Source of the DNA: Occallatibacter riparius
Lineage (GTDB): Bacteria > Acidobacteriota > Terriglobia > Terriglobales > Acidobacteriaceae
NCBI RefSeq assembly: GCF_025264625.1
Contig: NZ_CP093313.1
Location: 3,906,001 to 3,970,000 of the forward strand
Direction: 5' to 3'
Length of the DNA: 64,000 nt
Part shown: in pieces, positions 1 to 64,000 of the stretch
How positions within the stretch are numbered: position 1 is the first letter of the stretch
How the letters are laid out: each line of letters starts with the position of its first letter
Program-made: the position numbers and the translations under genes
The notes under the pieces: model-generated
Told to the model about the DNA's origin: nothing
Databases searched by the model: none
Seen by the model: the letters and a program-made list of their open reading frames with translations, nothing else

Positions 1-384
1 ATGCTTGGCGGCTCCGATGGCCGCGTCATCACAGTCTTTGGCTGCGGCGGCGACCGCGATCGCACCAAGCGCCCCAAAATGGGCGCAGCCGCGGGGGAGG
101 GAAGCGACATCGTGATCGCTACCAGCGACAACCCGCGCTCTGAAGACCCGCTCGGCATCCTCGCTGAAATCGAGCCCGCGCTCAGAGCCACCGGAAAGCC
201 CTATATCGTCGAGCCTGACCGCGCTGCAGCCATTCACCTTGCCGTGAGCAAAGCCAAGCCGCACGACATCGTCCTCATCGCCGGCAAGGGCCACGAGAAG
301 GAGCAGATCCTCGCCGACCGCACCATCCCCTTCGACGACGCCGAAGTTGCCCGCGCGGCTCTCGCGGAACTCGGTCAGCACTGA
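1..384 (+). CDS. murE: UDP-N-acetylmuramoyl-tripeptide synthetase MurE, C-terminal part
   Basis: Only the C-terminal 127 residues are in the window; the gene begins upstream, so the ATG at position 1 is not its true start. MurE adds the third stem-peptide amino acid (probably meso-diaminopimelate) to UDP-MurNAc-L-Ala-D-Glu in the cytoplasm. The segment carries the Mur-ligase C-terminal domain. The DNPR motif ([11 protein letters not shown], residues 41-51) is the signature of the meso-DAP-adding type, and a GKGHE motif follows. The stop lies 25 nt before murF in the same direction, as expected for a dcw operon. Identity is firm; the diaminopimelate preference is inferred from DNPR. Confidence 0.93.
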
Positions 385-409
385 GCCCAATGGGATAGGC
401 TTAGACACG

Positions 410-1816
410 ATGAAGCTCACTCTCGCAGAAGCAGCGATGGGCGCCGGCGCGGTGCTCGATGCTCCCAATGTGCCGAACGCAGGCAGCGTCCTCCTGCAGG
501 GCTATTCCATTGATTCGCGCACTATTGCTCCTGGAGAGCTCTTCTTCGCCGTGAAAGGCGAGCGCTTTGATGGTCACGATTTCATCACTGCCGCAGTCGA
601 ACGTGGCGCTGCTGCCGCTGTCGTGTCGCGAGCCCGCGCTGCATCTCTGTCCGACTTGACCCTTGCCGTTCCATTGCTCCTCGCCGACGACCCGCTCACC
701 GCGCTGCAATCGCTTGGCACGCACGTGCGCCGCCGGTGGGGCAAGCGCGTCATCGCCGTCACCGGCTCGGCCGGCAAAACTACCACCAAAGACGCCATCG
801 CCGCCGCTCTCGGCGCGAAGTTTAACGTCCTCAAGTCGAAGGGCAATCTCAACAACAACTACGGCCTTCCGCTCCAACTGCTGCGCATCGAGCCCGAACA
901 CGAGTGCGCTGTGGTCGAAATGGGCATGAACCATGCCGGCGAGATCGCCGCGCTCGCTCGGATCGCCAGCCCCGATTGGGGCGTGGTCACCAACGTCGGC
1001 ATGGCCCACGCGGAAAACTTCGCAGATGGCCAGTCCGGGATCGCGCGCGCCAAGTTCGAACTCGTCGAGTCTCTCCAGGCCTCCGGCGTCGCTTTCCTCA
1101 ACTGCGACGATCCCTACGTCTCGCAGTTCGGCCGCGACTTCGCCGGGCGCGCTGTCTACTTCGGCCGCGGCCCCTGCGCCGATCCGCAGATCATCGACGT
1201 GGCAGAAGACGAGCACGGCCTCAACATCCGCTATCGCGCTGGAGACGACGAGCACACGCTCGCCCTAAAGCTCGTCGGTGCACACAACGCCATCAATGCT
1301 ATGGCTGCGCTCGCCGTCGCACGCGAGGCCGGAGTGGAAATCGAATCCGCCGCCGCAGCGCTCACCGCGCTCACTCCCGGCGATAAGCGCGGCGAAACCA
1401 TCGCGCTGGCAGGCGCCACTATCCTCAACGATGCCTACAACTCCAACCCTGAGGCACTGCGCTCCATGATCCGCACCCTCGCCGTGCGGCCTGCGCAGCG
1501 CCGCATCCTCATTGCAGGCGAGATGCTCGAACTCGGCGAACACGCGCCGCGCCTTCATGCCGAATGCGGCAAAGCCGCGGCCGAAGCCGGCATCGATCTC
1601 GTAGTCGGCGTTCGCGGCAACGCGAACCACATCGCCGCCGCGTCCTGCATGGCCGGCGTGCCCTCGCTGTTTCTGCCTGACGCCGAGACGGCAGGCCACT
1701 GGCTTGCCGAGAACCTCCGGCCCGGTGACGTGGTCCTCATCAAGGGCTCCCGCGGCGTCCGCCTGGAACAAGCTATTGAAACGGCGAAGCAGATGCTCGC
1801 GCAATCGGGACGCTGA
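410..1816 (+). CDS. murF: UDP-N-acetylmuramoyl-tripeptide--D-alanyl-D-alanine ligase MurF
   Basis: A protein of 468 aa, the usual MurF length. It joins D-Ala-D-Ala to the UDP-MurNAc-tripeptide, the last cytoplasmic step in making the stem peptide. The N-terminal domain (about 1-105) is followed by the ATP-binding P-loop TGSAGKTT (118-125). Further Mur-ligase motifs are LNNNYG, EMGMNHAGEI and NDAYNSNP. The ATG at 410 is chosen because conserved MurF sequence (MKLTLAEAA) begins there, whereas the open frame continuing upstream to 347 overlaps murE and shows no family sequence. It sits between murE and a metallo-beta-lactamase-like gene. Confidence 0.95.
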   Translation: MKLTLAEAAMGAGAVLDAPNVPNAGSVLLQGYSIDSRTIAPGELFFAVKGERFDGHDFITAAVERGAAAAVVSRARAASLSDLTLAVPLLLADDPLTALQSLGTHVRRRWGKRVIAVTGSAGKTTTKDAIAAALGAKFNVLKSKGNLNNNYGLPLQLLRIEPEHECAVVEMGMNHAGEIAALARIASPDWGVVTNVGMAHAENFADGQSGIARAKFELVESLQASGVAFLNCDDPYVSQFGRDFAGRAVYFGRGPCADPQIIDVAEDEHGLNIRYRAGDDEHTLALKLVGAHNAINAMAALAVAREAGVEIESAAAALTALTPGDKRGETIALAGATILNDAYNSNPEALRSMIRTLAVRPAQRRILIAGEMLELGEHAPRLHAECGKAAAEAGIDLVVGVRGNANHIAAASCMAGVPSLFLPDAETAGHWLAENLRPGDVVLIKGSRGVRLEQAIETAKQMLAQSGR

Positions 1817-1855
1817 CTCACCAGGAACCTTAAAACCTTACCCCGAGCAGGAAAC

Positions 1856-2710
1856 ATGCGCCTCAAACTCGTCATCCTCGCCCTTCTCCTCCTCACGCCT
1901 CTTGCCCGCGCCGTCGATCCAACCTGGACCCACGCCTTCCCGCCCTTCCGCATCGCCGGCAATCTCTACTACGTCGGCAGCGAAGAACTCGCCGCCTTCC
2001 TCATCACAACGCCGCAGGGCAACATCCTCGTCAACAGCAATCTCACCTCCTCGCCCGCGCAGCTCCGCCACAGCGTCGAAAAGCTCGGCTTTCGCTGGTC
2101 TGATACGAAGGTCCTTCTCATCAGCCACGCGCACTCCGATCACGCGGCCGGCAGCGCCGCCATCCTTCAGCAGACGCACGCGAAGTATGAGGTCATGGAC
2201 GGCGACATCCCAGCCATCGAATCCGGCGGCCGCAGCGACTTCGCGCTCGGCAAGCAGAAGCAGTACCAGTACCCGGCCGCGCACGCCGATCGCATCCTCC
2301 ACGACGGCGATACCGTTTCGCTCGGCGGCACAGTTCTCACCGCGCACAAAACTGCCGGTCATACGAAAGGCTGCACCACCTGGACCATGGACGTCACGGA
2401 GGCCGGCAAGACGCTCCATGTCGTCATCATCGGAAGTCCCAACGTACTCTCAAGCTACAAGCTGATCAACAACAAGGCTTACCCGCAGATCGCCGACGAC
2501 TTCCGCCACCAGTTCGAACTCCTACGCGCCCTGCCCTGCGACATCTTCCTGGGCGCGCACGCGTCCTACTTCGACCTGAAACAGAAGTACACCCGCCTCC
2601 AATCCGGCGACAAGAATGCCTTTATCGACCCCGCCGGCTACAAGGCCTTTGTCGCCGAAAAGCAGCGCGACTTCGAGTCGGCGCTCGAAAAGCAAACCCG
2701 AAAGAATTGA
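1856..2710 (+). CDS. Subclass B3 metallo-beta-lactamase-like secreted hydrolase
   Basis: A 284-aa protein with a hydrophobic N-terminal signal peptide (about 1-19), so probably periplasmic. It has the whole subclass B3 zinc-ligand set: H91-x-H93-x-D95-H96 (HAHSDH), H169 in TAGHTKG and H235 in GAHASYF. The B3-typical N-terminal block (APFRIAGN-like, here FPPFRIAGNLYYVGS) is also present. B3 enzymes hydrolyse beta-lactams with two zinc ions, but related MBL-fold proteins have other substrates, so resistance is an inference. The unusual point is position: 39 nt after murF and 120 nt before mraY, same strand, inside the peptidoglycan cluster. Co-expression with cell-wall genes is likely. Confidence 0.85.
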   Translation: MRLKLVILALLLLTPLARAVDPTWTHAFPPFRIAGNLYYVGSEELAAFLITTPQGNILVNSNLTSSPAQLRHSVEKLGFRWSDTKVLLISHAHSDHAAGSAAILQQTHAKYEVMDGDIPAIESGGRSDFALGKQKQYQYPAAHADRILHDGDTVSLGGTVLTAHKTAGHTKGCTTWTMDVTEAGKTLHVVIIGSPNVLSSYKLINNKAYPQIADDFRHQFELLRALPCDIFLGAHASYFDLKQKYTRLQSGDKNAFIDPAGYKAFVAEKQRDFESALEKQTRKN

Positions 2711-2830
2711 GAAGGTTCCGGTTCTGGTACCTTTGGCGGCGAAGCCGCAGCCGTCGGCACTGCAGGTGCTTGTAAAATCAAGCCTGAACTCCGCCTAAGA
2801 CCAACCGGGCCAATTGGCTCTGGAGGCTAC

Positions 2831-3964
2831 TTGCTCTACTGGCTCCTATATCAAAAGCTCTATCCGTTCTTTCATCCGTTCCGTATATTCCGTTTTCTTA
2901 CGTTCCGTACGGCCTTTGCCTCCGGCACCGCGCTCCTCATCGCCCTGCTGATCGGCCCCTACGTTATCCAGAAACTCCAGGAATTCCAGATCGGCCAATA
3001 CATCCGCGAAGAGGGACCCAAGTCCCACCAGAAGAAGTCGGGCACGCCCACCATGGGCGGAGTCCTCATCGCCATCGCCGTCCTGTTACCCACGATCCTC
3101 TGGTCCGACCCCGCCAACCCGTTCGTCTGGATCGCCGTTTTTTCCACTCTTGCCTTTGGAGCTGTCGGCTTTGCGGACGACTACATCAAGGTCGTTAAGC
3201 GCCGCAACCTCGGCCTCACCGGCCGCGCCAAGCTTCTCGGCCAGGGAATCGCCGCCATCTGCGTCGCCGTCGCTCTCATCGTGCTGCAGCAGTTCAAGAT
3301 GTTCTCGACCTCGCTCACCGTGCCATTCGCCAAGAGCCTTCGGCCCGACCTGCTCTGGCACTGGCCCATGCACATCCACTACATCGGATTCCTCGCCTTC
3401 CTCCCCTTCGTCATCTGGGTCGTATTCGTGCTCATGGGATCCACAAACGCCGTCAACCTCACCGACGGCCTCGACGGCCTCGCCATCGGCTGCACCATCA
3501 TTGCTGCCGCCGCACTCGCCGTTCTCACTTACGTCAGCGGCCACGTTGTCTTCGCCGACTACCTTGAACTCCAGCGCATGCCCCTGGTCGGCGAGCTGAC
3601 AGTCTTCTGCGGCTCCATGGTCGGCGCTTCCATCGGATTCCTCTGGTACAACGCCCATCCGGCTGAAGTCTTCATGGGCGATGTCGGCTCGCTCGCACTC
3701 GGCGGGGCCATAGGCACGGTCGCCATCATCATTCGGCAGGAACTGCTGCTCCCGTTCATCGGGGGCATCTTCGTGATTGAGGCCGTCTCGGTAATGCTGC
3801 AGGTTGGCAGCTACAAGTTGCGCAAAAAGCGTATCTTCAAGATGGCGCCTCTGCACCACCATTTCGAGCAGCTCGGCTGGAGCGAATCCAAGGTCATTGC
3901 CCGTTTTTGGATTCTGGCCCTGGTGTTTGCACTGTTTGCACTCACCACATTGAAATTGCGCTAA
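2831..3964 (+). CDS. mraY: Phospho-N-acetylmuramoyl-pentapeptide-transferase MraY
   Basis: A 377-aa integral membrane enzyme that transfers phospho-MurNAc-pentapeptide to undecaprenyl phosphate, making lipid I. It starts at TTG: GGAGG lies at 2822-2826 and the product begins MLYWLL as in the family. Signature stretches are present: [10 protein letters not shown] near residue 67, the FADDYIK aspartates, [24 protein letters not shown] and the C-terminal PLHHHFE. About ten hydrophobic segments fit the known topology. It is followed 81 nt later by murD. Identity is firm. Confidence 0.97.
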
Positions 3965-4045
3965 CGCCCGCGACCTCGCAGCCGGCTCCGGTGCACAATA
4001 ATTACGCGCGGGCTGCAGCGGTTTCACTTCTCAGGATCGAAAGCC

Positions 4046-5428
4046 ATGATGGATCTAAAAGGGAAAAAGGTTCTCGTCGTAGGTCTCGGCAAGTCCGGCC
4101 TGGCAGCCGCCCTCTTCCTGCGCCGCCGCGGAGCCCAGGTCACCGTATCCGATGTCCGCAGCGCCGAAGCGCTCGCCCGCGAAATTCCCGCCCTCATTCA
4201 AGAGGGAATCGCCGTTGAAGCTGGCGGCCACGGCCTTCTTACCTTCCGCCGACAGGACCTCATCGTCGTCAGCCCCGGCGTGCCCGTCGACACGCCCGAG
4301 CTCGTTCAGGTCCGCAGCTTCGGCCTCCCCGTTATCGGCGAGCTTGAACTCGCCGCCCGCTTCCTGCAGGGCAAAGTCCTAGCCATCACCGGCTCCAACG
4401 GCAAGACCACCACAACCACTCTCGCCGGCGAGATCCTCAAGGAGTCCGGACTTCCCACTCTCGTAGGCGGCAACATCGGCGTCCCCGTCGTGGCTCTCAT
4501 CGACGACAGCAAGCCCGAAGGCTGGTCGGTCCTCGAGGTCTCCAGCTTTCAGCTTGAGACCACCAACGAGTTCCATCCCGCCATCGCCGTGATCCTCAAC
4601 ATCACACCTGACCACCTCGACCGCCACGGCACCTTCGAGAACTACGCGTTGGCCAAGGAGCGCATCTTTGCCCGCCAGACCGCCGACGACTTCCTCGTCC
4701 TGAATGCCGACAACCCGCGCGCCGCGGAAGCCGCCAGCCGCGCCCCATCGAAGGTCTACTGGTTCTCCGCTCACCACTCCGTCCCGCAGGGCGCATGGGT
4801 CGAGAACGGTCAAGTCGTCTTCCTCGTCTCTGAAGGCGGTCAGCCCGAGCCCATCCTGGCCGTCGATGCCATCCCGCTCAAGGGCTTGCACAACGTCGAA
4901 AACACCCTCGCCGCAGTCTGCGCCGCACGCCTCGCCGGCTGCCCGGCCGCCTCTGTCCGCAGCGCGGTTGAGAAATTCAAAGCCGTCGAGCATCGTCTCG
5001 AATTTGTTTCCACCATCAACGGCGTGGATTTCTACAACGACTCCAAGGCCACCAACGTCGACGCCACCGAGAAGGCCATCGCCGCATTTCCGGGCGGGAT
5101 TCACCTCATCCTTGGCGGCAAAGACAAGAACTCTGACTACACCGCCCTCGCGCCGCTCCTTCGCGAGCGTGTCCGCGCCGTTTACACGATCGGCTCCGCT
5201 GCCCAAAAAATCGAGTCGCACCTGCGCGGCGTAGTTCCCCTTCACTCCTGCCAGACTCTCGACAACGCCGTAAAGTCCGCTGCCAACGCCGCGCGGCCCG
5301 GCGACATCGTGCTGCTGGCTCCCGCCTGCTCCAGCTTCGACCAGTTCGAAAGCTACGAGCATCGCGGACGCGTCTTCAAAGAGCTCGTTCATGAAGCTCA
5401 GGGTTTCAACATATGCCAGCACGCGTAG
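4046..5428 (+). CDS. murD: UDP-N-acetylmuramoylalanine--D-glutamate ligase MurD
   Basis: A 460-aa cytoplasmic ligase adding D-glutamate to UDP-MurNAc-L-Ala. The N-terminal Rossmann-like domain (KVLVVGLGKSGLA, from residue 8) is followed by the Mur ATP-binding loop TGSNGKTTT (115-123). The family motif NITPDHLDRH and the C-terminal KATNVDAT and LLAPACSSFDQF stretches also occur. Two adjacent ATGs (4046, 4049) could serve as the start; AGGA at 4033-4036 is the likely ribosome site. The 3' end overlaps ftsW by 16 nt, which suggests translational coupling. Confidence 0.96.
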   Translation: MMDLKGKKVLVVGLGKSGLAAALFLRRRGAQVTVSDVRSAEALAREIPALIQEGIAVEAGGHGLLTFRRQDLIVVSPGVPVDTPELVQVRSFGLPVIGELELAARFLQGKVLAITGSNGKTTTTTLAGEILKESGLPTLVGGNIGVPVVALIDDSKPEGWSVLEVSSFQLETTNEFHPAIAVILNITPDHLDRHGTFENYALAKERIFARQTADDFLVLNADNPRAAEAASRAPSKVYWFSAHHSVPQGAWVENGQVVFLVSEGGQPEPILAVDAIPLKGLHNVENTLAAVCAARLAGCPAASVRSAVEKFKAVEHRLEFVSTINGVDFYNDSKATNVDATEKAIAAFPGGIHLILGGKDKNSDYTALAPLLRERVRAVYTIGSAAQKIESHLRGVVPLHSCQTLDNAVKSAANAARPGDIVLLAPACSSFDQFESYEHRGRVFKELVHEAQGFNICQHA

Positions 5429-6507
5429 GCGTCGATAAGTGGATCTTTTTCACCACCCTGCTGCTCGTCTCGGTAGGGTTGGCGATGGTCTTCTCCGCCT
5501 CCGCCGTCGTCTCGCAGGAGAAGTACCACTCGCCCTACATTGACGTACTGCGTCAGGCGCTGTGGGCGCTGGCCGGCGTGTTGTCCATGATTGTGTTGAT
5601 GCGCGTCGACTACACGCGCTACAACTCGCCTAAGTTTATCTACCCGGCCCTCTCCATCACCACGCTGCTCTTGGTCCTGGTGTTCTTCTTCAAGAACTCT
5701 CACGCTACCCATCGCTGGATCCGCTTCGGCGGCTTCTTCACGTTCCAGCCGTCGGAGCTCTCGAAGCCCGTCCTCATCCTTTTCCTCGCGTGGTTTCTCT
5801 CTACCCGTCTCGACAGGATGCGCGACTGGAAAAACACCATCCTTCGCGGCGTCTTCATGCCCATCGTCTTCGTGCTCCTCGTCGTCAAGGAGCCCGATCT
5901 CGGCACCGCCCTCGTCCTCTTTGGCGTCACGGCGCTCATGCTCGTTCTTGCCGGCATGGAGTGGAAGTACCTCCTCATCGGCTTCGGCGCCGCCCTGCCG
6001 CCGCTGCTCGCGCTGCTCTTCCTCGTCTCCTGGCGAGCGCAACGCATGTGGGTCTTCCTCCATCCGGATTCCGACCCCAAGGGCGCGGGCTTCCACATCA
6101 ACCAGTCGCTCATCGCGGTCGGCGCAGGCGGTTTTACCGGCCGTGGCTTCATGGAAGGCATGCAGAAGCTCTTCTACCTCCCTGAGGCCTCCACCGATTT
6201 CATCTTCGCCAATATCGCCGAAGAACTCGGTTTCATCGGTGCGATGGTCATTGTCGTCCTCTTCGGAATTTTCGCCGTCCGCGGCCTGCGCGTGGCGTTC
6301 AAATCGCAGGACCCCTTCGCCCGGCTCACCGCTTTCGGGCTGACGGTGGCGATCCTGCTTCAAGCGTTCTTCAACATCAGCGTCGTCCTCTCGCTGGTTC
6401 CGACAAAGGGTATCCCGCTCCCGCTGATCTCCAGCGGAGGCACCAGCCTCTTCGTCACGCTATCCGGCATTGGCATCCTCCTCAACATCTCCCGCAAGGT
6501 GGATTGA
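5413..6507 (+). CDS. ftsW: Cell-division peptidoglycan glycosyltransferase FtsW (SEDS family)
   Basis: A 364-aa polytopic membrane protein of the SEDS family, which polymerises lipid II at the septum together with a class B penicillin-binding protein. Hallmarks are GLAMVFSAS in the first membrane segment, the QPSELSK stretch, the SEDS catalytic-region STDFIFANIAEELGF, and the terminal VPTKGIPLPLISSGGTS loop. It overlaps the end of murD. In most dcw clusters murG follows ftsW; here only a small membrane protein follows, then a convergent gene. RodA is the alternative paralogue, but the position favours FtsW. Confidence 0.93.
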   Translation: MPARVGVDKWIFFTTLLLVSVGLAMVFSASAVVSQEKYHSPYIDVLRQALWALAGVLSMIVLMRVDYTRYNSPKFIYPALSITTLLLVLVFFFKNSHATHRWIRFGGFFTFQPSELSKPVLILFLAWFLSTRLDRMRDWKNTILRGVFMPIVFVLLVVKEPDLGTALVLFGVTALMLVLAGMEWKYLLIGFGAALPPLLALLFLVSWRAQRMWVFLHPDSDPKGAGFHINQSLIAVGAGGFTGRGFMEGMQKLFYLPEASTDFIFANIAEELGFIGAMVIVVLFGIFAVRGLRVAFKSQDPFARLTAFGLTVAILLQAFFNISVVLSLVPTKGIPLPLISSGGTSLFVTLSGIGILLNISRKVD

Positions 6508-6578
6508 GCCACCGCATTCGCTAAACTGGTGTTACGCTCAAACCGTCGCGAATTTGCCTGAGAGAAAGGGGCAGGGAA

Positions 6579-6800
6579 TTGAACGAATTCGGCCCCGCCG
6601 TCGTACTCGGACTCATCTTCGGATTCATGTGGGGCATCGGCTGCTCGCTCGCCATCATGTACTCCATCTTCCTCGGCGGCTACCGCAAAGCCATCAAGGA
6701 ATCTCTGGCCAGCCCTCAGCCGCCCCGCTACGTCAAAGCTTTCGAGAAGATCCAGGCCAAGCGCGCCCGCAAATCCGCCGAACCCCACGCGACCTCGTGA
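6579..6800 (+). CDS. Small single-span membrane protein, function unknown
   Basis: A 73-aa product starting at TTG, preceded by a purine-rich ribosome site (AAAGGGGCAGGG, 6565-6576). Residues about 7-35 form one glycine-rich hydrophobic segment (PAVVLGLIFGFMWGIGCSLA), followed by a basic, Lys/Arg-rich tail. I do not recognise a family. It lies 71 nt after ftsW on the same strand and ends just before a strong hairpin, so it looks like the last gene of the dcw transcript. A role in the envelope is possible only by association. Confidence 0.6.
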   Translation: MNEFGPAVVLGLIFGFMWGIGCSLAIMYSIFLGGYRKAIKESLASPQPPRYVKAFEKIQAKRARKSAEPHATS

Positions 6801-6816
6801 CCTCGCTTCCAAAGAA

Positions 6817-6844
6817 AATGGCGTGGCCATAAAGCCACGCCATT
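6817..6844. terminator. Bidirectional terminator hairpin
   Basis: A perfect 11-bp inverted repeat (AATGGCGTGGC / GCCACGCCATT) with a 6-nt loop lies between the last dcw-cluster gene (plus) and the convergent amidohydrolase (minus). A-rich sequence precedes it, giving a U-run for minus-strand transcripts. Confidence 0.75.
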
Positions 6845-6869
6845 CGACAATCACCGCTTATTCTTTGCA

Positions 6870-8183
6870 TCAGTCCTGCCGCGCCACCACTCCGCCCTTC
6901 ATCACGAAGCTCACCCGCGTCGTCGCCGAGATATCTTCCAGCGGATTCCCCTTCACCGCGATCACGTCCGCCAGAAAGCCCGCGTTCAGTTCGCCAATCT
7001 GGCCTTCCCAGCCCAGCAGCTTTGCCCCGTTGATCATGTCGGCCTGGAGCACCGCCGCCGGCTTCATCCCATACTGAACCATCAGCTCCATCTCCCGGGC
7101 CTGCGTCCCATGAGGAAACGGGCCCACATCCGATCCAACAGCGAATTGAACGCCGGCGGCGAGCTGCTTCTTGAACTCGGCGATCTTGTAGTCCAGCATC
7201 TCGGCCTCGACCGCCGCCTGGTCCTGCGAGTCGCGGTGCTTGGCAAAGTACTCCATGATGGCGAACGTAGGCACCGCGAAGATGCCCTTCTGCTTCATCA
7301 GCCGGATGGTCTCGTCGCTCAACTGTGTCGCATGGTCAATGGACGCCACACCCGCCTGCGCCGCATAGAGCGTTCCCGGCTCGCCCATGGCGTGCACGGC
7401 CACAACGGTGCCCAGACGCTTCGCTTCCTTCACCGCCGCGGACAACTCTTCCGCCGTGTACTGGTAGCGCGTATGCAGCACTCCGCCGATCATCTGGTCC
7501 GGGCCGGTCTCATAGATCTTCGCGAAGTCCGACCCTTCCTTGTGCTGCTCGCGCATTACTTCAACGAGTTGCTCCGCATTATTCGCGTAGTCCGCATTCG
7601 ACAGCACATGCTGCGCCGGGTTGTAGCGGTTCGCGTCCTCATGGCCGCCGAGAATATCGATGGCATTGCCGCTCACGCGCAGTCGTGGCCCCGGAATCAT
7701 GCCCTGATCGATCGCGTTGCGGATCGAGCTGTCGGCCGAGCCCGCGCCTTCCGTGCCCATGTCGCGCTCGGCCGTAAAGCCGGCCATCAAGTCGGCCTTT
7801 GCTGCCTGCTCGGCCAGTATTACGCGCCAGGGCACCGACTCTTCAACGGTCTGCAGATCTTCCGCGCCCGGATGCAGGAACAGATGAATATGCGCGTCAA
7901 TCAAGCCGGGCATCAGTGTCGCATCGCCCAGATCGATGATTTTCGCTCCCTGCGGATGGTCAACGGACTTGCCCACCGCACGAATGCGCTCGCCCTCGAC
8001 GAGCACCTCACCCGGCGAGATCACGGTTCCGCCGCGCACATCCAACAGCCGCGCCGCATGCAGCACAACAGGCGTGCTCGCGGCCTGCTGCGACCGAGCG
8101 CCAATTGGAAGAAGGCCCAGAGAGAGGCCCACGCACACACTGGCACGGCCGAATAAAGCTATCCCATGAACAAGCTTTGGCAT
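6870..8183 (-). CDS. Secreted amidohydrolase (imidazolonepropionase/prolidase-like)
   Basis: A 437-aa protein (start at the ATG at 8183; an in-frame ATG lies 18 nt upstream) with an N-terminal signal-like hydrophobic stretch. It belongs to the amidohydrolase superfamily: metal ligands DAHIH (H98, H100), the candidate carboxylated lysine in DFAKIYETG, HAMGEPG, SIDHATQL, and the catalytic aspartate in GSDVGPF. Close relatives include Xaa-Arg/Xaa-Pro dipeptidases and imidazolonepropionase-like hydrolases. The substrate cannot be read from sequence; extracytoplasmic dipeptide hydrolysis is a reasonable guess. It follows the acyl-CoA dehydrogenase gene on the minus strand after 46 nt. Confidence 0.85.
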   Translation of the reverse strand: MPKLVHGIALFGRASVCVGLSLGLLPIGARSQQAASTPVVLHAARLLDVRGGTVISPGEVLVEGERIRAVGKSVDHPQGAKIIDLGDATLMPGLIDAHIHLFLHPGAEDLQTVEESVPWRVILAEQAAKADLMAGFTAERDMGTEGAGSADSSIRNAIDQGMIPGPRLRVSGNAIDILGGHEDANRYNPAQHVLSNADYANNAEQLVEVMREQHKEGSDFAKIYETGPDQMIGGVLHTRYQYTAEELSAAVKEAKRLGTVVAVHAMGEPGTLYAAQAGVASIDHATQLSDETIRLMKQKGIFAVPTFAIMEYFAKHRDSQDQAAVEAEMLDYKIAEFKKQLAAGVQFAVGSDVGPFPHGTQAREMELMVQYGMKPAAVLQADMINGAKLLGWEGQIGELNAGFLADVIAVKGNPLEDISATTRVSFVMKGGVVARQD

Positions 8184-8229
8184 GGTACGACTATGCCGCA
8201 CCTTGCCTCCCCTTGTCGATGGATTTGCC

Positions 8230-9408
8230 TCAGTACGCGCCGATGCCTGTCAGGTTGTGCCCCAGAATCAGCGTGTGGATATCATGCGTTCCCTCGTAAG
8301 TCTTCACCGACTCGAGGTTCATCATGTGCCGCATGATCGGATAGTCCTCCGTGATGCCATTCGCACCGAGAACATCACGGGCCATGCGGGCGCACTCGAG
8401 CGCCATCCACACGTTGTTCCGCTTGGCCATCGAGATATGCTCGTGCCCCACGGTTCCGGCATCCTTCATGCGGCCCACGTGCAGGCTCAGCAGCTGGCCC
8501 TTCGCGATCTCGTTGGCCATCCACACCAGCTTCTCCTGCACAAGCTGGTGTCCGGCGATCGGCATGTTATGGAATTGTTTCCTGGTCTTGGAATACTGCA
8601 ACGCTGTGTCAAAGCACGACATCGCCGCGCCCAGCGCGCCCCAGCTGATTCCGTAGCGCGCCTGATTCAGGCACATCAGGGGACTCTTCAATCCGCCCGT
8701 ACCTGGCAGCAGGTTCGCTTCGGGCACATGCACGTCCTGCAGCGACAGCCCGCTCGTCACCGAGGCCCGCAGCGACCACTTGCCATGTACGTCGTATGCC
8801 TTGAACCCTGGCCGGTCCGTCTCGACAAGGAACCCGCGCACGCGATCGTCCTCATCGTCCACCTTGGCCCAGATCACTGCTACATCAGAAATGTGCCCCG
8901 AGGTGATCCACAGCTTCTCGCCGTTCAGCACGTAGCCGTCGCCGGATTTGCGCGCCGTGGTCTTCATGCCGCCAGGGTTCGAGCCATACTCCGGCTCCGT
9001 CAGCCCAAAGCAGCCGAGCTTCTGTCCCGAAGCGAGTGCGGGCAGCCACGTGTTCTTCTGCTCATCGGAGCCGAACGTGTAAATCGGATACATTACCAGT
9101 GCCGACTGCACGCTCACAAAGCTGCGGAATCCGGAATCGCCGCGCTCCAGCTCCTGCATCACCAGACCGTACTCCACGTTCGACATCCCCGCGCAGCCGT
9201 AGCCATCGATGGTGGCGCCAAAGAACCCCAGCTCGCCCATCGTCTTCACCAGCTCGCGCGGGAACCGTCCTTCGCGGAAACACTGCTCGATGATGGGAAC
9301 GAGGTTGTCCTCGACGAAGTCGCGCGCCGTCTTGCGCACCAGCAGTTCGTCCTCGCTGAAGGAGGAATCGAGATGAAGAAAATCAAAGCCGTGAAATTTG
9401 AATCCCAT
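8230..9408 (-). CDS. gcdH: Glutaryl-CoA dehydrogenase (acyl-CoA dehydrogenase family)
   Basis: A 392-aa FAD enzyme closely resembling human and bacterial glutaryl-CoA dehydrogenase, which converts glutaryl-CoA to crotonyl-CoA in lysine/tryptophan breakdown. The glutaryl-binding arginine and serine (FRSFVS, R95 and S99) are conserved, as are CFGLTEPEYGS, KLWITSG, KRNN and the catalytic glutamate in YEGTHDIHTLILG. The ATG at 9408 has an AGGTG ribosome site and begins where the family begins; a longer reading to 9483 adds hydrophobic sequence unlike the family. No other lysine-catabolic gene is nearby. Confidence 0.92.
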   Translation of the reverse strand: MGFKFHGFDFLHLDSSFSEDELLVRKTARDFVEDNLVPIIEQCFREGRFPRELVKTMGELGFFGATIDGYGCAGMSNVEYGLVMQELERGDSGFRSFVSVQSALVMYPIYTFGSDEQKNTWLPALASGQKLGCFGLTEPEYGSNPGGMKTTARKSGDGYVLNGEKLWITSGHISDVAVIWAKVDDEDDRVRGFLVETDRPGFKAYDVHGKWSLRASVTSGLSLQDVHVPEANLLPGTGGLKSPLMCLNQARYGISWGALGAAMSCFDTALQYSKTRKQFHNMPIAGHQLVQEKLVWMANEIAKGQLLSLHVGRMKDAGTVGHEHISMAKRNNVWMALECARMARDVLGANGITEDYPIMRHMMNLESVKTYEGTHDIHTLILGHNLTGIGAY

Positions 9409-9525
9409 GTCGCACCTGCCGTTCTTGATCTGGGCCCAAACCAGCAAGAGTAGCACATGCGGGCGGACATAGAGGCAGAGCACGGGCTGGGGTAGTCCCT
9501 CAGCTGCAATTTGTTTTGAAAGGGC

Positions 9526-9544
9526 ACGACTTTAGTTCCGTCGT
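9526..9544. repeat. Degenerate copy of a dispersed intergenic hairpin
   Basis: ACGAC/GTCGT arms with the core GGCACGACTTTAGT-like sequence, in the gap between gcdH and the topoisomerase gene. It resembles the cleaner copy at 61847-61866 (GGCACGACT-TC-AGTCGTGCC). Confidence 0.45.
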
Positions 9545-9570
9545 AAATGCGTGGGATAGAAATGAGGGCT

Positions 9571-10641
9571 TCACGCCGCCAGCTTAGCTTTCTCCTCCAG
9601 CAGATGGAGCACATCCAGTTCTTCCTGTCGCAGCTCGTGCGGCGTCTTCGCCACCTCCGCCTTCACCTGGTCCTCGAAGGCCTTCACCATCGTGCCGCTC
9701 ATGTAGCTCTCGATCACCCGGGGATGCACATAGCACTTGCGGCACACAGATGGCGTGTTTCCCAGCCGCTCTGCTACCGTCTTGATCGCTTCCACCACGT
9801 TCTTCTTCGTCTGCGCCTGGGTTTCGCTGGCCTCGAACTGCCGCAGCAGGGAACAGGCCAGCACCGTCCCGGCCCACGTGCGAAAGTCCTTCGCGGTGAA
9901 ATCGTCTTCGGTGATGGCGCGCAGATAGTCGTTCACATCCGACGCATCGACTGACCGGTGATTGCCCTCCTCATCGATGTACTGGAACAGCTCGTAGCCC
10001 GGCACGTCCTGGCACTTCTTCACGATTCGGGCGAGCTGGCGGTCCTGCACATCAATCGAGTGCATCTTGCCGCTCTTGCCCTTGAACTTGAAGTGAACCT
10101 TCGACCCTTCGACATCCACGTGCTTGTTGCGCAGTGTGGTCAAGCCGTAGGACTGGTTCTCCTTGGCGTATTCCTCGTTGCCGATGCGGATGAATGTGGT
10201 CTCGAGCAGCCGGACGATAGTAGCTAGGACCTTCTCGCGCGGCAGCCCGGATAGCGCAAGATCGCGCTCAACCTGGTCGCGGATCTTCGGCAGCGCCGCC
10301 CCGAACAGCTTCATCCGTTCGTACTTGGTTTCATCGCGGACCTCGCGCCATCGCGGATGATACCGGCTCTGCTTGCGCCCGCGGGCATCACGGCCTGTGG
10401 CCTGTAAGTGGCCGTTCGCGGCCGGGCAGATCCACACGTCCGTCCAGGCCGGCGGAATGACCAGTGACTTGATGCGCCGCAGCGTATCTTCGTCTTTGAT
10501 CCGCTTCCCGTCGGTGTCGAAATACTGGAAGGACTTGCCGCGTTTTTTGCGCGTGAATCCCGGCTTTGCGTCCGTTACGTAACGCAGCCCGGCCTGCCTG
10601 GAGCTCTGTATTGGGTCGGTTATGATCTCCAGCGTGGCCAT
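9571..10641 (-). CDS. DNA topoisomerase IB (poxvirus/bacterial type)
   Basis: A 356-aa type IB topoisomerase, which relaxes supercoils by nicking one strand through a 3'-phosphotyrosine. Key elements: IRIGNEEYAKEN with the catalytic arginine R152, KDFRTWAGT with R254, and the nucleophile Y304 in RKCYVHPRVIESY. The ATG at 10641 (MATLEIITD) is preferred to the ORF limit at 10782, which would overlap the upstream hydrolase gene. Bacterial IB enzymes are patchily distributed and often laterally acquired. The neighbouring genes are not obviously related in function. Confidence 0.92.
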   Translation of the reverse strand: MATLEIITDPIQSSRQAGLRYVTDAKPGFTRKKRGKSFQYFDTDGKRIKDEDTLRRIKSLVIPPAWTDVWICPAANGHLQATGRDARGRKQSRYHPRWREVRDETKYERMKLFGAALPKIRDQVERDLALSGLPREKVLATIVRLLETTFIRIGNEEYAKENQSYGLTTLRNKHVDVEGSKVHFKFKGKSGKMHSIDVQDRQLARIVKKCQDVPGYELFQYIDEEGNHRSVDASDVNDYLRAITEDDFTAKDFRTWAGTVLACSLLRQFEASETQAQTKKNVVEAIKTVAERLGNTPSVCRKCYVHPRVIESYMSGTMVKAFEDQVKAEVAKTPHELRQEELDVLHLLEEKAKLAA

Positions 10642-10723
10642 GGTCCCCGGGGAAACTCGAATGCTCTGCACAGCTTGGATGCCTGGTGCGCACCTGTCGT
10701 CAGTTTCGCGCGACGGATTCTGC

Positions 10724-11398
10724 TCATCCTGCTTTGCGCAGCGCCTGGCCTCTGAAGAGATACCGGTCCAGGAAGTTCGCACAGTGCATCAGCAATTCCA
10801 TCTGCGCTGCGCCGCTGAGCCAATGGGTCTGATGCGGGAAGATCTTCACCTCGTGGGTGATGTTCTTCTGTTCCAGGATGGCCTGCAGCTTGTATGCCTC
10901 AGCCACCGGCACAATATCGTCACGGTCGCCATGCAGAACCAGCGTGGGAGGCATGCTTTGGGTCATGCGGTCCTCCCATCCCAGCGGAACTCCGCCTGAG
11001 AGCTCGACCACCGCGCGAATGCGCTTGTCCTCGATGCCGAGTGCCACAGCCAGGTATCCGCCCAGAGAGATACCCAGAACGCCGATCCGGGTAGCCTCCA
11101 CGCATGCGCGGTTGGCGACATAACTCACCGCGTCCTGGATCGCCGTCAGCCAGGCAATAAAGTGCCTGCCGTCAAGAATCTCGGCCATCGTCGCACGGCT
11201 GGTCGTCGTCTTTTCGAAGTAGTGCGGAGCATAAATCGCTACGCCCGCTTCCCGAAGAGTGGGAGCGAACCGCTCCATCCAATAGCTGGCGGCTCCGCCC
11301 GATCCATGCAGCACCAGAAGCGCGGAATGCGTACCATCCGGCTCGGGTTCGAATTGATCTATATGTATGTTGTGGGTCCCGCTAATGTATCGAGCCAT
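10724..11398 (-). CDS. Alpha/beta hydrolase, dienelactone-hydrolase-like
   Basis: A 224-aa alpha/beta-hydrolase. The oxyanion stretch LVLHGSGG is near the N-terminus, the nucleophile elbow is GISLGG, the acid is in HGDRDD and the base histidine is in PHQTH or TH near the end. It resembles the dienelactone hydrolase family, but the substrate is unknown. There is no signal peptide in the form starting at 11398 (MARYISG); the upstream ATG at 11440 is possible. It lies between the lipid ABC transporter genes and the topoisomerase on the minus strand, 62 nt after mlaF. Confidence 0.8.
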   Translation of the reverse strand: MARYISGTHNIHIDQFEPEPDGTHSALLVLHGSGGAASYWMERFAPTLREAGVAIYAPHYFEKTTTSRATMAEILDGRHFIAWLTAIQDAVSYVANRACVEATRIGVLGISLGGYLAVALGIEDKRIRAVVELSGGVPLGWEDRMTQSMPPTLVLHGDRDDIVPVAEAYKLQAILEQKNITHEVKIFPHQTHWLSGAAQMELLMHCANFLDRYLFRGQALRKAG

Positions 11399-11460
11399 AA
11401 CATAAACAGATGCACCGTTGCCTGATAAGGCTGGAAGCACCGTCTCTAACGGCCGATTGG

Positions 11461-12294
11461 CTATTCCAGAAACTCGCGCACAAACGGATCTTCACTGTGA
11501 ACAAGGTCGTGCAGCGAGCCATCGAAGAGGATCTTCCCGTCGTTCATCATCAGGAACGTGGTGTTCTGATCCGTTTCGCCCTCAGGCAGTTTCACCATCG
11601 CGCCTTTGTCCGAGTCGAACCGGTGCGTGCACATGGTGAATGCGTCCTGCAGCCGATGCGTCACCATGATTGACGGCGTTCTGTAGAAGTCCCTCTGCTT
11701 CACGATCAGTTCGATAATCGTTGTCGACGTGACCGGGTCCAGCCCTCCCGTCGGGGAATCGTACAACAGCAGTTCCGGCTGCCGGATCAGTGCCCTCGCG
11801 ATGGCTACGCGCCTGCGCATACCGCCTGAGAGGCTGCCTGGGAAAAGCGAAAAGGTCTGTTCCAGTCCTACGAACCGCAAAGCCTCGAGGACCCGGCTGT
11901 CGATCTCTTCGTCGGGCACCTCTTCCTGGATTAACTGGTACGCCACATTGTCGCGGACCGTCAGCGAATCAAACAGCGCACCCTCCTGGAAGACCATACC
12001 CGTGCGCAGGCGCAGCGGAAACAGGTCGCGCTCCCGCAGTTGCGAGATGTCATTGCCCAATAGGACAACCTGACCGGAATCCGGGCATATCAACCCGTTG
12101 GCGGTCTTCAGCAGCACGCTTTTTCCAACGCCTGCGGGACCCAGCAGGACGCGCGTTTCCCGAGGGCCAACGGCGAAACTCACCCCATCCAGCACGTCTG
12201 GCCCGTTAAACGAGATGTGCACATCACGAAACTCCACGACCGGCTGCGCAGCCGCTTCGTCCTGGTGCATCGCCACTGCGGGAGCTTCGTTCAT
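11461..12294 (-). CDS. mlaF: MlaF-like ABC transporter ATP-binding protein
   Basis: A 277-aa ATPase expected to energise an MlaE-type permease moving phospholipids between the inner and outer membranes. It has a Walker A (GPAGVGKS), a signature LSGGM and a Walker B ending YDSPTGGLDP. The catalytic glutamate that normally follows the Walker B aspartate is serine here, confirmed from the codons around 11750. Its start overlaps the mlaE stop as ATGA (12291-12294), so the two are coupled. No MCE-domain (MlaD) gene is adjacent in the window. The name rests on the MlaE pairing. Confidence 0.85.
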   Translation of the reverse strand: MNEAPAVAMHQDEAAAQPVVEFRDVHISFNGPDVLDGVSFAVGPRETRVLLGPAGVGKSVLLKTANGLICPDSGQVVLLGNDISQLRERDLFPLRLRTGMVFQEGALFDSLTVRDNVAYQLIQEEVPDEEIDSRVLEALRFVGLEQTFSLFPGSLSGGMRRRVAIARALIRQPELLLYDSPTGGLDPVTSTTIIELIVKQRDFYRTPSIMVTHRLQDAFTMCTHRFDSDKGAMVKLPEGETDQNTTFLMMNDGKILFDGSLHDLVHSEDPFVREFLE

Positions 12295-13070
12295 CGGCTG
12301 AAGATGGACACCATCAGGGTACTGATGAGCAGGTCGACGAAGATGATGAGGACGGATGCGAACACGACGGCCTTGATGGTCGATTGACCTACGCCCTGTG
12401 TTCCGCCGGTTGTCCGCATCCCGTAGAAGCATCCGATCGAAGCAATGATGAAACCGAAGCAGAGAGGCTTGACGAGGCCCTGTAGAACATCGCCAAAAGC
12501 GAGGAACTGGTAGGCCTGCGAGAAATACTGCCCACCGTTCTGGTGATTCATGAACACCGTCACCGCGGCGCCCCCGAGAATGCCGCAGAAATCCGCCACA
12601 ATCGTCAGGAAGAACAGCATTACGATCGTTGCGTACACGCGGGGCGTCACCAGCTTGCGCATCGGGTCCACGCCGAGCGCGCGCATCGCATCAATCTGTT
12701 CCGTCACTACCATCGAGCCCAGTTCGCTGGCCATTGAGGAAGCGTTGCGCCCCGATACCATGATGCCCGTCAGCACCGCGCCCAGCTCGCGGATCATTGA
12801 CAGGCTCACGAACCGGCCCGTTACCGCCGTTGCGCCGAACGCTGCCAGCGTCGCCGCCGATTGCACTGCGAGAACGCCGCCGGTGAAAAATCCCGCAAAC
12901 AAGACAATCATCGTGGAACCGACGCCAATGATGTCTGCCTGCAGAATGAAATCGGACCAGTAAACGGGCGCGCTGAATAGATTAAGAACAGCCCGAAGCG
13001 AGAACAGGGTGTAATCCTGAACCGTGAGTACGAATTGTTTGGCGGTTCTATCGATCCTGTCTAGCGCCAT
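12291..13070 (-). CDS. mlaE: MlaE-type lipid ABC transporter permease
   Basis: A 259-aa integral membrane protein of the MlaE/YrbE permease family with about five hydrophobic segments. Family stretches are GFFTGGVLAVQSA, REL-GAVLTGIMVSGRNASSMASELG, TEQIDAMRALGVDP and the GCFYGMRTTGGTQGVG region near the C-terminus. With MlaF it probably forms the inner-membrane engine of an MCE-type phospholipid transport system. It is the first gene of a minus-strand unit, divergent to the trehalose synthase gene across 241 nt. Confidence 0.93.
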   Translation of the reverse strand: MALDRIDRTAKQFVLTVQDYTLFSLRAVLNLFSAPVYWSDFILQADIIGVGSTMIVLFAGFFTGGVLAVQSAATLAAFGATAVTGRFVSLSMIRELGAVLTGIMVSGRNASSMASELGSMVVTEQIDAMRALGVDPMRKLVTPRVYATIVMLFFLTIVADFCGILGGAAVTVFMNHQNGGQYFSQAYQFLAFGDVLQGLVKPLCFGFIIASIGCFYGMRTTGGTQGVGQSTIKAVVFASVLIIFVDLLISTLMVSIFSR

Positions 13071-13311
13071 CGAATCCCGTTCGTTTGCGGAACACGGCCG
13101 CTCGGCTCGGCGCGCTGCTCTCCACGACAGGATAGCGCATCTCGTCCGCTCGCCCTACACTGTTGGCAGGTCCTTCGCGTGGACGATTCTCCCGCAGCTT
13201 GAGACAAGTAACTGATCTAGCTGCCCGTTTTCAGCATCTTACTATCTGGCCCACAACGCGCGAACAGGTGATGTGTAGGCGTTCGTGCCCAAAAGTACGG
13301 AGGTATAGGGG

Positions 13312-15615
13312 ATGCGCCATTTCCGCATGAGGTTGATTCTCGCTCTGATCGTGGGGATCACTCTGCTTTCTCTGGCCTCCACCTATTTCGAGGTTCTCGC
13401 CCGCAAGCATGCACTGCGCAGCGAGTTGGAGCGCCGCACTGGATGGCTCGGCACCAGTCTTCAGCCCTACATGGAAGAGGCTCTCGCGACCGGCGCCACG
13501 CCGCAGATCGCGGCGGTTGCGCAGGAACTGCGCCGTCACGAGGAATCCATCGGCCTCGCGATCTACGACACGAAGGGCAATCTCCAGGTCTTCGACGGAC
13601 CGGAAGCCCTCATACGGAGCCTTCCTCCGGAGGCCGTTCGCAAAACCATAAAAGAGGGCGCAAACTCGAGCCAGTTCGGCCGCACCGGCGATCAGTACTG
13701 GCTGCAGGAAGCGATCCCGCTTCACGTCAACGGTCAGCCAGCCGGCGCTCTGGTTGTACTAGAGGATGCCGGATACATTCGGCACGAAGCCTCGGCCGTA
13801 TGGCAGCAGACATTTTTGCGCATTTGCGCGTCTGTAATTCTCATTGTGGGCGTCACGGTTTTAATGATCCGCTGGTTTCTCATGCGGCCCATCACCAGGC
13901 TCGCCGAGCGGCTCCGCCTTCTTCGCATGGGCAATCCCGAACACGGGATTCTTGATGAAGTCGACGACCTGAGCCTGTTCACGCCGATCGCGCGCGAAGT
14001 CGAAAACATTACAGAAAGCTTGATGGAAGCCCGCGCCGCCGCGGCTGCCGAAGCACGCTTGCGCGAAGCCGGCGAGAACCTCTGGACTGCCGAGCGCCTG
14101 ACCGTCCACGTGCGCCAGCACGCCGGCTCTGGCCAAATCTTCGTCGTGTCCAATCGCGAGCCCTACATGCACGTGCGCCAGGGCAAGGAGACTGTCTGCA
14201 TGGTCCCGCCCAGCGGCCTGGTGACTGCCATCGAGCCGGTCCTGCGCGCGTGCGACGGCGTGTGGGTAGCGCAGGGAAGTGGCAGTGAAGATCGCCTGTT
14301 TGTGGACAGTCATGACCGCCTCCGCGTTCCGCCCGACGATCCCAAGTACACGCTGCGCCGCGTCTGGCTCTCGGCCGAAGAGGAGTCGGGCTACTACGAC
14401 GGATTCGCGAATGAAGGCCTCTGGCCGCTCTGCCACATCGCGCATACGCGCCCCATCTTCCGCGCCTCGGACTGGGAGTGCTATCAGACCGTCAACCGCA
14501 AATTTGCGCACGCCCTGCTGCATGAGATGGAGGACACAGAGGAGCCCATCGTCTTTGTGCAGGACTATCACTTCGCGCTGCTGCCGCGCATGATCAAGGC
14601 GGTTCGGCCCGATGCCCGCGTGGCCATCTTCTGGCATATTCCGTGGCCAAATCCTGAAGCCTTCGGCATCTGCCCGTGGCAAGCGGAGCTTCTCGACGGC
14701 CTGCTCGGCGCTGATCTCATCGGCTTCCACATTCCGCTTCATTGCAACAACTTCCTCGACACGGTGGATCGCGTGCTCGAGTCGCGTACAGATCGCGAGC
14801 ACATGGCTGCGCGACGCCGTGGGCACACCACTATCATTCGGCCGTATCCCGTCAGCGTAGCCATTGATCCCACTGGCACCGATCGTGCCGCCTGGAGCCG
14901 CACCAGCGACGAGTTGCTGCGCGAGTTCCACATTAAGGCCGACAAAATCGTGCTCGGTGTGGACCGCATGGACTACACCAAGGGCATTGTCGAGCGGCTC
15001 CAGGCTTTCGAGCGCCTGCTGGAAGACCACCCGTGGCACCGCGAACGCGTCACCATGGTGCAAATTGCCGCTCCCAGCCGCACGCGTATCCCCAGCTATG
15101 CCGATCTGCGCCGCCGGGTCGAAGCTACGGTGGAACAGATCAACACTCGATTCGAGACGCCTGACTGGCGCCCCGTTCTGCTCATAGAGCGGCAATGCAG
15201 CCACGAAGAAGTTTCTGACTGGTACCGCGCCGCCGACATCTGCCTGGTGACATCACTGCACGATGGCATGAATCTTGTAGCGAAGGAATACCTCGCAGCT
15301 CGCGACGATGAAGACGGCGTGCTTGTGCTGAGCAAGTTCACGGGCGCCGCAGTCGAGCTGCGCGATTCCCTCATCGTCAACCCGTACGACATCGACGGAG
15401 TCGCCGATGCAATCCATCGCGGCCTCGAGATGAATGCTACCGACCGCCGGCTTCGCATGCAGCGCATGCGGCGGCATGTTATGGAGCATAACGTATACCG
15501 CTGGGCGGCTACCGTTCTCGGTGACCTCCGCGAACTGCGCATCGAGACCCCGGACGTCCGGCAGGAAACCATGGTGTTGCAAAGGGCTGAAAGCGCCCAG
15601 CGCAAGCGCGCCTAG
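13312..15615 (+). CDS. otsA: Membrane sensor/HAMP domain fused to trehalose-6-phosphate synthase (GT20)
   Basis: A 767-aa fusion. Residues 6-27 and 167-191 are membrane segments bounding an extracytoplasmic domain of about 140 residues, like a chemoreceptor or kinase sensor. Residues about 190-243 look like HAMP plus coiled coil. Residues from 275 are a complete GT20 synthase joining UDP/GDP-glucose to glucose-6-phosphate. Catalytic residues are present: VVSNREP (R282), QDYH (D418), WHIPWP (H442), VDRMDYTKG (R552, K557) and SLHDGMNLVAKEY (D651, E659). Ordinary OtsA is soluble and about 470 residues long. A membrane-tethered, signal-responsive synthase is inferred. The phosphatase gene follows after 67 nt. 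Confidence 0.92.
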   Translation: MRHFRMRLILALIVGITLLSLASTYFEVLARKHALRSELERRTGWLGTSLQPYMEEALATGATPQIAAVAQELRRHEESIGLAIYDTKGNLQVFDGPEALIRSLPPEAVRKTIKEGANSSQFGRTGDQYWLQEAIPLHVNGQPAGALVVLEDAGYIRHEASAVWQQTFLRICASVILIVGVTVLMIRWFLMRPITRLAERLRLLRMGNPEHGILDEVDDLSLFTPIAREVENITESLMEARAAAAAEARLREAGENLWTAERLTVHVRQHAGSGQIFVVSNREPYMHVRQGKETVCMVPPSGLVTAIEPVLRACDGVWVAQGSGSEDRLFVDSHDRLRVPPDDPKYTLRRVWLSAEEESGYYDGFANEGLWPLCHIAHTRPIFRASDWECYQTVNRKFAHALLHEMEDTEEPIVFVQDYHFALLPRMIKAVRPDARVAIFWHIPWPNPEAFGICPWQAELLDGLLGADLIGFHIPLHCNNFLDTVDRVLESRTDREHMAARRRGHTTIIRPYPVSVAIDPTGTDRAAWSRTSDELLREFHIKADKIVLGVDRMDYTKGIVERLQAFERLLEDHPWHRERVTMVQIAAPSRTRIPSYADLRRRVEATVEQINTRFETPDWRPVLLIERQCSHEEVSDWYRAADICLVTSLHDGMNLVAKEYLAARDDEDGVLVLSKFTGAAVELRDSLIVNPYDIDGVADAIHRGLEMNATDRRLRMQRMRRHVMEHNVYRWAATVLGDLRELRIETPDVRQETMVLQRAESAQRKRA

Positions 15616-15682
15616 ATCTAGCTAGAAACAACGTGGGAGCCCGCCCGCCGGCGGATCCTTCGCTAAGGAAAGTAGAACCCCA

Positions 15683-16540
15683 ATGGATATTTTCCAAGAG
15701 GCGAAACCAGTGACTGAAGAAGCCACCAAGACGCTGCAGAACTATTTCGCGACTTTCACCCCGGGAACCCGGCCCCTTCTCCTCCTCGATTACGACGGCA
15801 CGCTCGCGCCGTTCCGTGTCGATCGCTCCAAGGCCCGTCCTTACACCGGCGTACGCGAAGCCATAGCCAAGATCATCCACCAGGGCCAGACGCGCCTGGT
15901 CATCATCACCGGCCGTCCCGCTCGCGAGATTGGACCGCTGCTGCGCGGCTTTCCGCCTATCATTGATCAACCCATCGAGGTCTGGGGATTGCACGGCTCC
16001 GAACGTCTGCACGCCGACGGCCGCCGCGAGCTCGAGGAAGCTCCGCCCGCCACGCAGCGCCGCCTGGACGAACTCCGCGAATATCTGCGCCACAACAATC
16101 TGGGCGGCGAATTCGAAGACAAGCCCAATGCCGCTGTGATGCACTGGCGCGGCGCCTCACCGCGCACCGCCAAGTTCATTGAGATGCGCACGCGCGAGCT
16201 GTTCGAGCCCATCTCGCGCCTTGACGGGCTGATGCTCCTGCAATTCGAGGGTGGCCTCGAGTTGCGCGTCGGTCGCGACAAGGGCGCTGCAATTCGCACT
16301 CTGGTAGGTGAGATGCCGGCGGGAACGCCCGTTGCGTACGTTGGTGACGATGTGACGGACGAGGCGGCTTTCATAGCGCTCAATCAAATCCCTGCGCCGC
16401 ACCTGAGTGTGCTCATGCGCGGTGAGCCGCGCGAAACCGCAGCGAATCTGTGGCTGCGCCCTCCGTCAGGTCTGCGAGGTTTCTTGAAGAGGTGGTACAA
16501 GGCGCTTCAGAACGAAGGCCGGCGCAAGAAGGTGGCGTGA
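15683..16540 (+). CDS. otsB: Trehalose-6-phosphate phosphatase
   Basis: A 285-aa HAD-superfamily phosphatase removing phosphate from trehalose-6-phosphate. HAD motif I is LLLDYDGTLAPF (near residue 36), motif II is in VIITGRP, and motif IV is YVGDDVTDEAAF. It is cotranscribed with the sensor-fused synthase. The pair completes the OtsA/OtsB route from nucleotide sugar to trehalose, used as an osmoprotectant and desiccation protectant. A downstream codon (GTGACTGAAG, near 15710) could be the true start. Confidence 0.94.
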   Translation: MDIFQEAKPVTEEATKTLQNYFATFTPGTRPLLLLDYDGTLAPFRVDRSKARPYTGVREAIAKIIHQGQTRLVIITGRPAREIGPLLRGFPPIIDQPIEVWGLHGSERLHADGRRELEEAPPATQRRLDELREYLRHNNLGGEFEDKPNAAVMHWRGASPRTAKFIEMRTRELFEPISRLDGLMLLQFEGGLELRVGRDKGAAIRTLVGEMPAGTPVAYVGDDVTDEAAFIALNQIPAPHLSVLMRGEPRETAANLWLRPPSGLRGFLKRWYKALQNEGRRKKVA

Positions 16541-16547
16541 AAAGACA

Positions 16548-16599
16548 GTGAGTAGTGATCAGTGGATAGTGGATCTATGAACCACTGATCACCGCTCAC
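16548..16599. terminator. Long inverted repeat between convergent otsB and the response regulator gene
   Basis: 18-nt arms (16548-16565 and 16582-16599) that pair with two mismatches (GTGAGTAGTGATCAGTGG with CCACTGATCACCGCTCAC). It lies between two convergent stops and probably ends both transcripts. The word composition (AGTGATCAGTGG) also resembles other gaps at 42384-42416 and 53391-53418. Confidence 0.6.
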
Positions 16600-16606
16600 C
16601 GCCTTT

Positions 16607-18046
16607 CTACTCTCGCCCGCGCTTCCGAATCTCGATGTTTAGCCGCTTAATCTTCTGATTCAACGTCGACAGCGGGATGCGGAACTGCTCTGCTGCGTCG
16701 GTCTGATTCCAGTTGCAGCGTTCCAGTTTCTCCACGATGATGCGGCGTTCGATGTCTTCGAGGATGTCGAACAGTGAGGCATTCGGGTTGTGTTCCAGTA
16801 GCGCATCCTGGAAGCTCCGGCCCGTGATGTGTCCCGGCAGCAGGTCGCTCCCGATCATCGGTCCCGACGACAGCACCACGCCGCGCTCGATGCAGTTCTC
16901 GAGCTCGCGCACATTGCCTGGCCACTCGTAATCCATCAGCGCCCGCATGGCATCGGTCGAGAGTTTCCGCGGCGGCAGTCCGTTCTCATTGCAGTAGAAC
17001 TCGAGGAAATGCTGCACCAGCGGTGGAATATCCTCGCGACGCGCCCGCAGCGGCGGCAGATCCACCGTGATCACGTTGAGGCGGTAGAACAGATCCTCGC
17101 GGAACCGCCCATCGCGCACGGCCTGCCTCAGGTCCACATTGGTGGCTGCAATAATGCGCACGTCCACCTGGATCTCCTGGATACCGCCCAGGTGCATGAA
17201 ACGCCGGTCCTGCAGCACGCGCAGGATTTTCGCCTGCGTGTCCATTCCCATCGTCGCAATCTCGTCGAGGAACAGCGTGCCGCCGTTCGCGACTTCGAAC
17301 AGGCCCTTCTTTGATGCGATAGCCGAGGTGAATGCGCCCTTCACGTGCCCGAACAGCGTCGATTCCAGCAACTCCGAGGGCATCGCGCCTGTGTTGATCG
17401 GAACGAACGGCTTGTCTTTACGCGGCGAATTCGCATGAATCGCCTTCGCGATCAGCTCCTTGCCTGTGCCGCTCTCGCCCTGAATCAGAACCGTGGACCG
17501 GCTCGGCGCCACCTGTGCCACCAGGTCGAACATCCGCAGCATCGTCTCGCTCTTGCCCACGATGTTGGTGAAGTTATAGCGCTGCTTCAGCGTGCGCTTG
17601 AGTTGCAGATTCTCTTCTTCGGCCTTGTGGCGCGCGATCGCCGATCGCATATCGGCCAACAGCTTTTCATTGTCCCACGGCTTCTGGACGAAATTCTCCG
17701 CGCCCGCGCGGATCGCCTCTACCACGTTATCCACCGTACCGTAGGCGGTAATCATGATCACGGGAGTCTCGGGCTGCCGGTCCTTGATCATCGGAAGCAG
17801 TTCAAGGCCGCTCTTGCCGGGGAGCGCGAGGTCAAGCAGCACCAGGTCGAAGTTCTCCAACTCCAGGATGCGCAAACCCTGCTCGCCATCCGCGGCCATC
17901 TTGACCGAATAGCCTTCGAGCGTCAGCAGCACCTCCAGCGAATCGCGGATGCCCGCCTCGTCGTCAATTACCAGGATGCTTGCGATAGTGGTGTTGCCAT
18001 TCGACGTCGTCGCCGAAACGTTCAAAGGAAGATCGACTTCAGGCAT
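16607..18046 (-). CDS. NtrC-family sigma-54-type response regulator with variant GAFTGA loop
   Basis: A 479-aa regulator in three parts: receiver domain (25-140, phospho-acceptor D72), AAA+ domain (about 160-390; Walker A GESGTGKE 190-197, Walker B TLFLDEIA) and a C-terminal Fis-type helix-turn-helix. NtrC-type proteins hydrolyse ATP to open sigma-54 polymerase promoters. The sigma-54 contact loop reads FGHVKGAFTSA (about 232-242) instead of the usual FGHEKGAFTGA, so sigma-54 dependence is not certain. Its start overlaps the histidine kinase stop by 8 nt, marking them as a two-component pair. Target genes cannot be named. Confidence 0.92.
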   Translation of the reverse strand: MPEVDLPLNVSATTSNGNTTIASILVIDDEAGIRDSLEVLLTLEGYSVKMAADGEQGLRILELENFDLVLLDLALPGKSGLELLPMIKDRQPETPVIMITAYGTVDNVVEAIRAGAENFVQKPWDNEKLLADMRSAIARHKAEEENLQLKRTLKQRYNFTNIVGKSETMLRMFDLVAQVAPSRSTVLIQGESGTGKELIAKAIHANSPRKDKPFVPINTGAMPSELLESTLFGHVKGAFTSAIASKKGLFEVANGGTLFLDEIATMGMDTQAKILRVLQDRRFMHLGGIQEIQVDVRIIAATNVDLRQAVRDGRFREDLFYRLNVITVDLPPLRARREDIPPLVQHFLEFYCNENGLPPRKLSTDAMRALMDYEWPGNVRELENCIERGVVLSSGPMIGSDLLPGHITGRSFQDALLEHNPNASLFDILEDIERRIIVEKLERCNWNQTDAAEQFRIPLSTLNQKIKRLNIEIRKRGRE

Positions 18047-20921
18047 GGACTGAATTCCTTAAAAGGGGAAACTCAAGGTGAAAAGTGGTGCCGGCGCCAA
18101 TGGCGCTCTCCACATGGATTTTGCCTGCGTGCTCCTGGATGATTCCGTAGGACACGCTCAGTCCCAGCCCCGTGCCGCGCTTGCCGCCCGGAGCCGGTAT
18201 CGTCTTGGTCGTAAAGAACGGATCGTAAATGCGCTTCATGTGTTCCGGTGAGATACCCGATCCGGAGTCGCTCACCACCGCTTCCACGTGGCCGTTCACC
18301 AGCGTGGTCACGCGCAGGTTGCCGCCGCTCGGCATCGCTTCCTTTGCGTTCAAAAGCAGATTCAGAAATACCTGTTGCAGCTTGCCCGCATTGCCGTGAA
18401 TCGGCGGCAAGTCCGGGGTCAGTTCCATATCAACGTGGATCTGCGCGGTCTTGAACTGGTGTTCCAGCAGCGACAGCGTGTCGCGGATCACCTGGTTCAG
18501 ATTCGTCGCCTTCATCTCGGTCGTGGAGGTCCGGGAGAAGTTGAGGAGTCCGTTCGCGATCTCGGCCGCTCTGAAGCTCTGCTGCGTAATCTTTTCGAGC
18601 ACGGGGCTCAGTCGCGCATCGCCGCGCAGTTGCTTGGCAAGCATCTGCGCGTAGCTTGAAATTACCGCCAGCGGTGTATTGATCTCGTGCGCCACGCCCG
18701 CAGCCAGCAAGCCGATCGAGCTCAGCTTGTCAGCCTGCGCGAGCTGTCCTTCAAGCGTCACGCGCTCAGTGATGTCATCCACGAGCACGATGCGGCCCAC
18801 CGGCACAAACTCGCGCGAGAGCAGCGGCGCTACGGCAATGTTCGCGGTGCGCTGCTCGCCGGCCCGCGTGATCAGCCTGAACTTGTAGAGGTTGTGCACG
18901 CCCGCTTCATTCTTGAATGAGTCCAGCGCATCACAGACCTCCGCGGGAAATACGGAACGAAGCACCTGACCGAGCACCTCACCGCGGCTCAGCGCATACA
19001 TGGCTTCCATCTGCGCGTTCCAGCTCTCGATCCGGTCATTCAGGTCGACCGCCAGGATGCCTACGTTGATGGATTCGACGATATTCTCGTTGAATTCCTT
19101 CAGCCGCTCGAACTCAGTAATCTTCGCTTCAAGCCGCGAGTACAGGCTGGCGTTCTGCAGTGCGATCCCGATATACCCGGCCAGCGACTCGAGCAATTCC
19201 ACGTCCTCGCTGGAGAGGAAGTCGCCCCCTACCGTGCGGCCCAATCCGATCACCGCAATCGTCCGCGTTGCCGATCCGTCCTGCACCCTGCATGGCAGAT
19301 AGTAGTTCAGGTCAAGCAATGCGGCCGTCTGGCGCTGCCCCTCAGGCAGATGCAGTGCCTGCTGCGCGTTCTCAAGGAAGATGTGAGAGTGGTCCTGGTT
19401 CTGGTCGAAGTCCAGGAACCCAAGCTCCAGCCCGGCCAATCCCGCGCCATCCTGCAATGCGCGAACCTCGGATTGCAGACCGTGGCTCGCAGCCAGGCGC
19501 AGCCGGCCGTTCTCGCCAGCCAGGAACATGGCCACGCGAGACACCAGAAGCGTGCGCGGCAGCCGCTCCACGATTGATTCCAGCAGCGCCTTCAGGTCTG
19601 TCTCGGAACTCAGCCCGCGGCCGAACTCGATGAGGGTCTTGCGATAGTCATATTTATGGCGGTCGAACACTCGGTCGACCCAGCTCTGGATGCGCCGCTT
19701 CAATGGCTCAAAGAACGCTGCAACGAGAAGAATGGCAATGCCGCCGCCCCAGTCGCGGAACGACTCAGGCAGATTCTTGTGTGCCAGATCTGCCACCAAG
19801 GCAAGGATTCCAAAGTATCCGCCGAGGATCAGGCCCGTCGCCAGCGTGTACGCCACGCCGCGCTTGAAGATCAGGTCCGTATCCATCAGCCGATAGCGGA
19901 CGATGGCCCAGCTAAACGTCAGCGGAAGGAAGATCAGCGAGAGTCCGGCGAGCTTGGTGAGGATTGCTGGGATGCGCAGGTCGAAGAGGAATGGGATCGC
20001 GCTCAGCAGAGTGAACGGCAGCACTGCGAGCAAAGTGCCGCGGGTAAGCCACTTCAACTGCTGGCGCAGCAGGGGAGTGTTCGCGCGGGCGTAGCTGCGC
20101 AGGAATAGGGCAGTCGCGACCAGGTAGAAGAAGGCGTCGTATGCCACTCCCGCCTGGTTCAGCCGGTGCATCAGCAGCCCGGTGGCCTGCCAGCGGGTGA
20201 AGGCACAAATCCACAAGCCCAGCAGCACGATTCCCGGAGCGTAGATAACGGGTAGCAGCCAACGCCGTGGCAGGCTGCGCAGGCGCTCTTCGGGGAATGT
20301 CAGCGCAAAATGCAGAAACAGAGCCGGTTGCAGCGATTCGGCCAGGACGTTACACCAGAACACGGCCCAATCAACCGCATCCAGCTTTCCGGTATACTTC
20401 AGCGAGTAAAGTGCAAACGATACAAGACAGAAGAGATAGAAGTGCGTTGCGCGCGGAGCAGTCCAGCGCCGGAACAGCACATACATGCCGATGGCGAGGT
20501 AGATCAGGCCGATCACCCGCAAGGCTTGCGCCAGGCTGCGATCAACCGGCTCCGGTACCACCGGGATGGGCGTATCGAGCTTAATGCCGTCGCGCGTGAT
20601 GGAATAGCGCGCCGTGCCGTAGACGCCCGTCCGGTAAAGTTCCCGCACCTGGTCCGACAGGCGGTGCACCGGAACATCATTTACTTCAGTCAATAGATCG
20701 TTTGTTTTGAGACCGTATCTGTCGCCCGGGCCGCCCGGCAGAACCTTGTCCGCGATGAGGCCGGCACCGTTCGCCGCCTCCGACCACCATACGCCGTCAT
20801 CCGGCTGCTGATTCCGGACCTCGGTGTCCTGCATCAGGTTCCACGCCGCAAGCAGCACCAGCCCCACCGTCATAATGGCGAGGAGCGTGGCTTGCAGGCG
20901 GTTCGATAGGTTGGTCTCCAT
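18039..20921 (-). CDS. Multi-domain sensor histidine kinase (PDZ, 7TM-like, GAF, PAS)
   Basis: A 960-aa membrane kinase from the ATG at 20921 (a GTG at 20966 would add 15 residues). Order: membrane segment 10-28; periplasmic PDZ-like domain about 44-110 (GAGLIADKVLPGGPGDRYGL); a run of about six to seven membrane segments 130-405; GAF-like domain 435-595; PAS 605-720; dimerisation domain with phospho-acceptor H745 (AAGVAHEINTPL); and HATPase with NLLLNAKEA and GTGLGLSVSYGII. It phosphorylates the NtrC-type regulator encoded next. The PDZ suggests sensing of a C-terminal peptide or misfolded envelope protein, but this is inference. Confidence 0.92.
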   Translation of the reverse strand: METNLSNRLQATLLAIMTVGLVLLAAWNLMQDTEVRNQQPDDGVWWSEAANGAGLIADKVLPGGPGDRYGLKTNDLLTEVNDVPVHRLSDQVRELYRTGVYGTARYSITRDGIKLDTPIPVVPEPVDRSLAQALRVIGLIYLAIGMYVLFRRWTAPRATHFYLFCLVSFALYSLKYTGKLDAVDWAVFWCNVLAESLQPALFLHFALTFPEERLRSLPRRWLLPVIYAPGIVLLGLWICAFTRWQATGLLMHRLNQAGVAYDAFFYLVATALFLRSYARANTPLLRQQLKWLTRGTLLAVLPFTLLSAIPFLFDLRIPAILTKLAGLSLIFLPLTFSWAIVRYRLMDTDLIFKRGVAYTLATGLILGGYFGILALVADLAHKNLPESFRDWGGGIAILLVAAFFEPLKRRIQSWVDRVFDRHKYDYRKTLIEFGRGLSSETDLKALLESIVERLPRTLLVSRVAMFLAGENGRLRLAASHGLQSEVRALQDGAGLAGLELGFLDFDQNQDHSHIFLENAQQALHLPEGQRQTAALLDLNYYLPCRVQDGSATRTIAVIGLGRTVGGDFLSSEDVELLESLAGYIGIALQNASLYSRLEAKITEFERLKEFNENIVESINVGILAVDLNDRIESWNAQMEAMYALSRGEVLGQVLRSVFPAEVCDALDSFKNEAGVHNLYKFRLITRAGEQRTANIAVAPLLSREFVPVGRIVLVDDITERVTLEGQLAQADKLSSIGLLAAGVAHEINTPLAVISSYAQMLAKQLRGDARLSPVLEKITQQSFRAAEIANGLLNFSRTSTTEMKATNLNQVIRDTLSLLEHQFKTAQIHVDMELTPDLPPIHGNAGKLQQVFLNLLLNAKEAMPSGGNLRVTTLVNGHVEAVVSDSGSGISPEHMKRIYDPFFTTKTIPAPGGKRGTGLGLSVSYGIIQEHAGKIHVESAIGAGTTFHLEFPLLRNSVHA

Positions 20922-21212
20922 AGCGGGGTGCCTGATCAAGAATTCCTTATGCACGTACCTTGCCACGCGGCAGGGGCCCGGGAGTGTGGTCGAGGAACTC
21001 CGTCCACATTGCTGAGAACATTCACGATATGGACGTACTGGGCCCGGTTAAGTCAGCCAATTTCGCGCACAAGCGGCGAAATAATGCAGAAATATGGAAC
21101 CAGTATACAGAAAGATGAAAGCAGCTATGGTATTCGATAGTGCTTTACAAAACAATCGCTTACGGTAGTTTCCTCGACGGTTTTCCAGATTTCGTAGACG
21201 CTCAGAGAGTAA

Positions 21213-21917
21213 CTATTTCTGTCCATAGGTGGCCTTCGGACCGTGCTTGCGCAAATAATGATGCTGTCCCACGTAAGCAGGCAGCCCCGCTTCGGCCGCG
21301 CCAAGAAGCACGCTCCGGAACGCCAGCCGCGCGATGTATTCCAGCACGTCCGCATGCTCCACCGCTTCCATGGGCGACTTGCCCCAGGCGAACGGTGCAT
21401 GACCGGCCACCAGCACGCCAGGCAGAGCAACCGGGTCTAGCCCGCCTTCTTTGAAGCGCCGGGCGATCACCGCGCCGGTGTTCCGCACATAGGCTTCGTT
21501 CACCTCGGCCTCGGTCAGGGGATCGGTGACGGGAACGGGCCCGTGGAAGTAGTCCGCGTGGGTGGTTCCGAGGAAGGGAATCGGCCGGCAGGCCTGCGCC
21601 CAGGCGGTCGCGAACTCGGAATGCGTATGCACCACGCCGCCAATCTGCGGGAACTCCCGGTAGAGGAGCGTGTGAGTGTCGAGGTCGCTGGAAGGCCGAA
21701 GACTACCCTCCTTAATCCTTCCATCCAGATCGGTGATGACCAGGTCTTCGGGCTTCATCGTGGCGTAGTCCACGCCGCTCGGCTTGATGACCACAAGCGG
21801 CTCCTGACCGGAGCGATCGATACCGCTGACATTGCCAAAGGTGTGGGGTGCCAGGCCGCGACGGGCGATCTCCTGGTTGGCCTTAAGAACCTCTTCGCGA
21901 AGCGTGGGAAGGAGCAT
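21213..21917 (-). CDS. araD: L-ribulose-5-phosphate 4-epimerase
   Basis: A 234-aa class II aldolase-fold epimerase converting L-ribulose-5-phosphate to D-xylulose-5-phosphate in arabinose use. Zinc ligands are H97 and H99 (VVHTHS) and H173 (AGHAPFAWG); D122 in GTTHADYF matches the catalytic aspartate. The substrate-binding N-terminal stretch TFGNVSGID is intact. No araA, araB or arabinose transporter gene is adjacent, so this is an isolated pathway gene. The close AraD match makes a different aldolase activity unlikely. Confidence 0.92.
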   Translation of the reverse strand: MLLPTLREEVLKANQEIARRGLAPHTFGNVSGIDRSGQEPLVVIKPSGVDYATMKPEDLVITDLDGRIKEGSLRPSSDLDTHTLLYREFPQIGGVVHTHSEFATAWAQACRPIPFLGTTHADYFHGPVPVTDPLTEAEVNEAYVRNTGAVIARRFKEGGLDPVALPGVLVAGHAPFAWGKSPMEAVEHADVLEYIARLAFRSVLLGAAEAGLPAYVGQHHYLRKHGPKATYGQK

Positions 21918-21962
21918 GAGAAAGCCTCTGTAGAAAGCGTTTTCTCTCCCAGCCTATCACCG

Positions 21963-23066
21963 TCAAACGGTGACTGGCCGCTCCACCTTCGTCACGGTCT
22001 CGACTGGCACCTCCGGCCCCAGCCAGACTACGAAGAGCTCGTATCCCACCGAAAGAACCACGGCCCCCACGAACATCCCGATAATGTTCATCGCCACGAA
22101 ACCGCCCAACACGCCGAGGAACACTACGAGCATAGGCACTTTGCTGCCTCGCCCCAGCAGGATTGGCTTGAGTACGTTGTCGATCAGTCCCACCACAACG
22201 GCCCAGCCCAGATAAATCACCGCCGCAGTTGTAGATTTGACGGCAAACACGAAGATGACGGATGGGAGGAGCACCAGCATGCCCACCTGCAACACCGACG
22301 CAATCAGGAACAGTACCGCCCAGAGTCCAGCGCCGGGAAGTCCGACCAGCCAGAAGCCGAGACTTGCCAGTAAGGTCTGGATCACCGCCACGCCGACAAT
22401 CCCGTTGGTGACGCTCCGCACGGTCGAGCCTACAAGGAGCTTCATGTCGTTGCCGCGAACGCCAAAAATCCGGGCAAAGAGCCGGTCGGCAAACTGCACG
22501 GCAACTTGGTTCTTCGCTATCAAAAATCCAGCCAGCACGATGCCTATTAGCAACTGCACCAGCGTTCCGCCTATGCCGGCGGTTGCCGAGACTACCGCCG
22601 GAACCCTGCTCTTGATCTCTGGCGAGTACCGGTTCAGTGCTTCGGGCAAATTGGTGGAAAGCAGCGTCTGCAACTCTTCCAGCTTGTGTCCTACTACCGG
22701 CACTTTCAGCAAGGCGGTTGGCATGGGAATGTCCACGTGACCTGACTTGATCTGTTTTGTCAGTGTGCCCACCCCATCGGCCAGTGTTCCGGCTAGCAGC
22801 ACGGCGGGCACGATGAGCACTGCCATCATCACCAGGGTACAGAGCACCGCCGCCAGCGTATTGCGGCCGCCCATCCAGCGCGCCAACATTCGATAGCTGG
22901 GAAAGACCGCAATTCCGATGATGATTCCGGCAACGATGATCTTGAGGAATGGCAGCAGCAAGATGTAGCAACTGACCGCCATTGCCGCAATCAAGCAAAG
23001 ACGGAGGAAGACCTCCCGAGCCTGGGCAAAGCGTTCGTTTTGGTCGAGGAGCAAGCGGGTGGTCAT
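21963..23066 (-). CDS. AI-2E family transporter-like permease
   Basis: A 367-aa polytopic membrane protein of the AI-2E/PerM-YdiK family, with paired N-terminal hydrophobic segments, a middle soluble part and four or five C-terminal segments (including VLKPILLGRGSKVPMLVVF and GVLGGFVAMNIIGMFVGAVV). Members have been tied to autoinducer-2 export or cation/proton exchange; the substrate here is unknown. The ATG at 23066 has a GGAGGG ribosome site seven bases upstream, which decides the start over 23135. It is divergent to the ECF sigma factor gene. Confidence 0.87.
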   Translation of the reverse strand: MTTRLLLDQNERFAQAREVFLRLCLIAAMAVSCYILLLPFLKIIVAGIIIGIAVFPSYRMLARWMGGRNTLAAVLCTLVMMAVLIVPAVLLAGTLADGVGTLTKQIKSGHVDIPMPTALLKVPVVGHKLEELQTLLSTNLPEALNRYSPEIKSRVPAVVSATAGIGGTLVQLLIGIVLAGFLIAKNQVAVQFADRLFARIFGVRGNDMKLLVGSTVRSVTNGIVGVAVIQTLLASLGFWLVGLPGAGLWAVLFLIASVLQVGMLVLLPSVIFVFAVKSTTAAVIYLGWAVVVGLIDNVLKPILLGRGSKVPMLVVFLGVLGGFVAMNIIGMFVGAVVLSVGYELFVVWLGPEVPVETVTKVERPVTV

Positions 23067-23236
23067 GGGCGAACCCTCCGTCGAATGAAGGTACCCCTCA
23101 GCAGACCAGCAGGGGGCGCTCAGTGCGACTGCCAAAATTGCTAGCGTTGAGCCGCAGCCCCATCGAATTGAAGTGCACTGTAAACTCGCTGGCAGGCCCG
23201 CCGTCTACCAGAGTGATGGCAGCCGGGATTCTACCA

Positions 23237-23785
23237 ATGTCGATGGAAACGGCCCAGGAGATCGCCTCCGAGGATTTCTCGCAGGTCGTCACCTCGCATC
23301 GTCAGCAGATCTTCAGGTTTCTGCTAGCCTCCACGCGCGACGTGGATCTGGCCGAAACCCTGACGCAGGAGTGCTTTCTCAAGGCGCATCGCAATTGGGC
23401 AGGGTTTCGCGGCGAGTCCAGCGTGCTGACGTGGTTGATGCGCATCGCCATCAACCTGCAGAAGGACCACTGGCGTAACCGGCGGCTGCAGTTCTGGCGG
23501 ACCACCCGCACTAATGCGGTGGACGTGGACGAGGCCAGCGAGTGGCTGCCCAGCGGGGAGAGCTCCCCTGAGCAGCAGGTGCTCGCGCGGGAGCGGGTGA
23601 AAGGCGTTTGGCTGGCAGTGGAGAAGTTGAGCGGACGGCAGAGGTCCGTATTCCTTCTGCGGTTCGTGGAAGAGATGGAGATCGCCGAGATAGCGGCGGC
23701 GACGGGCCTCAGCGAGGGAACCGTAAAGGCGCACCTGTCGCGCGCTACGGCGAGGGTTAGGGAGCAGTTGGGAGGACGGAAATGA
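23237..23785 (+). CDS. ECF (RpoE-like) RNA polymerase sigma factor
   Basis: A 182-aa extracytoplasmic-function sigma factor. Region 2 is seen in AETLTQECFLKAHRNWAGFR and VLTWLMRIAINLQKDHWR; region 4 is in RQRSVFLLRFVEEMEIAEI and GLSEGTVKAHLSRA. It recruits RNA polymerase to a stress regulon. The start is placed at ATG 23237 (MSMETAQ); the open frame runs back to 22982 but that part opposes the permease gene and lacks family sequence. Its stop overlaps the next gene by 4 nt (ATGA), so the partner is translated with it. Confidence 0.92.
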   Translation: MSMETAQEIASEDFSQVVTSHRQQIFRFLLASTRDVDLAETLTQECFLKAHRNWAGFRGESSVLTWLMRIAINLQKDHWRNRRLQFWRTTRTNAVDVDEASEWLPSGESSPEQQVLARERVKGVWLAVEKLSGRQRSVFLLRFVEEMEIAEIAAATGLSEGTVKAHLSRATARVREQLGGRK

Positions 23786-24219
23786 CGGAGCAGACGAACC
23801 AGGTTAACCCGGTAGATACGGATATTGACGATCCCGTGCTGCGCTCGGCGCTTGGAGACTTTCGCGCTAGCCTACATGCCTGGAGCGATGCCGCCTACAA
23901 CCGTCCCCGTCCGGCCCTGTCTTCAGCTCCGCAGGCGATTGCCTGGCGCCGCGCCATCGGGTGGGTTCTGAGCCTGATCTTGTCGTTCGGCATTCTGGGG
24001 ACCGCGGCTTATGAGCGCCATCACAGCCAGATCATTGCCCAGGAAAGACAGCATCAGCAGGATCTTGAGCGGCAGCGGCTGGCAGACGAACAGCGCGCCC
24101 GGGAGAGCGCGGCGGCCACGGACACAGAGGACCTGATGGCGGCGGTAGACAGCGCTGTTTCCCGCCAGGTGCCGGCGGCCATGGCGCCGCTGGCGCTCAC
24201 GGCAGACGAAATCCAGTAG
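23782..24219 (+). CDS. Single-span membrane protein coupled to the ECF sigma factor (putative anti-sigma)
   Basis: A 145-aa protein with a cytoplasmic N-terminal part (1-56), one membrane segment (about 58-76, VLSLILSFGILGTAAY) and a charged, Gln/Glu/Arg-rich coiled-coil-like stretch (78-110) outside. There is no zinc-finger anti-sigma motif (HxxxCxxC) and no recognisable family. The 4-nt overlap with the sigma gene and the topology make a membrane anti-sigma role the simplest guess, but nothing in its sequence proves it. Confidence 0.65.
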   Translation: MTEQTNQVNPVDTDIDDPVLRSALGDFRASLHAWSDAAYNRPRPALSSAPQAIAWRRAIGWVLSLILSFGILGTAAYERHHSQIIAQERQHQQDLERQRLADEQRARESAAATDTEDLMAAVDSAVSRQVPAAMAPLALTADEIQ

Positions 24220-24335
24220 CAAACAACGGCAGTAAAGGTCTGGATCCCCTGGGAACGGGGCTGGGGATTCTTTGTACTCAGCAGGTTAGATCGCACACGA
24301 AGAACAAGAACCATTCAGGATCGAGGAGAGAGGAA

Positions 24336-24986
24336 ATGAAGGCACACAACCTAATACAGACAGCATTGTTGATCGCGGCCTTGGCTGCAGGCGGACTCCA
24401 AGCGGTGGCGCAGGCACCGGACGCGGCACCGGGCTCCGGCTTTGGCGAGCACCGGCCGCCGATGGAGCGCGCGCTTGGCGCCCACGGGCCGCACGGCCGA
24501 TGGTGGAATGATCCGCAGGTGATCGAAAAGCTGAACCTGACCGATGACCAGCGCAAATCGATGGACGACATTCTCCAGCAGAATCGCGATGGGCTCATCG
24601 ATAAGCGCGCCGGCGTGGAAAAAGCTGAAGGCGCTTTGGAGCCACTGATAAGCGCGGATCAGCCCAACGAGTCGGCGATCCTCGCGCAGATTGACAAGGT
24701 GGCGCAGGCCCGGGCGGAGCTCGAAAAGGCCAACGCGCGCTTCCTGCTGGCACTGCGCGCCAAGCTCTCGCCGGACCAGTGGAAGCAACTGCAGGCGATT
24801 CGGAGCGAACGGCATCGCGGCCCCGGCCCGGCCGGTACACGCGGCTGGCGGAGGGGTGGTCCGGGCCCCGGCGGCCCTGGTGCGGGACCGGCAGGATCTC
24901 CCCCACCTCCCGGAGGGCCGGAGCCGCAAAGCTTTCTAAATGAGCTGCCTGCCCCCGGCCAGCCGGCCATTACGGACGCGTTTTAG
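24336..24986 (+). CDS. Spy/CpxP-like periplasmic protein
   Basis: A 216-aa exported protein: a signal peptide of about 25 residues, then helical segments carrying two LTxxQ-type motifs (LTDDQRKSM near 68 and LSPDQWKQLQAIR near 147), the mark of the Spy/CpxP/heavy-metal-sensor family. Its C-terminal third is low-complexity Gly/Pro/Arg-rich. Spy-family proteins act as periplasmic chaperones or as inhibitors of envelope-stress sensors. It follows the sigma factor and its membrane partner by 116 nt with a good ribosome site (GAGGAGAGAGG), which points to an envelope-stress module. Confidence 0.78.
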   Translation: MKAHNLIQTALLIAALAAGGLQAVAQAPDAAPGSGFGEHRPPMERALGAHGPHGRWWNDPQVIEKLNLTDDQRKSMDDILQQNRDGLIDKRAGVEKAEGALEPLISADQPNESAILAQIDKVAQARAELEKANARFLLALRAKLSPDQWKQLQAIRSERHRGPGPAGTRGWRRGGPGPGGPGAGPAGSPPPPGGPEPQSFLNELPAPGQPAITDAF

Positions 24987-25066
24987 AGCGTGGTACATCT
25001 GCTCGCCGGATTTTGCATCACATGGTATAGGCAGAGAGCAAAATACGGTTGAAGCCAAAAACCGGT

Positions 25067-25098
25067 GGCGGCGGGATTCAATCTCGCCGCCGTTTTTT
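25067..25098 (+). terminator. Rho-independent terminator after the Spy-like gene
   Basis: Stem GGCGGCG (25067-25073) / CGCCGCC (25085-25091), an 11-nt loop, then G and a run of six T. It separates the sigma-factor locus from the flagellin locus. Confidence 0.8.
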
Positions 25099-25272
25099 AT
25101 GTGCGGGCAAAGACGGAAACCAAGTCTGCGGGCCAGTGTGCGAAACCTGCACACTAACTGACTTGAATCGGCACAGCGAGTGGCCGGGATTGAGACACCC
25201 CTTGACTCGGCTTGAAACACATCTGTTCTAACGCTGGACAAAGTGTCTCAAAAAGAATCTTCACTCCATGAC

Positions 25273-25299
25273 TAAAGTTATTCCGGCTCGCTCCGATGA
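25273..25299 (+). promoter_or_regulatory. Sigma-28 (FliA)-like promoter for flagellin
   Basis: TAAAGTTA (25273-25280), an 11-nt spacer and TCCGATGA (25292-25299) match the flagellar sigma-28 consensus TAAAGTTT-N11-GCCGATAA at 13 of 16 positions with the right spacing. Transcription would start near 25306, leaving a leader of about 110 nt before the flagellin ATG. Confidence 0.72.
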
Positions 25300-25415
25300 A
25301 AGGGGTGGATGCAGCAAAGCCCAAGGCGCTCAAGAAATCGCCGGCGGGTGCGGCAGGATCGACCGGAACTGGTCAGACCGCCGGCGAAGCGAGCATCAAA
25401 AAGGAGTGAGCTTCC

Positions 25416-26750
25416 ATGGCCCTCGGTGTATTGAACAACCTGTCAGCGATCTATGCTGAGCACAATCTGAACAACACGAATACGAGCCTGCAGAGCGTTC
25501 TCCAGCAGCTCTCTTCGGGTTCCAGGATTAACTCGGGCGCAGACGACGCCGCCGGCCTTTCTCTCGTGAACGGCCTGGGGGCGAACGCCAAGGCGCTCAC
25601 CCAATCGGCTACCAACGCTACGGAAGGCGTGGGCCTTCTCCAGGTGGCCGACGGAGCGCTCTCGCAGGTGACCAACCTGCTGAATCGCGCCATCACTCTC
25701 GCGACCGAAGCTTCCAACGGCACGCTGAACGCCTCGCAGGCAGCGGCGGCCGATCAGGAATACCAGTCGATCCTGTCGGAGATCAACAACATCGGTTCCA
25801 CTACGACTTACAACCAGAACCAGGTCTTCACGGGGTCGACGGTCAACATCTATACGGGAGACTCGTCGAGCACGGGCGCTTCAATCGACAGCCTTTACTT
25901 CGCACAGCTCAGTTCCACTTCGATGGGCGACGCCAACGGCACCATCTCTTACGGTTCCGGCCAAAGCACCTTCGTGGATCTGACCGCCAGCGGAGCTGGC
26001 GCCAACGCCCAGACCACCGACTCCATCACGGCCGGGAGCACCATCACGTTCACGATTCTTCAGGCCAACGGCACCACGGTCACAAAGAGCGTTTCGACTG
26101 GTGGCACCACCCCCTACAGCAACACCGTTGGTGGCATGATCCAGGCCATCAACAACGCGGGGCTGGGCGTGACGGCGACATTCACAACGCGCGCTGCGGC
26201 CGGCGTGGTCGGCGGTACCGGAACCGATACGGGCATCCAGATCTCCGGCACTTTTGTAGGCTCAGGTACAGGTCCCACCGCAGCCGGATATCACGTCGGT
26301 GTCGATAACAGTACCGGAACCACGATGAAAGACACGCAGGCCGGCGTCGCTCAAGGTGCCGCGCAGAACTCGGTCAATGGCGGATTGAGCAGCGGCATCG
26401 CTACTCTCAGCTACACTGCCGCGGCGGGCGGCTCGACGAGCCTCGCCGGTACCAAGCTCACCACGACGGCATTTGCTCAAGGCGCTTTGTCGCTCCTCAA
26501 TGCCGCAGTCTCTTCGGTCGCATCGCAGGACGGCTACATCGGCGCGCAGATCAACACGCTGAACGCCATCAGCCAGGTCATGAGCACGCAGCAGGAGAAC
26601 ATTGTCTCGGCGCAGAACGCCATCCAGGCCACCGACTATGCCTCCGCGACTTCAGCAATGTCGAAGTACCAGATTCTGAGCCAGACGGGCATTGCAGCGC
26701 TGGCCCAGGCCAACAGCATGCAGCAGGAAGTGACCAAGCTTTTGCAGTAA
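25416..26750 (+). CDS. fliC: Flagellin
   Basis: A 444-aa flagellin that would polymerise into the flagellar filament. The conserved N-terminal D0/D1 helices (NNLSAIYAEHNLNNTNTSL, LSSGSRINSGADDAAGLS) and C-terminal D1/D0 (ISQVMSTQQENIVSAQNAIQATDYA and the ending SMQQEVTKLLQ) flank a Ser/Thr/Gly-rich variable centre (about 140-330). AAGGAG lies just upstream of the ATG. No other flagellar gene (hook, cap, chaperone, basal body) is near, so the gene is isolated from its machinery in this window. Confidence 0.95.
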   Translation: MALGVLNNLSAIYAEHNLNNTNTSLQSVLQQLSSGSRINSGADDAAGLSLVNGLGANAKALTQSATNATEGVGLLQVADGALSQVTNLLNRAITLATEASNGTLNASQAAAADQEYQSILSEINNIGSTTTYNQNQVFTGSTVNIYTGDSSSTGASIDSLYFAQLSSTSMGDANGTISYGSGQSTFVDLTASGAGANAQTTDSITAGSTITFTILQANGTTVTKSVSTGGTTPYSNTVGGMIQAINNAGLGVTATFTTRAAAGVVGGTGTDTGIQISGTFVGSGTGPTAAGYHVGVDNSTGTTMKDTQAGVAQGAAQNSVNGGLSSGIATLSYTAAAGGSTSLAGTKLTTTAFAQGALSLLNAAVSSVASQDGYIGAQINTLNAISQVMSTQQENIVSAQNAIQATDYASATSAMSKYQILSQTGIAALAQANSMQQEVTKLLQ

Positions 26751-26794
26751 TCAAGCAGTACTGAAGCACTTTCGAGAAAACCCAGGGACAGGGC

Positions 26795-26826
26795 GGCGGC
26801 AAGCACAGCTTGCCGCCTATTTTGTT
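26795..26826 (+). terminator. Terminator after flagellin
   Basis: A perfect 10-bp stem GGCGGCAAGC / GCTTGCCGCC with a 3-nt loop (26805-26807), followed by TATTTTGTT. Confidence 0.82.
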
Positions 26827-26921
26827 GGAAAGGGCAGGGAGTCGGGGATAGGGAGAAGTGGATAGGAACTGCATAGGCCCAGAGGGGAGAGTTGCGACTC
26901 CCTCTTCCCTAATGCATGTCC

Positions 26922-27344
26922 TTACTCAATTTTGTCGCACTGATCGCGGTAGCACCACTGTGTCGGAGTGCGGCCAGCGGGTCCGCCAAAGCGAACCTTC
27001 AGTGGATCGTCGGAGCCGATGCCGTAGGAGATCACGTGCCGTCCACCCTTGGAGGCTGGTTCGTCGAAAGATCTAACCTCTGCCCGCACGTTGCCATCGC
27101 TTGCTTGCCGGAAAAGCGCCAGAATGTCGTCCTCGGACATGTTGGCGCGGAGTTGGCCAATCAGGCTGTCATATGGCGTGGGATCAGGATGGCGGTTTAG
27201 TGGCCGCCATGACAGGTAGACCGAGAGACACGCAGCGACTGTTGCAGTAACGAACAAGGCGATCCAGACAATCCGCTTGCGGTTTGTGCCTTCTTCGAGC
27301 TCGTCGACGCTGCGAGCAGCTCCCTCAGTTTTCCCCGGAAACAT
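26922..27344 (-). CDS. Membrane-anchored hypothetical protein
   Basis: A 140-aa protein with a short charged N-terminus, one membrane segment (about 25-45, IVWIALFVTATVAACLSVYLS) and an outside domain of about 90 residues ending with two cysteines (WCYRDQCDKIE) that could form a disulphide. I do not recognise a family. It lies between flagellin (convergent, with a terminator between) and the pnt operon on the same strand, 105 nt downstream of pntB. Confidence 0.6.
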   Translation of the reverse strand: MFPGKTEGAARSVDELEEGTNRKRIVWIALFVTATVAACLSVYLSWRPLNRHPDPTPYDSLIGQLRANMSEDDILALFRQASDGNVRAEVRSFDEPASKGGRHVISYGIGSDDPLKVRFGGPAGRTPTQWCYRDQCDKIE

Positions 27345-27449
27345 ACGTCAGCCTCGGCGTGCACCCGTTCTTCAAGGATTTTCCTGTGGGTAGGAAGCTA
27401 ACACATCCAACCAACCGGCACAACGTTATTTAGGTTTGCCCCATGCGGC

Positions 27450-28844
27450 CTAAACGTGCTGCACCGCCTGTGCCAGGTGGGTCAGGCTCGATTTGGCATC
27501 TCCGTAGAGCATGGAAGTGCACGACTTGAAGAACAGCGGATTCTCGAGGCCCGAGAAGCCGCGCCCCTGCCCGCGTTTCAACACGATTACGCTTCGAGCG
27601 CGATCCACCTCAAGGATCGGCATGCCCGCGATCAGCGACTTCGGATTGTCGCGTGCGTCGGGATTCACCACATCGTTTGCGCCGATCACCACTGCAACAT
27701 CAGTCGATGGAAATTCCGGGTTGATTTGCTCCATCTCATACAAAGCCGAATAGGGCACATTCGCTTCGGCAAGCAGCACATTCATGTGTCCCGGCATGCG
27801 TCCCGCTACTGGATGAATCGCATACTTGACCGTCACGCCGCGCTCCTCAAGCATGTCGGCCAGCTCACGCACCGCGTGCTGGGCCTGCGCAGTTGCCAAA
27901 CCATACCCGGGAACGAAGATGACGCGGCTGGCAAACGCCAACTGCATGGCCGCGTCGTCCAGCGAGATCTCGCGCATCACGCCGCCGGCGGAATGTGTTT
28001 CCTCCGCGATCACCGAGCCGAACCCGCCGAACAGCACATTGGTGATAGACCGGTTCATCGCTTTGCACATCAGCACTGACAGAATGAATCCCGAGAAGCC
28101 GTCGAGCGTGCCGGCGATGATGAGCACGTTGTTTCCGAGCACAAATCCTGTTGCCGCCGCCGCGAGGCCAGCATAGGAATTCAACAGCGACATCACGACA
28201 GGCATATCCGCCGAGCCGATCGGAATCACCAGCATCACACCAAACAGGAACGCAATGCCGAGCATGCTGTAAAACACCGCGCTTGCTTCAGGATTGAACC
28301 AGAAGTAGAAGAAGCATCCTGCCATCGCAGCCGCGGTCGCGAGGTTCACGATGTTCTGCCCCTTGAACTGGATCGGTCTGCCCGGAACAATGCCCTGCAG
28401 CTTGCCCGCCGCAATCAGCGAACCCGTCGTTGTGAGCGCGCCCAGGATGATTTCGAATCCGAGTGCGCCACGCTTCACCGGGCCAAGCTCGTTGATGTTC
28501 ACCAGGAACTCGCCAATACCGACCAGCGCCGCCGCCAGCGCGCCGAACGCGTGTGAAAGCGCGGTTCGCTGCGGCATCGCCGTCATCGGCACAGATACAG
28601 CCATCCACGCGCCGATGATGGATCCGAGGCTTAGACCGGCGATGATCCACGTCCATGAGATGATGTGCCCGCCAATGAGCGTTCCCACTACCGCGGCAAA
28701 CATGCCGCCTTCCGCAAGGAACATCCCTCGCCGCGCGGTGTCAGGGTGCGACATCATCTTCAGCGAAAGGATGAAGAGAATCGACGCGATCAGGTACGTC
28801 GCTTCCATGAAATACATCGAAGGAGAGTAGGTGGCGAAATTCAC
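27450..28844 (-). CDS. pntB: NAD(P) transhydrogenase subunit beta
   Basis: A 464-aa subunit containing the membrane part of domain II (about eight to nine segments) and the C-terminal NADP-binding domain III (FVPGYGLATAQAQHAV, HPVAGRMPGHMNVLLAEA, VVIGANDVVNPDA). With the alpha subunits it couples proton import to hydride transfer from NADH to NADP+, supplying NADPH. Its start overlaps the pntAB stop by 4 nt. It is the last gene of a three-gene operon in the order pntAA-pntAB-pntB. Confidence 0.96.
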   Translation of the reverse strand: MNFATYSPSMYFMEATYLIASILFILSLKMMSHPDTARRGMFLAEGGMFAAVVGTLIGGHIISWTWIIAGLSLGSIIGAWMAVSVPMTAMPQRTALSHAFGALAAALVGIGEFLVNINELGPVKRGALGFEIILGALTTTGSLIAAGKLQGIVPGRPIQFKGQNIVNLATAAAMAGCFFYFWFNPEASAVFYSMLGIAFLFGVMLVIPIGSADMPVVMSLLNSYAGLAAAATGFVLGNNVLIIAGTLDGFSGFILSVLMCKAMNRSITNVLFGGFGSVIAEETHSAGGVMREISLDDAAMQLAFASRVIFVPGYGLATAQAQHAVRELADMLEERGVTVKYAIHPVAGRMPGHMNVLLAEANVPYSALYEMEQINPEFPSTDVAVVIGANDVVNPDARDNPKSLIAGMPILEVDRARSVIVLKRGQGRGFSGLENPLFFKSCTSMLYGDAKSSLTHLAQAVQHV

Positions 28845-29173
28845 TTCGCTTCCTCCTTCTTCGCGGCCGCCGCGCGGTTCTTGAACATCTTCAGCATGCG
28901 ATCCGTAATGCCGAAGCCGCCCACCACGTTGATGGTGGCGGTAGTCACGGCCACGAAGCCCAGAATGTGCGCAGGCAGCGGATAGCCCTTTGATCCCGCC
29001 AGCACCAGCGAGCCGATCAGCGAAATGCCCGAGATGGCATTCGTGGCCGACATCAACGGCGTGTGCAGCAGGGGGGGCACGCGGCTGATGACCTGGTAGC
29101 CAAGAAACGCCGCCAGCGCGAACACGTATACGGAAGCGATCAATACAGCGGGACTGAAGACATTCGCATTCAT
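28841..29173 (-). CDS. pntAB: NAD(P) transhydrogenase subunit alpha, membrane part (PntAB)
   Basis: A 110-aa hydrophobic subunit with three to four membrane segments. It carries the characteristic GYQVISRVPPLLHTPLMSATNAISGI stretch (start near 24, given here in two halves: GYQVISRVPPLLH and TPLMSATNAISGI) and the INVVGGFGITDRML stretch near the C-terminus. It supplies the membrane helices that in E. coli are fused to the alpha subunit; a separate small subunit is the Rhodospirillum-type arrangement. Confidence 0.94.
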   Translation of the reverse strand: MNANVFSPAVLIASVYVFALAAFLGYQVISRVPPLLHTPLMSATNAISGISLIGSLVLAGSKGYPLPAHILGFVAVTTATINVVGGFGITDRMLKMFKNRAAAAKKEEAK

Positions 29174-29228
29174 CAGAAATCTCTCTGGTCGAACTTGATT
29201 GGCCTGTAGCGGTTACATTCGGGTGCTG

Positions 29229-29275
29229 CGCGATGGCTGATGGCTACGAGCTACTGGCTATCGGCTCCAGCAATT
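29229..29275. repeat. Dispersed GTAGC/GGCTAC-type repeat overlapping the end of pntAA
   Basis: A string of near-repeats (GGCTGATGGCTACGAGC, TACTGGCTATCGGC) belonging to the same word family as the repeats between rplM, rpsI and rpsB. The pntAA stop codon and its last few codons fall inside it. Confidence 0.5.
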
Positions 29276-30392
29276 TCGCAACTCTCGGATTAACTGGCTT
29301 GCCCTGGTGCGCCACACACGCCCCGGCCAAAACTTCATCCGTCAGGTCGATCGCCAGCTCGCCCTTCTTCACAATGAGCCCGAGGAAGTTGAGTACATTG
29401 CGCGCGTAGAGCTTGCTCGCATCGACTGGGACCTCGGCCGGCAGGTTCAGAGGCGCCAGCAGCGTGACTCCATTGATCTGCTGCGTGACTCCGGGCTTGG
29501 TGAGCTCGCAGTTGCCCCCCGCGGGAGCAGCCAGGTCCACCAGCACCGCACCCGGCCGCATCGCTTCCACGGCCTCGCGTCGGATGAGCCGCGGTGCCGG
29601 CCGTCCCGGCACTTGCGCGGTGCTTACGATCACGTCGGAGTGAGCCGCGGTCTTCGTAATGAGGTCCCGTCCGCGATCGAGAGCCTCCTCGGTCAGCTCT
29701 GCCGCATATCCGCCGCCGCCCTCGGTATTGATTCCTCCCAGGTCGACGTCGAGGAACTTTGCCCCCAACGATCGCACCTGTTCACCTGCTGCAGCGCGCA
29801 CGTCATACGCTTCGACGACCGCGCCCAGTCTGCGCGCCGTAGCGATGGCCTGCAGCCCCGCCACGCCCGCGCCGATCACGAACACCTTGGCGGGCGGAAC
29901 CGTTCCCGCCGCCGTCATCAGCATGGGAAAGAGGCGCGGCAGCCGGTCGGCCGCCATCACGATGGCCTTGTATCCAGCTACCGTGGCCATCGATGAGAGG
30001 GCGTCCATCGACTGCGCGCGCGTGATGCGCGGAACCAGTTCCATGCTGAACAGCGTCGCGCCGCGCTCGATCGCAGCCTGCAGAGCCGAGGACGCGTCGA
30101 GCGGCTTCAGGAAGCCGATCACCACGGCGCCTGCTTTCAAGCGAGCCTGGTCGGCGGGGTCAAGCGCATTCACCCCTGGCAACACATCGGCGCTGGCCAG
30201 CAGGTCGGCCCGATTCGTCGTAATAGTGGCGCCTGCTTCGGCATAGTCCGCATCCCGGGCGCCCGCTGCCGCGCCCGCACCCGCTTCAACCGAAATATCG
30301 ATCCCCTGAGCTTTCAGTCCCTTAAGACTCTCAGGCAAGAGAGCGACACGCGACTCGCCGGGAGACGTCTCCTTCAAGATCCCTAGTAACAC
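29244..30392 (-). CDS. pntAA: NAD(P) transhydrogenase subunit alpha, NAD-binding part (PntAA)
   Basis: A 382-aa soluble subunit holding the NAD(H)-binding domain I. Motifs: KETSPGESRVAL at the start, VFVIGAGVAGLQAIATARRLGA (Rossmann GxGxxG; VIGAGVAGLQA), RSLGAKFLDVD and AAPAGGNCELT. The GTG at 30392 is chosen because GGAGG sits six bases before it; a TTG 15 nt further upstream lacks a ribosome site. The alanine dehydrogenase family is related, but operon context fixes this as PntAA. The C-terminal codons lie in a dispersed repeat. Confidence 0.94.
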   Translation of the reverse strand: MLLGILKETSPGESRVALLPESLKGLKAQGIDISVEAGAGAAAGARDADYAEAGATITTNRADLLASADVLPGVNALDPADQARLKAGAVVIGFLKPLDASSALQAAIERGATLFSMELVPRITRAQSMDALSSMATVAGYKAIVMAADRLPRLFPMLMTAAGTVPPAKVFVIGAGVAGLQAIATARRLGAVVEAYDVRAAAGEQVRSLGAKFLDVDLGGINTEGGGGYAAELTEEALDRGRDLITKTAAHSDVIVSTAQVPGRPAPRLIRREAVEAMRPGAVLVDLAAPAGGNCELTKPGVTQQINGVTLLAPLNLPAEVPVDASKLYARNVLNFLGLIVKKGELAIDLTDEVLAGACVAHQGKPVNPRVAKLLEPIASSS

Positions 30393-30591
30393 GGGTGGCC
30401 TCCACAATGGACCAGGAAATGAGGAATGAACAGACAGTTACCACTAGTTGCGGGCAATGTCCATGTTGATTACTCGAAATTATTGAGCACAGTGGGTCTG
30501 GAATTGTGTGACATCGGTCACCGCAGGACGCCTCGCTGCGTGCAGGCTCTTGAATCTAGGCTGCTTTACATGCACTTTTTCGTCAGCGCAC

Positions 30592-32409
30592 TCACTGCGG
30601 CAACGGCTCGGGTGTGGCCTCAGCGATCTCTGTCGCCGCGCATTCCATCGCCTCGAGCTGCGCCCGCATGGCCTGGAACTCCGCCAGGTCATGCAGCGGT
30701 TTCAACCGCGGGTCCGAGAGCATGGCAAAGAACCAGGGGCAGCGGTCCTCGTCTCCAGCGCGAAGTTCGGCCATCGCGCATTCGCAATCGCCCAGCGCGG
30801 CATAGGCCGGCGAGGCGAAAGATCGTACTACGTAGCGTTCATGGCTGAGCCACTGCAGGCGCTCCAGCCAGTCCTCAGCCGCATTCCGATCTCCGTTGCA
30901 GGCCAAGGCGTAGGCGTGGACGGCAATCGCCATATCGAAATACGGCGTCTGCTGTGCCAGCTCTTTCGTGAGGGAGATGGCGCGCTCCGCTTCACCGTTG
31001 AATGCCAGAATCGCGCCGCCATACAGCCGGCCCGCCACGTGATCCGGACTGAGATCAAGACACCGCGCCACCTGCCGCATGCTTTCGCCGTTTTTTCCGG
31101 AGAGGTGATAAACCAGCGCCAGTTCCGCATTCAACCACGGCGAATACGGGTCCTTTTCGACCGCTGCACTCAACAATCCTGTGGCTTCGCTGAAGCGGTG
31201 GCGGCTGGCTGCAAATAAAGCGCGAATGCGTGCTTCCCACGGGTCGAATGGGCGATTGATGCCGCAATCGAACATGCTCTGTGCGGCGGTCAGGTCACGA
31301 TCCACGTGGAACTTCATCCATGCCAGCGCAGGAAGAATCGCCGCGCGCGCATCCTCGTGCTCCCTCAGCGACTCGGCGATATGCTTGACCTGCTGTCCGG
31401 CAATTCGAGGCGCTGTATAGCCGAGAAGTTCCTGCGTCACGGTGGCGCGAACGATGTCCACGCGCGCCTGCAGCAGTCCCGGGTCCAACTCAATCGCGTG
31501 ATGCAGGTAACGAAGCCCGTCCTGCATCCTGTGGGGCTCCGTCGACTGCCATTCGTAACGGCCGCGCAAAAATGTGTCGAACGCGCGGCTGTGGTGATCT
31601 GAACCGCTCGGTACAGACGAAGGTGTTTCGACGTTGACGCCAGATCTGAAGGCAAGCCGTTCAACAACCATCTCTTGCAGAGCGGCCGCACGATCGCGCG
31701 AGACTAATGCATCTTCCACCCAGATCTGCGTCCCGTCCTCTATGCGAATCAATTCCATGCGCAGGCGAAAATGCCGGCCCAAGATCTGCACGGTTCCCGT
31801 CAGGACCAGATCCGCCTGCAGCGCTTCACCCACCTGCTGGGCGCTCATACCTTTGTCGGCGAGCGTGAACGCTGAATCGCGCGCCAGCATTGAGAAGATC
31901 TGCGGCCGTAACGCCGTCAGCCTTGCGGTAGCATCTTCGGCTACCGCTTGTCCCATGTGCTCCGGCACGTTCGGCCCGCAGGAAAAAGGAACCAAAGCCA
32001 GACGAAGCAGCGCTGGATCGGCAGCCGTAGACATAACGTCCTTCTCCACCTCTCCGGTGAGGCGGTATCCCTGCTTGTAGATTGTCTGAATGCGGTCTTC
32101 AGCTTCGAGCCTCGCGCGCAGCGACGAGATGCATCGCGGAATGCTGTCGGCTGTGACGTGAACGTCTCCCCAAACCGTGTCGCGCAACTGCTGCGGAGTG
32201 ACGATGTGGCCGGCATGCTGAAGTAGCAGCCGCAGGGCGGCAAGTTCCTTCGCGGGAAGATGCACCGGAACCTGGTGGCGGAGAAGCGTACCGTCCGGTT
32301 CGAGACAGTAGTCTCCAAACCTGAACCTGGGTCCTGTGCCTCGCGACGAGTCGACTGCAGATAGATTCATCGGAACCACACATTCCGAGATTGCGCATCC
32401 ATTATCCAT
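30592..32409 (-). CDS. CadC-like winged-helix regulator with TPR-type C-terminus
   Basis: A 605-aa protein. Residues about 28-118 form an OmpR/CadC-type winged helix (FRFGDYCLEPDGTLLRH, LPAKELAALRLLLQ, GVHVTADSIPRCIS-like, IYKQGYRL). A middle domain of about 140-260 (VPFSCGP, LVLTGTVQILGRHFRLRMEL) resembles the FlgO/adenylate-cyclase-associated domain often found in this combination. The rest (about 280-590) is helical, TPR-like. There is no membrane segment, unlike CadC itself. Many Acidobacteriota carry such regulators; the signal and targets are unknown. Candidate operators lie just upstream. Confidence 0.82.
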   Translation of the reverse strand: MDNGCAISECVVPMNLSAVDSSRGTGPRFRFGDYCLEPDGTLLRHQVPVHLPAKELAALRLLLQHAGHIVTPQQLRDTVWGDVHVTADSIPRCISSLRARLEAEDRIQTIYKQGYRLTGEVEKDVMSTAADPALLRLALVPFSCGPNVPEHMGQAVAEDATARLTALRPQIFSMLARDSAFTLADKGMSAQQVGEALQADLVLTGTVQILGRHFRLRMELIRIEDGTQIWVEDALVSRDRAAALQEMVVERLAFRSGVNVETPSSVPSGSDHHSRAFDTFLRGRYEWQSTEPHRMQDGLRYLHHAIELDPGLLQARVDIVRATVTQELLGYTAPRIAGQQVKHIAESLREHEDARAAILPALAWMKFHVDRDLTAAQSMFDCGINRPFDPWEARIRALFAASRHRFSEATGLLSAAVEKDPYSPWLNAELALVYHLSGKNGESMRQVARCLDLSPDHVAGRLYGGAILAFNGEAERAISLTKELAQQTPYFDMAIAVHAYALACNGDRNAAEDWLERLQWLSHERYVVRSFASPAYAALGDCECAMAELRAGDEDRCPWFFAMLSDPRLKPLHDLAEFQAMRAQLEAMECAATEIAEATPEPLPQ

Positions 32410-32428
32410 CCCTTCAGAGAAACGGCAA

Positions 32429-32443
32429 CTGTCAATCTGACAG
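32429..32443. promoter_or_regulatory. Short palindrome upstream of the CadC-like regulator
   Basis: CTGTCA-ATC-TGACAG, perfect 6-nt arms centred about 27 nt upstream of the regulator start. It is a possible autoregulatory operator; no protein is assigned. Confidence 0.35.
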
Positions 32444-32508
32444 ACCGATCCTGCCGCGTAACAACATGCTCAATCAGTTGTTCGACGGATCAAATTCAAT
32501 GAAGTGTG

Positions 32509-32524
32509 TGTGTTCTATCTCACA
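32509..32524. promoter_or_regulatory. CRP/FNR-type site upstream of the CadC-like regulator
   Basis: TGTGT-TCTATC-TCACA matches the CRP consensus TGTGA-N6-TCACA at all but one of the ten half-site positions. It lies about 100 nt upstream of the regulator start. Confidence 0.4.
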
Positions 32525-32606
32525 CATGTGGGGTAAAGGTGCTGGACAGTTCTTCGCAAAGCAGCCTTCGGCCGCGCATCTTTGAAGCGAGCGGCCGAAG
32601 CGGACT

Positions 32607-33812
32607 TCAGTACTGTGATTTGATCGCGTACGTGAGGCCCATCGTGAATTGGAAGGAGTTGCGCTTGGTGGCGGGCACCGTCGCCGGAGGGTTGTTCAGA
32701 TAGCTGTCAATCGTGCCGACGGAGAATCCGAAGTTTTTGTAAGCGGTGAAGGCTACAGTATTCGTTTCGTTCGCCGAGTAAGCGCGCGGCACGTTATACG
32801 AAGGGATATAGGCAAGCTCCTGCGTGTATGTGAACGGTTTCGTGTGAAGAATGTAGTTGAACGCGAACGTAGAGCCGATCAGGTCCTCGGTGGTGCCCGT
32901 TGTCCCGGTGATGAATTGCTGCCTTTCGTATTGCACCGTGCCCTTCACGTCGGCCTCGTGCCGCGGAGTGCTGAAGAGGGTCCAGCCCAGTCCGCCGCCG
33001 TAGATCTGCTGTAGTTGCAGGTTCTGCGCGAAATTGTGATCGAAGGCGGTCTGCGCTAGCGCATACATCTTTGGCGAGAAGTATTGGTCGCGTTCCGCGT
33101 CTATGTGAAAGATGGCAGACTTGGTGGTCGGCACGCCAGGTTCAGTGATCTTGCCGTAGGAGCCCTGGAAGTCGAACATCGTGCGATTGCGCGGATCGAG
33201 CCAGTTCACAGTCGGAACCAGCCGCACCAGGCTCAATGCGCCCGACACCGTGTACTGATTCTGCGTGGCCTGCACCAGCGTTGCACCGGCGGTTGCGGCG
33301 CCATTCCATCCCTTGAAGAAGCTTGGCTCGTGGAATTGCTTCTGAATGGTTGCTGTATCCACCACGTACGCTGCGTTCGCAACCGGTATCGACGCCGGCG
33401 TTGGCGCCGCATCCGCCGCATGAAGCGTGATCGACTGGTTCGCTACGTCCACTGAGCCAGTGGGAATCTGCGCCGCCGCGCCTTTCTTGTGGCTCAGCTT
33501 CACACCCTTTTGCAGCACGCCGAACTGATCGGCAGAATGCATCTCCTTGACGTGGTCCCAGCTTACGTCCACATCGCCCAGCGCCTCCGAGTGAAACGTC
33601 ACCTTGCCGCCGGCGACCTTCACCAGCTTTCCATGGAGCGTGTCGCCGTTGCTCAGCACCAGCACATCGCCGGTTGCATCGGGAGCACCTGCGCCCGCCG
33701 CTGCACCGGAGGCGAATGCGGGGCGGGGAAGTGCGGTTGCGGACACGAAAGTAAAAAGCACGATGGCAATGTAGATAGAGCAAAAGCGAGAAACCTTAAG
33801 CAAGCAGTTCAT
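32607..33812 (-). CDS. DUF481-like outer-membrane beta-barrel protein
   Basis: A 401-aa exported protein starting at ATG 33812 (GGAAAG ribosome site). A signal peptide (about 1-34) is followed by a small domain (DVLVLSNGDTLHGKLVKVAGGKV, about 48-100) of the type that precedes DUF481 barrels. A long region of alternating hydrophobic/polar residues then ends in an aromatic-terminated strand (TMGLTYAIKSQY), as outer-membrane barrels do. The function is unknown; it may be a structural or salt-induced outer-membrane protein. Confidence 0.72.
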   Translation of the reverse strand: MNCLLKVSRFCSIYIAIVLFTFVSATALPRPAFASGAAAGAGAPDATGDVLVLSNGDTLHGKLVKVAGGKVTFHSEALGDVDVSWDHVKEMHSADQFGVLQKGVKLSHKKGAAAQIPTGSVDVANQSITLHAADAAPTPASIPVANAAYVVDTATIQKQFHEPSFFKGWNGAATAGATLVQATQNQYTVSGALSLVRLVPTVNWLDPRNRTMFDFQGSYGKITEPGVPTTKSAIFHIDAERDQYFSPKMYALAQTAFDHNFAQNLQLQQIYGGGLGWTLFSTPRHEADVKGTVQYERQQFITGTTGTTEDLIGSTFAFNYILHTKPFTYTQELAYIPSYNVPRAYSANETNTVAFTAYKNFGFSVGTIDSYLNNPPATVPATKRNSFQFTMGLTYAIKSQY

Positions 33813-34082
33813 CGGCACTTTCCTTTTAATGAGGTAGTGAGGTGGAAAACGGGGGGAAACCGACCTTGGGTCGATCACTTTGATGCAAAACCTGCCTGCA
33901 ACCGTTGCAGGCGGAATACGTTACAAGCATGTGAGCCGGCCCGGCGCATTGCATCTGCAAAAAGCAGCAGTTCTTCCCGCAAAGTGATGAAGCGCACTTG
34001 AAGGTGCAGAAATTCTTCAGAATTCCCTCCAGATATCGGCTCCGCGCCTGGTGCATTCTGCCGGAAGAAAGGCTGAAAGCCA

Positions 34083-34724
34083 ATGCCGAAATCCATCTCG
34101 TATGCTGTGTGGTCGCTCCAAACTTATGCCTTGGGAATGAAACTGCGGGCGCTGCGCACCAGAAAGCGCCTTACCCTCTCGCGGTTGGCAGCCGAGACAG
34201 GCCTCTCCACCGCCCTGCTCTCCAAGCTCGAAACCGACCGCATGATTCCCACCCTGCCCACGCTTGCCACCATCTGCCGCGTCTACGGCGTAGGGCTCAG
34301 TTACTTCTTCAATGAGCCGGAACGGCACGCGCTCTCCATAACCCGCAAAGCCCACCTGCAGGGAAACGCCCGCAGCTCTGACACTGCCCGCACCATCCCT
34401 CTCACCGCGCCGGGCCAGGGTGCCCGGATGCATGCCGAAATGGTCGAAGTTACCTCGGCCGCACCGCTCTCGCTGAGCGAACCAAATGACGAGACCTGCG
34501 GACTGATCTACGTCATTGAAGGCAAACTGGAGTTCAGCGCCGGCGGCATGAACGAGCTGCTCGAAGCCGGCGACTGCGCCTACATTGAGAGCAATATGAC
34601 GCTCGCTTGGAGCACCAGCGGCAAGCAGCGCTGCCGCGTCCTCATCGTGAAGCCGCCTGTCGAAGCAGGAACTCCGCCCCGGGAACACGCGTCGCACTAT
34701 ACGACCGCAGAGCCTCCCCGTTAG
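34083..34724 (+). CDS. XRE-family regulator with C-terminal cupin domain
   Basis: A 213-aa regulator. The N-terminal XRE helix-turn-helix (about 19-75: LRALRTRKRLTLSRLAAETG, STALLSKLETDRMIPTLPTLA) is joined to a cupin sensor domain (about 110-200). Such proteins bind a small metabolite in the cupin and repress adjacent transport or catabolic genes. It lies 27 nt upstream of the sugar transporter gene, so that gene and the aldolase beyond are its probable targets. An internal ATG at 34137 (MKLRALRT) may be the real start. Confidence 0.85.
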   Translation: MPKSISYAVWSLQTYALGMKLRALRTRKRLTLSRLAAETGLSTALLSKLETDRMIPTLPTLATICRVYGVGLSYFFNEPERHALSITRKAHLQGNARSSDTARTIPLTAPGQGARMHAEMVEVTSAAPLSLSEPNDETCGLIYVIEGKLEFSAGGMNELLEAGDCAYIESNMTLAWSTSGKQRCRVLIVKPPVEAGTPPREHASHYTTAEPPR

Positions 34725-34751
34725 GATGGTCTGGTTCCAACAAGGACGGGC

Positions 34752-36086
34752 ATGCGACCTAACCTGAATCTGATGAAGGCCACCCTGACCGGTGCGCTCG
34801 GCGGACTTCTCTTCGGCTTCGATACTGTTGTGATTGCGGGCGCTATCGATGCCCTCGTCAACCTCTATCACCTGAGTCCGCAGTATAAGGGGTTCACTGT
34901 TGCCATCGGCCTTGTCGGCACCGTCATCGGCGCGCTCGGCGCGGGACAGATCGGGCAGCGCCTGGGCAGTCGCGAAACCCTCCGGCTCACCGCGATCCTC
35001 TACGTCATCTCCGCCGCCGGATGCGCCTTCGCCTGGAACTGGGATTCCTTCCTCGTTTTCCGCTTCATTGGCGGCCTCGGCATCGGCGCTTCCTCCGTCC
35101 TCGGCCCCGTCTACATCGCCGAGCTCTCACCTGCCAAGTGGCGCGGCCGCTTTGTCGCACTGTTCCAATTCAATGTCGTCTTTGGCATCATGCTGGCTTA
35201 CATGTCGAACTACGTCATCCGCACCATGCACCTGGGCGCAACCGAGTGGCGTTGGCAGGTGGGCGTCGCCGGCGTGCCGGCGGTCGGCTTCCTCATCATG
35301 CTCTTCGGCATTCCGCGCAGCCCGCGCTGGTCCGCCTCCCGCGACCGCATCGACGAAGCCCTTGAGGTCCTCCGCCTCATGGGCGACCCGGACCCCGAAG
35401 CCGAGCTTGCCGACATCCGCTCCGCGCTCAACGAGGAACACGCCACCGCCCACGAGCGCGTCTTCCAGTTCAAGTACCGCTTCCCCCTCTTCCTTGCTAT
35501 TTCGATAGGCGCGTTCAACCAGCTTGCCGGCATCAACGCCATCCTTTACTACATCAACGACATCTTCGCCTACGCCGGTTACAGCACCCTCTCCGGCGAT
35601 CAAAAGGCCATCGCCATCGGCGCTACCAACCTCCTCTTCACCATGATCGGCATGAGCGTCATCGACAAACTCGGCCGCAAGACGCTGCTGCTCATCGGCG
35701 CGGCCGGAACCGCCCTGTGCCTTGCCGGTGTGGCTGGCATCTTCGCCACTCATGCCCACCAGGGCATGCTCGTCTGGATCCTCGTTACTTACATCGCCTT
35801 CTTCGCGCTTTCCCAGGGAGCCGTGATCTGGGTTTACATCGGCGAAGTCTTCCCCACCTCCGTCCGCTCCAAGGGCCAGGGAGTGGGTTCGGCCAGCCAC
35901 TGGTTCATGAATGCCGCCATCGCGATGGCATTCCCCATCGTGGTCAACTCCATGAGCCCGGCTTCGCCTTTCATCTTCTTCGCGGTGATGACAGCCGTGC
36001 AGTTCTTCACTGTCCTGTTCTTCTATCCGGAGACGAAAGGCCAGACCCTGGAGGACCTGCAGCGCAAGCTCGTCCACGCTGGTTAA
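34752..36086 (+). CDS. MFS sugar porter family transporter
   Basis: A 444-aa twelve-segment transporter of the sugar porter group (XylE/GLUT-like). Family signatures are GGLLFGFDTVVIAGA in segment 1, VYIAELSPAKWRGR after segment 4, NQLAGINAILYY in segment 7, DKLGRKTLLLIG in the second-half loop, and PETKGQTLEDL at the end. It imports a monosaccharide by proton symport. Position between an XRE-cupin regulator and a class II aldolase suggests a deoxy-sugar such as fucose or rhamnose; this is inference. Confidence 0.9.
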   Translation: MRPNLNLMKATLTGALGGLLFGFDTVVIAGAIDALVNLYHLSPQYKGFTVAIGLVGTVIGALGAGQIGQRLGSRETLRLTAILYVISAAGCAFAWNWDSFLVFRFIGGLGIGASSVLGPVYIAELSPAKWRGRFVALFQFNVVFGIMLAYMSNYVIRTMHLGATEWRWQVGVAGVPAVGFLIMLFGIPRSPRWSASRDRIDEALEVLRLMGDPDPEAELADIRSALNEEHATAHERVFQFKYRFPLFLAISIGAFNQLAGINAILYYINDIFAYAGYSTLSGDQKAIAIGATNLLFTMIGMSVIDKLGRKTLLLIGAAGTALCLAGVAGIFATHAHQGMLVWILVTYIAFFALSQGAVIWVYIGEVFPTSVRSKGQGVGSASHWFMNAAIAMAFPIVVNSMSPASPFIFFAVMTAVQFFTVLFFYPETKGQTLEDLQRKLVHAG

Positions 36087-36173
36087 GCCTGTGAACCTAC
36101 ATTCCCTTGGGAACCCCGGCGCCCATTTTTGACGATGGGCTTTGGGAAGGGAGACACAACCCAGGGATGCAGC

Positions 36174-36189
36174 CGTGATCCAAATCACG
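36174..36189. promoter_or_regulatory. CRP-type palindrome upstream of the aldolase
   Basis: CGTGA-TCCAAA-TCACG: a perfect inverted repeat with the GTGA-N6-TCAC spacing of CRP/FNR-family operators, 35 nt before the aldolase start codon. Confidence 0.5.
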
Positions 36190-36223
36190 TCCCTGAACGC
36201 CTCTCCCGACGTATATGTAGGGT

Positions 36224-37099
36224 GTGAGCCCAGTTCGCGAACTCGATGCCACGCAGGTGAGGGAAGTGGTGGAAGCAGCGCTCAGCGTCCTGCGCGAACG
36301 CGAGCCCGTGCACGTCTCCCCCTCCGTTGCCGTCAACTCCTTCGAGGCTGATGGCCTGCGCGCCGAGATCATCGCCGTAGGTCGCAAGCTGTGGGAGCGC
36401 AAATACGTTGACGGCGCAGGCGGCAACATCAGTGCGCGTCTCAACTCCGAGTACGTGCTCTGCACCCCCACCATGCTCAGCAAAGGCGACCTGCAGCCGG
36501 CGGACATCTGCCTTACCGACCTCGAAGGCAACATCCTCGCCGGCGACCGCCTCCGCACCAGCGAACTGCTGCTGCACCTCGAGATCTATCGCTTCAACCC
36601 ACGCGCCCGCGCCGTCGTGCATTGCCATCCGCCGCATGCCACAGGCTTCGCCCTCACTGGCTCCGCTCCGCCCAACGGATACATGTCGGAGTTCGAGTTC
36701 TTCATCGGCCCCGTTGCCGTAGCGCCATACGAGACCCCCGGCACCCCTGGCTTCGCCGAGACCATCCGCCCCTTCGTGCACGACCACAACACGATCCTGC
36801 TCGCCAATCACGGTATCGTCTGCTGGTCTGACACCGTCACACACGCGGAGTGGCTCGCTGAGATCCTCGAGACCTACTGCACCATGTATCTGATCGCGCA
36901 GCAGGTCGGCCGTCCGCTGCTGCCCATCTCCGAGCCGAAGATGCAGGAACTGCTCGCCGCCAAACGTCGCCTCGGCTGGCCCGATGCGCGATTTAGTCCC
37001 TTTGTAGAGCCGCCGTCCCCTCCTGCCAACCCGACTGATCTCGATCACCTGGTCGAGCGCGTCCTGGCCCGCCTCGATGCGCGTGACTGCTTGCGTTAG
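36224..37099 (+). CDS. Class II aldolase/adducin-type aldolase with encapsulation-peptide-like termini
   Basis: A 291-aa protein from a GTG start. The catalytic fold spans about 45-255: GAGGNISARL, PTMLSKGDL, zinc ligands H133 and H135 (VVHCHPPH) and H196 (LANHGIV), acid E114. It resembles L-fuculose/L-rhamnulose-phosphate aldolases, which cleave to lactaldehyde and dihydroxyacetone phosphate. Both ends carry extra short amphipathic helices (residues 8-26, QVREVVEAALSVL; and 271-286, DLDHLVERVLARL) joined by Pro-rich or Ser/Val-rich linkers. These resemble targeting peptides of microcompartment enzymes. No shell protein is in the window. Confidence 0.85.
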   Translation: MSPVRELDATQVREVVEAALSVLREREPVHVSPSVAVNSFEADGLRAEIIAVGRKLWERKYVDGAGGNISARLNSEYVLCTPTMLSKGDLQPADICLTDLEGNILAGDRLRTSELLLHLEIYRFNPRARAVVHCHPPHATGFALTGSAPPNGYMSEFEFFIGPVAVAPYETPGTPGFAETIRPFVHDHNTILLANHGIVCWSDTVTHAEWLAEILETYCTMYLIAQQVGRPLLPISEPKMQELLAAKRRLGWPDARFSPFVEPPSPPANPTDLDHLVERVLARLDARDCLR

Positions 37100-37204
37100 C
37101 CCCTCGCTGACCCTCAACTATCTTCAAAATACTCGTACCCGCGTGAAGCAATCTTTAGTCAAATCAGTGTTTGCCGACACTGATCTGGGCTGGACCTTCG
37201 GATA

Positions 37205-39340
37205 ATGAGACTTCATAAAAGCAAGTTGGGCTCCTTGCGACTGAAGATCGCTTTACATGTTGTCTTCATTGCCCTCCAGATTGGGTCCATCGCCCTTCGT
37301 TCAGGCGGAGCGCAGGCACAGCCCAACCTCAATGGACGTATCACTCTGGACGTAGTGGTCACCGATGCCGCAGGCAAGCCCGTTTCCAGCTTGCAGTCTC
37401 GAGACTTCCGCATCTTCGAAGATGGTGCCGAGCGGCAGATCGCCACGTTTGCTGGACCCGACCTGCATGCGCGGGCCCAGAATGCCCCCACGCAGATGAT
37501 CATCGTCATCGACTCTCTCAATAACGGGTTCACTGAGATGGGCTTCATGCGGCAGGGACTGGTGAGGTTTCTCCGTGAGAACGATGGCCGCCTGGGGCAA
37601 CCCACTACGATTGCCCAACTCACTCCCTCCGGCATGAAGATCCTCTCTCAGCCATCGCGCGACGGCAACGCGCTGGCCAACATCGTGAACGGACTCGGAG
37701 CAACAGTTAAGCCGCGCGGACTTGATGTACTTGAACTATCCCTCAACGCTCTGGTCGCACTGGCTACCAGGGAGACAGGCGTACCGGGACGAAAGCAACT
37801 GGTCTGGCTCGGTCCTGGATGGGCTACTCCGCTGCCACCGCAGGGGGCGTTCACCAAGGCCGATGTACGCGACCAGCGCACCTACTACGCGGTCGCAGTG
37901 CAAATTGCAAAGCTACTGCGGGCCGCACGCATCGTGCTTTACGGCGGCTATTCGGGTGGCGAGTATTACAGGCGTGATTATCTGAAACCGGTGAAAAAGC
38001 TATCGGACGTGGATGCCAGGGCGCTGGCTCTGAATGTCCTGGCCATCAAGAGCGGCGGCAGAGGGGAACTGCCGCAGACCAATCGCGATAGCGTAGTCGC
38101 CGACATGTTGGATAACTTCGCCGCCGAAGCCAACACGTTCTATTCACTTTCGTTCGATCCGCCAAAGCATGCAGCCAACGAGTACCACGAAATCCGCGTG
38201 GCAGTGAACGGCGCTGGACTGACCGCACGCACCATCATCGGATACTACAGTGAGCCGGAGAACCCCTCGCCTGAGCCCGCAGTGCGCGCGACGGCCCCCG
38301 AACAAAGTCCTTCGGCAGACGAGCATACTGTCCGGAAGTTCGTCACTGTGGCGGAACTCATCGCATCACTCGACGCGCTGAAGGGCCAAAGCGACGCCGT
38401 CGCGGCCCGCGAGATCGAGCATCTCCAACTCACTGAGCGATTGAGCAGCGCAAAGTTCGCTTCACTCAGCAGCCTGATGCCCGGAGAAAAATCGAAGGCG
38501 GCATTGACGGCGCTTGTGGACTCATCTGTATTTCTCATGCCGCCGGCTAACGAGATTCCAGCTCTTGCTGCGCCTGATCTGGTCGCCCAACGACGGATCG
38601 TTTCCCTTGCCGTGAACTACCTGGGCCAGGTTGTTCCGAAGCTGCCGAACTTCTTTGCCCGGCGGACAACGGTCCGCTTTGAAGGCCTCCAGACCGTCGC
38701 CAAGAACGGAGCTGCTCCACAGGACCATCCTCCACTCCGCCGGGCGAATGAGGAGACAGTGACCGTTCTTTATCGCGATGGAAAAGAAGTGGTAGGCAAC
38801 GGTCGCGACAAGGCCGATGCGCGGCAAACCGAGCTTGTCACGCGAGGCATCTTCGGCCCGGTGCTCTCAACGGTCGTCGTGGACGCTTCCCACGGGGACA
38901 TGAAGTGGAGTCACTGGGAGACCGGGCCAAACGGGGCGATGGCAGTATTCGCATACAACGTGTCGGAGGCCCAATCGCATTACCAGGTCTCTTCCGCGGC
39001 TCTCTTGAACACCAGCGGCAGTACGGCTGGATTCATTACGGCATATCACGGAGAGATCGGGATCGACCCCGCATCGGGAACGATCCTGCGATTGGCCCTT
39101 CAAGCGGACCTGGCTCCCGGCCCGCCCCTGGATCGCGCCGACATCATGGTGGAGTATGGCGCAGTGGAGATCGGCAGCAAGGACTACATCTGCCCCTTGC
39201 GCAGCGTGTCATTTTCGTCTGAGGGATCGCCTGCGAAGAACGGCGGCCCTGCGGGCACGCGGTATGCAACTCGCCTGAACGATGTCGTGTTCGACAACTA
39301 TCACGTCTTCCGCTCGGACATGCGAATCGTGCCGGAATAG
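37205..39340 (+). CDS. Secreted VWFA-related domain protein
   Basis: A 711-aa protein with an N-terminal signal/anchor (about 14-38). A domain of the Acidobacteriota-expanded VWFA-related type follows: ITLDVVVTDAAGKPVSSLQSRDF (as LDVVVTDAAGKPV), FRIFEDGAERQI, then MIIVIDSLNN in place of a canonical DxSxS MIDAS motif, so metal binding is doubtful. The C-terminal half (about 370-711) is of unknown fold. Family members are usually extracytoplasmic with unknown roles. It stands alone between the aldolase and the convergent cupin gene. Confidence 0.78.
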   Translation: MRLHKSKLGSLRLKIALHVVFIALQIGSIALRSGGAQAQPNLNGRITLDVVVTDAAGKPVSSLQSRDFRIFEDGAERQIATFAGPDLHARAQNAPTQMIIVIDSLNNGFTEMGFMRQGLVRFLRENDGRLGQPTTIAQLTPSGMKILSQPSRDGNALANIVNGLGATVKPRGLDVLELSLNALVALATRETGVPGRKQLVWLGPGWATPLPPQGAFTKADVRDQRTYYAVAVQIAKLLRAARIVLYGGYSGGEYYRRDYLKPVKKLSDVDARALALNVLAIKSGGRGELPQTNRDSVVADMLDNFAAEANTFYSLSFDPPKHAANEYHEIRVAVNGAGLTARTIIGYYSEPENPSPEPAVRATAPEQSPSADEHTVRKFVTVAELIASLDALKGQSDAVAAREIEHLQLTERLSSAKFASLSSLMPGEKSKAALTALVDSSVFLMPPANEIPALAAPDLVAQRRIVSLAVNYLGQVVPKLPNFFARRTTVRFEGLQTVAKNGAAPQDHPPLRRANEETVTVLYRDGKEVVGNGRDKADARQTELVTRGIFGPVLSTVVVDASHGDMKWSHWETGPNGAMAVFAYNVSEAQSHYQVSSAALLNTSGSTAGFITAYHGEIGIDPASGTILRLALQADLAPGPPLDRADIMVEYGAVEIGSKDYICPLRSVSFSSEGSPAKNGGPAGTRYATRLNDVVFDNYHVFRSDMRIVPE

Positions 39341-39404
39341 GCCCGTTACCTCCGCCGGGACTTGCGCCGAAGCGGAAGCCACATCGACCTCCGCCTTGTT
39401 TTCT

Positions 39405-39974
39405 CTACTTGGGCGCCGGCCCCAGCGACACGATATCGCACCGCGAACATATCTTCTGGAACTCCGCAATGAACTCGGGACTTCCGGGCGTTGTCCGCTT
39501 CAGCAACTCATCCATCGCCGGAAACATTTGCTCGAATCCCGCCGGAGCGCCTGTGCCGATCACGTGCACCGGCACGTTCCCTCGATTGCCTTGGGCATGC
39601 GGCTTCCCGCGCGGCATCACACCCAGCGAACCGGGCCCGAGTTCGTGCCACCTACCATCGGTGTAGAGCGACAAAACTCCGTCGAGCACGTAGAACTGCT
39701 CATCGGTATTGGGATGGTAATGGTAGTGCGTCATAAATCCGGGATCTTCCCGGAACCGGCCCATCCACCAGGTCCCGTTCGTGTTCTCTCCCGTAGCCAT
39801 TAGCCGGGCCTCGCCGCCGCCCGCCAGTTTGTAGATCCGCGCATCCTCGGGGCCCGCGATCATCAGCGGCATCCCTCCCATCGGCTTCACATCTCCCATC
39901 GCAAGTGCCTCCTTTACCGGCGCTGCTCCCAGCGCGGCGATCGACGACATTTCCAGAAATCTCCTTCGGTCCAT
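39405..39974 (-). CDS. Tat-signal cupin-domain protein
   Basis: A 189-aa protein starting at ATG 39974 with AAGGAG upstream. The N-terminus MDRRRFLEMSSIAALGAAP is a twin-arginine (Tat) signal, so it is exported folded. The cupin barrel (about 65-150) shows metal-ligand histidines HYHYHPNTDEQFYVL and a second motif with PHAQGN. It could be a dioxygenase, isomerase or binding protein. It is divergent to a TetR regulator gene across 65 nt that hold a palindrome, so control by that regulator is likely. Confidence 0.8.
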   Translation of the reverse strand: MDRRRFLEMSSIAALGAAPVKEALAMGDVKPMGGMPLMIAGPEDARIYKLAGGGEARLMATGENTNGTWWMGRFREDPGFMTHYHYHPNTDEQFYVLDGVLSLYTDGRWHELGPGSLGVMPRGKPHAQGNRGNVPVHVIGTGAPAGFEQMFPAMDELLKRTTPGSPEFIAEFQKICSRCDIVSLGPAPK

Positions 39975-39991
39975 GATGCTCTCCTTGTTTA

Positions 39992-40009
39992 ATTGCACAT
40001 GTGTGCAAT
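39992..40009. promoter_or_regulatory. Candidate TetR operator between cupin and tetR genes
   Basis: ATTGCACA-TG-TGTGCAAT, perfect 8-nt arms with a 2-nt centre, midway in the divergent 65-nt gap. A TATAAT at 40023-40028 lies between it and the TetR start at 40040. Confidence 0.6.
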
Positions 40010-40039
40010 AACTGCACGCATGTATAATTAGCAGCATCG

Positions 40040-40738
40040 ATGGCCCGCGTCAACAAAAATCGTCCGCAGCCCCCCGCACCTCCTCCGGAGCCTGCAAGCT
40101 CCGGCCGCGTAGCCCAGCGCAACCGCACACGTGCGGCCATCATCGACGCCACAATGCAGCTGATGGCGGGCGGTGCCACGCCTTCCATGTCGGAGATAGC
40201 GGCCGCTGCTCAGGTGTCGCGGCGCACGCTTTACATGTATTTCCCCACGCTCGAGCAGCTGCTCATTACTGCCACACTTGGCGCGCTCACCCGCGATACG
40301 ATCGATCACGTGCTCGCCGGGTTTACCTCTCATGACCCTGCGCAGCGTGTCGAGGAACTCAGCCGTGCGCTGGGTGCTTACTCATCGCAGTCGATGCACC
40401 TGGGGCGCGCCCTGATCCGCCTTACTGTGGAGGGAACAGAACCCGCAGCGGGTGGGCCGCGGCGCGGCTATCGCCGTGTGCAATGGATCGAGCACGCTCT
40501 TGCCCCAGCGCGGCCGCTGCTCTCCGCAGACGAATTCGAGCGTCTCGTCTCTGCTTTGTGCGTTCTCATTGGCTGGGAACCCATCATTGCACTTCACGAC
40601 GTACGCTGCCTCAACCAGAAGCAGACGGACGATGTACTCGCATTTGCGGTCCGCGCCGTAGTCGAAAAGGCCCTGAGAGAAGCGACGAAACAGCCCCGCC
40701 AACCGAACCAACGTGCGTCCCGCCGCGGACAAAGTTGA
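40040..40738 (+). CDS. TetR/AcrR-family transcriptional regulator
   Basis: A 232-aa regulator. A Pro-rich N-terminal tail (about 9-20) precedes the TetR helix-turn-helix (TRAAIIDATMQLM, PSMSEIAAAAQVSRRTLYMYF; about 28-75). The C-terminal ligand-binding domain is unassigned. The TATAAT box ends 11 nt before the ATG, so the transcript has almost no leader. It probably represses itself and the divergent Tat-cupin gene through the palindrome between them. Confidence 0.88.
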   Translation: MARVNKNRPQPPAPPPEPASSGRVAQRNRTRAAIIDATMQLMAGGATPSMSEIAAAAQVSRRTLYMYFPTLEQLLITATLGALTRDTIDHVLAGFTSHDPAQRVEELSRALGAYSSQSMHLGRALIRLTVEGTEPAAGGPRRGYRRVQWIEHALAPARPLLSADEFERLVSALCVLIGWEPIIALHDVRCLNQKQTDDVLAFAVRAVVEKALREATKQPRQPNQRASRRGQS

Positions 40739-40749
40739 TGTCGGCGGCG

Positions 40750-42336
40750 TTACCGCCGCCGACCCAGCAATCGGTTGATCGCGCCCATATTGCCGATGCC
40801 CATCGCCTGCGTTACGCCAAGGTAGAGCGCTCCATAGACCGCCAGCACAACCGGCCCCACCAGCCGCGGGTCATGGAAAGGAAGCAGCCGCCTTATTCCC
40901 ACCCCCGCTAGGCCAGCGCCAATCGCCACTGCCCACAGCCGCACGATCCTGCCTGCGCCCGAGGGAACCTCGCCAATGCGCTTGTGCATACCCCGCCGCA
41001 GCAGCAGGAACTCCAGCCACCCAGCGATTCCCGCCGACAGCGTCAGTCCCGCCGTCCCCCATCGCTGATCGATTCCCAGCATCCTAGGCAGCGGAAGCGC
41101 GAACAAATACCCCAGCCCCAGCGTCAGCGCCACGCGAATCATCGCGAAGTTCAGCGGCGTCCGCGTATTTCGCAGCGCGTAGAACGCCGACGAATACAGC
41201 CGCCCCGACGTCGACGCCAGCAGTCCCACAGCCGAGCACGCCAGCACGCCCCACACGAACAGCACATCTCTATGCTGGAACTGGCCCGACCGATAAATCA
41301 GCGCAACAATGACATCGCCCAGCAGCACAAAACCCACCGCCGACGGAATCACGAAGAACGCAATCTGCTGCAATCCCGCCGTCAGCCTCTGCCGAAGCGC
41401 CGCGGAAATCTCGCTCCGCGAACCCAACTCGGCAGACATCGCTGGCAGCTCTGCAGCCGCCACGGCCATGCCGAACAAACTCACCGGCAGCGTGTACAGC
41501 GTCTGCGCGTAACCCAGCGCCGACACCGCGCCAGTCCCTAGAAAACTGGCCAGCCACGAATCGATATACGCGCTGATCTGCACCACGCCGCGGCTCAGAA
41601 ACACTGGGAAGAAGTTCTTCGCCACCGTCCGTACATGCTCGCCCGCATGCAGCCGCACCCGCAGTGGCCAAAGGAACTTCAGCACCGTGGGAACCTGCGC
41701 GGCAAACTGCAGCCCGCTGCCCACCACGGAGCCCATCGCCAGCAGCACAATCAAATCCGCGCCGCGATGACGCTGGCCGCCCCACAGCAGCGTGGCGATC
41801 ATCGCCACGTTCCACATCACCGGTGCAGCGTACGACAAAAAGAATTTGCGGTGGCTGTTCAGAATTCCCAGGCACCACGCCGACAGCACCAGCAGCGCCG
41901 CTCCCGGAAACAGAATCTGCACCAGCTTGATGGTCAGCAGCCGCTTGTCACCGTGAAAGCCCGGCGCGATCAGGTCGATCAGCCACGGCGTGGCGAAGAT
42001 CCCCACCACCGTCAGCACACTGGTGAGCAGCACCAAAATCACGAAAACCGCTTCCGCGAGTTGCGACGCCTCTTCGTGCCTGTCTTCCGCGTTCAGCCGT
42101 GCATACACCGGGATGAACGACGCGGACAGCACCCCTTCGCCAAACAGATTCTGCAGAAAATTAGGAATGCGGAACGCTGCCCGGAACGCGTCCGCCGCGT
42201 CGGTGTTGCCGAAATAATGCGCAAATACGCGGTCCCGCACCAGCCCGATCAGCCGGCTCAGCAGAATGCCCGAAGCCACGGCCATCGAATGCGCCCGTGT
42301 AGAGGATTTCTTAATCGATGTAGATTGCTCGCTCAA
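40750..42336 (-). CDS. murJ: Lipid II flippase MurJ
   Basis: A 528-aa polytopic protein of the MviN/MurJ family, which moves lipid II across the inner membrane for peptidoglycan assembly. Hallmarks include SRLIGLVRDRVFAHYFG near the N-terminus with the essential arginines, the FRAAFRIPNFLQNLFGEG stretch (DAFRAAFRIPN, LFGEG), and ASFIPVY. About fourteen hydrophobic segments follow. It is convergent with tetR (11 nt apart) and lies some 34 kb from the mur cluster at the start of the window. Confidence 0.94.
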   Translation of the reverse strand: MSEQSTSIKKSSTRAHSMAVASGILLSRLIGLVRDRVFAHYFGNTDAADAFRAAFRIPNFLQNLFGEGVLSASFIPVYARLNAEDRHEEASQLAEAVFVILVLLTSVLTVVGIFATPWLIDLIAPGFHGDKRLLTIKLVQILFPGAALLVLSAWCLGILNSHRKFFLSYAAPVMWNVAMIATLLWGGQRHRGADLIVLLAMGSVVGSGLQFAAQVPTVLKFLWPLRVRLHAGEHVRTVAKNFFPVFLSRGVVQISAYIDSWLASFLGTGAVSALGYAQTLYTLPVSLFGMAVAAAELPAMSAELGSRSEISAALRQRLTAGLQQIAFFVIPSAVGFVLLGDVIVALIYRSGQFQHRDVLFVWGVLACSAVGLLASTSGRLYSSAFYALRNTRTPLNFAMIRVALTLGLGYLFALPLPRMLGIDQRWGTAGLTLSAGIAGWLEFLLLRRGMHKRIGEVPSGAGRIVRLWAVAIGAGLAGVGIRRLLPFHDPRLVGPVVLAVYGALYLGVTQAMGIGNMGAINRLLGRRR

Positions 42337-42469
42337 AACACGATTATAGAGAGGAACCGTCAGCCGTATTCCGCCCTGCGCCAGTCACCTGATCACTTGA
42401 CCACCTGACCACTGACAACCCCACCCCTGCCGCCGTATTCTCTTGCTTCACTTTCAGTGAGGCATTCGC

Positions 42470-44752
42470 ATGTTTCGAAAAACAGCGCTCATTCTTCTTG
42501 TGCTCGCAACCGTCGCCAAAACCTACGGCCAGGCCATCAGCCGCGACGAATCCGAGCAACGTGCTCAGGCCCTTCTCAAGCAGATGAATCTTGATGAAAA
42601 GGTGGGTCAGCTCAATCAATCTGCAGGCATCCAGATGCCTATGCTCGGATCCGAAAAGCCTGACACCCTCATCGAGCAGGGCCGAGTCGGCTCCATCCTC
42701 TGGCTCACCAACGTGAAGGAGATCAATCGCCTGCAGCACATCGCGGTTGAGAAATCCCGCCTCCACATTCCCATCCTCTTCGCATTCGATGTCATCCACG
42801 GCTATCGCACGGTGTTTCCGGTGCCGCTCGCCATGGCCTCTTCGTGGGACCCGGGTGTTGAGGAGCAGGCACAGCACTTCGCCGCGCAGGACGCCCGCGC
42901 CGCCGGCATCGAGTGGACCTTCACCCCCATGGTCGACATCGCCCGTGATGCGCGCTGGGGACGCATCGTCGAAGGCGCAGGTGAAGATCCTTACTTGGGC
43001 AAAGCCATGGCCGCCGCCCAGGTGCGCGGCTTTCAGGGCGATCAACTCGGCCCCGACTCGGTCCTCGTCTGCGTCAAGCACTTTGCTGGATACGGCGCTG
43101 CAGATGGCGGCCGCGACTATGACTCCTCGTACATTCCCGAAGAGCTCTTCCGCAATGTCTATCTCGCTCCGTTCTACGCGGCGGCGAAGGCAGGCGCCGG
43201 CTCCTTCATGTCTGCTTACATGGACTTGAATGACGTCCCTGCCAGCGGCAACAAGTGGCTGCTTACTGACATCCTCCGCAACGAGTGGGGCTTCAAGGGC
43301 TTCCTCGTCTCCGATGCCTTCGCGGTGGGTAGTCTGCAGGTTCACGGCTACGCGAAGGACCCCAGCGATGCCGCTTACAAAGCCATCACGGCCGGCCTCA
43401 ACATGGACATGGCGAGCCAGACCTACACCAAAAATCTCGCCCAGCTCGTAAAGGACGGCAAGGTCACCGAAGCCCAGATCGACGCAATGGTGCTTCCCAT
43501 CCTCGCGGCCAAATATCAGCTCGGCCTGTTCGACCATCCCTACGCCGACGAATCAAAGGTCGAAGCCACGCTGAACCGTCCCGAGGGCCTCACCCTCGAG
43601 CGCAAGCTGGCCGCGCGTTCCATGGTGCTGCTGAAGAACGATAAGCAGACGCTGCCGCTCAAGACCTCGATCAAGAAGATCGCGCTCATCGGTCCTCTCG
43701 GTGACTCTACCCACGACATCGAAGGCGGCTGGACCGTCGAAGGCCTCTTCGGCAACGGCTCCAAGAGCCACCCCGTTACCCTGCTCGCCGGCCTCAAGAA
43801 CAAGCTACCCAACGCGCAGATCTCCACCGTCTCCGGCCCCGAGCTCTCGCGCGTCTTCCCGGGTCTTCTCGATCAACTCGCCGGTAAGAAGGTACTGCCC
43901 CCGCCCACCCCGCAGGAGACGGCCGACTGGATCGCCAAAGTCAAAGCCGCCGCTTCTGACGCCGACCTGGTCGTCGCTGCCATGGGCGAAATCGCCAGCA
44001 TGAGCAGTGAAGCTTCATCGCGCGCCACGCTCGACCTCCCTGGCATCCAGCAGCAGATGCTTGAAGCTGCAGTCGCCACGGGCAAGCCGGTTGTGCTGGT
44101 GCTGCTCGCCGGCCGTCCCCTCGACATCCGCTGGCCCGCGGAGCATGTGCCCGCCATCCTTGAAGCCTGGTATCCCGGAACCGAAGGCGGCAACGCCATC
44201 GCGGACGTCCTCTTTGGCGATGTGAATCCCGGAGGCAAGCTGCCCGTGAGCTGGCCGCGCGTAGCCGGCGCCGAGCCCCTCTACTACAACCACAACCTCA
44301 CTCACGAGCCAGAAGACCGCCCGCAGTTCACCTCGCGTTACTGGGATATCCAGTCCAAGCCGCTCTACCCCTTCGGATACGGCCTCAGCTACACAACCTT
44401 CAAGTTCGCAAACCTCAAGCTGAGCCAGGCCAGCATCGGAACCGACGGCAGCACGCAGGTTTCGGTCGAAGTGACGAATACAGGCTCGGTCGCGGGAGAT
44501 GCTGTCGGACAGGTCTACATCCACCAGCGCTGGGGATCGGCTTCGCGCCCCGTGCGCCAGCTCAAGGGCTTTCAGCGCGTAGCCCTCCAGCCCGGCGAAA
44601 CCAAAACGCTGACCTTCCCCCTGGGCAAGGATGAGCTCGAGTTCTGGAGCCCGCAGACCAAGAACTGGGTGGTTGAGCCAAGCACGTTCGACGTATGGGC
44701 GGGTGAGGATTCCACCGCCCCCCTCCACGCCGAACTGACCGTCACGCAATAA
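42470..44752 (+). CDS. bglX: Periplasmic beta-glucosidase, GH3 family (BglX-like)
   Basis: A 760-aa exported glycoside hydrolase family 3 enzyme. A signal peptide ends near residue 20 (AKTYGQA). The N-terminal (beta/alpha)8 domain carries KHFAGYGA and the nucleophile D282 in GFLVSDAF. The second alpha/beta sandwich follows (MGEIASMSSEASSR, VLVLLAGRPLDI), and a fibronectin-like C-terminal domain (GFQRVALQPGETKTLTF, as LQPGETKTL) completes the protein. It releases glucose from beta-gluco-oligosaccharides in the periplasm. It is divergent to murJ and transcribed alone. Confidence 0.93.
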   Translation: MFRKTALILLVLATVAKTYGQAISRDESEQRAQALLKQMNLDEKVGQLNQSAGIQMPMLGSEKPDTLIEQGRVGSILWLTNVKEINRLQHIAVEKSRLHIPILFAFDVIHGYRTVFPVPLAMASSWDPGVEEQAQHFAAQDARAAGIEWTFTPMVDIARDARWGRIVEGAGEDPYLGKAMAAAQVRGFQGDQLGPDSVLVCVKHFAGYGAADGGRDYDSSYIPEELFRNVYLAPFYAAAKAGAGSFMSAYMDLNDVPASGNKWLLTDILRNEWGFKGFLVSDAFAVGSLQVHGYAKDPSDAAYKAITAGLNMDMASQTYTKNLAQLVKDGKVTEAQIDAMVLPILAAKYQLGLFDHPYADESKVEATLNRPEGLTLERKLAARSMVLLKNDKQTLPLKTSIKKIALIGPLGDSTHDIEGGWTVEGLFGNGSKSHPVTLLAGLKNKLPNAQISTVSGPELSRVFPGLLDQLAGKKVLPPPTPQETADWIAKVKAAASDADLVVAAMGEIASMSSEASSRATLDLPGIQQQMLEAAVATGKPVVLVLLAGRPLDIRWPAEHVPAILEAWYPGTEGGNAIADVLFGDVNPGGKLPVSWPRVAGAEPLYYNHNLTHEPEDRPQFTSRYWDIQSKPLYPFGYGLSYTTFKFANLKLSQASIGTDGSTQVSVEVTNTGSVAGDAVGQVYIHQRWGSASRPVRQLKGFQRVALQPGETKTLTFPLGKDELEFWSPQTKNWVVEPSTFDVWAGEDSTAPLHAELTVTQ

Positions 44753-44763
44753 ACCTCCCGTGC

Positions 44764-44799
44764 CCCGTCCTGTCGACATCTTTCTGTCGACAGGGCGGG
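44764..44799 (+). terminator. Hairpin after bglX
   Basis: 15-nt arms CCCGTCCTGTCGACA (44764-44778) and TGTCGACAGGGCGGG (44785-44799) pair throughout with one G-T wobble, around a 6-nt T-rich loop. There is no T-run after it, so it could act as a terminator or a 3'-end protecting hairpin. Confidence 0.55.
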
Positions 44800-44902
44800 A
44801 AACCACGAACCACACCCAGCCGCTAGAGCGTTCCCGCACTAACCGAGGGTGCCCCATTTCTCGAGCAGTCTCACCGATCGAGAAGTGGGAAGCCACAAAC
44901 CC

Positions 44903-45466
44903 TCACCCCTTCGTCGCCGCATAGTGCAGTTCCACAAACCCATTCTTATAAGCCGTCACATTCTTCAAACCCCACCTGCTCTGCTGCATCTCCCCGAACA
45001 GCCTCAGCCCATCCCCCAGCAAAACCGGCGCCACAGTCAAACGAATCTCATCCACCAGCCCCAGCTCAAGAAATCGCTGCGACAACATCGCCCCGCCCAC
45101 CAGCCAGATGTTCCTGAATCGCGGCGCAAGCCTCTCTTCCAAAAGCGCCTTGAGATCGCCCGAATAAAACTCGACACTCGCCCGAGCCGAGGTCAACTCC
45201 CTTGAAGTCACCACAACCGTCGGCGTATCGCCATACACCCACCCCAGCTCCAGCGCATGCTGATACGTATGCGAGCCCATCACATAGCAATCGATGGTCT
45301 TCACGAACGCCTCGGCCTCTTCAGTTGAAACCGTAGCTCCCGCCTCGTAGACAGCTCCGGAGTCCTCCAGCCACGAGACGCTGTTGTCCTTCCGTGCGAT
45401 AAACCCATCGAGACTCGCAACCATATGCAACGTCACGCACATTCCGGCATCTCCCAAGGTCGTCAT
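44903..45466 (-). CDS. Dihydrofolate-reductase-like / RibD C-terminal domain protein
   Basis: A 187-aa protein of the RibD-C/DHFR-like superfamily common in soil bacteria. The N-terminal strand VTLHMVASLDGFIARKD, the YVMGSHTY stretch, and IWLVGGAMLSQRFLELGLVDE (WLVGGAMLSQ) with LGDGLRLF are the usual landmarks. It likely binds NADPH; the substrate is unknown and it is not the housekeeping FolA. It may start a few codons downstream at the ATG of MCVTLH (45442). No operon partner. Confidence 0.85.
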   Translation of the reverse strand: MTTLGDAGMCVTLHMVASLDGFIARKDNSVSWLEDSGAVYEAGATVSTEEAEAFVKTIDCYVMGSHTYQHALELGWVYGDTPTVVVTSRELTSARASVEFYSGDLKALLEERLAPRFRNIWLVGGAMLSQRFLELGLVDEIRLTVAPVLLGDGLRLFGEMQQSRWGLKNVTAYKNGFVELHYAATKG

Positions 45467-45508
45467 CCCCTCCGGCGCGAATTAAAACAGCTTCTGTGAT
45501 ACCATCAA

Positions 45509-45585
45509 GTTACGCTCAGTTGTTTGGTCGTGAGCGGCGCGGTAAGCGCCAACACAGAATTTCCCCCAAGCCCCTACAGCGTAAC
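45509..45585 (+). ncRNA. Candidate structured leader RNA upstream of the DEAD-box helicase
   Basis: GTTACGCT (45509-45516) and AGCGTAAC (45578-45585) are perfect 8-nt complements that would close a 77-nt element. Inside is a hairpin GGCGC-GGTAA-GCGCC (45536-45550). A second hairpin follows at 45593-45616 (GCAGCCGG / CCGG-T-CTGC). No known riboswitch class was recognised. The helicase start is about 255 nt downstream and no other gene lies between 45467 and 45840, so a regulatory leader is plausible but unproven. Confidence 0.4.
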
Positions 45586-45840
45586 CCCAAGAGCAGCCGG
45601 TGATGTTCCGGTCTGCATGAGTTCTTCCGCCGCATTCGTTTTGCGCGGGTTGGGGTAGTCGCCGGCAGCGTTGCCGTGCGGCTGTTCACAGCGTGGGTCA
45701 GCTTCAGCTCCGCAGACACGGATGCTGCTTCCTCTTACGCAGATTGCATAGTTCGGCGTGTGCATACATGTGCGCCGGCAAACTCGGGTTCCACGTGTGG
45801 CCGTTCGGGAAATGGGCCGCCGGAACTCCAGGATCCTATT

Positions 45841-46974
45841 TTGTCCAATCAGTTTTCTCAGTTCTCCATCTCGCCGGCGCTGCTGGCGAAGCTCAACCAC
45901 AACAAGTTCACCACCCCCACGCCCGTACAGGCCGGGGCAATTCCGCCCGCTCTCGAGGGCCGCGACGTGCTCGCCACCGCCCAGACTGGCACCGGCAAGA
46001 CGCTGAGCTTCCTGCTTCCCATTATCGAGATGCTGCAGAAGACCCCCGAAAAGACCGCCAACGCGCTCGTCCTGTTGCCCACGCGCGAGCTCGCCATGCA
46101 GGTCGAAAAGGCGTACCGCACCATCCGGCCGAGCGCTAACGACATGGTCGCGCTCGTTGTCGGCGGCCTCGCAGAGGGTCCGCAGCTCGACACCATTCGC
46201 CGCGGCGCCCGTCTCATCGTTGCCACCCCGGGCCGCCTTGAGGACTACATCAAGCGTCGCCTCGTCAAGCTCGACAACATCAAGATGCTTGTCTTCGACG
46301 AAGTCGACCGCATGCTCGACATGGGCTTCCAGCCCGCCATCGCACGCATCTGCGCCGAGCTTCCCAAGCAGCGCCAGACCCTGTGCTACTCGGCCACGCT
46401 TGAAGGCCAGGTGAAGGACGTCGCGCAGAAGTACCTCACCAACCCGGTCCGCATTGAGATCGGCAATGTCTCCAAGCCAGCCGAGAGCGTTGACCTGCGT
46501 GCCTTTGAAGTCACGAAGGAGAACAAGCAGGAACTGCTCGAGCACCTGCTCGGCCAGGACCAGGGCAGCTTCCTCGTCTTCGTGCGCACCAAGCACGGCG
46601 CCGATCGCCTCGCCCACCGCCTCAGCCGCTCCGGCCACGCCGCCACCCAGATCCACGGCGACCGCTCCCAGTCGCAGCGCAACTCTGCACTGCGCAGCTT
46701 TACTGAGGGCAGGCACCGCGTGCTGGTAGCCACAGACGTCGCCGCCCGCGGCATCGACGTCAAGAACATCGCCCACGTGGTCAACTACGACCTCCCCAAG
46801 CTGGCCGAAGACTTCGTGCACCGCGTGGGCCGCACCGGCCGCGCCTCCCGCAAGGGCGTAGCCAGCACCTTCGCCATGCCCGATGAGAAGCGCGAACTGC
46901 AGAAGATCGAAAGGGCGCTTTCGATTCAGATGAAGCGCTACCGCGTCCGCTCGGCTGAGACAGCCGTGGCCTAA
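45841..46974 (+). CDS. DEAD-box ATP-dependent RNA helicase (RhlE/CshA-like)
   Basis: A 377-aa helicase that unwinds structured RNA. Motifs: Q-motif TPTPVQAGAIP, motif I AQTGTGKT, Ia PTRELAMQ, motif II as DEVD (VFDEVDRMLDMGF), motif III SAT, and motifs V/VI ATDVAARGIDV and HRVGRTGRA. It lacks a long C-terminal tail. The start is placed at TTG 45841 (LSNQFSQFSI), with AGGA about ten bases before, because the family begins there. The open frame back to 45676 is Cys-rich and unlike helicases. The long leader suggests post-transcriptional, perhaps cold, control. Confidence 0.9.
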   Translation: MSNQFSQFSISPALLAKLNHNKFTTPTPVQAGAIPPALEGRDVLATAQTGTGKTLSFLLPIIEMLQKTPEKTANALVLLPTRELAMQVEKAYRTIRPSANDMVALVVGGLAEGPQLDTIRRGARLIVATPGRLEDYIKRRLVKLDNIKMLVFDEVDRMLDMGFQPAIARICAELPKQRQTLCYSATLEGQVKDVAQKYLTNPVRIEIGNVSKPAESVDLRAFEVTKENKQELLEHLLGQDQGSFLVFVRTKHGADRLAHRLSRSGHAATQIHGDRSQSQRNSALRSFTEGRHRVLVATDVAARGIDVKNIAHVVNYDLPKLAEDFVHRVGRTGRASRKGVASTFAMPDEKRELQKIERALSIQMKRYRVRSAETAVA

Positions 46975-46992
46975 CGGGAAGGGAACAGCAAA

Positions 46993-48243
46993 TTAGAGAG
47001 CCGGGGCAGAGATGCTCCGGCTTTCTGCTTCTATGCTGCCGCGCGTCGCGTAGAGATACCACACCAGCCATGCGGGCGTGGTCCACATGAAGTACGGCGT
47101 CTTCATCTCCACGCCGGCCAGCAACTCCAGCAGGGCCGCGCCGGCAAAGAACGCAATTGGCACCAGCGATCGCTTGCGCTCAACCGCGGTGTACACACCG
47201 GCCAGCAATGCCGGCAGCAGCATGCATTCGTCCGTGAGGAACCCATAAGGCGCGCACATCGCGGCCACCAGCAGCACAATCATTCCGTGGTCGCCCCAGT
47301 TCCACTGCTCGCGGCGCGTCCAGAAGTACCAGCCGGCCCATGCGCATGCCAGGATGAGCGGTACGAACTGAATCCACGTGCTATGCGGGCTGATGGCAAA
47401 ACGCAGCGCGACACTTAGCGCTGGAATGCGTTCCGACGCGGCCTCGCCCGCGCGCATGAACGAGAGGTACTGATTCACCGCCTGTGGATCGATAGCGAGA
47501 GCAATGCCCAGCGCCGCAGTCACTGCCCCGACGCATCCCACAGCCACGCGCCACTTACGCGCAGTCACAATCCAAAGCGCCAGCACAACGCCGACCGGCA
47601 CAAACAGATGCGGCTTGAATGTGCACAACAGCAGGGCTGCGCCCGCCAGCATCGGCCGCCTCTGTTCAGAGTACAAAAACAGAACCACGCCCAGCAGCAG
47701 AAACATCCCAAATTGGCCCGCCATCAGGCACGCCAGCGCCGGCGCAAAGCCGATCGCTATCAAGTGGTACGAACTCCCCGGCTTGCCATGCATCAGCCAG
47801 ACCAACCAGATTGAAGCGCCAAAAGAACCTATCAGCAGAATCAGCCACGCAATGAGCGCGACCTTGGGGCTGACTAGACCCAGCGGTGCCACCAGGGGAA
47901 GCGCAACCGGAGGATTGCGCATCACCAGCACCATCGCATTCCGATCCCGCCCGGCGTTCACCTCGAGTTGCCGCACCGCCTCAGGATCGTACGGATTCCC
48001 GCCCTGCACGGCCAGGCTTCCGGCCGCCCAATAAGAAATGAAGTCGCGCTCTGCTGCGTTGCGGTCGCTGAGCCCCATCACGAAGAGCGTCAGCACATAC
48101 CCCACGCCCGCCAGCAGGATCGCACCCGCGGCTACTTTGCGGCCAACGGACGATTTCCCGCTCTGCTCGTCCGCCGTAGATGAGGTGGCGCCAGCCAGTT
48201 TGACTCCCTCGGTGCTGCTCGTATTGGTCTGTTCAGAGGACAT
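46993..48243 (-). CDS. GT87/DUF2029-type membrane glycosyltransferase
   Basis: A 416-aa integral membrane protein with about ten hydrophobic segments after a hydrophilic N-terminal tail (1-36). The stretch RDFISYWAAGSLAVQGGNPYDPEA after the first segment (DFISYWAAG, GGNPYDPEA) is typical of the DUF2029/GT87 polyprenyl-phosphate-mannose-dependent transferases, which use lipid-linked sugars on the outer face of the membrane. The acceptor is unknown. It is convergent with the helicase gene, 18 nt apart. Confidence 0.83.
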   Translation of the reverse strand: MSSEQTNTSSTEGVKLAGATSSTADEQSGKSSVGRKVAAGAILLAGVGYVLTLFVMGLSDRNAAERDFISYWAAGSLAVQGGNPYDPEAVRQLEVNAGRDRNAMVLVMRNPPVALPLVAPLGLVSPKVALIAWLILLIGSFGASIWLVWLMHGKPGSSYHLIAIGFAPALACLMAGQFGMFLLLGVVLFLYSEQRRPMLAGAALLLCTFKPHLFVPVGVVLALWIVTARKWRVAVGCVGAVTAALGIALAIDPQAVNQYLSFMRAGEAASERIPALSVALRFAISPHSTWIQFVPLILACAWAGWYFWTRREQWNWGDHGMIVLLVAAMCAPYGFLTDECMLLPALLAGVYTAVERKRSLVPIAFFAGAALLELLAGVEMKTPYFMWTTPAWLVWYLYATRGSIEAESRSISAPAL

Positions 48244-48556
48244 CCCTTAAGACTCGGCCCGCAAATGCCCTCGTTCAATATGGGCGCTTGAGGACTGGCT
48301 TGTGAATGTTTCCGAAGTAACAAAAGTAGCAAAAGGAACATGTTACGCAAAGCACAATCCGAATGCGCCTGCGGATTCCACTAGGATTCTCATTGCCGGG
48401 CTGCTTTACCCGGCGGATCAGGTCTGCGCTGGCCCCCACCGAAAAGGCGTGTCCAAGTCGCCGGAGCTGAAAATGTGTACCCGATCAATGCCGGAGGCCC
48501 AACACCGATACCGATCTCGCGCATCCTGCGGCCCATCTCGCCGAAGTGTCATTTCG
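48244..48556. other. Gene-free stretch before the 6S-like RNA
   Basis: Lies between the GT87 gene (minus) and the strong promoter at 48557. No convincing coding region or structured element was seen. It should hold the minus-strand promoter of the GT87 gene. Confidence 0.5.
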
Positions 48557-48585
48557 TTGACTCCGTACCGCAAATCGCGTATTCT
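48557..48585 (+). promoter_or_regulatory. Strong sigma-70-type promoter
   Basis: TTGACT (48557-48562), an exact 17-nt spacer and TATTCT (48580-48585), the best housekeeping promoter noticed in the window. Start of transcription is expected near 48592. Confidence 0.75.
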
Positions 48586-48592
48586 GGAGTCC

Positions 48593-48770
48593 TTGTGCGG
48601 TGTTGCGCCTGGGGTCTGTGTATGTAGTCCCGGACCCGGCTGATAGAGCCCCCTCCCAAGGGAAGTTCCATCAGCGCAGGCCACCTTCTGTTGAATCCGC
48701 GAATCACGGGAGTCAGCAGAGCCAGGAGCCCAAAGAGGGCAAACCCCGCAGCCTTGGGCGTACCCAGGGA
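48593..48770 (+). ncRNA. ssrS: Candidate 6S RNA (ssrS)
   Basis: About 180 nt directly after a strong promoter. The ends pair: 48604-48614 (TGCGCCTGGGG) with 48752-48762 (CCTTGGGCGTA), 11 consecutive pairs including G-U. Inner pairing includes TTCTGTTGA with TCAGCAGAG and GCC..CUC with GAGGGC. This leaves an unpaired centre with GTCCCGGACCCGGCTGATA-like sequence (GTCCCGGACCC, GGCTGATA) on the left and AAACCCCGCAG on the right, similar to the 6S central bubble. 6S RNA mimics an open promoter and sequesters sigma-70 polymerase in stationary phase. Assigned by hand folding only. Confidence 0.55.
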
Positions 48771-48910
48771 GCTATCCTCACCCGAACAGGTTTGTTTGGC
48801 GAGTGGGTGCAGTTTTAACCCGTGCATTTTGCATGGGATCACGCGCTTTGCGCGACGTATTTCGCGGCCGGCTGTGGGCTCGGTCAGGAAGTGTTAGAGG
48901 CAGGAGAAAA

Positions 48911-49342
48911 ATGTCGACCTTTGTTCCGAGCGGCAAAAACATTGACCGCAAGTGGTATGTGGTAGATGCCAGCGGCCAGACTCTGGGCCGGCTGGCCACC
49001 AAGGCTGCCAGCGTTCTGAGCGGCAAGCTGAACCCCCAGTATGTGCCGTACATTGACATGGGTGACCACGTCATCGTGATCAACGCCGATAAGGTTCGCC
49101 TTACCGGCCTCAAGAGCCAGAGCAAGGTCTATCGCCGCTACACCGGCTTCCCCGGCGGCCTTCGCGAGGAGTCGTTCACCCGCCTGCTCGCCCGCAAGCC
49201 CGAGAAGATCCTCGAAGAGGCCATCAAGGGCATGCTGCCCAAGACCAAGCTCGGCCGCCAGATGGGCACCAAGCTGAAGGTCTACCGCGGCGACAAGCAC
49301 CCCCACGACGCGCAGAAGCCCGTCGCGCTCGAAGTGGCGTAG
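48911..49342 (+). CDS. rplM: 50S ribosomal protein L13
   Basis: A 143-aa large-subunit protein. Conserved sequence includes [42 protein letters not shown] and [12 protein letters not shown]. The ATG at 48911 has AGGAG seven bases upstream and matches the family start; an in-frame extension to 48803 is not L13-like. It forms the usual L13-S9 pair with rpsI 114 nt downstream. The promoter may be the one at 48557 by read-through or one closer, not recognised. Confidence 0.97.
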
Positions 49343-49456
49343 ACGCCGGCAGCTTGTAGCCGGCAGCCCGTAGCTGAATATAGCGGGCCACGAATGATTG
49401 AAGTTTCAAGGCGAGCTAAGGGCTACAGGCTCCTGGCTCCAGGCTAAGAGGATTGA
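49343..49456. repeat. Dispersed inverted repeat between rplM and rpsI
   Basis: Left part CCGGCAGCTTGTAGCCGG and CAGCCCGTAGCTG, right part GAGCTAAGGGCTACAGG and CTCCTGGCTCCAGGC. The two halves share the words CCCGTAGC and GGGCTAC in opposite orientation, forming an imperfect hairpin like that at 49869-49932. Confidence 0.6.
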
Positions 49457-49852
49457 ATGGCAGATCTGGTTCAGTATTACGGAACGGGGCGTCGCAAGTC
49501 GGCGATCGCCCGTGTCTTTCTGCGCCCCGGAACGGGCGAGTGGAAGGTAAACGGCAAGGCTTTCGACGTGTACTTCGTCACCGAGCAGCAGCGCGCCGCA
49601 GCCAAGAAGTCGCTGGCTGTCGTTGAGATGGCTGCAAACTTTGACGTGGTCACGACGGTTCGTTCGGGCGGCGTAGCTGCCCAGGCCGACGCAGTCAAGA
49701 TGGGCGTCGCCCGTGCACTCATTGAGTTCAATCCCGAGCTGCGCAAGGCGCTGAAGGCCGAACTCCTGCTCACCCGTGACGCTCGCGTCAAGGAACGCAA
49801 GAAGTACGGACAGAAGGGCGCCCGTAAGCGGTTCCAGTTCTCGAAGCGCTAA
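49457..49852 (+). CDS. rpsI: 30S ribosomal protein S9
   Basis: A 131-aa small-subunit protein contacting the P-site tRNA through its C-terminal tail. Family stretches: [19 protein letters not shown] near the start, [18 protein letters not shown] in the middle, and the basic C-terminus [22 protein letters not shown] lies just before the ATG. It is transcribed with rplM. Confidence 0.97.
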
Positions 49853-49868
49853 ACCGCTTCAGCTATCC

Positions 49869-49932
49869 GCCGGTAGCCTGTAGCCCGTAGCTCCAGTTCT
49901 GAGCTTCAAGCTGCGGGCTCCAAGCTACCGGC
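49869..49932. repeat. Long imperfect hairpin between rpsI and rpsB
   Basis: 25-nt arms 49869-49893 and 49908-49932 that match at about 21 of 25 positions (left ends TAGCCCGTAGCTC, right begins AAGCTGCGGGCTCC). It has the same words as the repeat before rpsI, and may act as a terminator or spacer in the ribosomal cluster. Confidence 0.65.
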
Positions 49933-50010
49933 TCAACCTATCTCCCGCATAAGCGGGTTAAATTCGGGCGCTGGCATCGACCACCCGGATGCAATCCACG
50001 AAGGAGGCCA

Positions 50011-50871
50011 ATGGCCACGATCACAATGAAGGAGCTGCTCGAAGCTGGTGTTCACTTCGGGCATCAGACCAAGCGCTGGAACCCCAAGATGAAGGAATAC
50101 ATCTTCGGCGAGCGCAACGGTATCTACATCATCGACCTGCAGAAGACGCTCAAGCTGTTCAAGGATGCGTCTAAGTTCGTTACCGATCTGTGCGCCGGAG
50201 GCAAGACGATCCTTTTCGTCGGCACCAAGCGCCAGGCCCAGGATGCCGTTGCTGAAGAAGCCGGCCGCGCGGGCATGCCCTACATCAACAACCGCTGGCT
50301 CGGCGGCCTGTTGACCAACTGGGTGACGGTGCAGAAGTCGGTGAAGCGCCTTCAGGAACTCGATGACATGGCTACCGATGGCCGCTACGACCTGCTGACC
50401 AAGAAGGAAGTGATCCGCCTCGAGCGCGAGCGCAAGCACCTTCAGGCAAACCTGGCCGGCATCAAGAATATGAAGCGACTGCCTGACGCATTGTTCGTGG
50501 TCGACTCGAACAACGAAGCTATCGCCGTGAAGGAAGCCCGCAAGCTCGGCATCCCGGTGGTCGCCGTTGTCGATACGAACTGCGATCCGACCGTGGTCGA
50601 CTACGTCATTCCTGGCAACGACGACGCCCTGCGCGCCATCCGCCTGTTCACCTCGAAGATCGCCGACTCGGCTGCCGAGGGCGTGAACCTGGTGGGCGAC
50701 AAGATGTTCGCCGAAGAGGCTCCCGCGGCTCCGGCCGATGAGACGGCGGCGGAAGCTACCTCCACTGAGGACATCGACCTCGAGACGGCCCTCGGCAGCG
50801 GCATCCGCAAGGCGCCCGCAGCCGTCGCCGCCCTCATGGAAGAGGCCGAGGCTGCCGAAGGCGGTCATTAA
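50011..50871 (+). CDS. rpsB: 30S ribosomal protein S2
   Basis: A 286-aa protein with the S2 core ([20 protein letters not shown], given as [50 protein letters not shown]). A non-conserved Ala/Glu-rich tail of about 50 residues follows, common in this phylum. AAGGAGG lies eight bases before the ATG. It is followed by a strong terminator and then tsf, so the classical rpsB-tsf pair is kept but may be transcribed separately. Confidence 0.97.
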
Positions 50872-50904
50872 TACTCGTCTGCGCATAACGCGTGCATGAT
50901 CGAA

Positions 50905-50939
50905 AGCGTGGCCGCGCAGTCTTCGGGGCCACGCTTTTT
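50905..50939 (+). terminator. Terminator after rpsB
   Basis: Perfect 9-bp stem AGCGTGGCC / GGCCACGCT with a 13-nt loop, running into a T-run. Confidence 0.88.
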
Positions 50940-50994
50940 CTCTGCGCGGCAGAAGTCTCGTAACACGGCACGACTGGTAGGCCAGGGCTGGTAG

Positions 50995-51055
50995 GTCAGG
51001 GCTTCAGCCCTGACAATCCGCAGGCAGGATGATTAATGATGGGGCCTTAGGCCCC
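50995..51055. repeat. Paired hairpins of a dispersed intergenic family (rpsB-tsf gap)
   Basis: GTCAGGGCT-TC-AGCCCTGAC (50995-51014) and GGGGCCT-T-AGGCCCC (51041-51055), two perfect small palindromes. The same two-hairpin layout occurs at 61847-61900 with different arm sequences but the same CTTCAG and CTTTAG centres. Confidence 0.65.
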
Positions 51056-51099
51056 TGCGGGAATCCAAAGGCGATTGACCCGAGATTAGGAAAAGAGAG

Positions 51100-51756
<657 letters not shown>

Positions 51757-51777
51757 CCTGGATCCCAATCAACACTC

Positions 51778-51809
51778 AAAAGGCCCGGAGCAATCGCTCC
51801 GGGCCTTTT
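51778..51809 (+). terminator. Terminator after tsf
   Basis: Perfect stem AAAAGGCCCGGAGC / GCTCCGGGCCTTTT around a 4-nt loop; the A and T flanks make it usable from both strands. Confidence 0.92.
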
Positions 51810-51856
51810 GCTTTGCAAACAGCCATTCAGTTTCGCGAAACTATCCAGACGCCTTC

Positions 51857-52483
51857 CTATGCATCTTTCCCGAACCACAGCTCAAAATGACGAGGGCGCG
51901 CCGTAGACGACGGAAGCGATACGTATTGCCCGTTGGCCTGAATGCCTGCCGCGTTCAGCGTCTGGACAATTCGCGAAAGGTCGCCTCCGTTTTCGTCCGC
52001 TCGCTGAAAATACCTTACCTGAGTGGGATTGGGGGCCTTGTTTCCGACGTACTCGATCCCGGGTACTATCAAGCCCGCTGCTCTCAAACTGGCAGCCGCC
52101 TTCTCCGCGGTCTGGCGTTGATCCTCTCTGGCTATGTGAATATAGACCCGGGCAGGAAGGCTCGACGTGTCAACAGAGGGATTCGACAGTGCCTGCTTCA
52201 CCTGCTCCGGCGGAATTGCCGCGACAACGGCATTTAAATCGCTAACCCGCGTCTCAAGGCCCTGCAGTGCCGTCTTTTTCGCAGCAATATCTTTGTCTAG
52301 ACCCTCGATTTGCTTATGGCGATCAGCCAGTGCCGTATCCAAAGAGCGAATTTGATAAGCGCCGTAGACGAGGGAACCTAACACCACTAGTCCGGACACC
52401 AGCGTCAGCAGGGTAGCCGTGCGGGCAGACCTCCGCGCTTCGTGAAATTCTGGGCGACTCAATTTGCTGGATAGTTCGTCCAT
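51857..52483 (-). CDS. Membrane-anchored coiled-coil protein, function unknown
   Basis: A 208-aa protein: cytoplasmic N-terminus, one membrane segment (about 22-42, ATLLTLVSGLVVLGSLVYGA), a coiled coil (about 48-85) and a C-terminal alpha/beta domain (about 110-205: ARVYIHIAREDQRQTAEKAA, as YIHIAREDQRQTAEKA; VRYFQRADENGG). The last domain recalls the LytR C-terminal or SPOR-like folds, but the family is not certain. It is translated right after a small membrane protein (4-nt gap), so the two probably work together. Confidence 0.62.
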   Translation of the reverse strand: MDELSSKLSRPEFHEARRSARTATLLTLVSGLVVLGSLVYGAYQIRSLDTALADRHKQIEGLDKDIAAKKTALQGLETRVSDLNAVVAAIPPEQVKQALSNPSVDTSSLPARVYIHIAREDQRQTAEKAAASLRAAGLIVPGIEYVGNKAPNPTQVRYFQRADENGGDLSRIVQTLNAAGIQANGQYVSLPSSTARPRHFELWFGKDA

Positions 52484-52487
52484 AGAA

Positions 52488-52784
52488 TTAGAGCTTTCCG
52501 AACACTCGATTCAAAATGTCAGTCCACATCTGCAGTAGCCGAGCCGAAGTCAGCGCAATGAGCCCGCCTGAACCGCAAACGAGCGTCACGGCAGCCGTAT
52601 CCACCTTCTTGGCGACGAAGAACATATTTGCGGCCGCACCAATCAGAACCGCAAAGGTAACGGCATTCAGAGCCAGGTGCACTCCTCGCTCCAACGCAAA
52701 CATCTTAAATATCTCTTTGGCTACCTCAAGACGATCACGCTCTGTAGCCTCTGTTTGAGGCGGCAATGGGTTTTGGCCTCCCAT
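52488..52784 (-). CDS. Small two-span membrane protein, function unknown
   Basis: A 98-aa protein from ATG 52784 (AAAGG seven bases upstream; the open frame extends to 52829 without a ribosome site). A hydrophilic N-terminus (1-30) precedes two hydrophobic segments (about 35-53 and 60-78). I do not recognise a family. Its stop is 4 nt before the coiled-coil protein start, indicating an operon of two. Confidence 0.58.
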   Translation of the reverse strand: MGGQNPLPPQTEATERDRLEVAKEIFKMFALERGVHLALNAVTFAVLIGAAANMFFVAKKVDTAAVTLVCGSGGLIALTSARLLQMWTDILNRVFGKL

Positions 52785-53090
52785 CTTTCGACCTTTCCAA
52801 AGGTTTCGGGTGTTAGGAGTATGAGACATTTTTGCAGTCTTGAAAAGACTTTCCTTATGCCTCCTCCCTCAGCCCGGGCGAGTGCGCCCGGACATTTTCG
52901 GACCGAATCAGTCCGCAAAAATGGGACGCTCCGGGCGGCTCCCACGCTGCTGCTGGAGCCGCTTCGGACTCGATTCTGTTTTGCGGCGCTTTCTTGCGAT
53001 TTTTGGACCTTTGTCACCGAATTCGCGGATCAGTCTGTGCTAATCTCTGCTGACTGGGCCGATACCGGGATCACTCGCCGGAGGGCTTTT

Positions 53091-53291
53091 ATGCAATCTC
53101 TTACGCAAACCGTTCCTACCGCACATCCTTCCGTTCCTGTACGCCTGGTACTCGAGTCGTTCGATTCGGGCGAGGAGTGCAGCTTCCAGCATTGGATGAA
53201 TGTCTGGAAACTCGTTGACGAAGGGGATGAGGAATCTGAAATCGCCGAAACCCAGCTCCTGCCGGAACCAGAACCAGCCGCCTGGAACTGA
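53091..53291 (+). CDS. Small acidic protein, function unknown
   Basis: A 66-aa product with a strong ribosome site (GGAGGG, seven bases before the ATG). It is acidic (DEGDEESEIAE) with one Cys and Trp residues, has no membrane segment and no recognisable family. The open frame extends upstream to 52677 but that part runs antisense to the small membrane gene. It is divergent from that gene and ended by the hairpin at 53347. Confidence 0.5.
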   Translation: MQSLTQTVPTAHPSVPVRLVLESFDSGEECSFQHWMNVWKLVDEGDEESEIAETQLLPEPEPAAWN

Positions 53292-53346
53292 TCGGAGCTC
53301 CAACACCTTGGGCTAACGAATCAAGGGTCACATTTGCGACAAGCAA

Positions 53347-53376
53347 AAGAGGCATTCTCGCCCGAGAATGCCTCTT
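53347..53376. terminator. Bidirectional terminator
   Basis: Perfect 14-bp stem AAGAGGCATTCTCG / CGAGAATGCCTCTT with a 2-nt loop, between the small acidic protein gene and the convergent SDR gene. Confidence 0.85.
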
Positions 53377-53414
53377 CGCGTTTCACTCACAACTACCCAC
53401 TACCCACTACTCAC

Positions 53415-54281
53415 TCAGAAATGCAGTCCCCCGCCGCAGATCAGCACCTCGCCCGTCACGTAGTCCGACAGCGGCGAGCAGAAGAACAGCACTGCACCAG
53501 CAGCTTCCTCCGGCGTGCCCAACCGCCCCAGCGGGCATGCGCTCTTCACCGAGTCCAGCATCGCCTGCTGTACCCCCAGTTTGATCTGGTGGCCGTGCAT
53601 CTCCATCTGTGCGATATCGGCGCCAAGCGCCTGCGTCATACGTGTCTCAATCAGCCCGAACCCAACTGAATTCACATTCACGTTGTACCGGCCCCACTCC
53701 TTCGCCAGTGTCTTGGTCAGCCCAATCACGCCTGCCTTGCCGGCCGAGTAGCCCACCTGCCCTGGATTGCCGTCCGTGCCCGAGATCGAGGTGATGTTCA
53801 CCACCTTGCGCATCACGCGCTGTCCCGACGCAATTTCATGCTTCGCAGCGTCGCGGATATACCCGGACGCGGCCCTCAGAATCCGGAACGGCGTCACCAG
53901 GTGAATCTCCAGCATTGCCTGGAACTGCTCGTCTGTCGTCTTCTGGATCACGTTGTCCCAGCTGTATCCGGCGTTGTTCACGATAATGTCCACTCCGCCA
54001 AACGTGCCCAGCGTTGCCTCCACCAGTTCGCCAGGCACCAGCGGATCCGTGAGATCGCCCTGGAAATGCCCCACGCGCGACGAGTCGCCCAGATCCTCCG
54101 CGGCCTGAACGAGCATCTTTTCGTCGAGGTCGCAGATCATGACGGACGCCCCGGCCGACACCAGCCGGCGTGCGATCGACTTGCCGATACCCCGACCGGC
54201 TCCTGTGACAATGGCGGTTTTGCCTTCCAGCGAGAAAGGCGCTTCAAAGGCCCGGACGGTTACGGTTTCAGTGATGCTCAT
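53415..54281 (-). CDS. Short-chain dehydrogenase/reductase (FabG-like)
   Basis: A 288-aa SDR starting at ATG 54281 (MSITETVTV; the open frame runs to 54329). It shows TGAGRGIG (NAD(P) binding), NNAG, catalytic Ser in ITSISGTDG and YSAGK, and the C-terminal GEVLICGGG. An insertion around 195-235 is longer than in FabG itself. It probably reduces or oxidises a 3-hydroxyacyl-type substrate; specificity is unknown. It is separated by 213 nt from aceB. Confidence 0.85.
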   Translation of the reverse strand: MSITETVTVRAFEAPFSLEGKTAIVTGAGRGIGKSIARRLVSAGASVMICDLDEKMLVQAAEDLGDSSRVGHFQGDLTDPLVPGELVEATLGTFGGVDIIVNNAGYSWDNVIQKTTDEQFQAMLEIHLVTPFRILRAASGYIRDAAKHEIASGQRVMRKVVNITSISGTDGNPGQVGYSAGKAGVIGLTKTLAKEWGRYNVNVNSVGFGLIETRMTQALGADIAQMEMHGHQIKLGVQQAMLDSVKSACPLGRLGTPEEAAGAVLFFCSPLSDYVTGEVLICGGGLHF

Positions 54282-54311
54282 GGCTCTGCGGTCCTGTTCT
54301 AAGGGAAATGT

Positions 54312-54340
54312 TGCAATGCAGCGCTGCAATGCTGCAATGC
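54312..54340. promoter_or_regulatory. Three TGCAATGC repeats upstream of the SDR gene
   Basis: Copies at 54312-54319, 54325-54332 and 54333-54340; the first two flank a GCGC centre. It is a possible operator array 30-60 nt upstream of the SDR start. The binding protein is unknown. Confidence 0.4.
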
Positions 54341-54494
54341 AGTATAACCCTCAAGATGCAGGATCGTCCCCTCGAGTTTTACGATTTCTTAACCACCGGG
54401 ACCATCAGGCAGATAAAAGAACGAGGAACGGAAGGATCGCCGTATCCCTCCGTTCCGCGCCGTTCGGCCATAATGTGAGTCTATTTATATCTAT

Positions 54495-56084
54495 TTAAAC
54501 CAGATCCTCGTAAGCCATCGTGGTCAGGAACTCCCGGAACTCCCCGGTGCTCAGCTCCCGCAGCAATTCCGCCGCCCTCGCAAACTTGCTCGCCGCAAAC
54601 CGTTCCGTGCCCATCGCATCCCTCGCCTGCCGCAGTACGTCCGCGAGAATCGCGTCGTGCATCTCCGCCGTGATCGTGCGGCCATCGTCGAGCTTCGCGC
54701 CATAGCGAATCCACTGCCAGATTTGCGTGCGCGAAATTTCCGCCGTCGCCGCATCTTCCATCAGGTTGTAAATCGGTACGCAGCCATTGCCCCGCAACCA
54801 CGACTCCAGATACTGCAACGCAACATCAATATTGCGCCGTAGCCCCGCCTCGGTGATCTTGCCCTTCGGCATCTCCACCAGGTTCTCCGCCGTTATGCGC
54901 GATTGCGCTAACGCGGGCGGCTTAATCTGATTCTTCTCCGGCATGTACTCGTCGAACACAGCCTTCGCCACCGGCACCAGCCCCGGATGCGCCACCCACG
55001 TTCCGTCGTGCCCCGCGCGCACTTCACGCAGCTTGTCTTCGCGCACCCGCTGCATCGCCTCGTCGTTGGCCTGTGCGTCATTGCGAATCGGAATTTGCGC
55101 CGCCATTCCGCCCATCGCATGAATCCCGCGCCTGTGGCACGTGTGAATCAGCAACTCCACATACGACGCCAGAAACGGCTGCGTCATCGTCACATCGCTG
55201 CGCTGCGGCAAAACGCAATCAGCATGGTTGCGGAGCTTCTTGATGAAGCTGAAGATGTAGTCCCACCTCCCGCAGTTCAGTCCCGCCGAGTGATCGCGCA
55301 GCTCATACAGAATCTCGTCCATCTCGAACGCAGCCGAAATCGTCTCGATCAGCACTGTCCCGCGAATCGTACCAACCGGCACGCCCACATACTCCTGCGC
55401 AAACACAAACACGTCATTCCACAGCCGAGCTTCCAGATGGCTCTCCATCTTTGGCAGATAGAAGTAAGGCGCCGAGGCCCGATCGAGCAGAATCTGGTGG
55501 TTGTGAAAGAAGTACAGTCCGAAGTCGAACAGCGATGCCGACATCGGGCGCCCTTCGAGACGCATGTGCTTCTCCACCATGTGCCAGCCACGCGGCCGCA
55601 CAAACAGCACCGCAGGGTCCGGCTTCAGCTCATACACCTTGCCCTCGGGCGAGGACCAGCTGATCTTCCGCCGATTCGCATCGCGCACGTTGCGTTGGCC
55701 TTCGATGCAGTTCGCCCACGTCGGAGAATTGGCATCTTCAAAATCCGCCATGAATACATTCGCGCCTGAATTCAGCGCGTTGATCACCATCTTCCGCTCG
55801 GTCGGCCCTGTAATCTCCACGCGCCGATCCAGCAGTTCATCTGGAATCCGCGCAACCTTCCAATCCGCATCGCGGATCGCCTCCGTCTCCGCGAGGAAAG
55901 AAGGGAAGCCGCCGCGGTCATAGAACGCCTGCCGCTCACGCCGCTTTTCCAGCAGCGCAACGCGCCGCGCTTCGAATCGTCTATCCAACTCGCTGAGAAA
56001 AGCTACAGCTCCGGGCGTAAGAATCTCGCGCTCCCGCTCCTCGAGCGAGAGCGCAGCTTCTGAAATTGGGGCAATCGTCGACAT
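54495..56084 (-). CDS. aceB: Malate synthase A
   Basis: A 529-aa enzyme condensing glyoxylate with acetyl-CoA to malate, the second step of the glyoxylate shunt. It follows E. coli AceB closely: EITGPTERKMVINALNSGA (as TGPTERKMVINALN), VFMADFEDAN, GTIRGTVLIETI with the catalytic arginine, CGRWDYIFS, GHDGTWVAHPG, and MEDAATAEISR with the catalytic aspartate. Two ATGs (56084, 56099) are possible starts. It lies 51 nt after aceA on the same strand, forming an aceA-aceB operon. Confidence 0.96.
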   Translation of the reverse strand: MSTIAPISEAALSLEEREREILTPGAVAFLSELDRRFEARRVALLEKRRERQAFYDRGGFPSFLAETEAIRDADWKVARIPDELLDRRVEITGPTERKMVINALNSGANVFMADFEDANSPTWANCIEGQRNVRDANRRKISWSSPEGKVYELKPDPAVLFVRPRGWHMVEKHMRLEGRPMSASLFDFGLYFFHNHQILLDRASAPYFYLPKMESHLEARLWNDVFVFAQEYVGVPVGTIRGTVLIETISAAFEMDEILYELRDHSAGLNCGRWDYIFSFIKKLRNHADCVLPQRSDVTMTQPFLASYVELLIHTCHRRGIHAMGGMAAQIPIRNDAQANDEAMQRVREDKLREVRAGHDGTWVAHPGLVPVAKAVFDEYMPEKNQIKPPALAQSRITAENLVEMPKGKITEAGLRRNIDVALQYLESWLRGNGCVPIYNLMEDAATAEISRTQIWQWIRYGAKLDDGRTITAEMHDAILADVLRQARDAMGTERFAASKFARAAELLRELSTGEFREFLTTMAYEDLV

Positions 56085-56135
56085 TCGTACGTCATCCATC
56101 CTTTGATTATCGATCCGGTTGATGAAGTGCGAAGA

Positions 56136-57449
56136 CTACGCCGTCGCCTGCTGCTGCTGCGGAACCTCGTGATCGTACGGATCCTCGAACTGCTCTTCTT
56201 CCGTCGATCCCGGCAGCGCGCACGTCGAAATATTCCCCGACGCAATCGTCGTCGCCACCTGGTCGAAATACCCCGTCCCGACAAAGCGCTGATGCTTCAC
56301 CGCGCCGTAGCCATGCTTCTCCGCCATTTCAAACTCGTGCTGTTGCACGCGTGAGTAGGCCAGCATGCCTGTTTGGCTGTACTCATGCGCCAGCTCGAAC
56401 ATCGATAGGTTCAACGCATGGAACCCCGCCAGCGTGACGAATTGGAACTTGTACCCCATCGCCGCGAGCTTCACCTGAAACGACGCGATCTCCGACAGCG
56501 TCAGCTTGGCGCGCCAGTTGAACGAGGGCGAGCAGTTGTACGCAAGCAGCTTGCCCGGGAACTGCGCATGAATCGCCTCAGCGAACCTGCGCGCATCTTC
56601 GAGATTGGGCTCCGACGTCTCGCACCAGATCATGTCGGCATGCGGAGCATACGCCAGCCCGCGCGCAATCGCAGCATCCAGTCCGCCGCGGAACGAATAG
56701 AAGCCCTCCACCGTGCGTTCTCCGGCGATAAACGGCCGGTCCGCCGGATCGCAATCGCTCGTGATCAACTGCGCCGCATCCGCATCTGTGCGTGCAATCA
56801 GAACCGTGGGCACATTCATCACATCCGCAGCCAGCCGCGCAGAAATGAGCTTTTGCACCGCCTCGCGCGTCGGCACCAGCACCTTGCCGCCCATGTGCCC
56901 GCACTTCTTCGCGGAAGAAAGCTGATCCTCAAAATGCACTGCGGCGGCGCCCGCCTCAATCAGCGCCTTCATCAGTTCGAATGCATTCAGCACGCCGCCA
57001 AATCCAGCTTCTGCGTCAGCCACAATAGGCAACATCCAATCGATGGACTTCTGTCCCTCGGAGTGAGCCACCTGGTCAGCGCGAATCAGCGCGCTGTTGA
57101 TCGCACGCACCACCGCAGGCACACTGTTCGCTGGATACAGGCTCTGATCCGGATACATATTCCCGCTCAGATTCGCATCGGCCGCAACCTGCCATCCGCT
57201 CAGATAGATCGCCTTCAACCCGGCAGCAGCCATTTCAACAGCCTGGTTGCCTGTCAGCGCACCCAGCGCCGGCACATACGATTCGCGATGAAGCATCCGC
57301 CACAGCTTCTCGGCACCGGCGCGGGCTAGCGAGTGCTCCACATGAACAGTACCCCTCAACCGGTTCACCTGTTCGTGCGTGTAAGTGCGGGTGGTCCCAT
57401 GCCAACGGGGTGAGTTCCAGCCGTTGATGCTTGTCGTATGATTCTCCAT
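56136..57449 (-). CDS. aceA: Isocitrate lyase
   Basis: A 437-aa enzyme splitting isocitrate into glyoxylate and succinate. The catalytic loop [10 protein letters not shown] (C183), [36 protein letters not shown] ([10 protein letters not shown]) and ARTDADAA are intact. The ATG at 57449 (MENHTTS) is preferred because GGAGGA sits about ten bases before it; upstream ATGs at 57467 and 57479 are alternatives. It allows growth on acetate and fatty acids. It is divergent to the TPR-HTH gene across about 250 nt. Confidence 0.96.
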
Positions 57450-57614
57450 CGCTTTCCAATCCTCCATGCTGGCCGGCATTTGCCGCAGCGCAGCAATATG
57501 TGTTCGAGTAAAGCGCGAAGAAATCGGACTGGCAAGCTCCACTGATCCGATTCGGACATGTGGACAACAGTTCCCGCCTGGAGCGATAATCCCCGCTGCG
57601 AGAGTCCGACAAAG

Positions 57615-57671
57615 GTATGAGCCACGCCGCTCTCATACTCGACCGTCGCGCCCCTGCCCGCGCTCGACCGT
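57615..57671. promoter_or_regulatory. Palindrome and direct repeats in the aceA / TPR-HTH divergent region
   Basis: GTATGAG (57615-57621) and CTCATAC (57632-57638) form perfect 7-nt arms. CTCGACCGT occurs twice in direct repeat, at 57638-57646 and 57663-57671, 25 nt apart. They are candidate binding sites for the adjacent regulator. Confidence 0.42.
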
Positions 57672-57701
57672 TTCGGGCTAATCACCACGGAGGATGCTGC
57701 A

Positions 57702-59327
57702 ATGCCTCTAAGCCGCCAGTTTGCCGACGATCTCGCCACCGCACTCTGCCAGCGCCGCATCAAGCAGGGAATCGCCATGCTCGATGCAGCCGAAAATGAA
57801 CTGCAAAAGATCAGCCCCGACTGGCCGAATTCAGCCCGCCTTCTTCTGCTGCTCGCGCAATGGGTCGACCTCGGTTATCGCGATTACCGCTTCCTCGATA
57901 GCCTCCTCGAGCGGTTTCGCGGCAACGGCAGAGCGCGCCTCAGCGTTGCGGATTATCTTCGCCTGCGCATGGCCGAAGCCTTCACCAGTCTCGCCCGCGG
58001 CGACAGCGATGCCGCCATCGAAGCGCTGGAACTCGTCCTGCATACCCTGCACGACCTCGGCGAAGAGTCCGACTGCGCACTAGCCCACTTCTGGATCGGC
58101 CGTGCTCACCGCAAAAAGGGCGAATACGAAAAATCTCTTGAGCACATCGCCCGTGCGCGTGAAATGGCACAAGGACATAACGACAAAATGTTCACCGCCG
58201 TCGTGCAGGTTCAGGAGAGTTGGCTGCTGTTCCAAAAAGGCCTCACCCGCGAAGCCATGCAGATTCTCGCCAGCGCCGAAACTGTCCTTCGCACCACCGA
58301 CCACTACGTCGCGCTGGGCAACATCGAGTCCGCGCGGGGCCGCATCGTTCGCCGCCTTGGCGAATACACGAGTGCGCTCGAGCACTTCAAGCGTGCGATG
58401 GATCTGTACGCGCGCCGCGATGCCAACCATCTCAACCTGGCCCGCGCCCTGGTCAATGCTGCGTATGTGCGCCGCCTGCTGGCCCTGCAGATTCGCAAGC
58501 GCATCGATCGCCAAGCCCAGTCCGGACGCGCCCGCGGCGCCGCTCACAAGGCCACGCCTGCTTCCACTGAGTCCCTCCGCGCTCGCTACCAGGAACTCTC
58601 TCTGCAGGCCATGGAAGACCTCAATCGCGCGCGCACCATTTACGATCTGCATCGCCACGCGGACGGCATCGGCAAGGTCACTCTCAACCTCGGCTATCTG
58701 CACCTCGACCGCGGCGACATCGATCGCGCCACCCCTGAAGCCGCCGAGGCTTATCGCATCGGCCTCCAGCAAGGCGATCACATTCTCATGGCTCGCGCCC
58801 GCATTCTCGAAACCGCCATCGAAAACGCGCACGTCGAAGAACAGACCGGCGAAGACGTTGACGTTGCCGTCCATGCCAACCGCGCGCGCGAATACAGCGA
58901 CGAGGCGCTGAAGCTCGCGCACGGCACGCAGAATCTGCGCCTGCTAGCCGGAGCCTGCATCGCCCGCGGCATCACCGCAGCCAACGACTTCTTCCAGGAC
59001 TGGGAAGAGGCGCGCAAATGCGCGGCCGAAGCAACGCGCCTCATCGGACCCGGCGAAAACGATCACCTGGTCGAAGATCTCTCCATGCTCAAGTCGCGCA
59101 TCGTCCAGGCCTCCGGCATCAACGACACACTGCGCGGATGGTCCGAAGGCATGCTCGGCAACAAAACGTTCCAGCAAATCAGCGAGGAATTCGCCGAAAT
59201 CGTCATCCCTAAAGTCTGGATTCGCGAAGGCAGAAAGATCGCGCGTGTCGCTGCCCGCCTTTCCATCTCGCCCAAAAAAGTTCGCCGCATTCTTCGCAAC
59301 GCCGGCACCGTCGAGCCCGGCATGTGA
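57702..59327 (+). CDS. TPR protein with C-terminal Fis-like helix-turn-helix, candidate glyoxylate-shunt regulator
   Basis: A 541-aa soluble protein. Residues about 1-470 are helical TPR-like repeats (ALAHFWIGRAHRKKGEYEKSLEH, as LAHFWIGRAHRKKGEYEKS; KVTLNLGYLHLDRGDID). A low-complexity basic insert sits near 270-285. The C-terminal 45 residues contain RVAARLSISPKKVRRILRNAG, a Fis-type helix-turn-helix. The layout resembles a signal-sensing transcription factor without a receiver or ATPase domain. GGAGG precedes the ATG. Divergent placement from aceA makes that operon its likely target. Confidence 0.75.
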   Translation: MPLSRQFADDLATALCQRRIKQGIAMLDAAENELQKISPDWPNSARLLLLLAQWVDLGYRDYRFLDSLLERFRGNGRARLSVADYLRLRMAEAFTSLARGDSDAAIEALELVLHTLHDLGEESDCALAHFWIGRAHRKKGEYEKSLEHIARAREMAQGHNDKMFTAVVQVQESWLLFQKGLTREAMQILASAETVLRTTDHYVALGNIESARGRIVRRLGEYTSALEHFKRAMDLYARRDANHLNLARALVNAAYVRRLLALQIRKRIDRQAQSGRARGAAHKATPASTESLRARYQELSLQAMEDLNRARTIYDLHRHADGIGKVTLNLGYLHLDRGDIDRATPEAAEAYRIGLQQGDHILMARARILETAIENAHVEEQTGEDVDVAVHANRAREYSDEALKLAHGTQNLRLLAGACIARGITAANDFFQDWEEARKCAAEATRLIGPGENDHLVEDLSMLKSRIVQASGINDTLRGWSEGMLGNKTFQQISEEFAEIVIPKVWIREGRKIARVAARLSISPKKVRRILRNAGTVEPGM

Positions 59328-59806
59328 TCCGCCTCCCACCCCGTTATCACTTGGTTAGCAATTGAGGCCGAGTGATTAACAGGCGCGTTAACTGGGAATA
59401 ATTCGGGTTGACGCGTTTCTTGAATTGGACTACTGTGACCTGTTCCGCAATGAGGCTGGTCCGCTCGCCAGCTTATTCGCATTCATGCCTACTGGAACCC
59501 TCCAGCCCTGCGTGGACGACCCCAGGCGAACGTGCGTCGGAGAGCAGGGAAGTCTGGATGTTCTTACGTTCTTTAGAGTAGTTCCCGCTGACGCTTAATC
59601 CGACCCACAAAGGGCTCTTCCAGGTCCGCGCACTTCGTGGGCCGGCGAACGTGCACCGTCTTATTGGACTCCCGCGTGGACCCCGCAGGGCAGCTCTGCG
59701 GCGGCTCCGCTTCTTCTCGGCTTCCGGCACCATATCAGGTCCAAGTCTGACGCACTCGTGGTGTGCGACAGGAGAGCTGTTGTCACACGGTCGCAGGCAG
59801 AAAGTG
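59328..59806. other. 479-nt leader/intergenic region before phaA
   Basis: No gene is supported; the in-frame extension from 59651 lacks thiolase sequence. It contains the promoter at 59408-59436, two copies of GGCGAACGTGC (near 59524 and 59643) and a hairpin CCGCAG / CTGCGG (about 59684-59702). If that promoter is used, phaA has a leader of about 360 nt. Confidence 0.5.
59408..59436 (+). promoter_or_regulatory. Sigma-70-like promoter for the phaAB operon
   Basis: TTGACG (59408-59413), an exact 17-nt spacer and TACTGT (59431-59436). The -35 is near consensus, the -10 weaker. Confidence 0.5.
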
Positions 59807-61003
59807 ATGATCTCCATGGTAGAGCGCGAAATCGTTGTACTCGGCGCAGTGCGTACAGGCATCGGCAAATTCGGCGGCGGACTCAAAGACCTTCCGCCCA
59901 CTGTGCTCGCCGCAAAGGTTCTTGAGGAATCCGTGAAGCGGTCCGGAGTCACTCCCGACTCAGTCGGCCACGTGGTCTTCGGCAACGTCATCCACACCGA
60001 CCAGAAAGACATGTATCTGTCGCGGGTCGCCGCGGTGCGTGGCGGCCTTCCCGTCAGCACACCGGCGCTCACCCTCAACCGCCTCTGCGGCAGCGGCCTT
60101 CAGGCCATCGTCACCGCGTCTGACATCATCTATCGGGGCCAGTGCGACACCGCAGTAGCCGGCGGCGTCGAGTGCATGAGCCGCGCCCCCTACTGGATGC
60201 AATCCATGCGATGGGGCGCACGACTCAATGACGCAAGCGCCTTCGACGCCCTCGTCGGCGCCATCACTGACCCGTTCGAAAACGTCCACATGGGGATCAC
60301 GGCGGAGAACATCGCGCGTCGCTTCGACGTCTCGCGTGAAGCCCAGGACTGCCTTGCCGTCGAAAGCCACAAGCGCGCAGTCGCCGCTATCCAGGCCGGC
60401 TACTTCACTGAGCAGATCGTCCCCATCGAACAGAAGGTCAAAGGCGGCGTAACCCAGTTCGCGCAAGATGAATCTCCCCGCGCCGATGCCACGCGCGAGA
60501 ACCTCGCCAAGCTGAAACCGGCCTTCGCAAACGATGGCACCGTCACGCCGGGAAACGCCTCCAGCATCAATGATGGAGCGGCAGCCGTCACCCTCATGGA
60601 GCGCAATGCCGCCGCAGCCGCCGGCCTCAAACCCATGGCGCGCCTTGTCGACTACGCCGTCACCGGCGTCGCTCCAGACATCATGGGCATGGGACCCGTC
60701 ACGGCGATCCGGAAAGTCATGGACCGCAGCGGCCTTTCCATCTCCGACATGGACGTGATCGAACTCAACGAAGCATTCGCCGCGCAGGCCCTCGCCGTGC
60801 AGCGCGAACTGCAGTTGCCCTTCGAGAAGGTCAACCCCAACGGCAGCGGTATCTCACTCGGTCATCCCATCGGAGCCACTGGCGCAATCATCACCGTCAA
60901 GGCTCTGCATGAGCTGCATCGCACCGGCGGAAAGTTCGCTCTCGTCAGCATGTGCATCGGCGGCGGGCAGGGAATTGCCGCCATCTTCGAAGCTCTCAAC
61001 TAG
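59807..61003 (+). CDS. phaA: Acetyl-CoA acetyltransferase (beta-ketothiolase)
   Basis: A 398-aa thiolase condensing two acetyl-CoA into acetoacetyl-CoA. Catalytic C94 lies in LNRLCGSGLQ; NEAFAAQ, the GHPIGATGA histidine and the second cysteine in CIGGGQG are all present. The start at ATG 59807 (or 59816) follows the family. With phaB 15 nt downstream it makes the monomer supply for polyhydroxybutyrate. Acetyl-CoA acetyltransferase in other pathways (atoB-like) is possible, but the phaB and phaC neighbours settle the role. Confidence 0.93.
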   Translation: MISMVEREIVVLGAVRTGIGKFGGGLKDLPPTVLAAKVLEESVKRSGVTPDSVGHVVFGNVIHTDQKDMYLSRVAAVRGGLPVSTPALTLNRLCGSGLQAIVTASDIIYRGQCDTAVAGGVECMSRAPYWMQSMRWGARLNDASAFDALVGAITDPFENVHMGITAENIARRFDVSREAQDCLAVESHKRAVAAIQAGYFTEQIVPIEQKVKGGVTQFAQDESPRADATRENLAKLKPAFANDGTVTPGNASSINDGAAAVTLMERNAAAAAGLKPMARLVDYAVTGVAPDIMGMGPVTAIRKVMDRSGLSISDMDVIELNEAFAAQALAVQRELQLPFEKVNPNGSGISLGHPIGATGAIITVKALHELHRTGGKFALVSMCIGGGQGIAAIFEALN

Positions 61004-61018
61004 GAAAGGAGGACCCCA

Positions 61019-61801
61019 ATGGCGACCGAAGTACTCATCGAACCGAAGCTTTCATTCCATCGCCCTCTTGAACACAAGGTTGCACTCATCACCGGCTCTT
61101 CGCGCGGAATTGGCCGGGCCATTGCCAAAGAACTTGCCGAGCGTGGGGCCTCTGTTGCCATTAACTATCGCAACAACTTCAGTTGCGCGGAAGAAGTCCG
61201 CAACTCAATCCGCGAGAACGGCGGCGAGTGCGAACTGTTCCAGCACGACATCTCTGACCGGCTTCAGGCCCGCGCACTCGTGCGCGACGTGCTTGACCGC
61301 TACCAGCACGTCGACATCCTCGTTAACAACGCCGGCATCACGCGCGACAAATCCATCCGCAAGATGACCGACGAAGACTGGGCAGAAGTTATTGAGACCA
61401 ACCTCAATGGCGTCTTCTACTGCACCAGCGCCGTACTGCCCAACATGATCGAGCAGAAGTACGGCCGCGTCGTGAACATCGCCTCGTTCGTCGGCCAGGC
61501 CGGAAACTTCGGACAGGCAAACTATGCCGCCAGCAAAGGCGGAATCATCGCCATGACCAAGGTGCTCGCGCTCGAGCTCGCCAGATACAACATCACCGCC
61601 AACGTCATCTCCCCGGGATTCACTGAAACCGACATGCTCGCCGGAGTGCCGCCCAACGTCCAGGATCAGATCAAGGCGCGCATTCCTATGGGCCGGTTTG
61701 GTCTGCCTGAGGAGACAGCAAAAGCCGTTGCTTTCCTCGTCTGCGACGGCGACTACATCACCGGCCAGCAGATCAACGTCAACGGCGGCATCTACATGTA
61801 A
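61019..61801 (+). CDS. phaB: Acetoacetyl-CoA reductase (SDR family)
   Basis: A 260-aa NADPH-type short-chain dehydrogenase reducing acetoacetyl-CoA to (R)-3-hydroxybutyryl-CoA. Motifs: TGSSRGIG, NNAG (VDILVNNAGITRD), the catalytic YAASKGG and the preceding serine in NIASFVGQAG, and GQQINVNGGIYM at the end, as in PhaB. AAGGAGG lies just before the ATG. FabG (acyl-carrier-protein substrate) is the alternative, but operon position after phaA favours PhaB. Confidence 0.9.
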   Translation: MATEVLIEPKLSFHRPLEHKVALITGSSRGIGRAIAKELAERGASVAINYRNNFSCAEEVRNSIRENGGECELFQHDISDRLQARALVRDVLDRYQHVDILVNNAGITRDKSIRKMTDEDWAEVIETNLNGVFYCTSAVLPNMIEQKYGRVVNIASFVGQAGNFGQANYAASKGGIIAMTKVLALELARYNITANVISPGFTETDMLAGVPPNVQDQIKARIPMGRFGLPEETAKAVAFLVCDGDYITGQQINVNGGIYM

Positions 61802-61846
61802 GGAGTGGAGCCGCGCAAAACTCGGCAGGCACCGGCCTTGTGAAAT

Positions 61847-61900
61847 GGCACGACTTCAGTCGTGCCGAAAAGGCTCAAAAATGGGTGGGGCTTTAGCCTC
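61847..61900. repeat. Paired hairpins of the dispersed family after phaB
   Basis: GGCACGACT-TC-AGTCGTGCC (61847-61866, perfect) followed by GGGGCTTTAGCCTC (61887-61900). It has the same layout as 50995-51055. Confidence 0.65.
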
Positions 61901-61936
61901 TGAGGGATGTTTCCAACTCCTTGTGGCTCACAACAA

Positions 61937-61982
61937 AAGGCCCATCTCCGTCGGCGCTACTCACCCGACGAAGATGGGCCTT
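61937..61982. terminator. Bidirectional terminator between phaB and phaC
   Basis: 18-nt arms 61937-61954 (AAGGCCCATCTCCGTCGG) and 61965-61982 (CCGACGAAGATGGGCCTT), one G-T wobble, 10-nt loop. It separates convergent genes. Confidence 0.82.
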
Positions 61983-61995
61983 CCAATCTAATGTC

Positions 61996-63156
61996 CTACT
62001 TCGACCGCTCGCCCAGCCACGTCTCAATATGCGGCCAGGTCGTGCGGTGCGCGGCGCTGCCAGCCATGATGCCGATGTGTCCGCCATGTATCCGATAGAG
62101 CTGCTTGTCCTGGCTCGACACCTTGTGCATGATCGCTTCCGACTGGCAGGGCGGCGTAATGTGATCGCCCTCCGCAATCACCGTCAGCAGGTTCGCGTGG
62201 ATCCGGCTCAAATCCACCGCCTCATTGCGGATCTTCAGCTTGTTCTGAATCAGCAAATTGTTGCGATAAAAATCCGTAATAAGCTGCCGATACGCCGCGC
62301 CCGCCATCGGAATGTTGTCGGTCACCCACGTGTTCATCGCCTGCCATGCAGTTACCGTGCGCGCATCATCCAGGTTGTCCCACAGCTTGCAGTAATTGCC
62401 CACCCAGTTCTCAACCGGTTTCAATGCCTTGGCGCCATAATCGATCATCTCGCCCGGCATATTGCCATAGGCCGCCAGCACCTTCTCCAGATCGAAGTAC
62501 CGCTCGTCCGTCCACTTGGCGAAGGTTAGCCCGTTGCGATTCGTGAAGTCCAGCGGCGCCGTCAGCAGCAGCAAATTGCGCAATCCTTCATCGGGATGCA
62601 TCGCAGCGTAAATCGTCGTCAGAATCGCGCCGATGCACCATCCCAGCATGCTGAATTCATTGCAGCCTGAGATCTGCTTCACCTTGCGAATCGCCCGCGG
62701 AAGGTACTCGACCGCATAGTCCTCGAGCTTCATGTTCTTGTCTTCAATGCCCGGGGTTCCCCAGTCCAGCAGGTAGACATCGTACCCGCGCCCCACCATG
62801 AATTCGACAAAGCTATTGCCCGGCCGCAGGTCCAGAATGTACGGCCGGTTCATGATCGCGAACACCAGCAGCAGCGGAACGCGATGCCGGTGTCTCATCT
62901 CGGGCGGGGAGTCGTACCGGTACAGCTTCGCCTTGTTCAGCGCCCATATCTGAGTCTTCGGGCTCTGCGCAATGGCGGCCTTGGTATTCACCACGCGGCT
63001 GAACCTTCGCATCCGTTCTTCGAACGCGGCAAGCTCAGCCATCATCGACTTCCCGCCCGTCGCTGCTTTTTCATCCGCTACGTGGCTGTCCACTAATTCG
63101 CCCGCTTTCTTCAATCCCCGAGGGGGAGCAAACGGAGCCCCGGACGACGTTCTCAC
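61996..63156 (-). CDS. phaC: Polyhydroxyalkanoate synthase, class III/IV catalytic subunit
   Basis: A 386-aa synthase polymerising (R)-3-hydroxyacyl-CoA. The lipase-like box GWCIG places the nucleophile at C174. The acid is in AEGDHITPP and the histidine in HGGHIG near the end; DWGTPG and the PYILDL stretch are also typical. The length matches the short PhaC of two-subunit (class III/IV) enzymes rather than the ~580-aa class I form. Its GTG start overlaps the upstream gene's stop (GTGA), so the two subunits are coupled. Confidence 0.93.
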   Translation of the reverse strand: MRTSSGAPFAPPRGLKKAGELVDSHVADEKAATGGKSMMAELAAFEERMRRFSRVVNTKAAIAQSPKTQIWALNKAKLYRYDSPPEMRHRHRVPLLLVFAIMNRPYILDLRPGNSFVEFMVGRGYDVYLLDWGTPGIEDKNMKLEDYAVEYLPRAIRKVKQISGCNEFSMLGWCIGAILTTIYAAMHPDEGLRNLLLLTAPLDFTNRNGLTFAKWTDERYFDLEKVLAAYGNMPGEMIDYGAKALKPVENWVGNYCKLWDNLDDARTVTAWQAMNTWVTDNIPMAGAAYRQLITDFYRNNLLIQNKLKIRNEAVDLSRIHANLLTVIAEGDHITPPCQSEAIMHKVSSQDKQLYRIHGGHIGIMAGSAAHRTTWPHIETWLGERSK

Positions 63157-63560
63157 TTGTGAGGTTTGCCGGCCGGCCGCTCGCGGCTATCCGTTTGCTC
63201 CGCGGGTGGCGTCGGTCGCATCTTCGCGAGCAGTTCCAGCACGCGATCGAGCTTCGCATCCAAGTCATCCACCCGTAGTTCCATGTTCGTAAAACGCTCC
63301 GCAAGCGACGCCACCTCCTGCCTCGACGGCAGGGAAAGCTGCTGCACCGCCTGCAGCATTGACTTCTCCAGTGCCTCGCGAATCGGGGTTGTCGCCGTCA
63401 AAGACCAGTCCAGCATGGCGCCCGTCGCCTTCGAATAGGCCTCCGAGTTCACCGCTTCCACCATCGTCTTTGACATGGCGTCGAGATACGCATCGCGCAT
63501 CTCGCGAAACGGTTCAAAAGGATCGTACGTTGCGGCCTTCTCGTCCTTCACTTCTGCCAT
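63153..63560 (-). CDS. phaE: Short PhaE/PhaR-like polyhydroxyalkanoate synthase subunit
   Basis: A 135-aa protein directly coupled to phaC. Its C-terminal half (LSLPSRQEVASLAERFTNME, about 75-95, then a helix to 113) matches the PhaE C-terminal pattern of Pro-Ser/Thr-Arg-x-Glu-Val before a coiled coil. The first half is a short helical part. PhaE proteins are about 350 aa and PhaR about 200 aa, so this is a compact form. It is probably needed to activate PhaC; the name is by analogy and position. Confidence 0.72.
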   Translation of the reverse strand: MAEVKDEKAATYDPFEPFREMRDAYLDAMSKTMVEAVNSEAYSKATGAMLDWSLTATTPIREALEKSMLQAVQQLSLPSRQEVASLAERFTNMELRVDDLDAKLDRVLELLAKMRPTPPAEQTDSRERPAGKPHK

Positions 63561-63684
63561 AGGGACACCTCAACTCACACAATTACCCATTTTCGCAGCT
63601 TGCATTGTCAGTGACGGCCGCAACAGCATCACGTTCCGTCGGCGCACACGCATCAGGCCCGGGCCGCTAGGTCCGGGCAGGCAG

Positions 63685-63704
63685 GTCCGGGTTTTAGCCC
63701 GGAC
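63685..63704. repeat. Hairpin of the dispersed family before phaE
   Basis: GTCCGGG-TTTTAG-CCCGGAC with a partial copy (GGTCCGGGCAGG) 15 nt upstream; it resembles the CTTTAG-centred hairpins elsewhere. Confidence 0.5.
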
Positions 63705-63708
63705 ACTC

Positions 63709-63999
63709 CTAATGCGTAACCAAATCCAGCATCTCCTTCTGCGCTTCCACAAACGAATCCACGCCGCGCTGGAACGATGCCACTGCCGAATCCGTCGGAA
63801 CGCCGGCCGCGCCCATCTGCTGGCGCGTCGCTTCCATCACGGCCTTGGTCTGCGCAACCGTGGTCTCCACTACCTTCTTCTGCGCCGCAACCGACCGCTC
63901 CATCGCCTGGTTCGTCATATGGATCGCGGCCTCGGTCGCCTTGTTCGCCACCGACGCGCGGTCCTTCACCGACTCGATCAACGCCCGGTTCTGCTCCAC
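63709..63999 (-). CDS. Phasin-like granule-associated protein, partial
   Basis: At least 96 residues; the open frame reaches the window edge, so the N-terminus is probably outside. The part seen is a continuous amphipathic helix (NKATEAAIHMTNQAMERSVA, TTVAQTKAVMEATRQQM) with no Cys and many Ala, Gln and Val, ending in FQRGVDSFVEAQKEMLDLVTH (as VDSFVEAQKEMLDLV). This fits phasins, which coat polyhydroxybutyrate granules. It lies upstream of phaE-phaC on the same strand. Confidence 0.68.
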   Translation of the reverse strand: MEQNRALIESVKDRASVANKATEAAIHMTNQAMERSVAAQKKVVETTVAQTKAVMEATRQQMGAAGVPTDSAVASFQRGVDSFVEAQKEMLDLVTH

Positions 64000-64000
64000 C

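What the first reader, a model, noticed from the sequence alone, without database searches (positions are those of the whole stretch)
13312..15615. Membrane sensor-HAMP-trehalose-6-phosphate synthase fusion
GT20 synthases are normally soluble. This one has two membrane segments, an extracytoplasmic domain of about 140 residues and a HAMP-like linker directly joined to an intact catalytic domain, as if a chemoreceptor's output had been replaced by an enzyme. It suggests direct control of trehalose synthesis by an external (osmotic or desiccation) signal without a kinase or transcription step.
Basis: partly seen in the sequence, partly recalled or inferred. Interest (0 to 1): 0.72.

Follow-up and report, generated by a model that had tools for sequence, protein, structure and literature searches.

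The report
Membrane-sensor trehalose-6-phosphate synthase
A gene that makes the first intermediate of the stress-protectant sugar trehalose is fused to a membrane sensor of the kind normally found in bacterial signalling proteins, and the same fusion recurs in many bacterial groups, so trehalose production may be switched directly by an outside signal.

Summary
ORF 13312-15615 (+) encodes 767 aa: TM1, a ~137-residue extracytoplasmic domain, TM2, a HAMP-like two-helix unit (191-241), a helical linker and an intact GT20 domain (276-740, E 5.6e-123). The window protein alone matches no Pfam sensor or HAMP model, but its family does: the AF2 model (pLDDT 89.5) superposes on WalK's TM-Cache-TM-HAMP unit, and six histidine kinases with Pfam HAMP match the N-terminal profile at 2e-36 to 8e-28 over the same stretch. 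It is not a one-off: best hits bear 11 phylum-level labels, and in this phylum (Acidobacteriota, from named relatives) at least 32 of 106 GT20-bearing genomes carry a sensor-GT20 gene. It is the genome's only GT20, followed by a trehalose-phosphatase gene; phosphatase, TreT and DUF5752 genes recur near relatives. The HAMP-to-enzyme stretch is 52 or 53 residues in 47 of 47, but other parts of the protein are as constant. Direct gating is inferred; the signal, osmotic or chemical, is unknown. No paper on it was found in the held library. Side finding: a related GT20 branch is fused to a Na+/H+-exchanger-type membrane domain.

The parts
13299..13304 (+). GGAGGT, likely Shine-Dalgarno sequence, 7 nt before the ATG
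   Evidence: sequence
13312..15615 (+). sensor-HAMP-like-GT20 fusion gene, 767 aa
13333..13392 (+). TM1, residues 8-27 (first part of a predicted helix 2-60)
   Evidence: hydropathy; AF2
13393..13803 (+). extracytoplasmic Cache-like sensor domain, residues 28-164
   Evidence: AF2; WalK extracellular domain 4ywz_B Z 15.1, 2.3 A over 133
13804..13881 (+). TM2, residues 165-190
   Evidence: hydropathy; AF2
13882..14034 (+). HAMP-like unit, residues 191-241 (P193; E229 in the second helix)
14035..14082 (+). linker, residues 242-257, helical for the most part in both models (low confidence in the full-length one)
14083..14136 (+). W258-T-x-E-R-L motif and predicted helix 260-271, probably the natural N-terminus of this GT20 subfamily
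   Evidence: W258 and L263 invariant in A2 (49 rows) and A4 (47 rows); a W motif also stands at the start of 4 of 6 nearest soluble relatives
14137..15531 (+). GT20 trehalose-6-phosphate synthase domain, residues 276-740
   Evidence: PF00982 E 5.6e-123; 11 substrate-site residues conserved
15683..16540 (+). otsB-like trehalose-6-phosphate phosphatase gene, same strand, 67 nt downstream
   Evidence: PF02358 E 1.4e-13

Best explanation
This is a one-protein transmembrane receptor-enzyme. A Cache-like domain outside the cytoplasmic membrane senses a stimulus not yet identified; the conformational change passes through TM2, a HAMP-like two-helix unit and a helical linker into the GT20 catalytic domain, and changes its rate of trehalose-6-phosphate synthesis. 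The neighbouring phosphatase turns T6P into trehalose. SHOWN here (by sequence or prediction): anatomy, homology of the N-terminus to histidine-kinase sensor-HAMP modules, conserved substrate-site residues, wide distribution, single GT20 in the genome, linkage to trehalose genes. INFERRED: dimerisation, gating of activity, direction of the effect (on or off), and a stress-related (osmotic or desiccation) signal.
For: N-terminal AF2 model (pLDDT 89.5) aligns over 268 of 275 residues with WalK (9a5d_A, itself an integrative model; Z 15.6, 3.8 A; Foldseek E 3.8e-7) and with WalK extracellular crystal structures (4ywz_B Z 15.1, 2.3 A). The family profile finds the TM2-HAMP region of methyl-accepting chemotaxis protein I in the PDB at E 0.0012; other sensor and HAMP chains follow only at E 0.02 or worse. 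Six ORFs of the same phylum that match the N-terminal profile at 2.0e-36 (L016) to 8.3e-28 (L019) over about positions 1-250 are histidine kinases: all six carry Pfam HAMP, HisKA and HATPase_c, their HAMP aligning with P0001 191-241. From E229 in HAMP helix 2 to S280 in the enzyme there are 52 residues in 40 and 53 in 7 of 47 rows; the HAMP connector varies 21-33 and the extracytoplasmic part 126-142. 11 of 13 recalled E. coli OtsA site positions carried the recalled residue, and all 11 are identical in this protein and in eight membrane-attached relatives. The 60 rows of this group fall on one side of a branch of the GT20 tree (SH-aLRT 94). Neighbours within the flanks held: phosphatase 41 of 80, TreT-type 26 of 80, DUF5752 21 of 80.
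Against: No activity, membrane or signal data exist. Pfam finds neither HAMP nor a sensor in the window protein, and HAMP in only 10 of 49 rows even at E up to 1. The fold comparison mainly tests residues 8-179; few rows reach the HAMP part, and the full-length model has pLDDT 56-72 over residues 201-260. Linker constancy is not exceptional: windows of 52 residues along the protein have a median of 44 of 47 rows at the modal length against 40 for this one, and it could reflect shared descent of one fusion. The sensor domain is the least conserved part (mean column identity 0.42 against 0.70 for GT20), so one common ligand is not evident. The enzyme scores below NCBIfam's equivalog cut-off for OtsA (453 of 564.85 bits).
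Confidence: 0.57

Rival explanations
1. Membrane anchor only: the N-terminus places T6P synthase at the membrane (near envelope glycan or transport machinery), and the receptor module has lost or never had a gating role.
For: HAMP is not recognised by Pfam here; the sensor domain diverges (0.42); linker constancy is no greater than elsewhere in the protein; a related GT20 branch is attached to a multi-TM exchanger domain instead, so attachment itself may matter.
Against: An anchor needs neither a Cache fold nor a HAMP-like relay, yet two TMs at near-constant spacing recur in 68 of 80 loci (one of the 68 has three segments), and the fold matches a receptor.
Confidence: 0.25
2. About the signal (not exclusive of the best explanation): the receptor senses a specific small molecule or envelope state rather than osmotic or water stress; trehalose synthesis is then tuned to nutrient or envelope status.
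For: Closest folds include citrate-binding CitA and DctB/DcuS sensor domains as well as WalK; Pfam sCache_3_2 and dCache_1 hits in 10 and 8 of 49 rows at E up to 1.
Against: Trehalose is an established osmo- and desiccation protectant (general knowledge); no ligand-site motif was tested here.
Confidence: 0.45
3. T6P itself is the message: the receptor makes T6P as a signalling metabolite rather than to feed trehalose production.
For: No phosphatase relative was found in 39 of 80 loci; the architecture mirrors receptors whose output makes a second messenger (recalled).
Against: Several of those 39 loci are short or cut by contig ends, a single query at E 1e-3 can miss divergent phosphatases, and the gene may lie elsewhere; in the window it is adjacent, and other trehalose genes recur.
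Confidence: 0.07
4. Artefact: a mis-assembled or mis-read join of a kinase sensor and an otsA gene.
For: None found.
Against: Single contig of 6.79 Mb, similar GC3 along the gene, full-length match in 36 of 100 genomes of the family and in many phyla.
Confidence: 0.01

Closest known systems
WalK/YycG sensor histidine kinase, TM-Cache-TM-HAMP portion
   Same: Fold and order of TM1, extracellular Cache-like domain, TM2, HAMP (Z 15.6 over 268 of 275 residues; crystal ECD Z 15.1)
   Different: 12-13% identity; output is a GT20 enzyme, not kinase domains
Sensor histidine kinases of the same phylum (L016, L017, L019, L020, L024, L030)
   Same: Homologous over the sensor-HAMP stretch, collinear with the N-terminus of P0001
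   Different: Carry HisKA and HATPase_c after HAMP
OtsA, trehalose-6-phosphate synthase (E. coli OtsA; PDB 5jij)
   Same: GT20; 11 substrate-site residues identical; best PDB sequence match 5jij E 9.2e-95
   Different: E. coli OtsA has no N-terminal module; 32% identity; lies outside the branch that holds this group (long branch)
HAMP-linked receptor enzymes (membrane adenylyl cyclases, GGDEF, PP2C proteins; recalled, not searched)
   Same: One polypeptide senses outside and acts inside through HAMP
   Different: Their products are signals or protein modifications; here the product is a sugar-phosphate of osmolyte synthesis
Salt-activated osmolyte enzymes such as GgpS (recalled)
   Same: Osmolyte synthesis controlled after translation
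   Different: Soluble and ion-sensing; no transmembrane receptor

Membership tests
GT20 / PF00982 | Profile match over the curated cut-off across the whole domain | tested here: met
   411.6 bits (cut-off 32.5), profile 3-472 of 473
Trehalose-6-phosphate synthase (OtsA function) | Substrate-site residues of E. coli OtsA (positions recalled) | tested here: met
   11 of 11 usable positions identical: R282 G302 Y362 W371 D418 H442 R552 K557 R590 D651 E659; two further recalled positions did not carry the recalled residue in E. coli and were not counted
Trehalose-6-phosphate synthase (OtsA function) | Makes T6P from UDP-glucose and glucose-6-phosphate | not testable with these tools
   Needs an enzyme assay
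NCBIfam TIGR02400 trehalose_OtsA equivalog | Score at or above 564.85 bits | tested here: not met
   453.1 bits
NCBIfam TIGR02398 glucosylglycerol-phosphate synthase equivalog | Score at or above 569 bits | tested here: not met
   326.8 bits
Cache superfamily | Extracytoplasmic PAS-like sheet preceded by a long N-terminal helix that extends TM1 (PMC4822843, passages) | tested here: met
   AF2 helix 2-60, strands between 79 and 152, helix 154-205; WalK extracellular domain Z 15.1; by prediction only
Cache superfamily | Sequence match to a curated Cache profile | tested here: inconclusive
   None for the window protein; sCache_3_2 in 10 and dCache_1 in 8 of 49 rows at E up to 1
HAMP domain | Pfam PF00672 match in this protein | tested here: not met
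   No match at E up to 10 (HMMER's filters drop weak ones); 10 of 49 rows at E up to 1, best 3.6e-5
HAMP domain | Two cytoplasmic helices after TM2 joined by a connector, conserved Pro at the start of helix 1 and Glu in helix 2 (features recalled) | tested here: met
   Helices to 205 and 221-256 (221-252), P193 and E229 at 90% or more, aligned with Pfam HAMP of homologous kinases
HAMP domain | Parallel dimeric four-helix bundle | not testable with these tools
   Only monomer prediction on hand
Transmembrane receptor-enzyme | Enzyme activity changes with an extracytoplasmic signal | not testable with these tools
   Needs biochemistry

The most novel reading that the evidence does not exclude
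A whole branch of GT20 enzymes is physically wired to membrane input modules: in large groups a Cache-HAMP receptor, in another a Na+/H+-exchanger-type domain. In them the output of a transmembrane receptor is not a kinase or second-messenger enzyme but the committed enzyme of compatible-solute synthesis, switched post-translationally and directly from outside.
Probability: 0.43. Interest if true: 0.8.

Novelty: new variant of a known kind. Interest (0 to 1): 0.63.

Why it matters
[quoted passage not shown] A biosynthetic enzyme as the direct output would extend one-component transmembrane signalling to metabolism, and would offer a simple, testable system: one protein, one measurable product, an exchangeable HAMP module. 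It also bears on how soil bacteria such as Acidobacteriota make trehalose, since this is the only GT20 in this genome, although TreS is also present.

Tried and rejected
Pfam and NCBIfam on the single protein for the sensor: nothing in Pfam, weak AtoS in NCBIfam (E 1e-4); replaced by family profile and structure. phmmer of the N-terminus against PDB: only a chance hit, Runx1 at E 0.84. tRNA scan of the window: none. Paper searches, ten in all: six listed no paper; some searches listed 1, 8 and 3 papers, none about such a protein by title and start of abstract, not opened; one search was a search for HAMP outputs and listed 9. PMC1183210 and PMC4822843 were seen as passages only. For the exchanger fusion only one search was run. 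Assembly artefact and frameshift join: rejected. I considered W258 as a coupling residue, but 4 of the 6 nearest soluble relatives (L137, L140, L141, L142; not L139, L145) start with a W motif too, so it probably belongs to the enzyme's own N-terminus. One search read minus-strand loci in the wrong orientation; one search replaced it.

Start codons were chosen mechanically; 68 of 80 loci show two or more hydrophobic segments, 9 show one in the ORF chosen (L051, L075, L076, L077, L079, L080, L089, L098, L101), 2 are cut by contig ends (L061, L094), 1 failed in the script (L095). The 35 genes / 32 genomes figure was made by comparing the tables by eye; one of the 35 (G074) is split over two frames and one (G201) matches only the TM2-HAMP part; one search's list was truncated, so it is a lower bound. 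The 36-of-100 and 4-of-198 figures were counted by eye. The tree used the quick method and rows of my choice: 60 of the 99 sensor-GT20 loci, labelled by origin (four of them, L076, L077, L098, L101, showed one hydrophobic segment), 11 of a second sensor group, 8 exchanger fusions and 22 without TM; forks among the sensor groups and nearest soluble rows are unresolved, and E. coli OtsA is a long branch. TreS-like and ABC-type names of neighbour clusters are by eye; TreT and DUF5752 were checked by Pfam on one member each.

Full report
WHAT IS THERE. The ORF at 13312-15615 (+) encodes 767 aa. Its start is fixed by an in-frame TAG two codons upstream and preceded by a good Shine-Dalgarno sequence. 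Residues 276-740 are a complete GT20 domain. The N-terminal 275 residues hold two TM segments, with positively charged ends on what would be the cytoplasmic side (by eye), and a domain of about 137 residues between them. A trehalose-phosphatase gene follows 67 nt downstream (PF02358, E 1.4e-13). The genome, a single contig of 6.79 Mb, has no other GT20; it does have TreS elsewhere (927 bits, cut-off 678). Its phylum is Acidobacteriota by its named relatives (the GT20 of G261, 'same phylum', is identical to that of L084, a Vicinamibacterales record).

IS THE N-TERMINUS A SENSOR? For the single sequence Pfam says nothing and NCBIfam gives AtoS at E 1e-4 as its best match. With 49 diverse rows (A2) the picture changes. 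NCBIfam's CreC and WalK kinase models match 32 and 30 of 49 at E up to 0.1 (best WalK 3.7e-13). Pfam SMP_2 matches 20, HAMP 10 (best 3.6e-5) and sCache_3_2 10 (best 1.4e-7) of 49 at E up to 1. The profile finds the TM2-HAMP region of methyl-accepting chemotaxis protein I in the PDB at E 0.0012; a WalK sensor (5is1, 0.022), AF1503 HAMP (0.1 or worse) and DcuS (0.47) come only as weak hits. AlphaFold2 gives pLDDT 89.5 with the Cache layout: one long helix 2-60, a helix 63-77, a five-strand sheet, a long helix 154-205, a connector, a helix 221-256. Foldseek's best match is the WalK model 9a5d (E 3.8e-7); VIA-align gives Z 15.6 over 268 of 275 residues, and Z 15.1 at 2.3 A to the WalK extracellular crystal structure 4ywz (mostly residues 8-179 are tested). 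In the phylum the profile also finds histidine kinases: the six that I scanned (L016, L017, L019, L020, L024, L030) match at 2.0e-36 to 8.3e-28 over about positions 1-250, and all six carry Pfam HAMP, HisKA and HATPase_c, with HAMP aligned to residues 191-241 here. So the enzyme carries a receptor module homologous to kinase input modules.

IS THE ENZYME INTACT? Of 13 substrate-site positions recalled for E. coli OtsA, 11 carried the recalled residue in the annotated E. coli sequence, and all 11 are identical in this protein and in eight other membrane-attached GT20 proteins. The score is nevertheless under NCBIfam's OtsA equivalog cut-off, which fits a separate subfamily.

HOW ARE THE TWO JOINED? 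In 47 full-length rows the stretch from E229 in HAMP helix 2 to S280 in the enzyme is 52 residues in 40 and 53 in 7, while the HAMP connector varies from 21 to 33 and the extracytoplasmic part from 126 to 142. Against over-reading this: 52-residue windows along the whole protein have a median of 44 of 47 rows at the modal length, so the linker is merely not variable. The full-length model shows a helix 221-252, a break at 253-259 and a helix 260-271 in front of the enzyme, with pLDDT 56-72 over residues 201-260. The W258 motif probably marks the enzyme's own N-terminus, since 4 of the 6 nearest soluble relatives start with a W motif; the receptor was then added directly in front of it.

HOW WIDESPREAD? 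In 297 genomes of the phylum, 106 have a GT20 over the cut-off; at least 32 of these have the N-terminal profile directly upstream of it (35 genes, one split over two frames, one matching TM2-HAMP only; compared). In the family, 36 of 100 genomes (37 genes) match the full-length profile from position 4 or earlier to 720 or beyond, one with an in-frame TAG. In the phylum of Niastella soli, Bacteroidota, 4 of 198 do (5 genes). Named best hits bear the labels Acidobacteria, Elusimicrobia, Omnitrophota, Nitrospirae, Methylomirabilis, Rokuibacteriota, Patescibacteria, Bacteroidota (Niastella, Bacteroidales), Deltaproteobacteria, Gemmatimonadetes and Edwardsbacteria (most are MAGs, and the Edwardsbacteria ORF chosen showed one hydrophobic segment). 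In a tree of 101 GT20 domains the 60 rows of this group form one side of a branch (SH-aLRT 94); a second sensor group (11 rows, support 100), eight exchanger fusions with one GT20 without TM, and six soluble rows lie in the same larger branch (support 100), apart from 15 others including E. coli OtsA.

NEIGHBOURS. Within the flanks held for the 80 loci (up to 6 kb, often less), a trehalose-phosphatase relative was found in 41, a TreT-type glycosyltransferase in 26, a DUF5752 gene in 21, and a TreS-like gene in 9 (Pfam check of one TreT and one DUF5752 member). The gene neighbourhood is about trehalose.

MECHANISM. Best supported: a transmembrane receptor-enzyme in which an outside stimulus is relayed through TM2 and a HAMP-like unit to the catalytic domain. 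Anatomy and homology are shown by sequence or prediction; gating, its direction, dimerisation and the stimulus are inferred. The main rival is a plain anchor. The osmotic-signal idea is plausible from the product but untested; a chemical ligand is about as likely.

NOVELTY. Receptor-enzymes with HAMP are known; with a biosynthetic glycosyltransferase as output I found none in the held library. A census of Cache proteins reports known signal-transduction outputs except for SMP_2 (PMC4822843, passages). I cannot exclude that domain databases list the architecture. I call it a new variant of a known kind.

SIDE FINDING. Eight GT20 genes of other genomes of the phylum (L113-L120) join a multi-TM N-terminus to GT20 in one open frame; the four scanned match PF00999 Na_H_Exchanger at E 2.3e-18 to 6.9e-23.

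Noticed in passing
L113-L120 (G175, G183, G054, G088, G116, G014, G151, G028): GT20 domain fused in frame behind a multi-TM N-terminus; four of four scanned match PF00999 Na_H_Exchanger. A second membrane-attached T6P synthase architecture, possibly tying ion transport to osmolyte synthesis.
   Followed up: partly
L112, L121-L130: A second, divergent sensor-GT20 group (11 rows, support 100), some with ILANREPY in place of VVSNREPY; its N-terminus matches the same sensor profile.
   Followed up: partly
L038:3406-4134 and similar loci: DUF5752 genes lie near 21 of 80 sensor-GT20 loci, in several between it and a TreT-type gene: a candidate trehalose-linked protein of unknown function.
   Followed up: partly
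window 11461-13070 (-): Divergent ABC transporter pair (permease and ATPase, by eye Mla-like) upstream of the fusion; a similar permease is found near 7 and a similar ATPase near 9 of 80 relatives.
   Followed up: no
window 16607-20966 (-): Sigma-54 response regulator and a large histidine kinase with PDZ, GAF and PAS domains, convergent to the otsB-like gene; no link to trehalose tested.
   Followed up: no
L015 (G074:C19): Sensor part and GT20 part lie in two different frames, a frameshift or assembly error in that genome.
   Followed up: no
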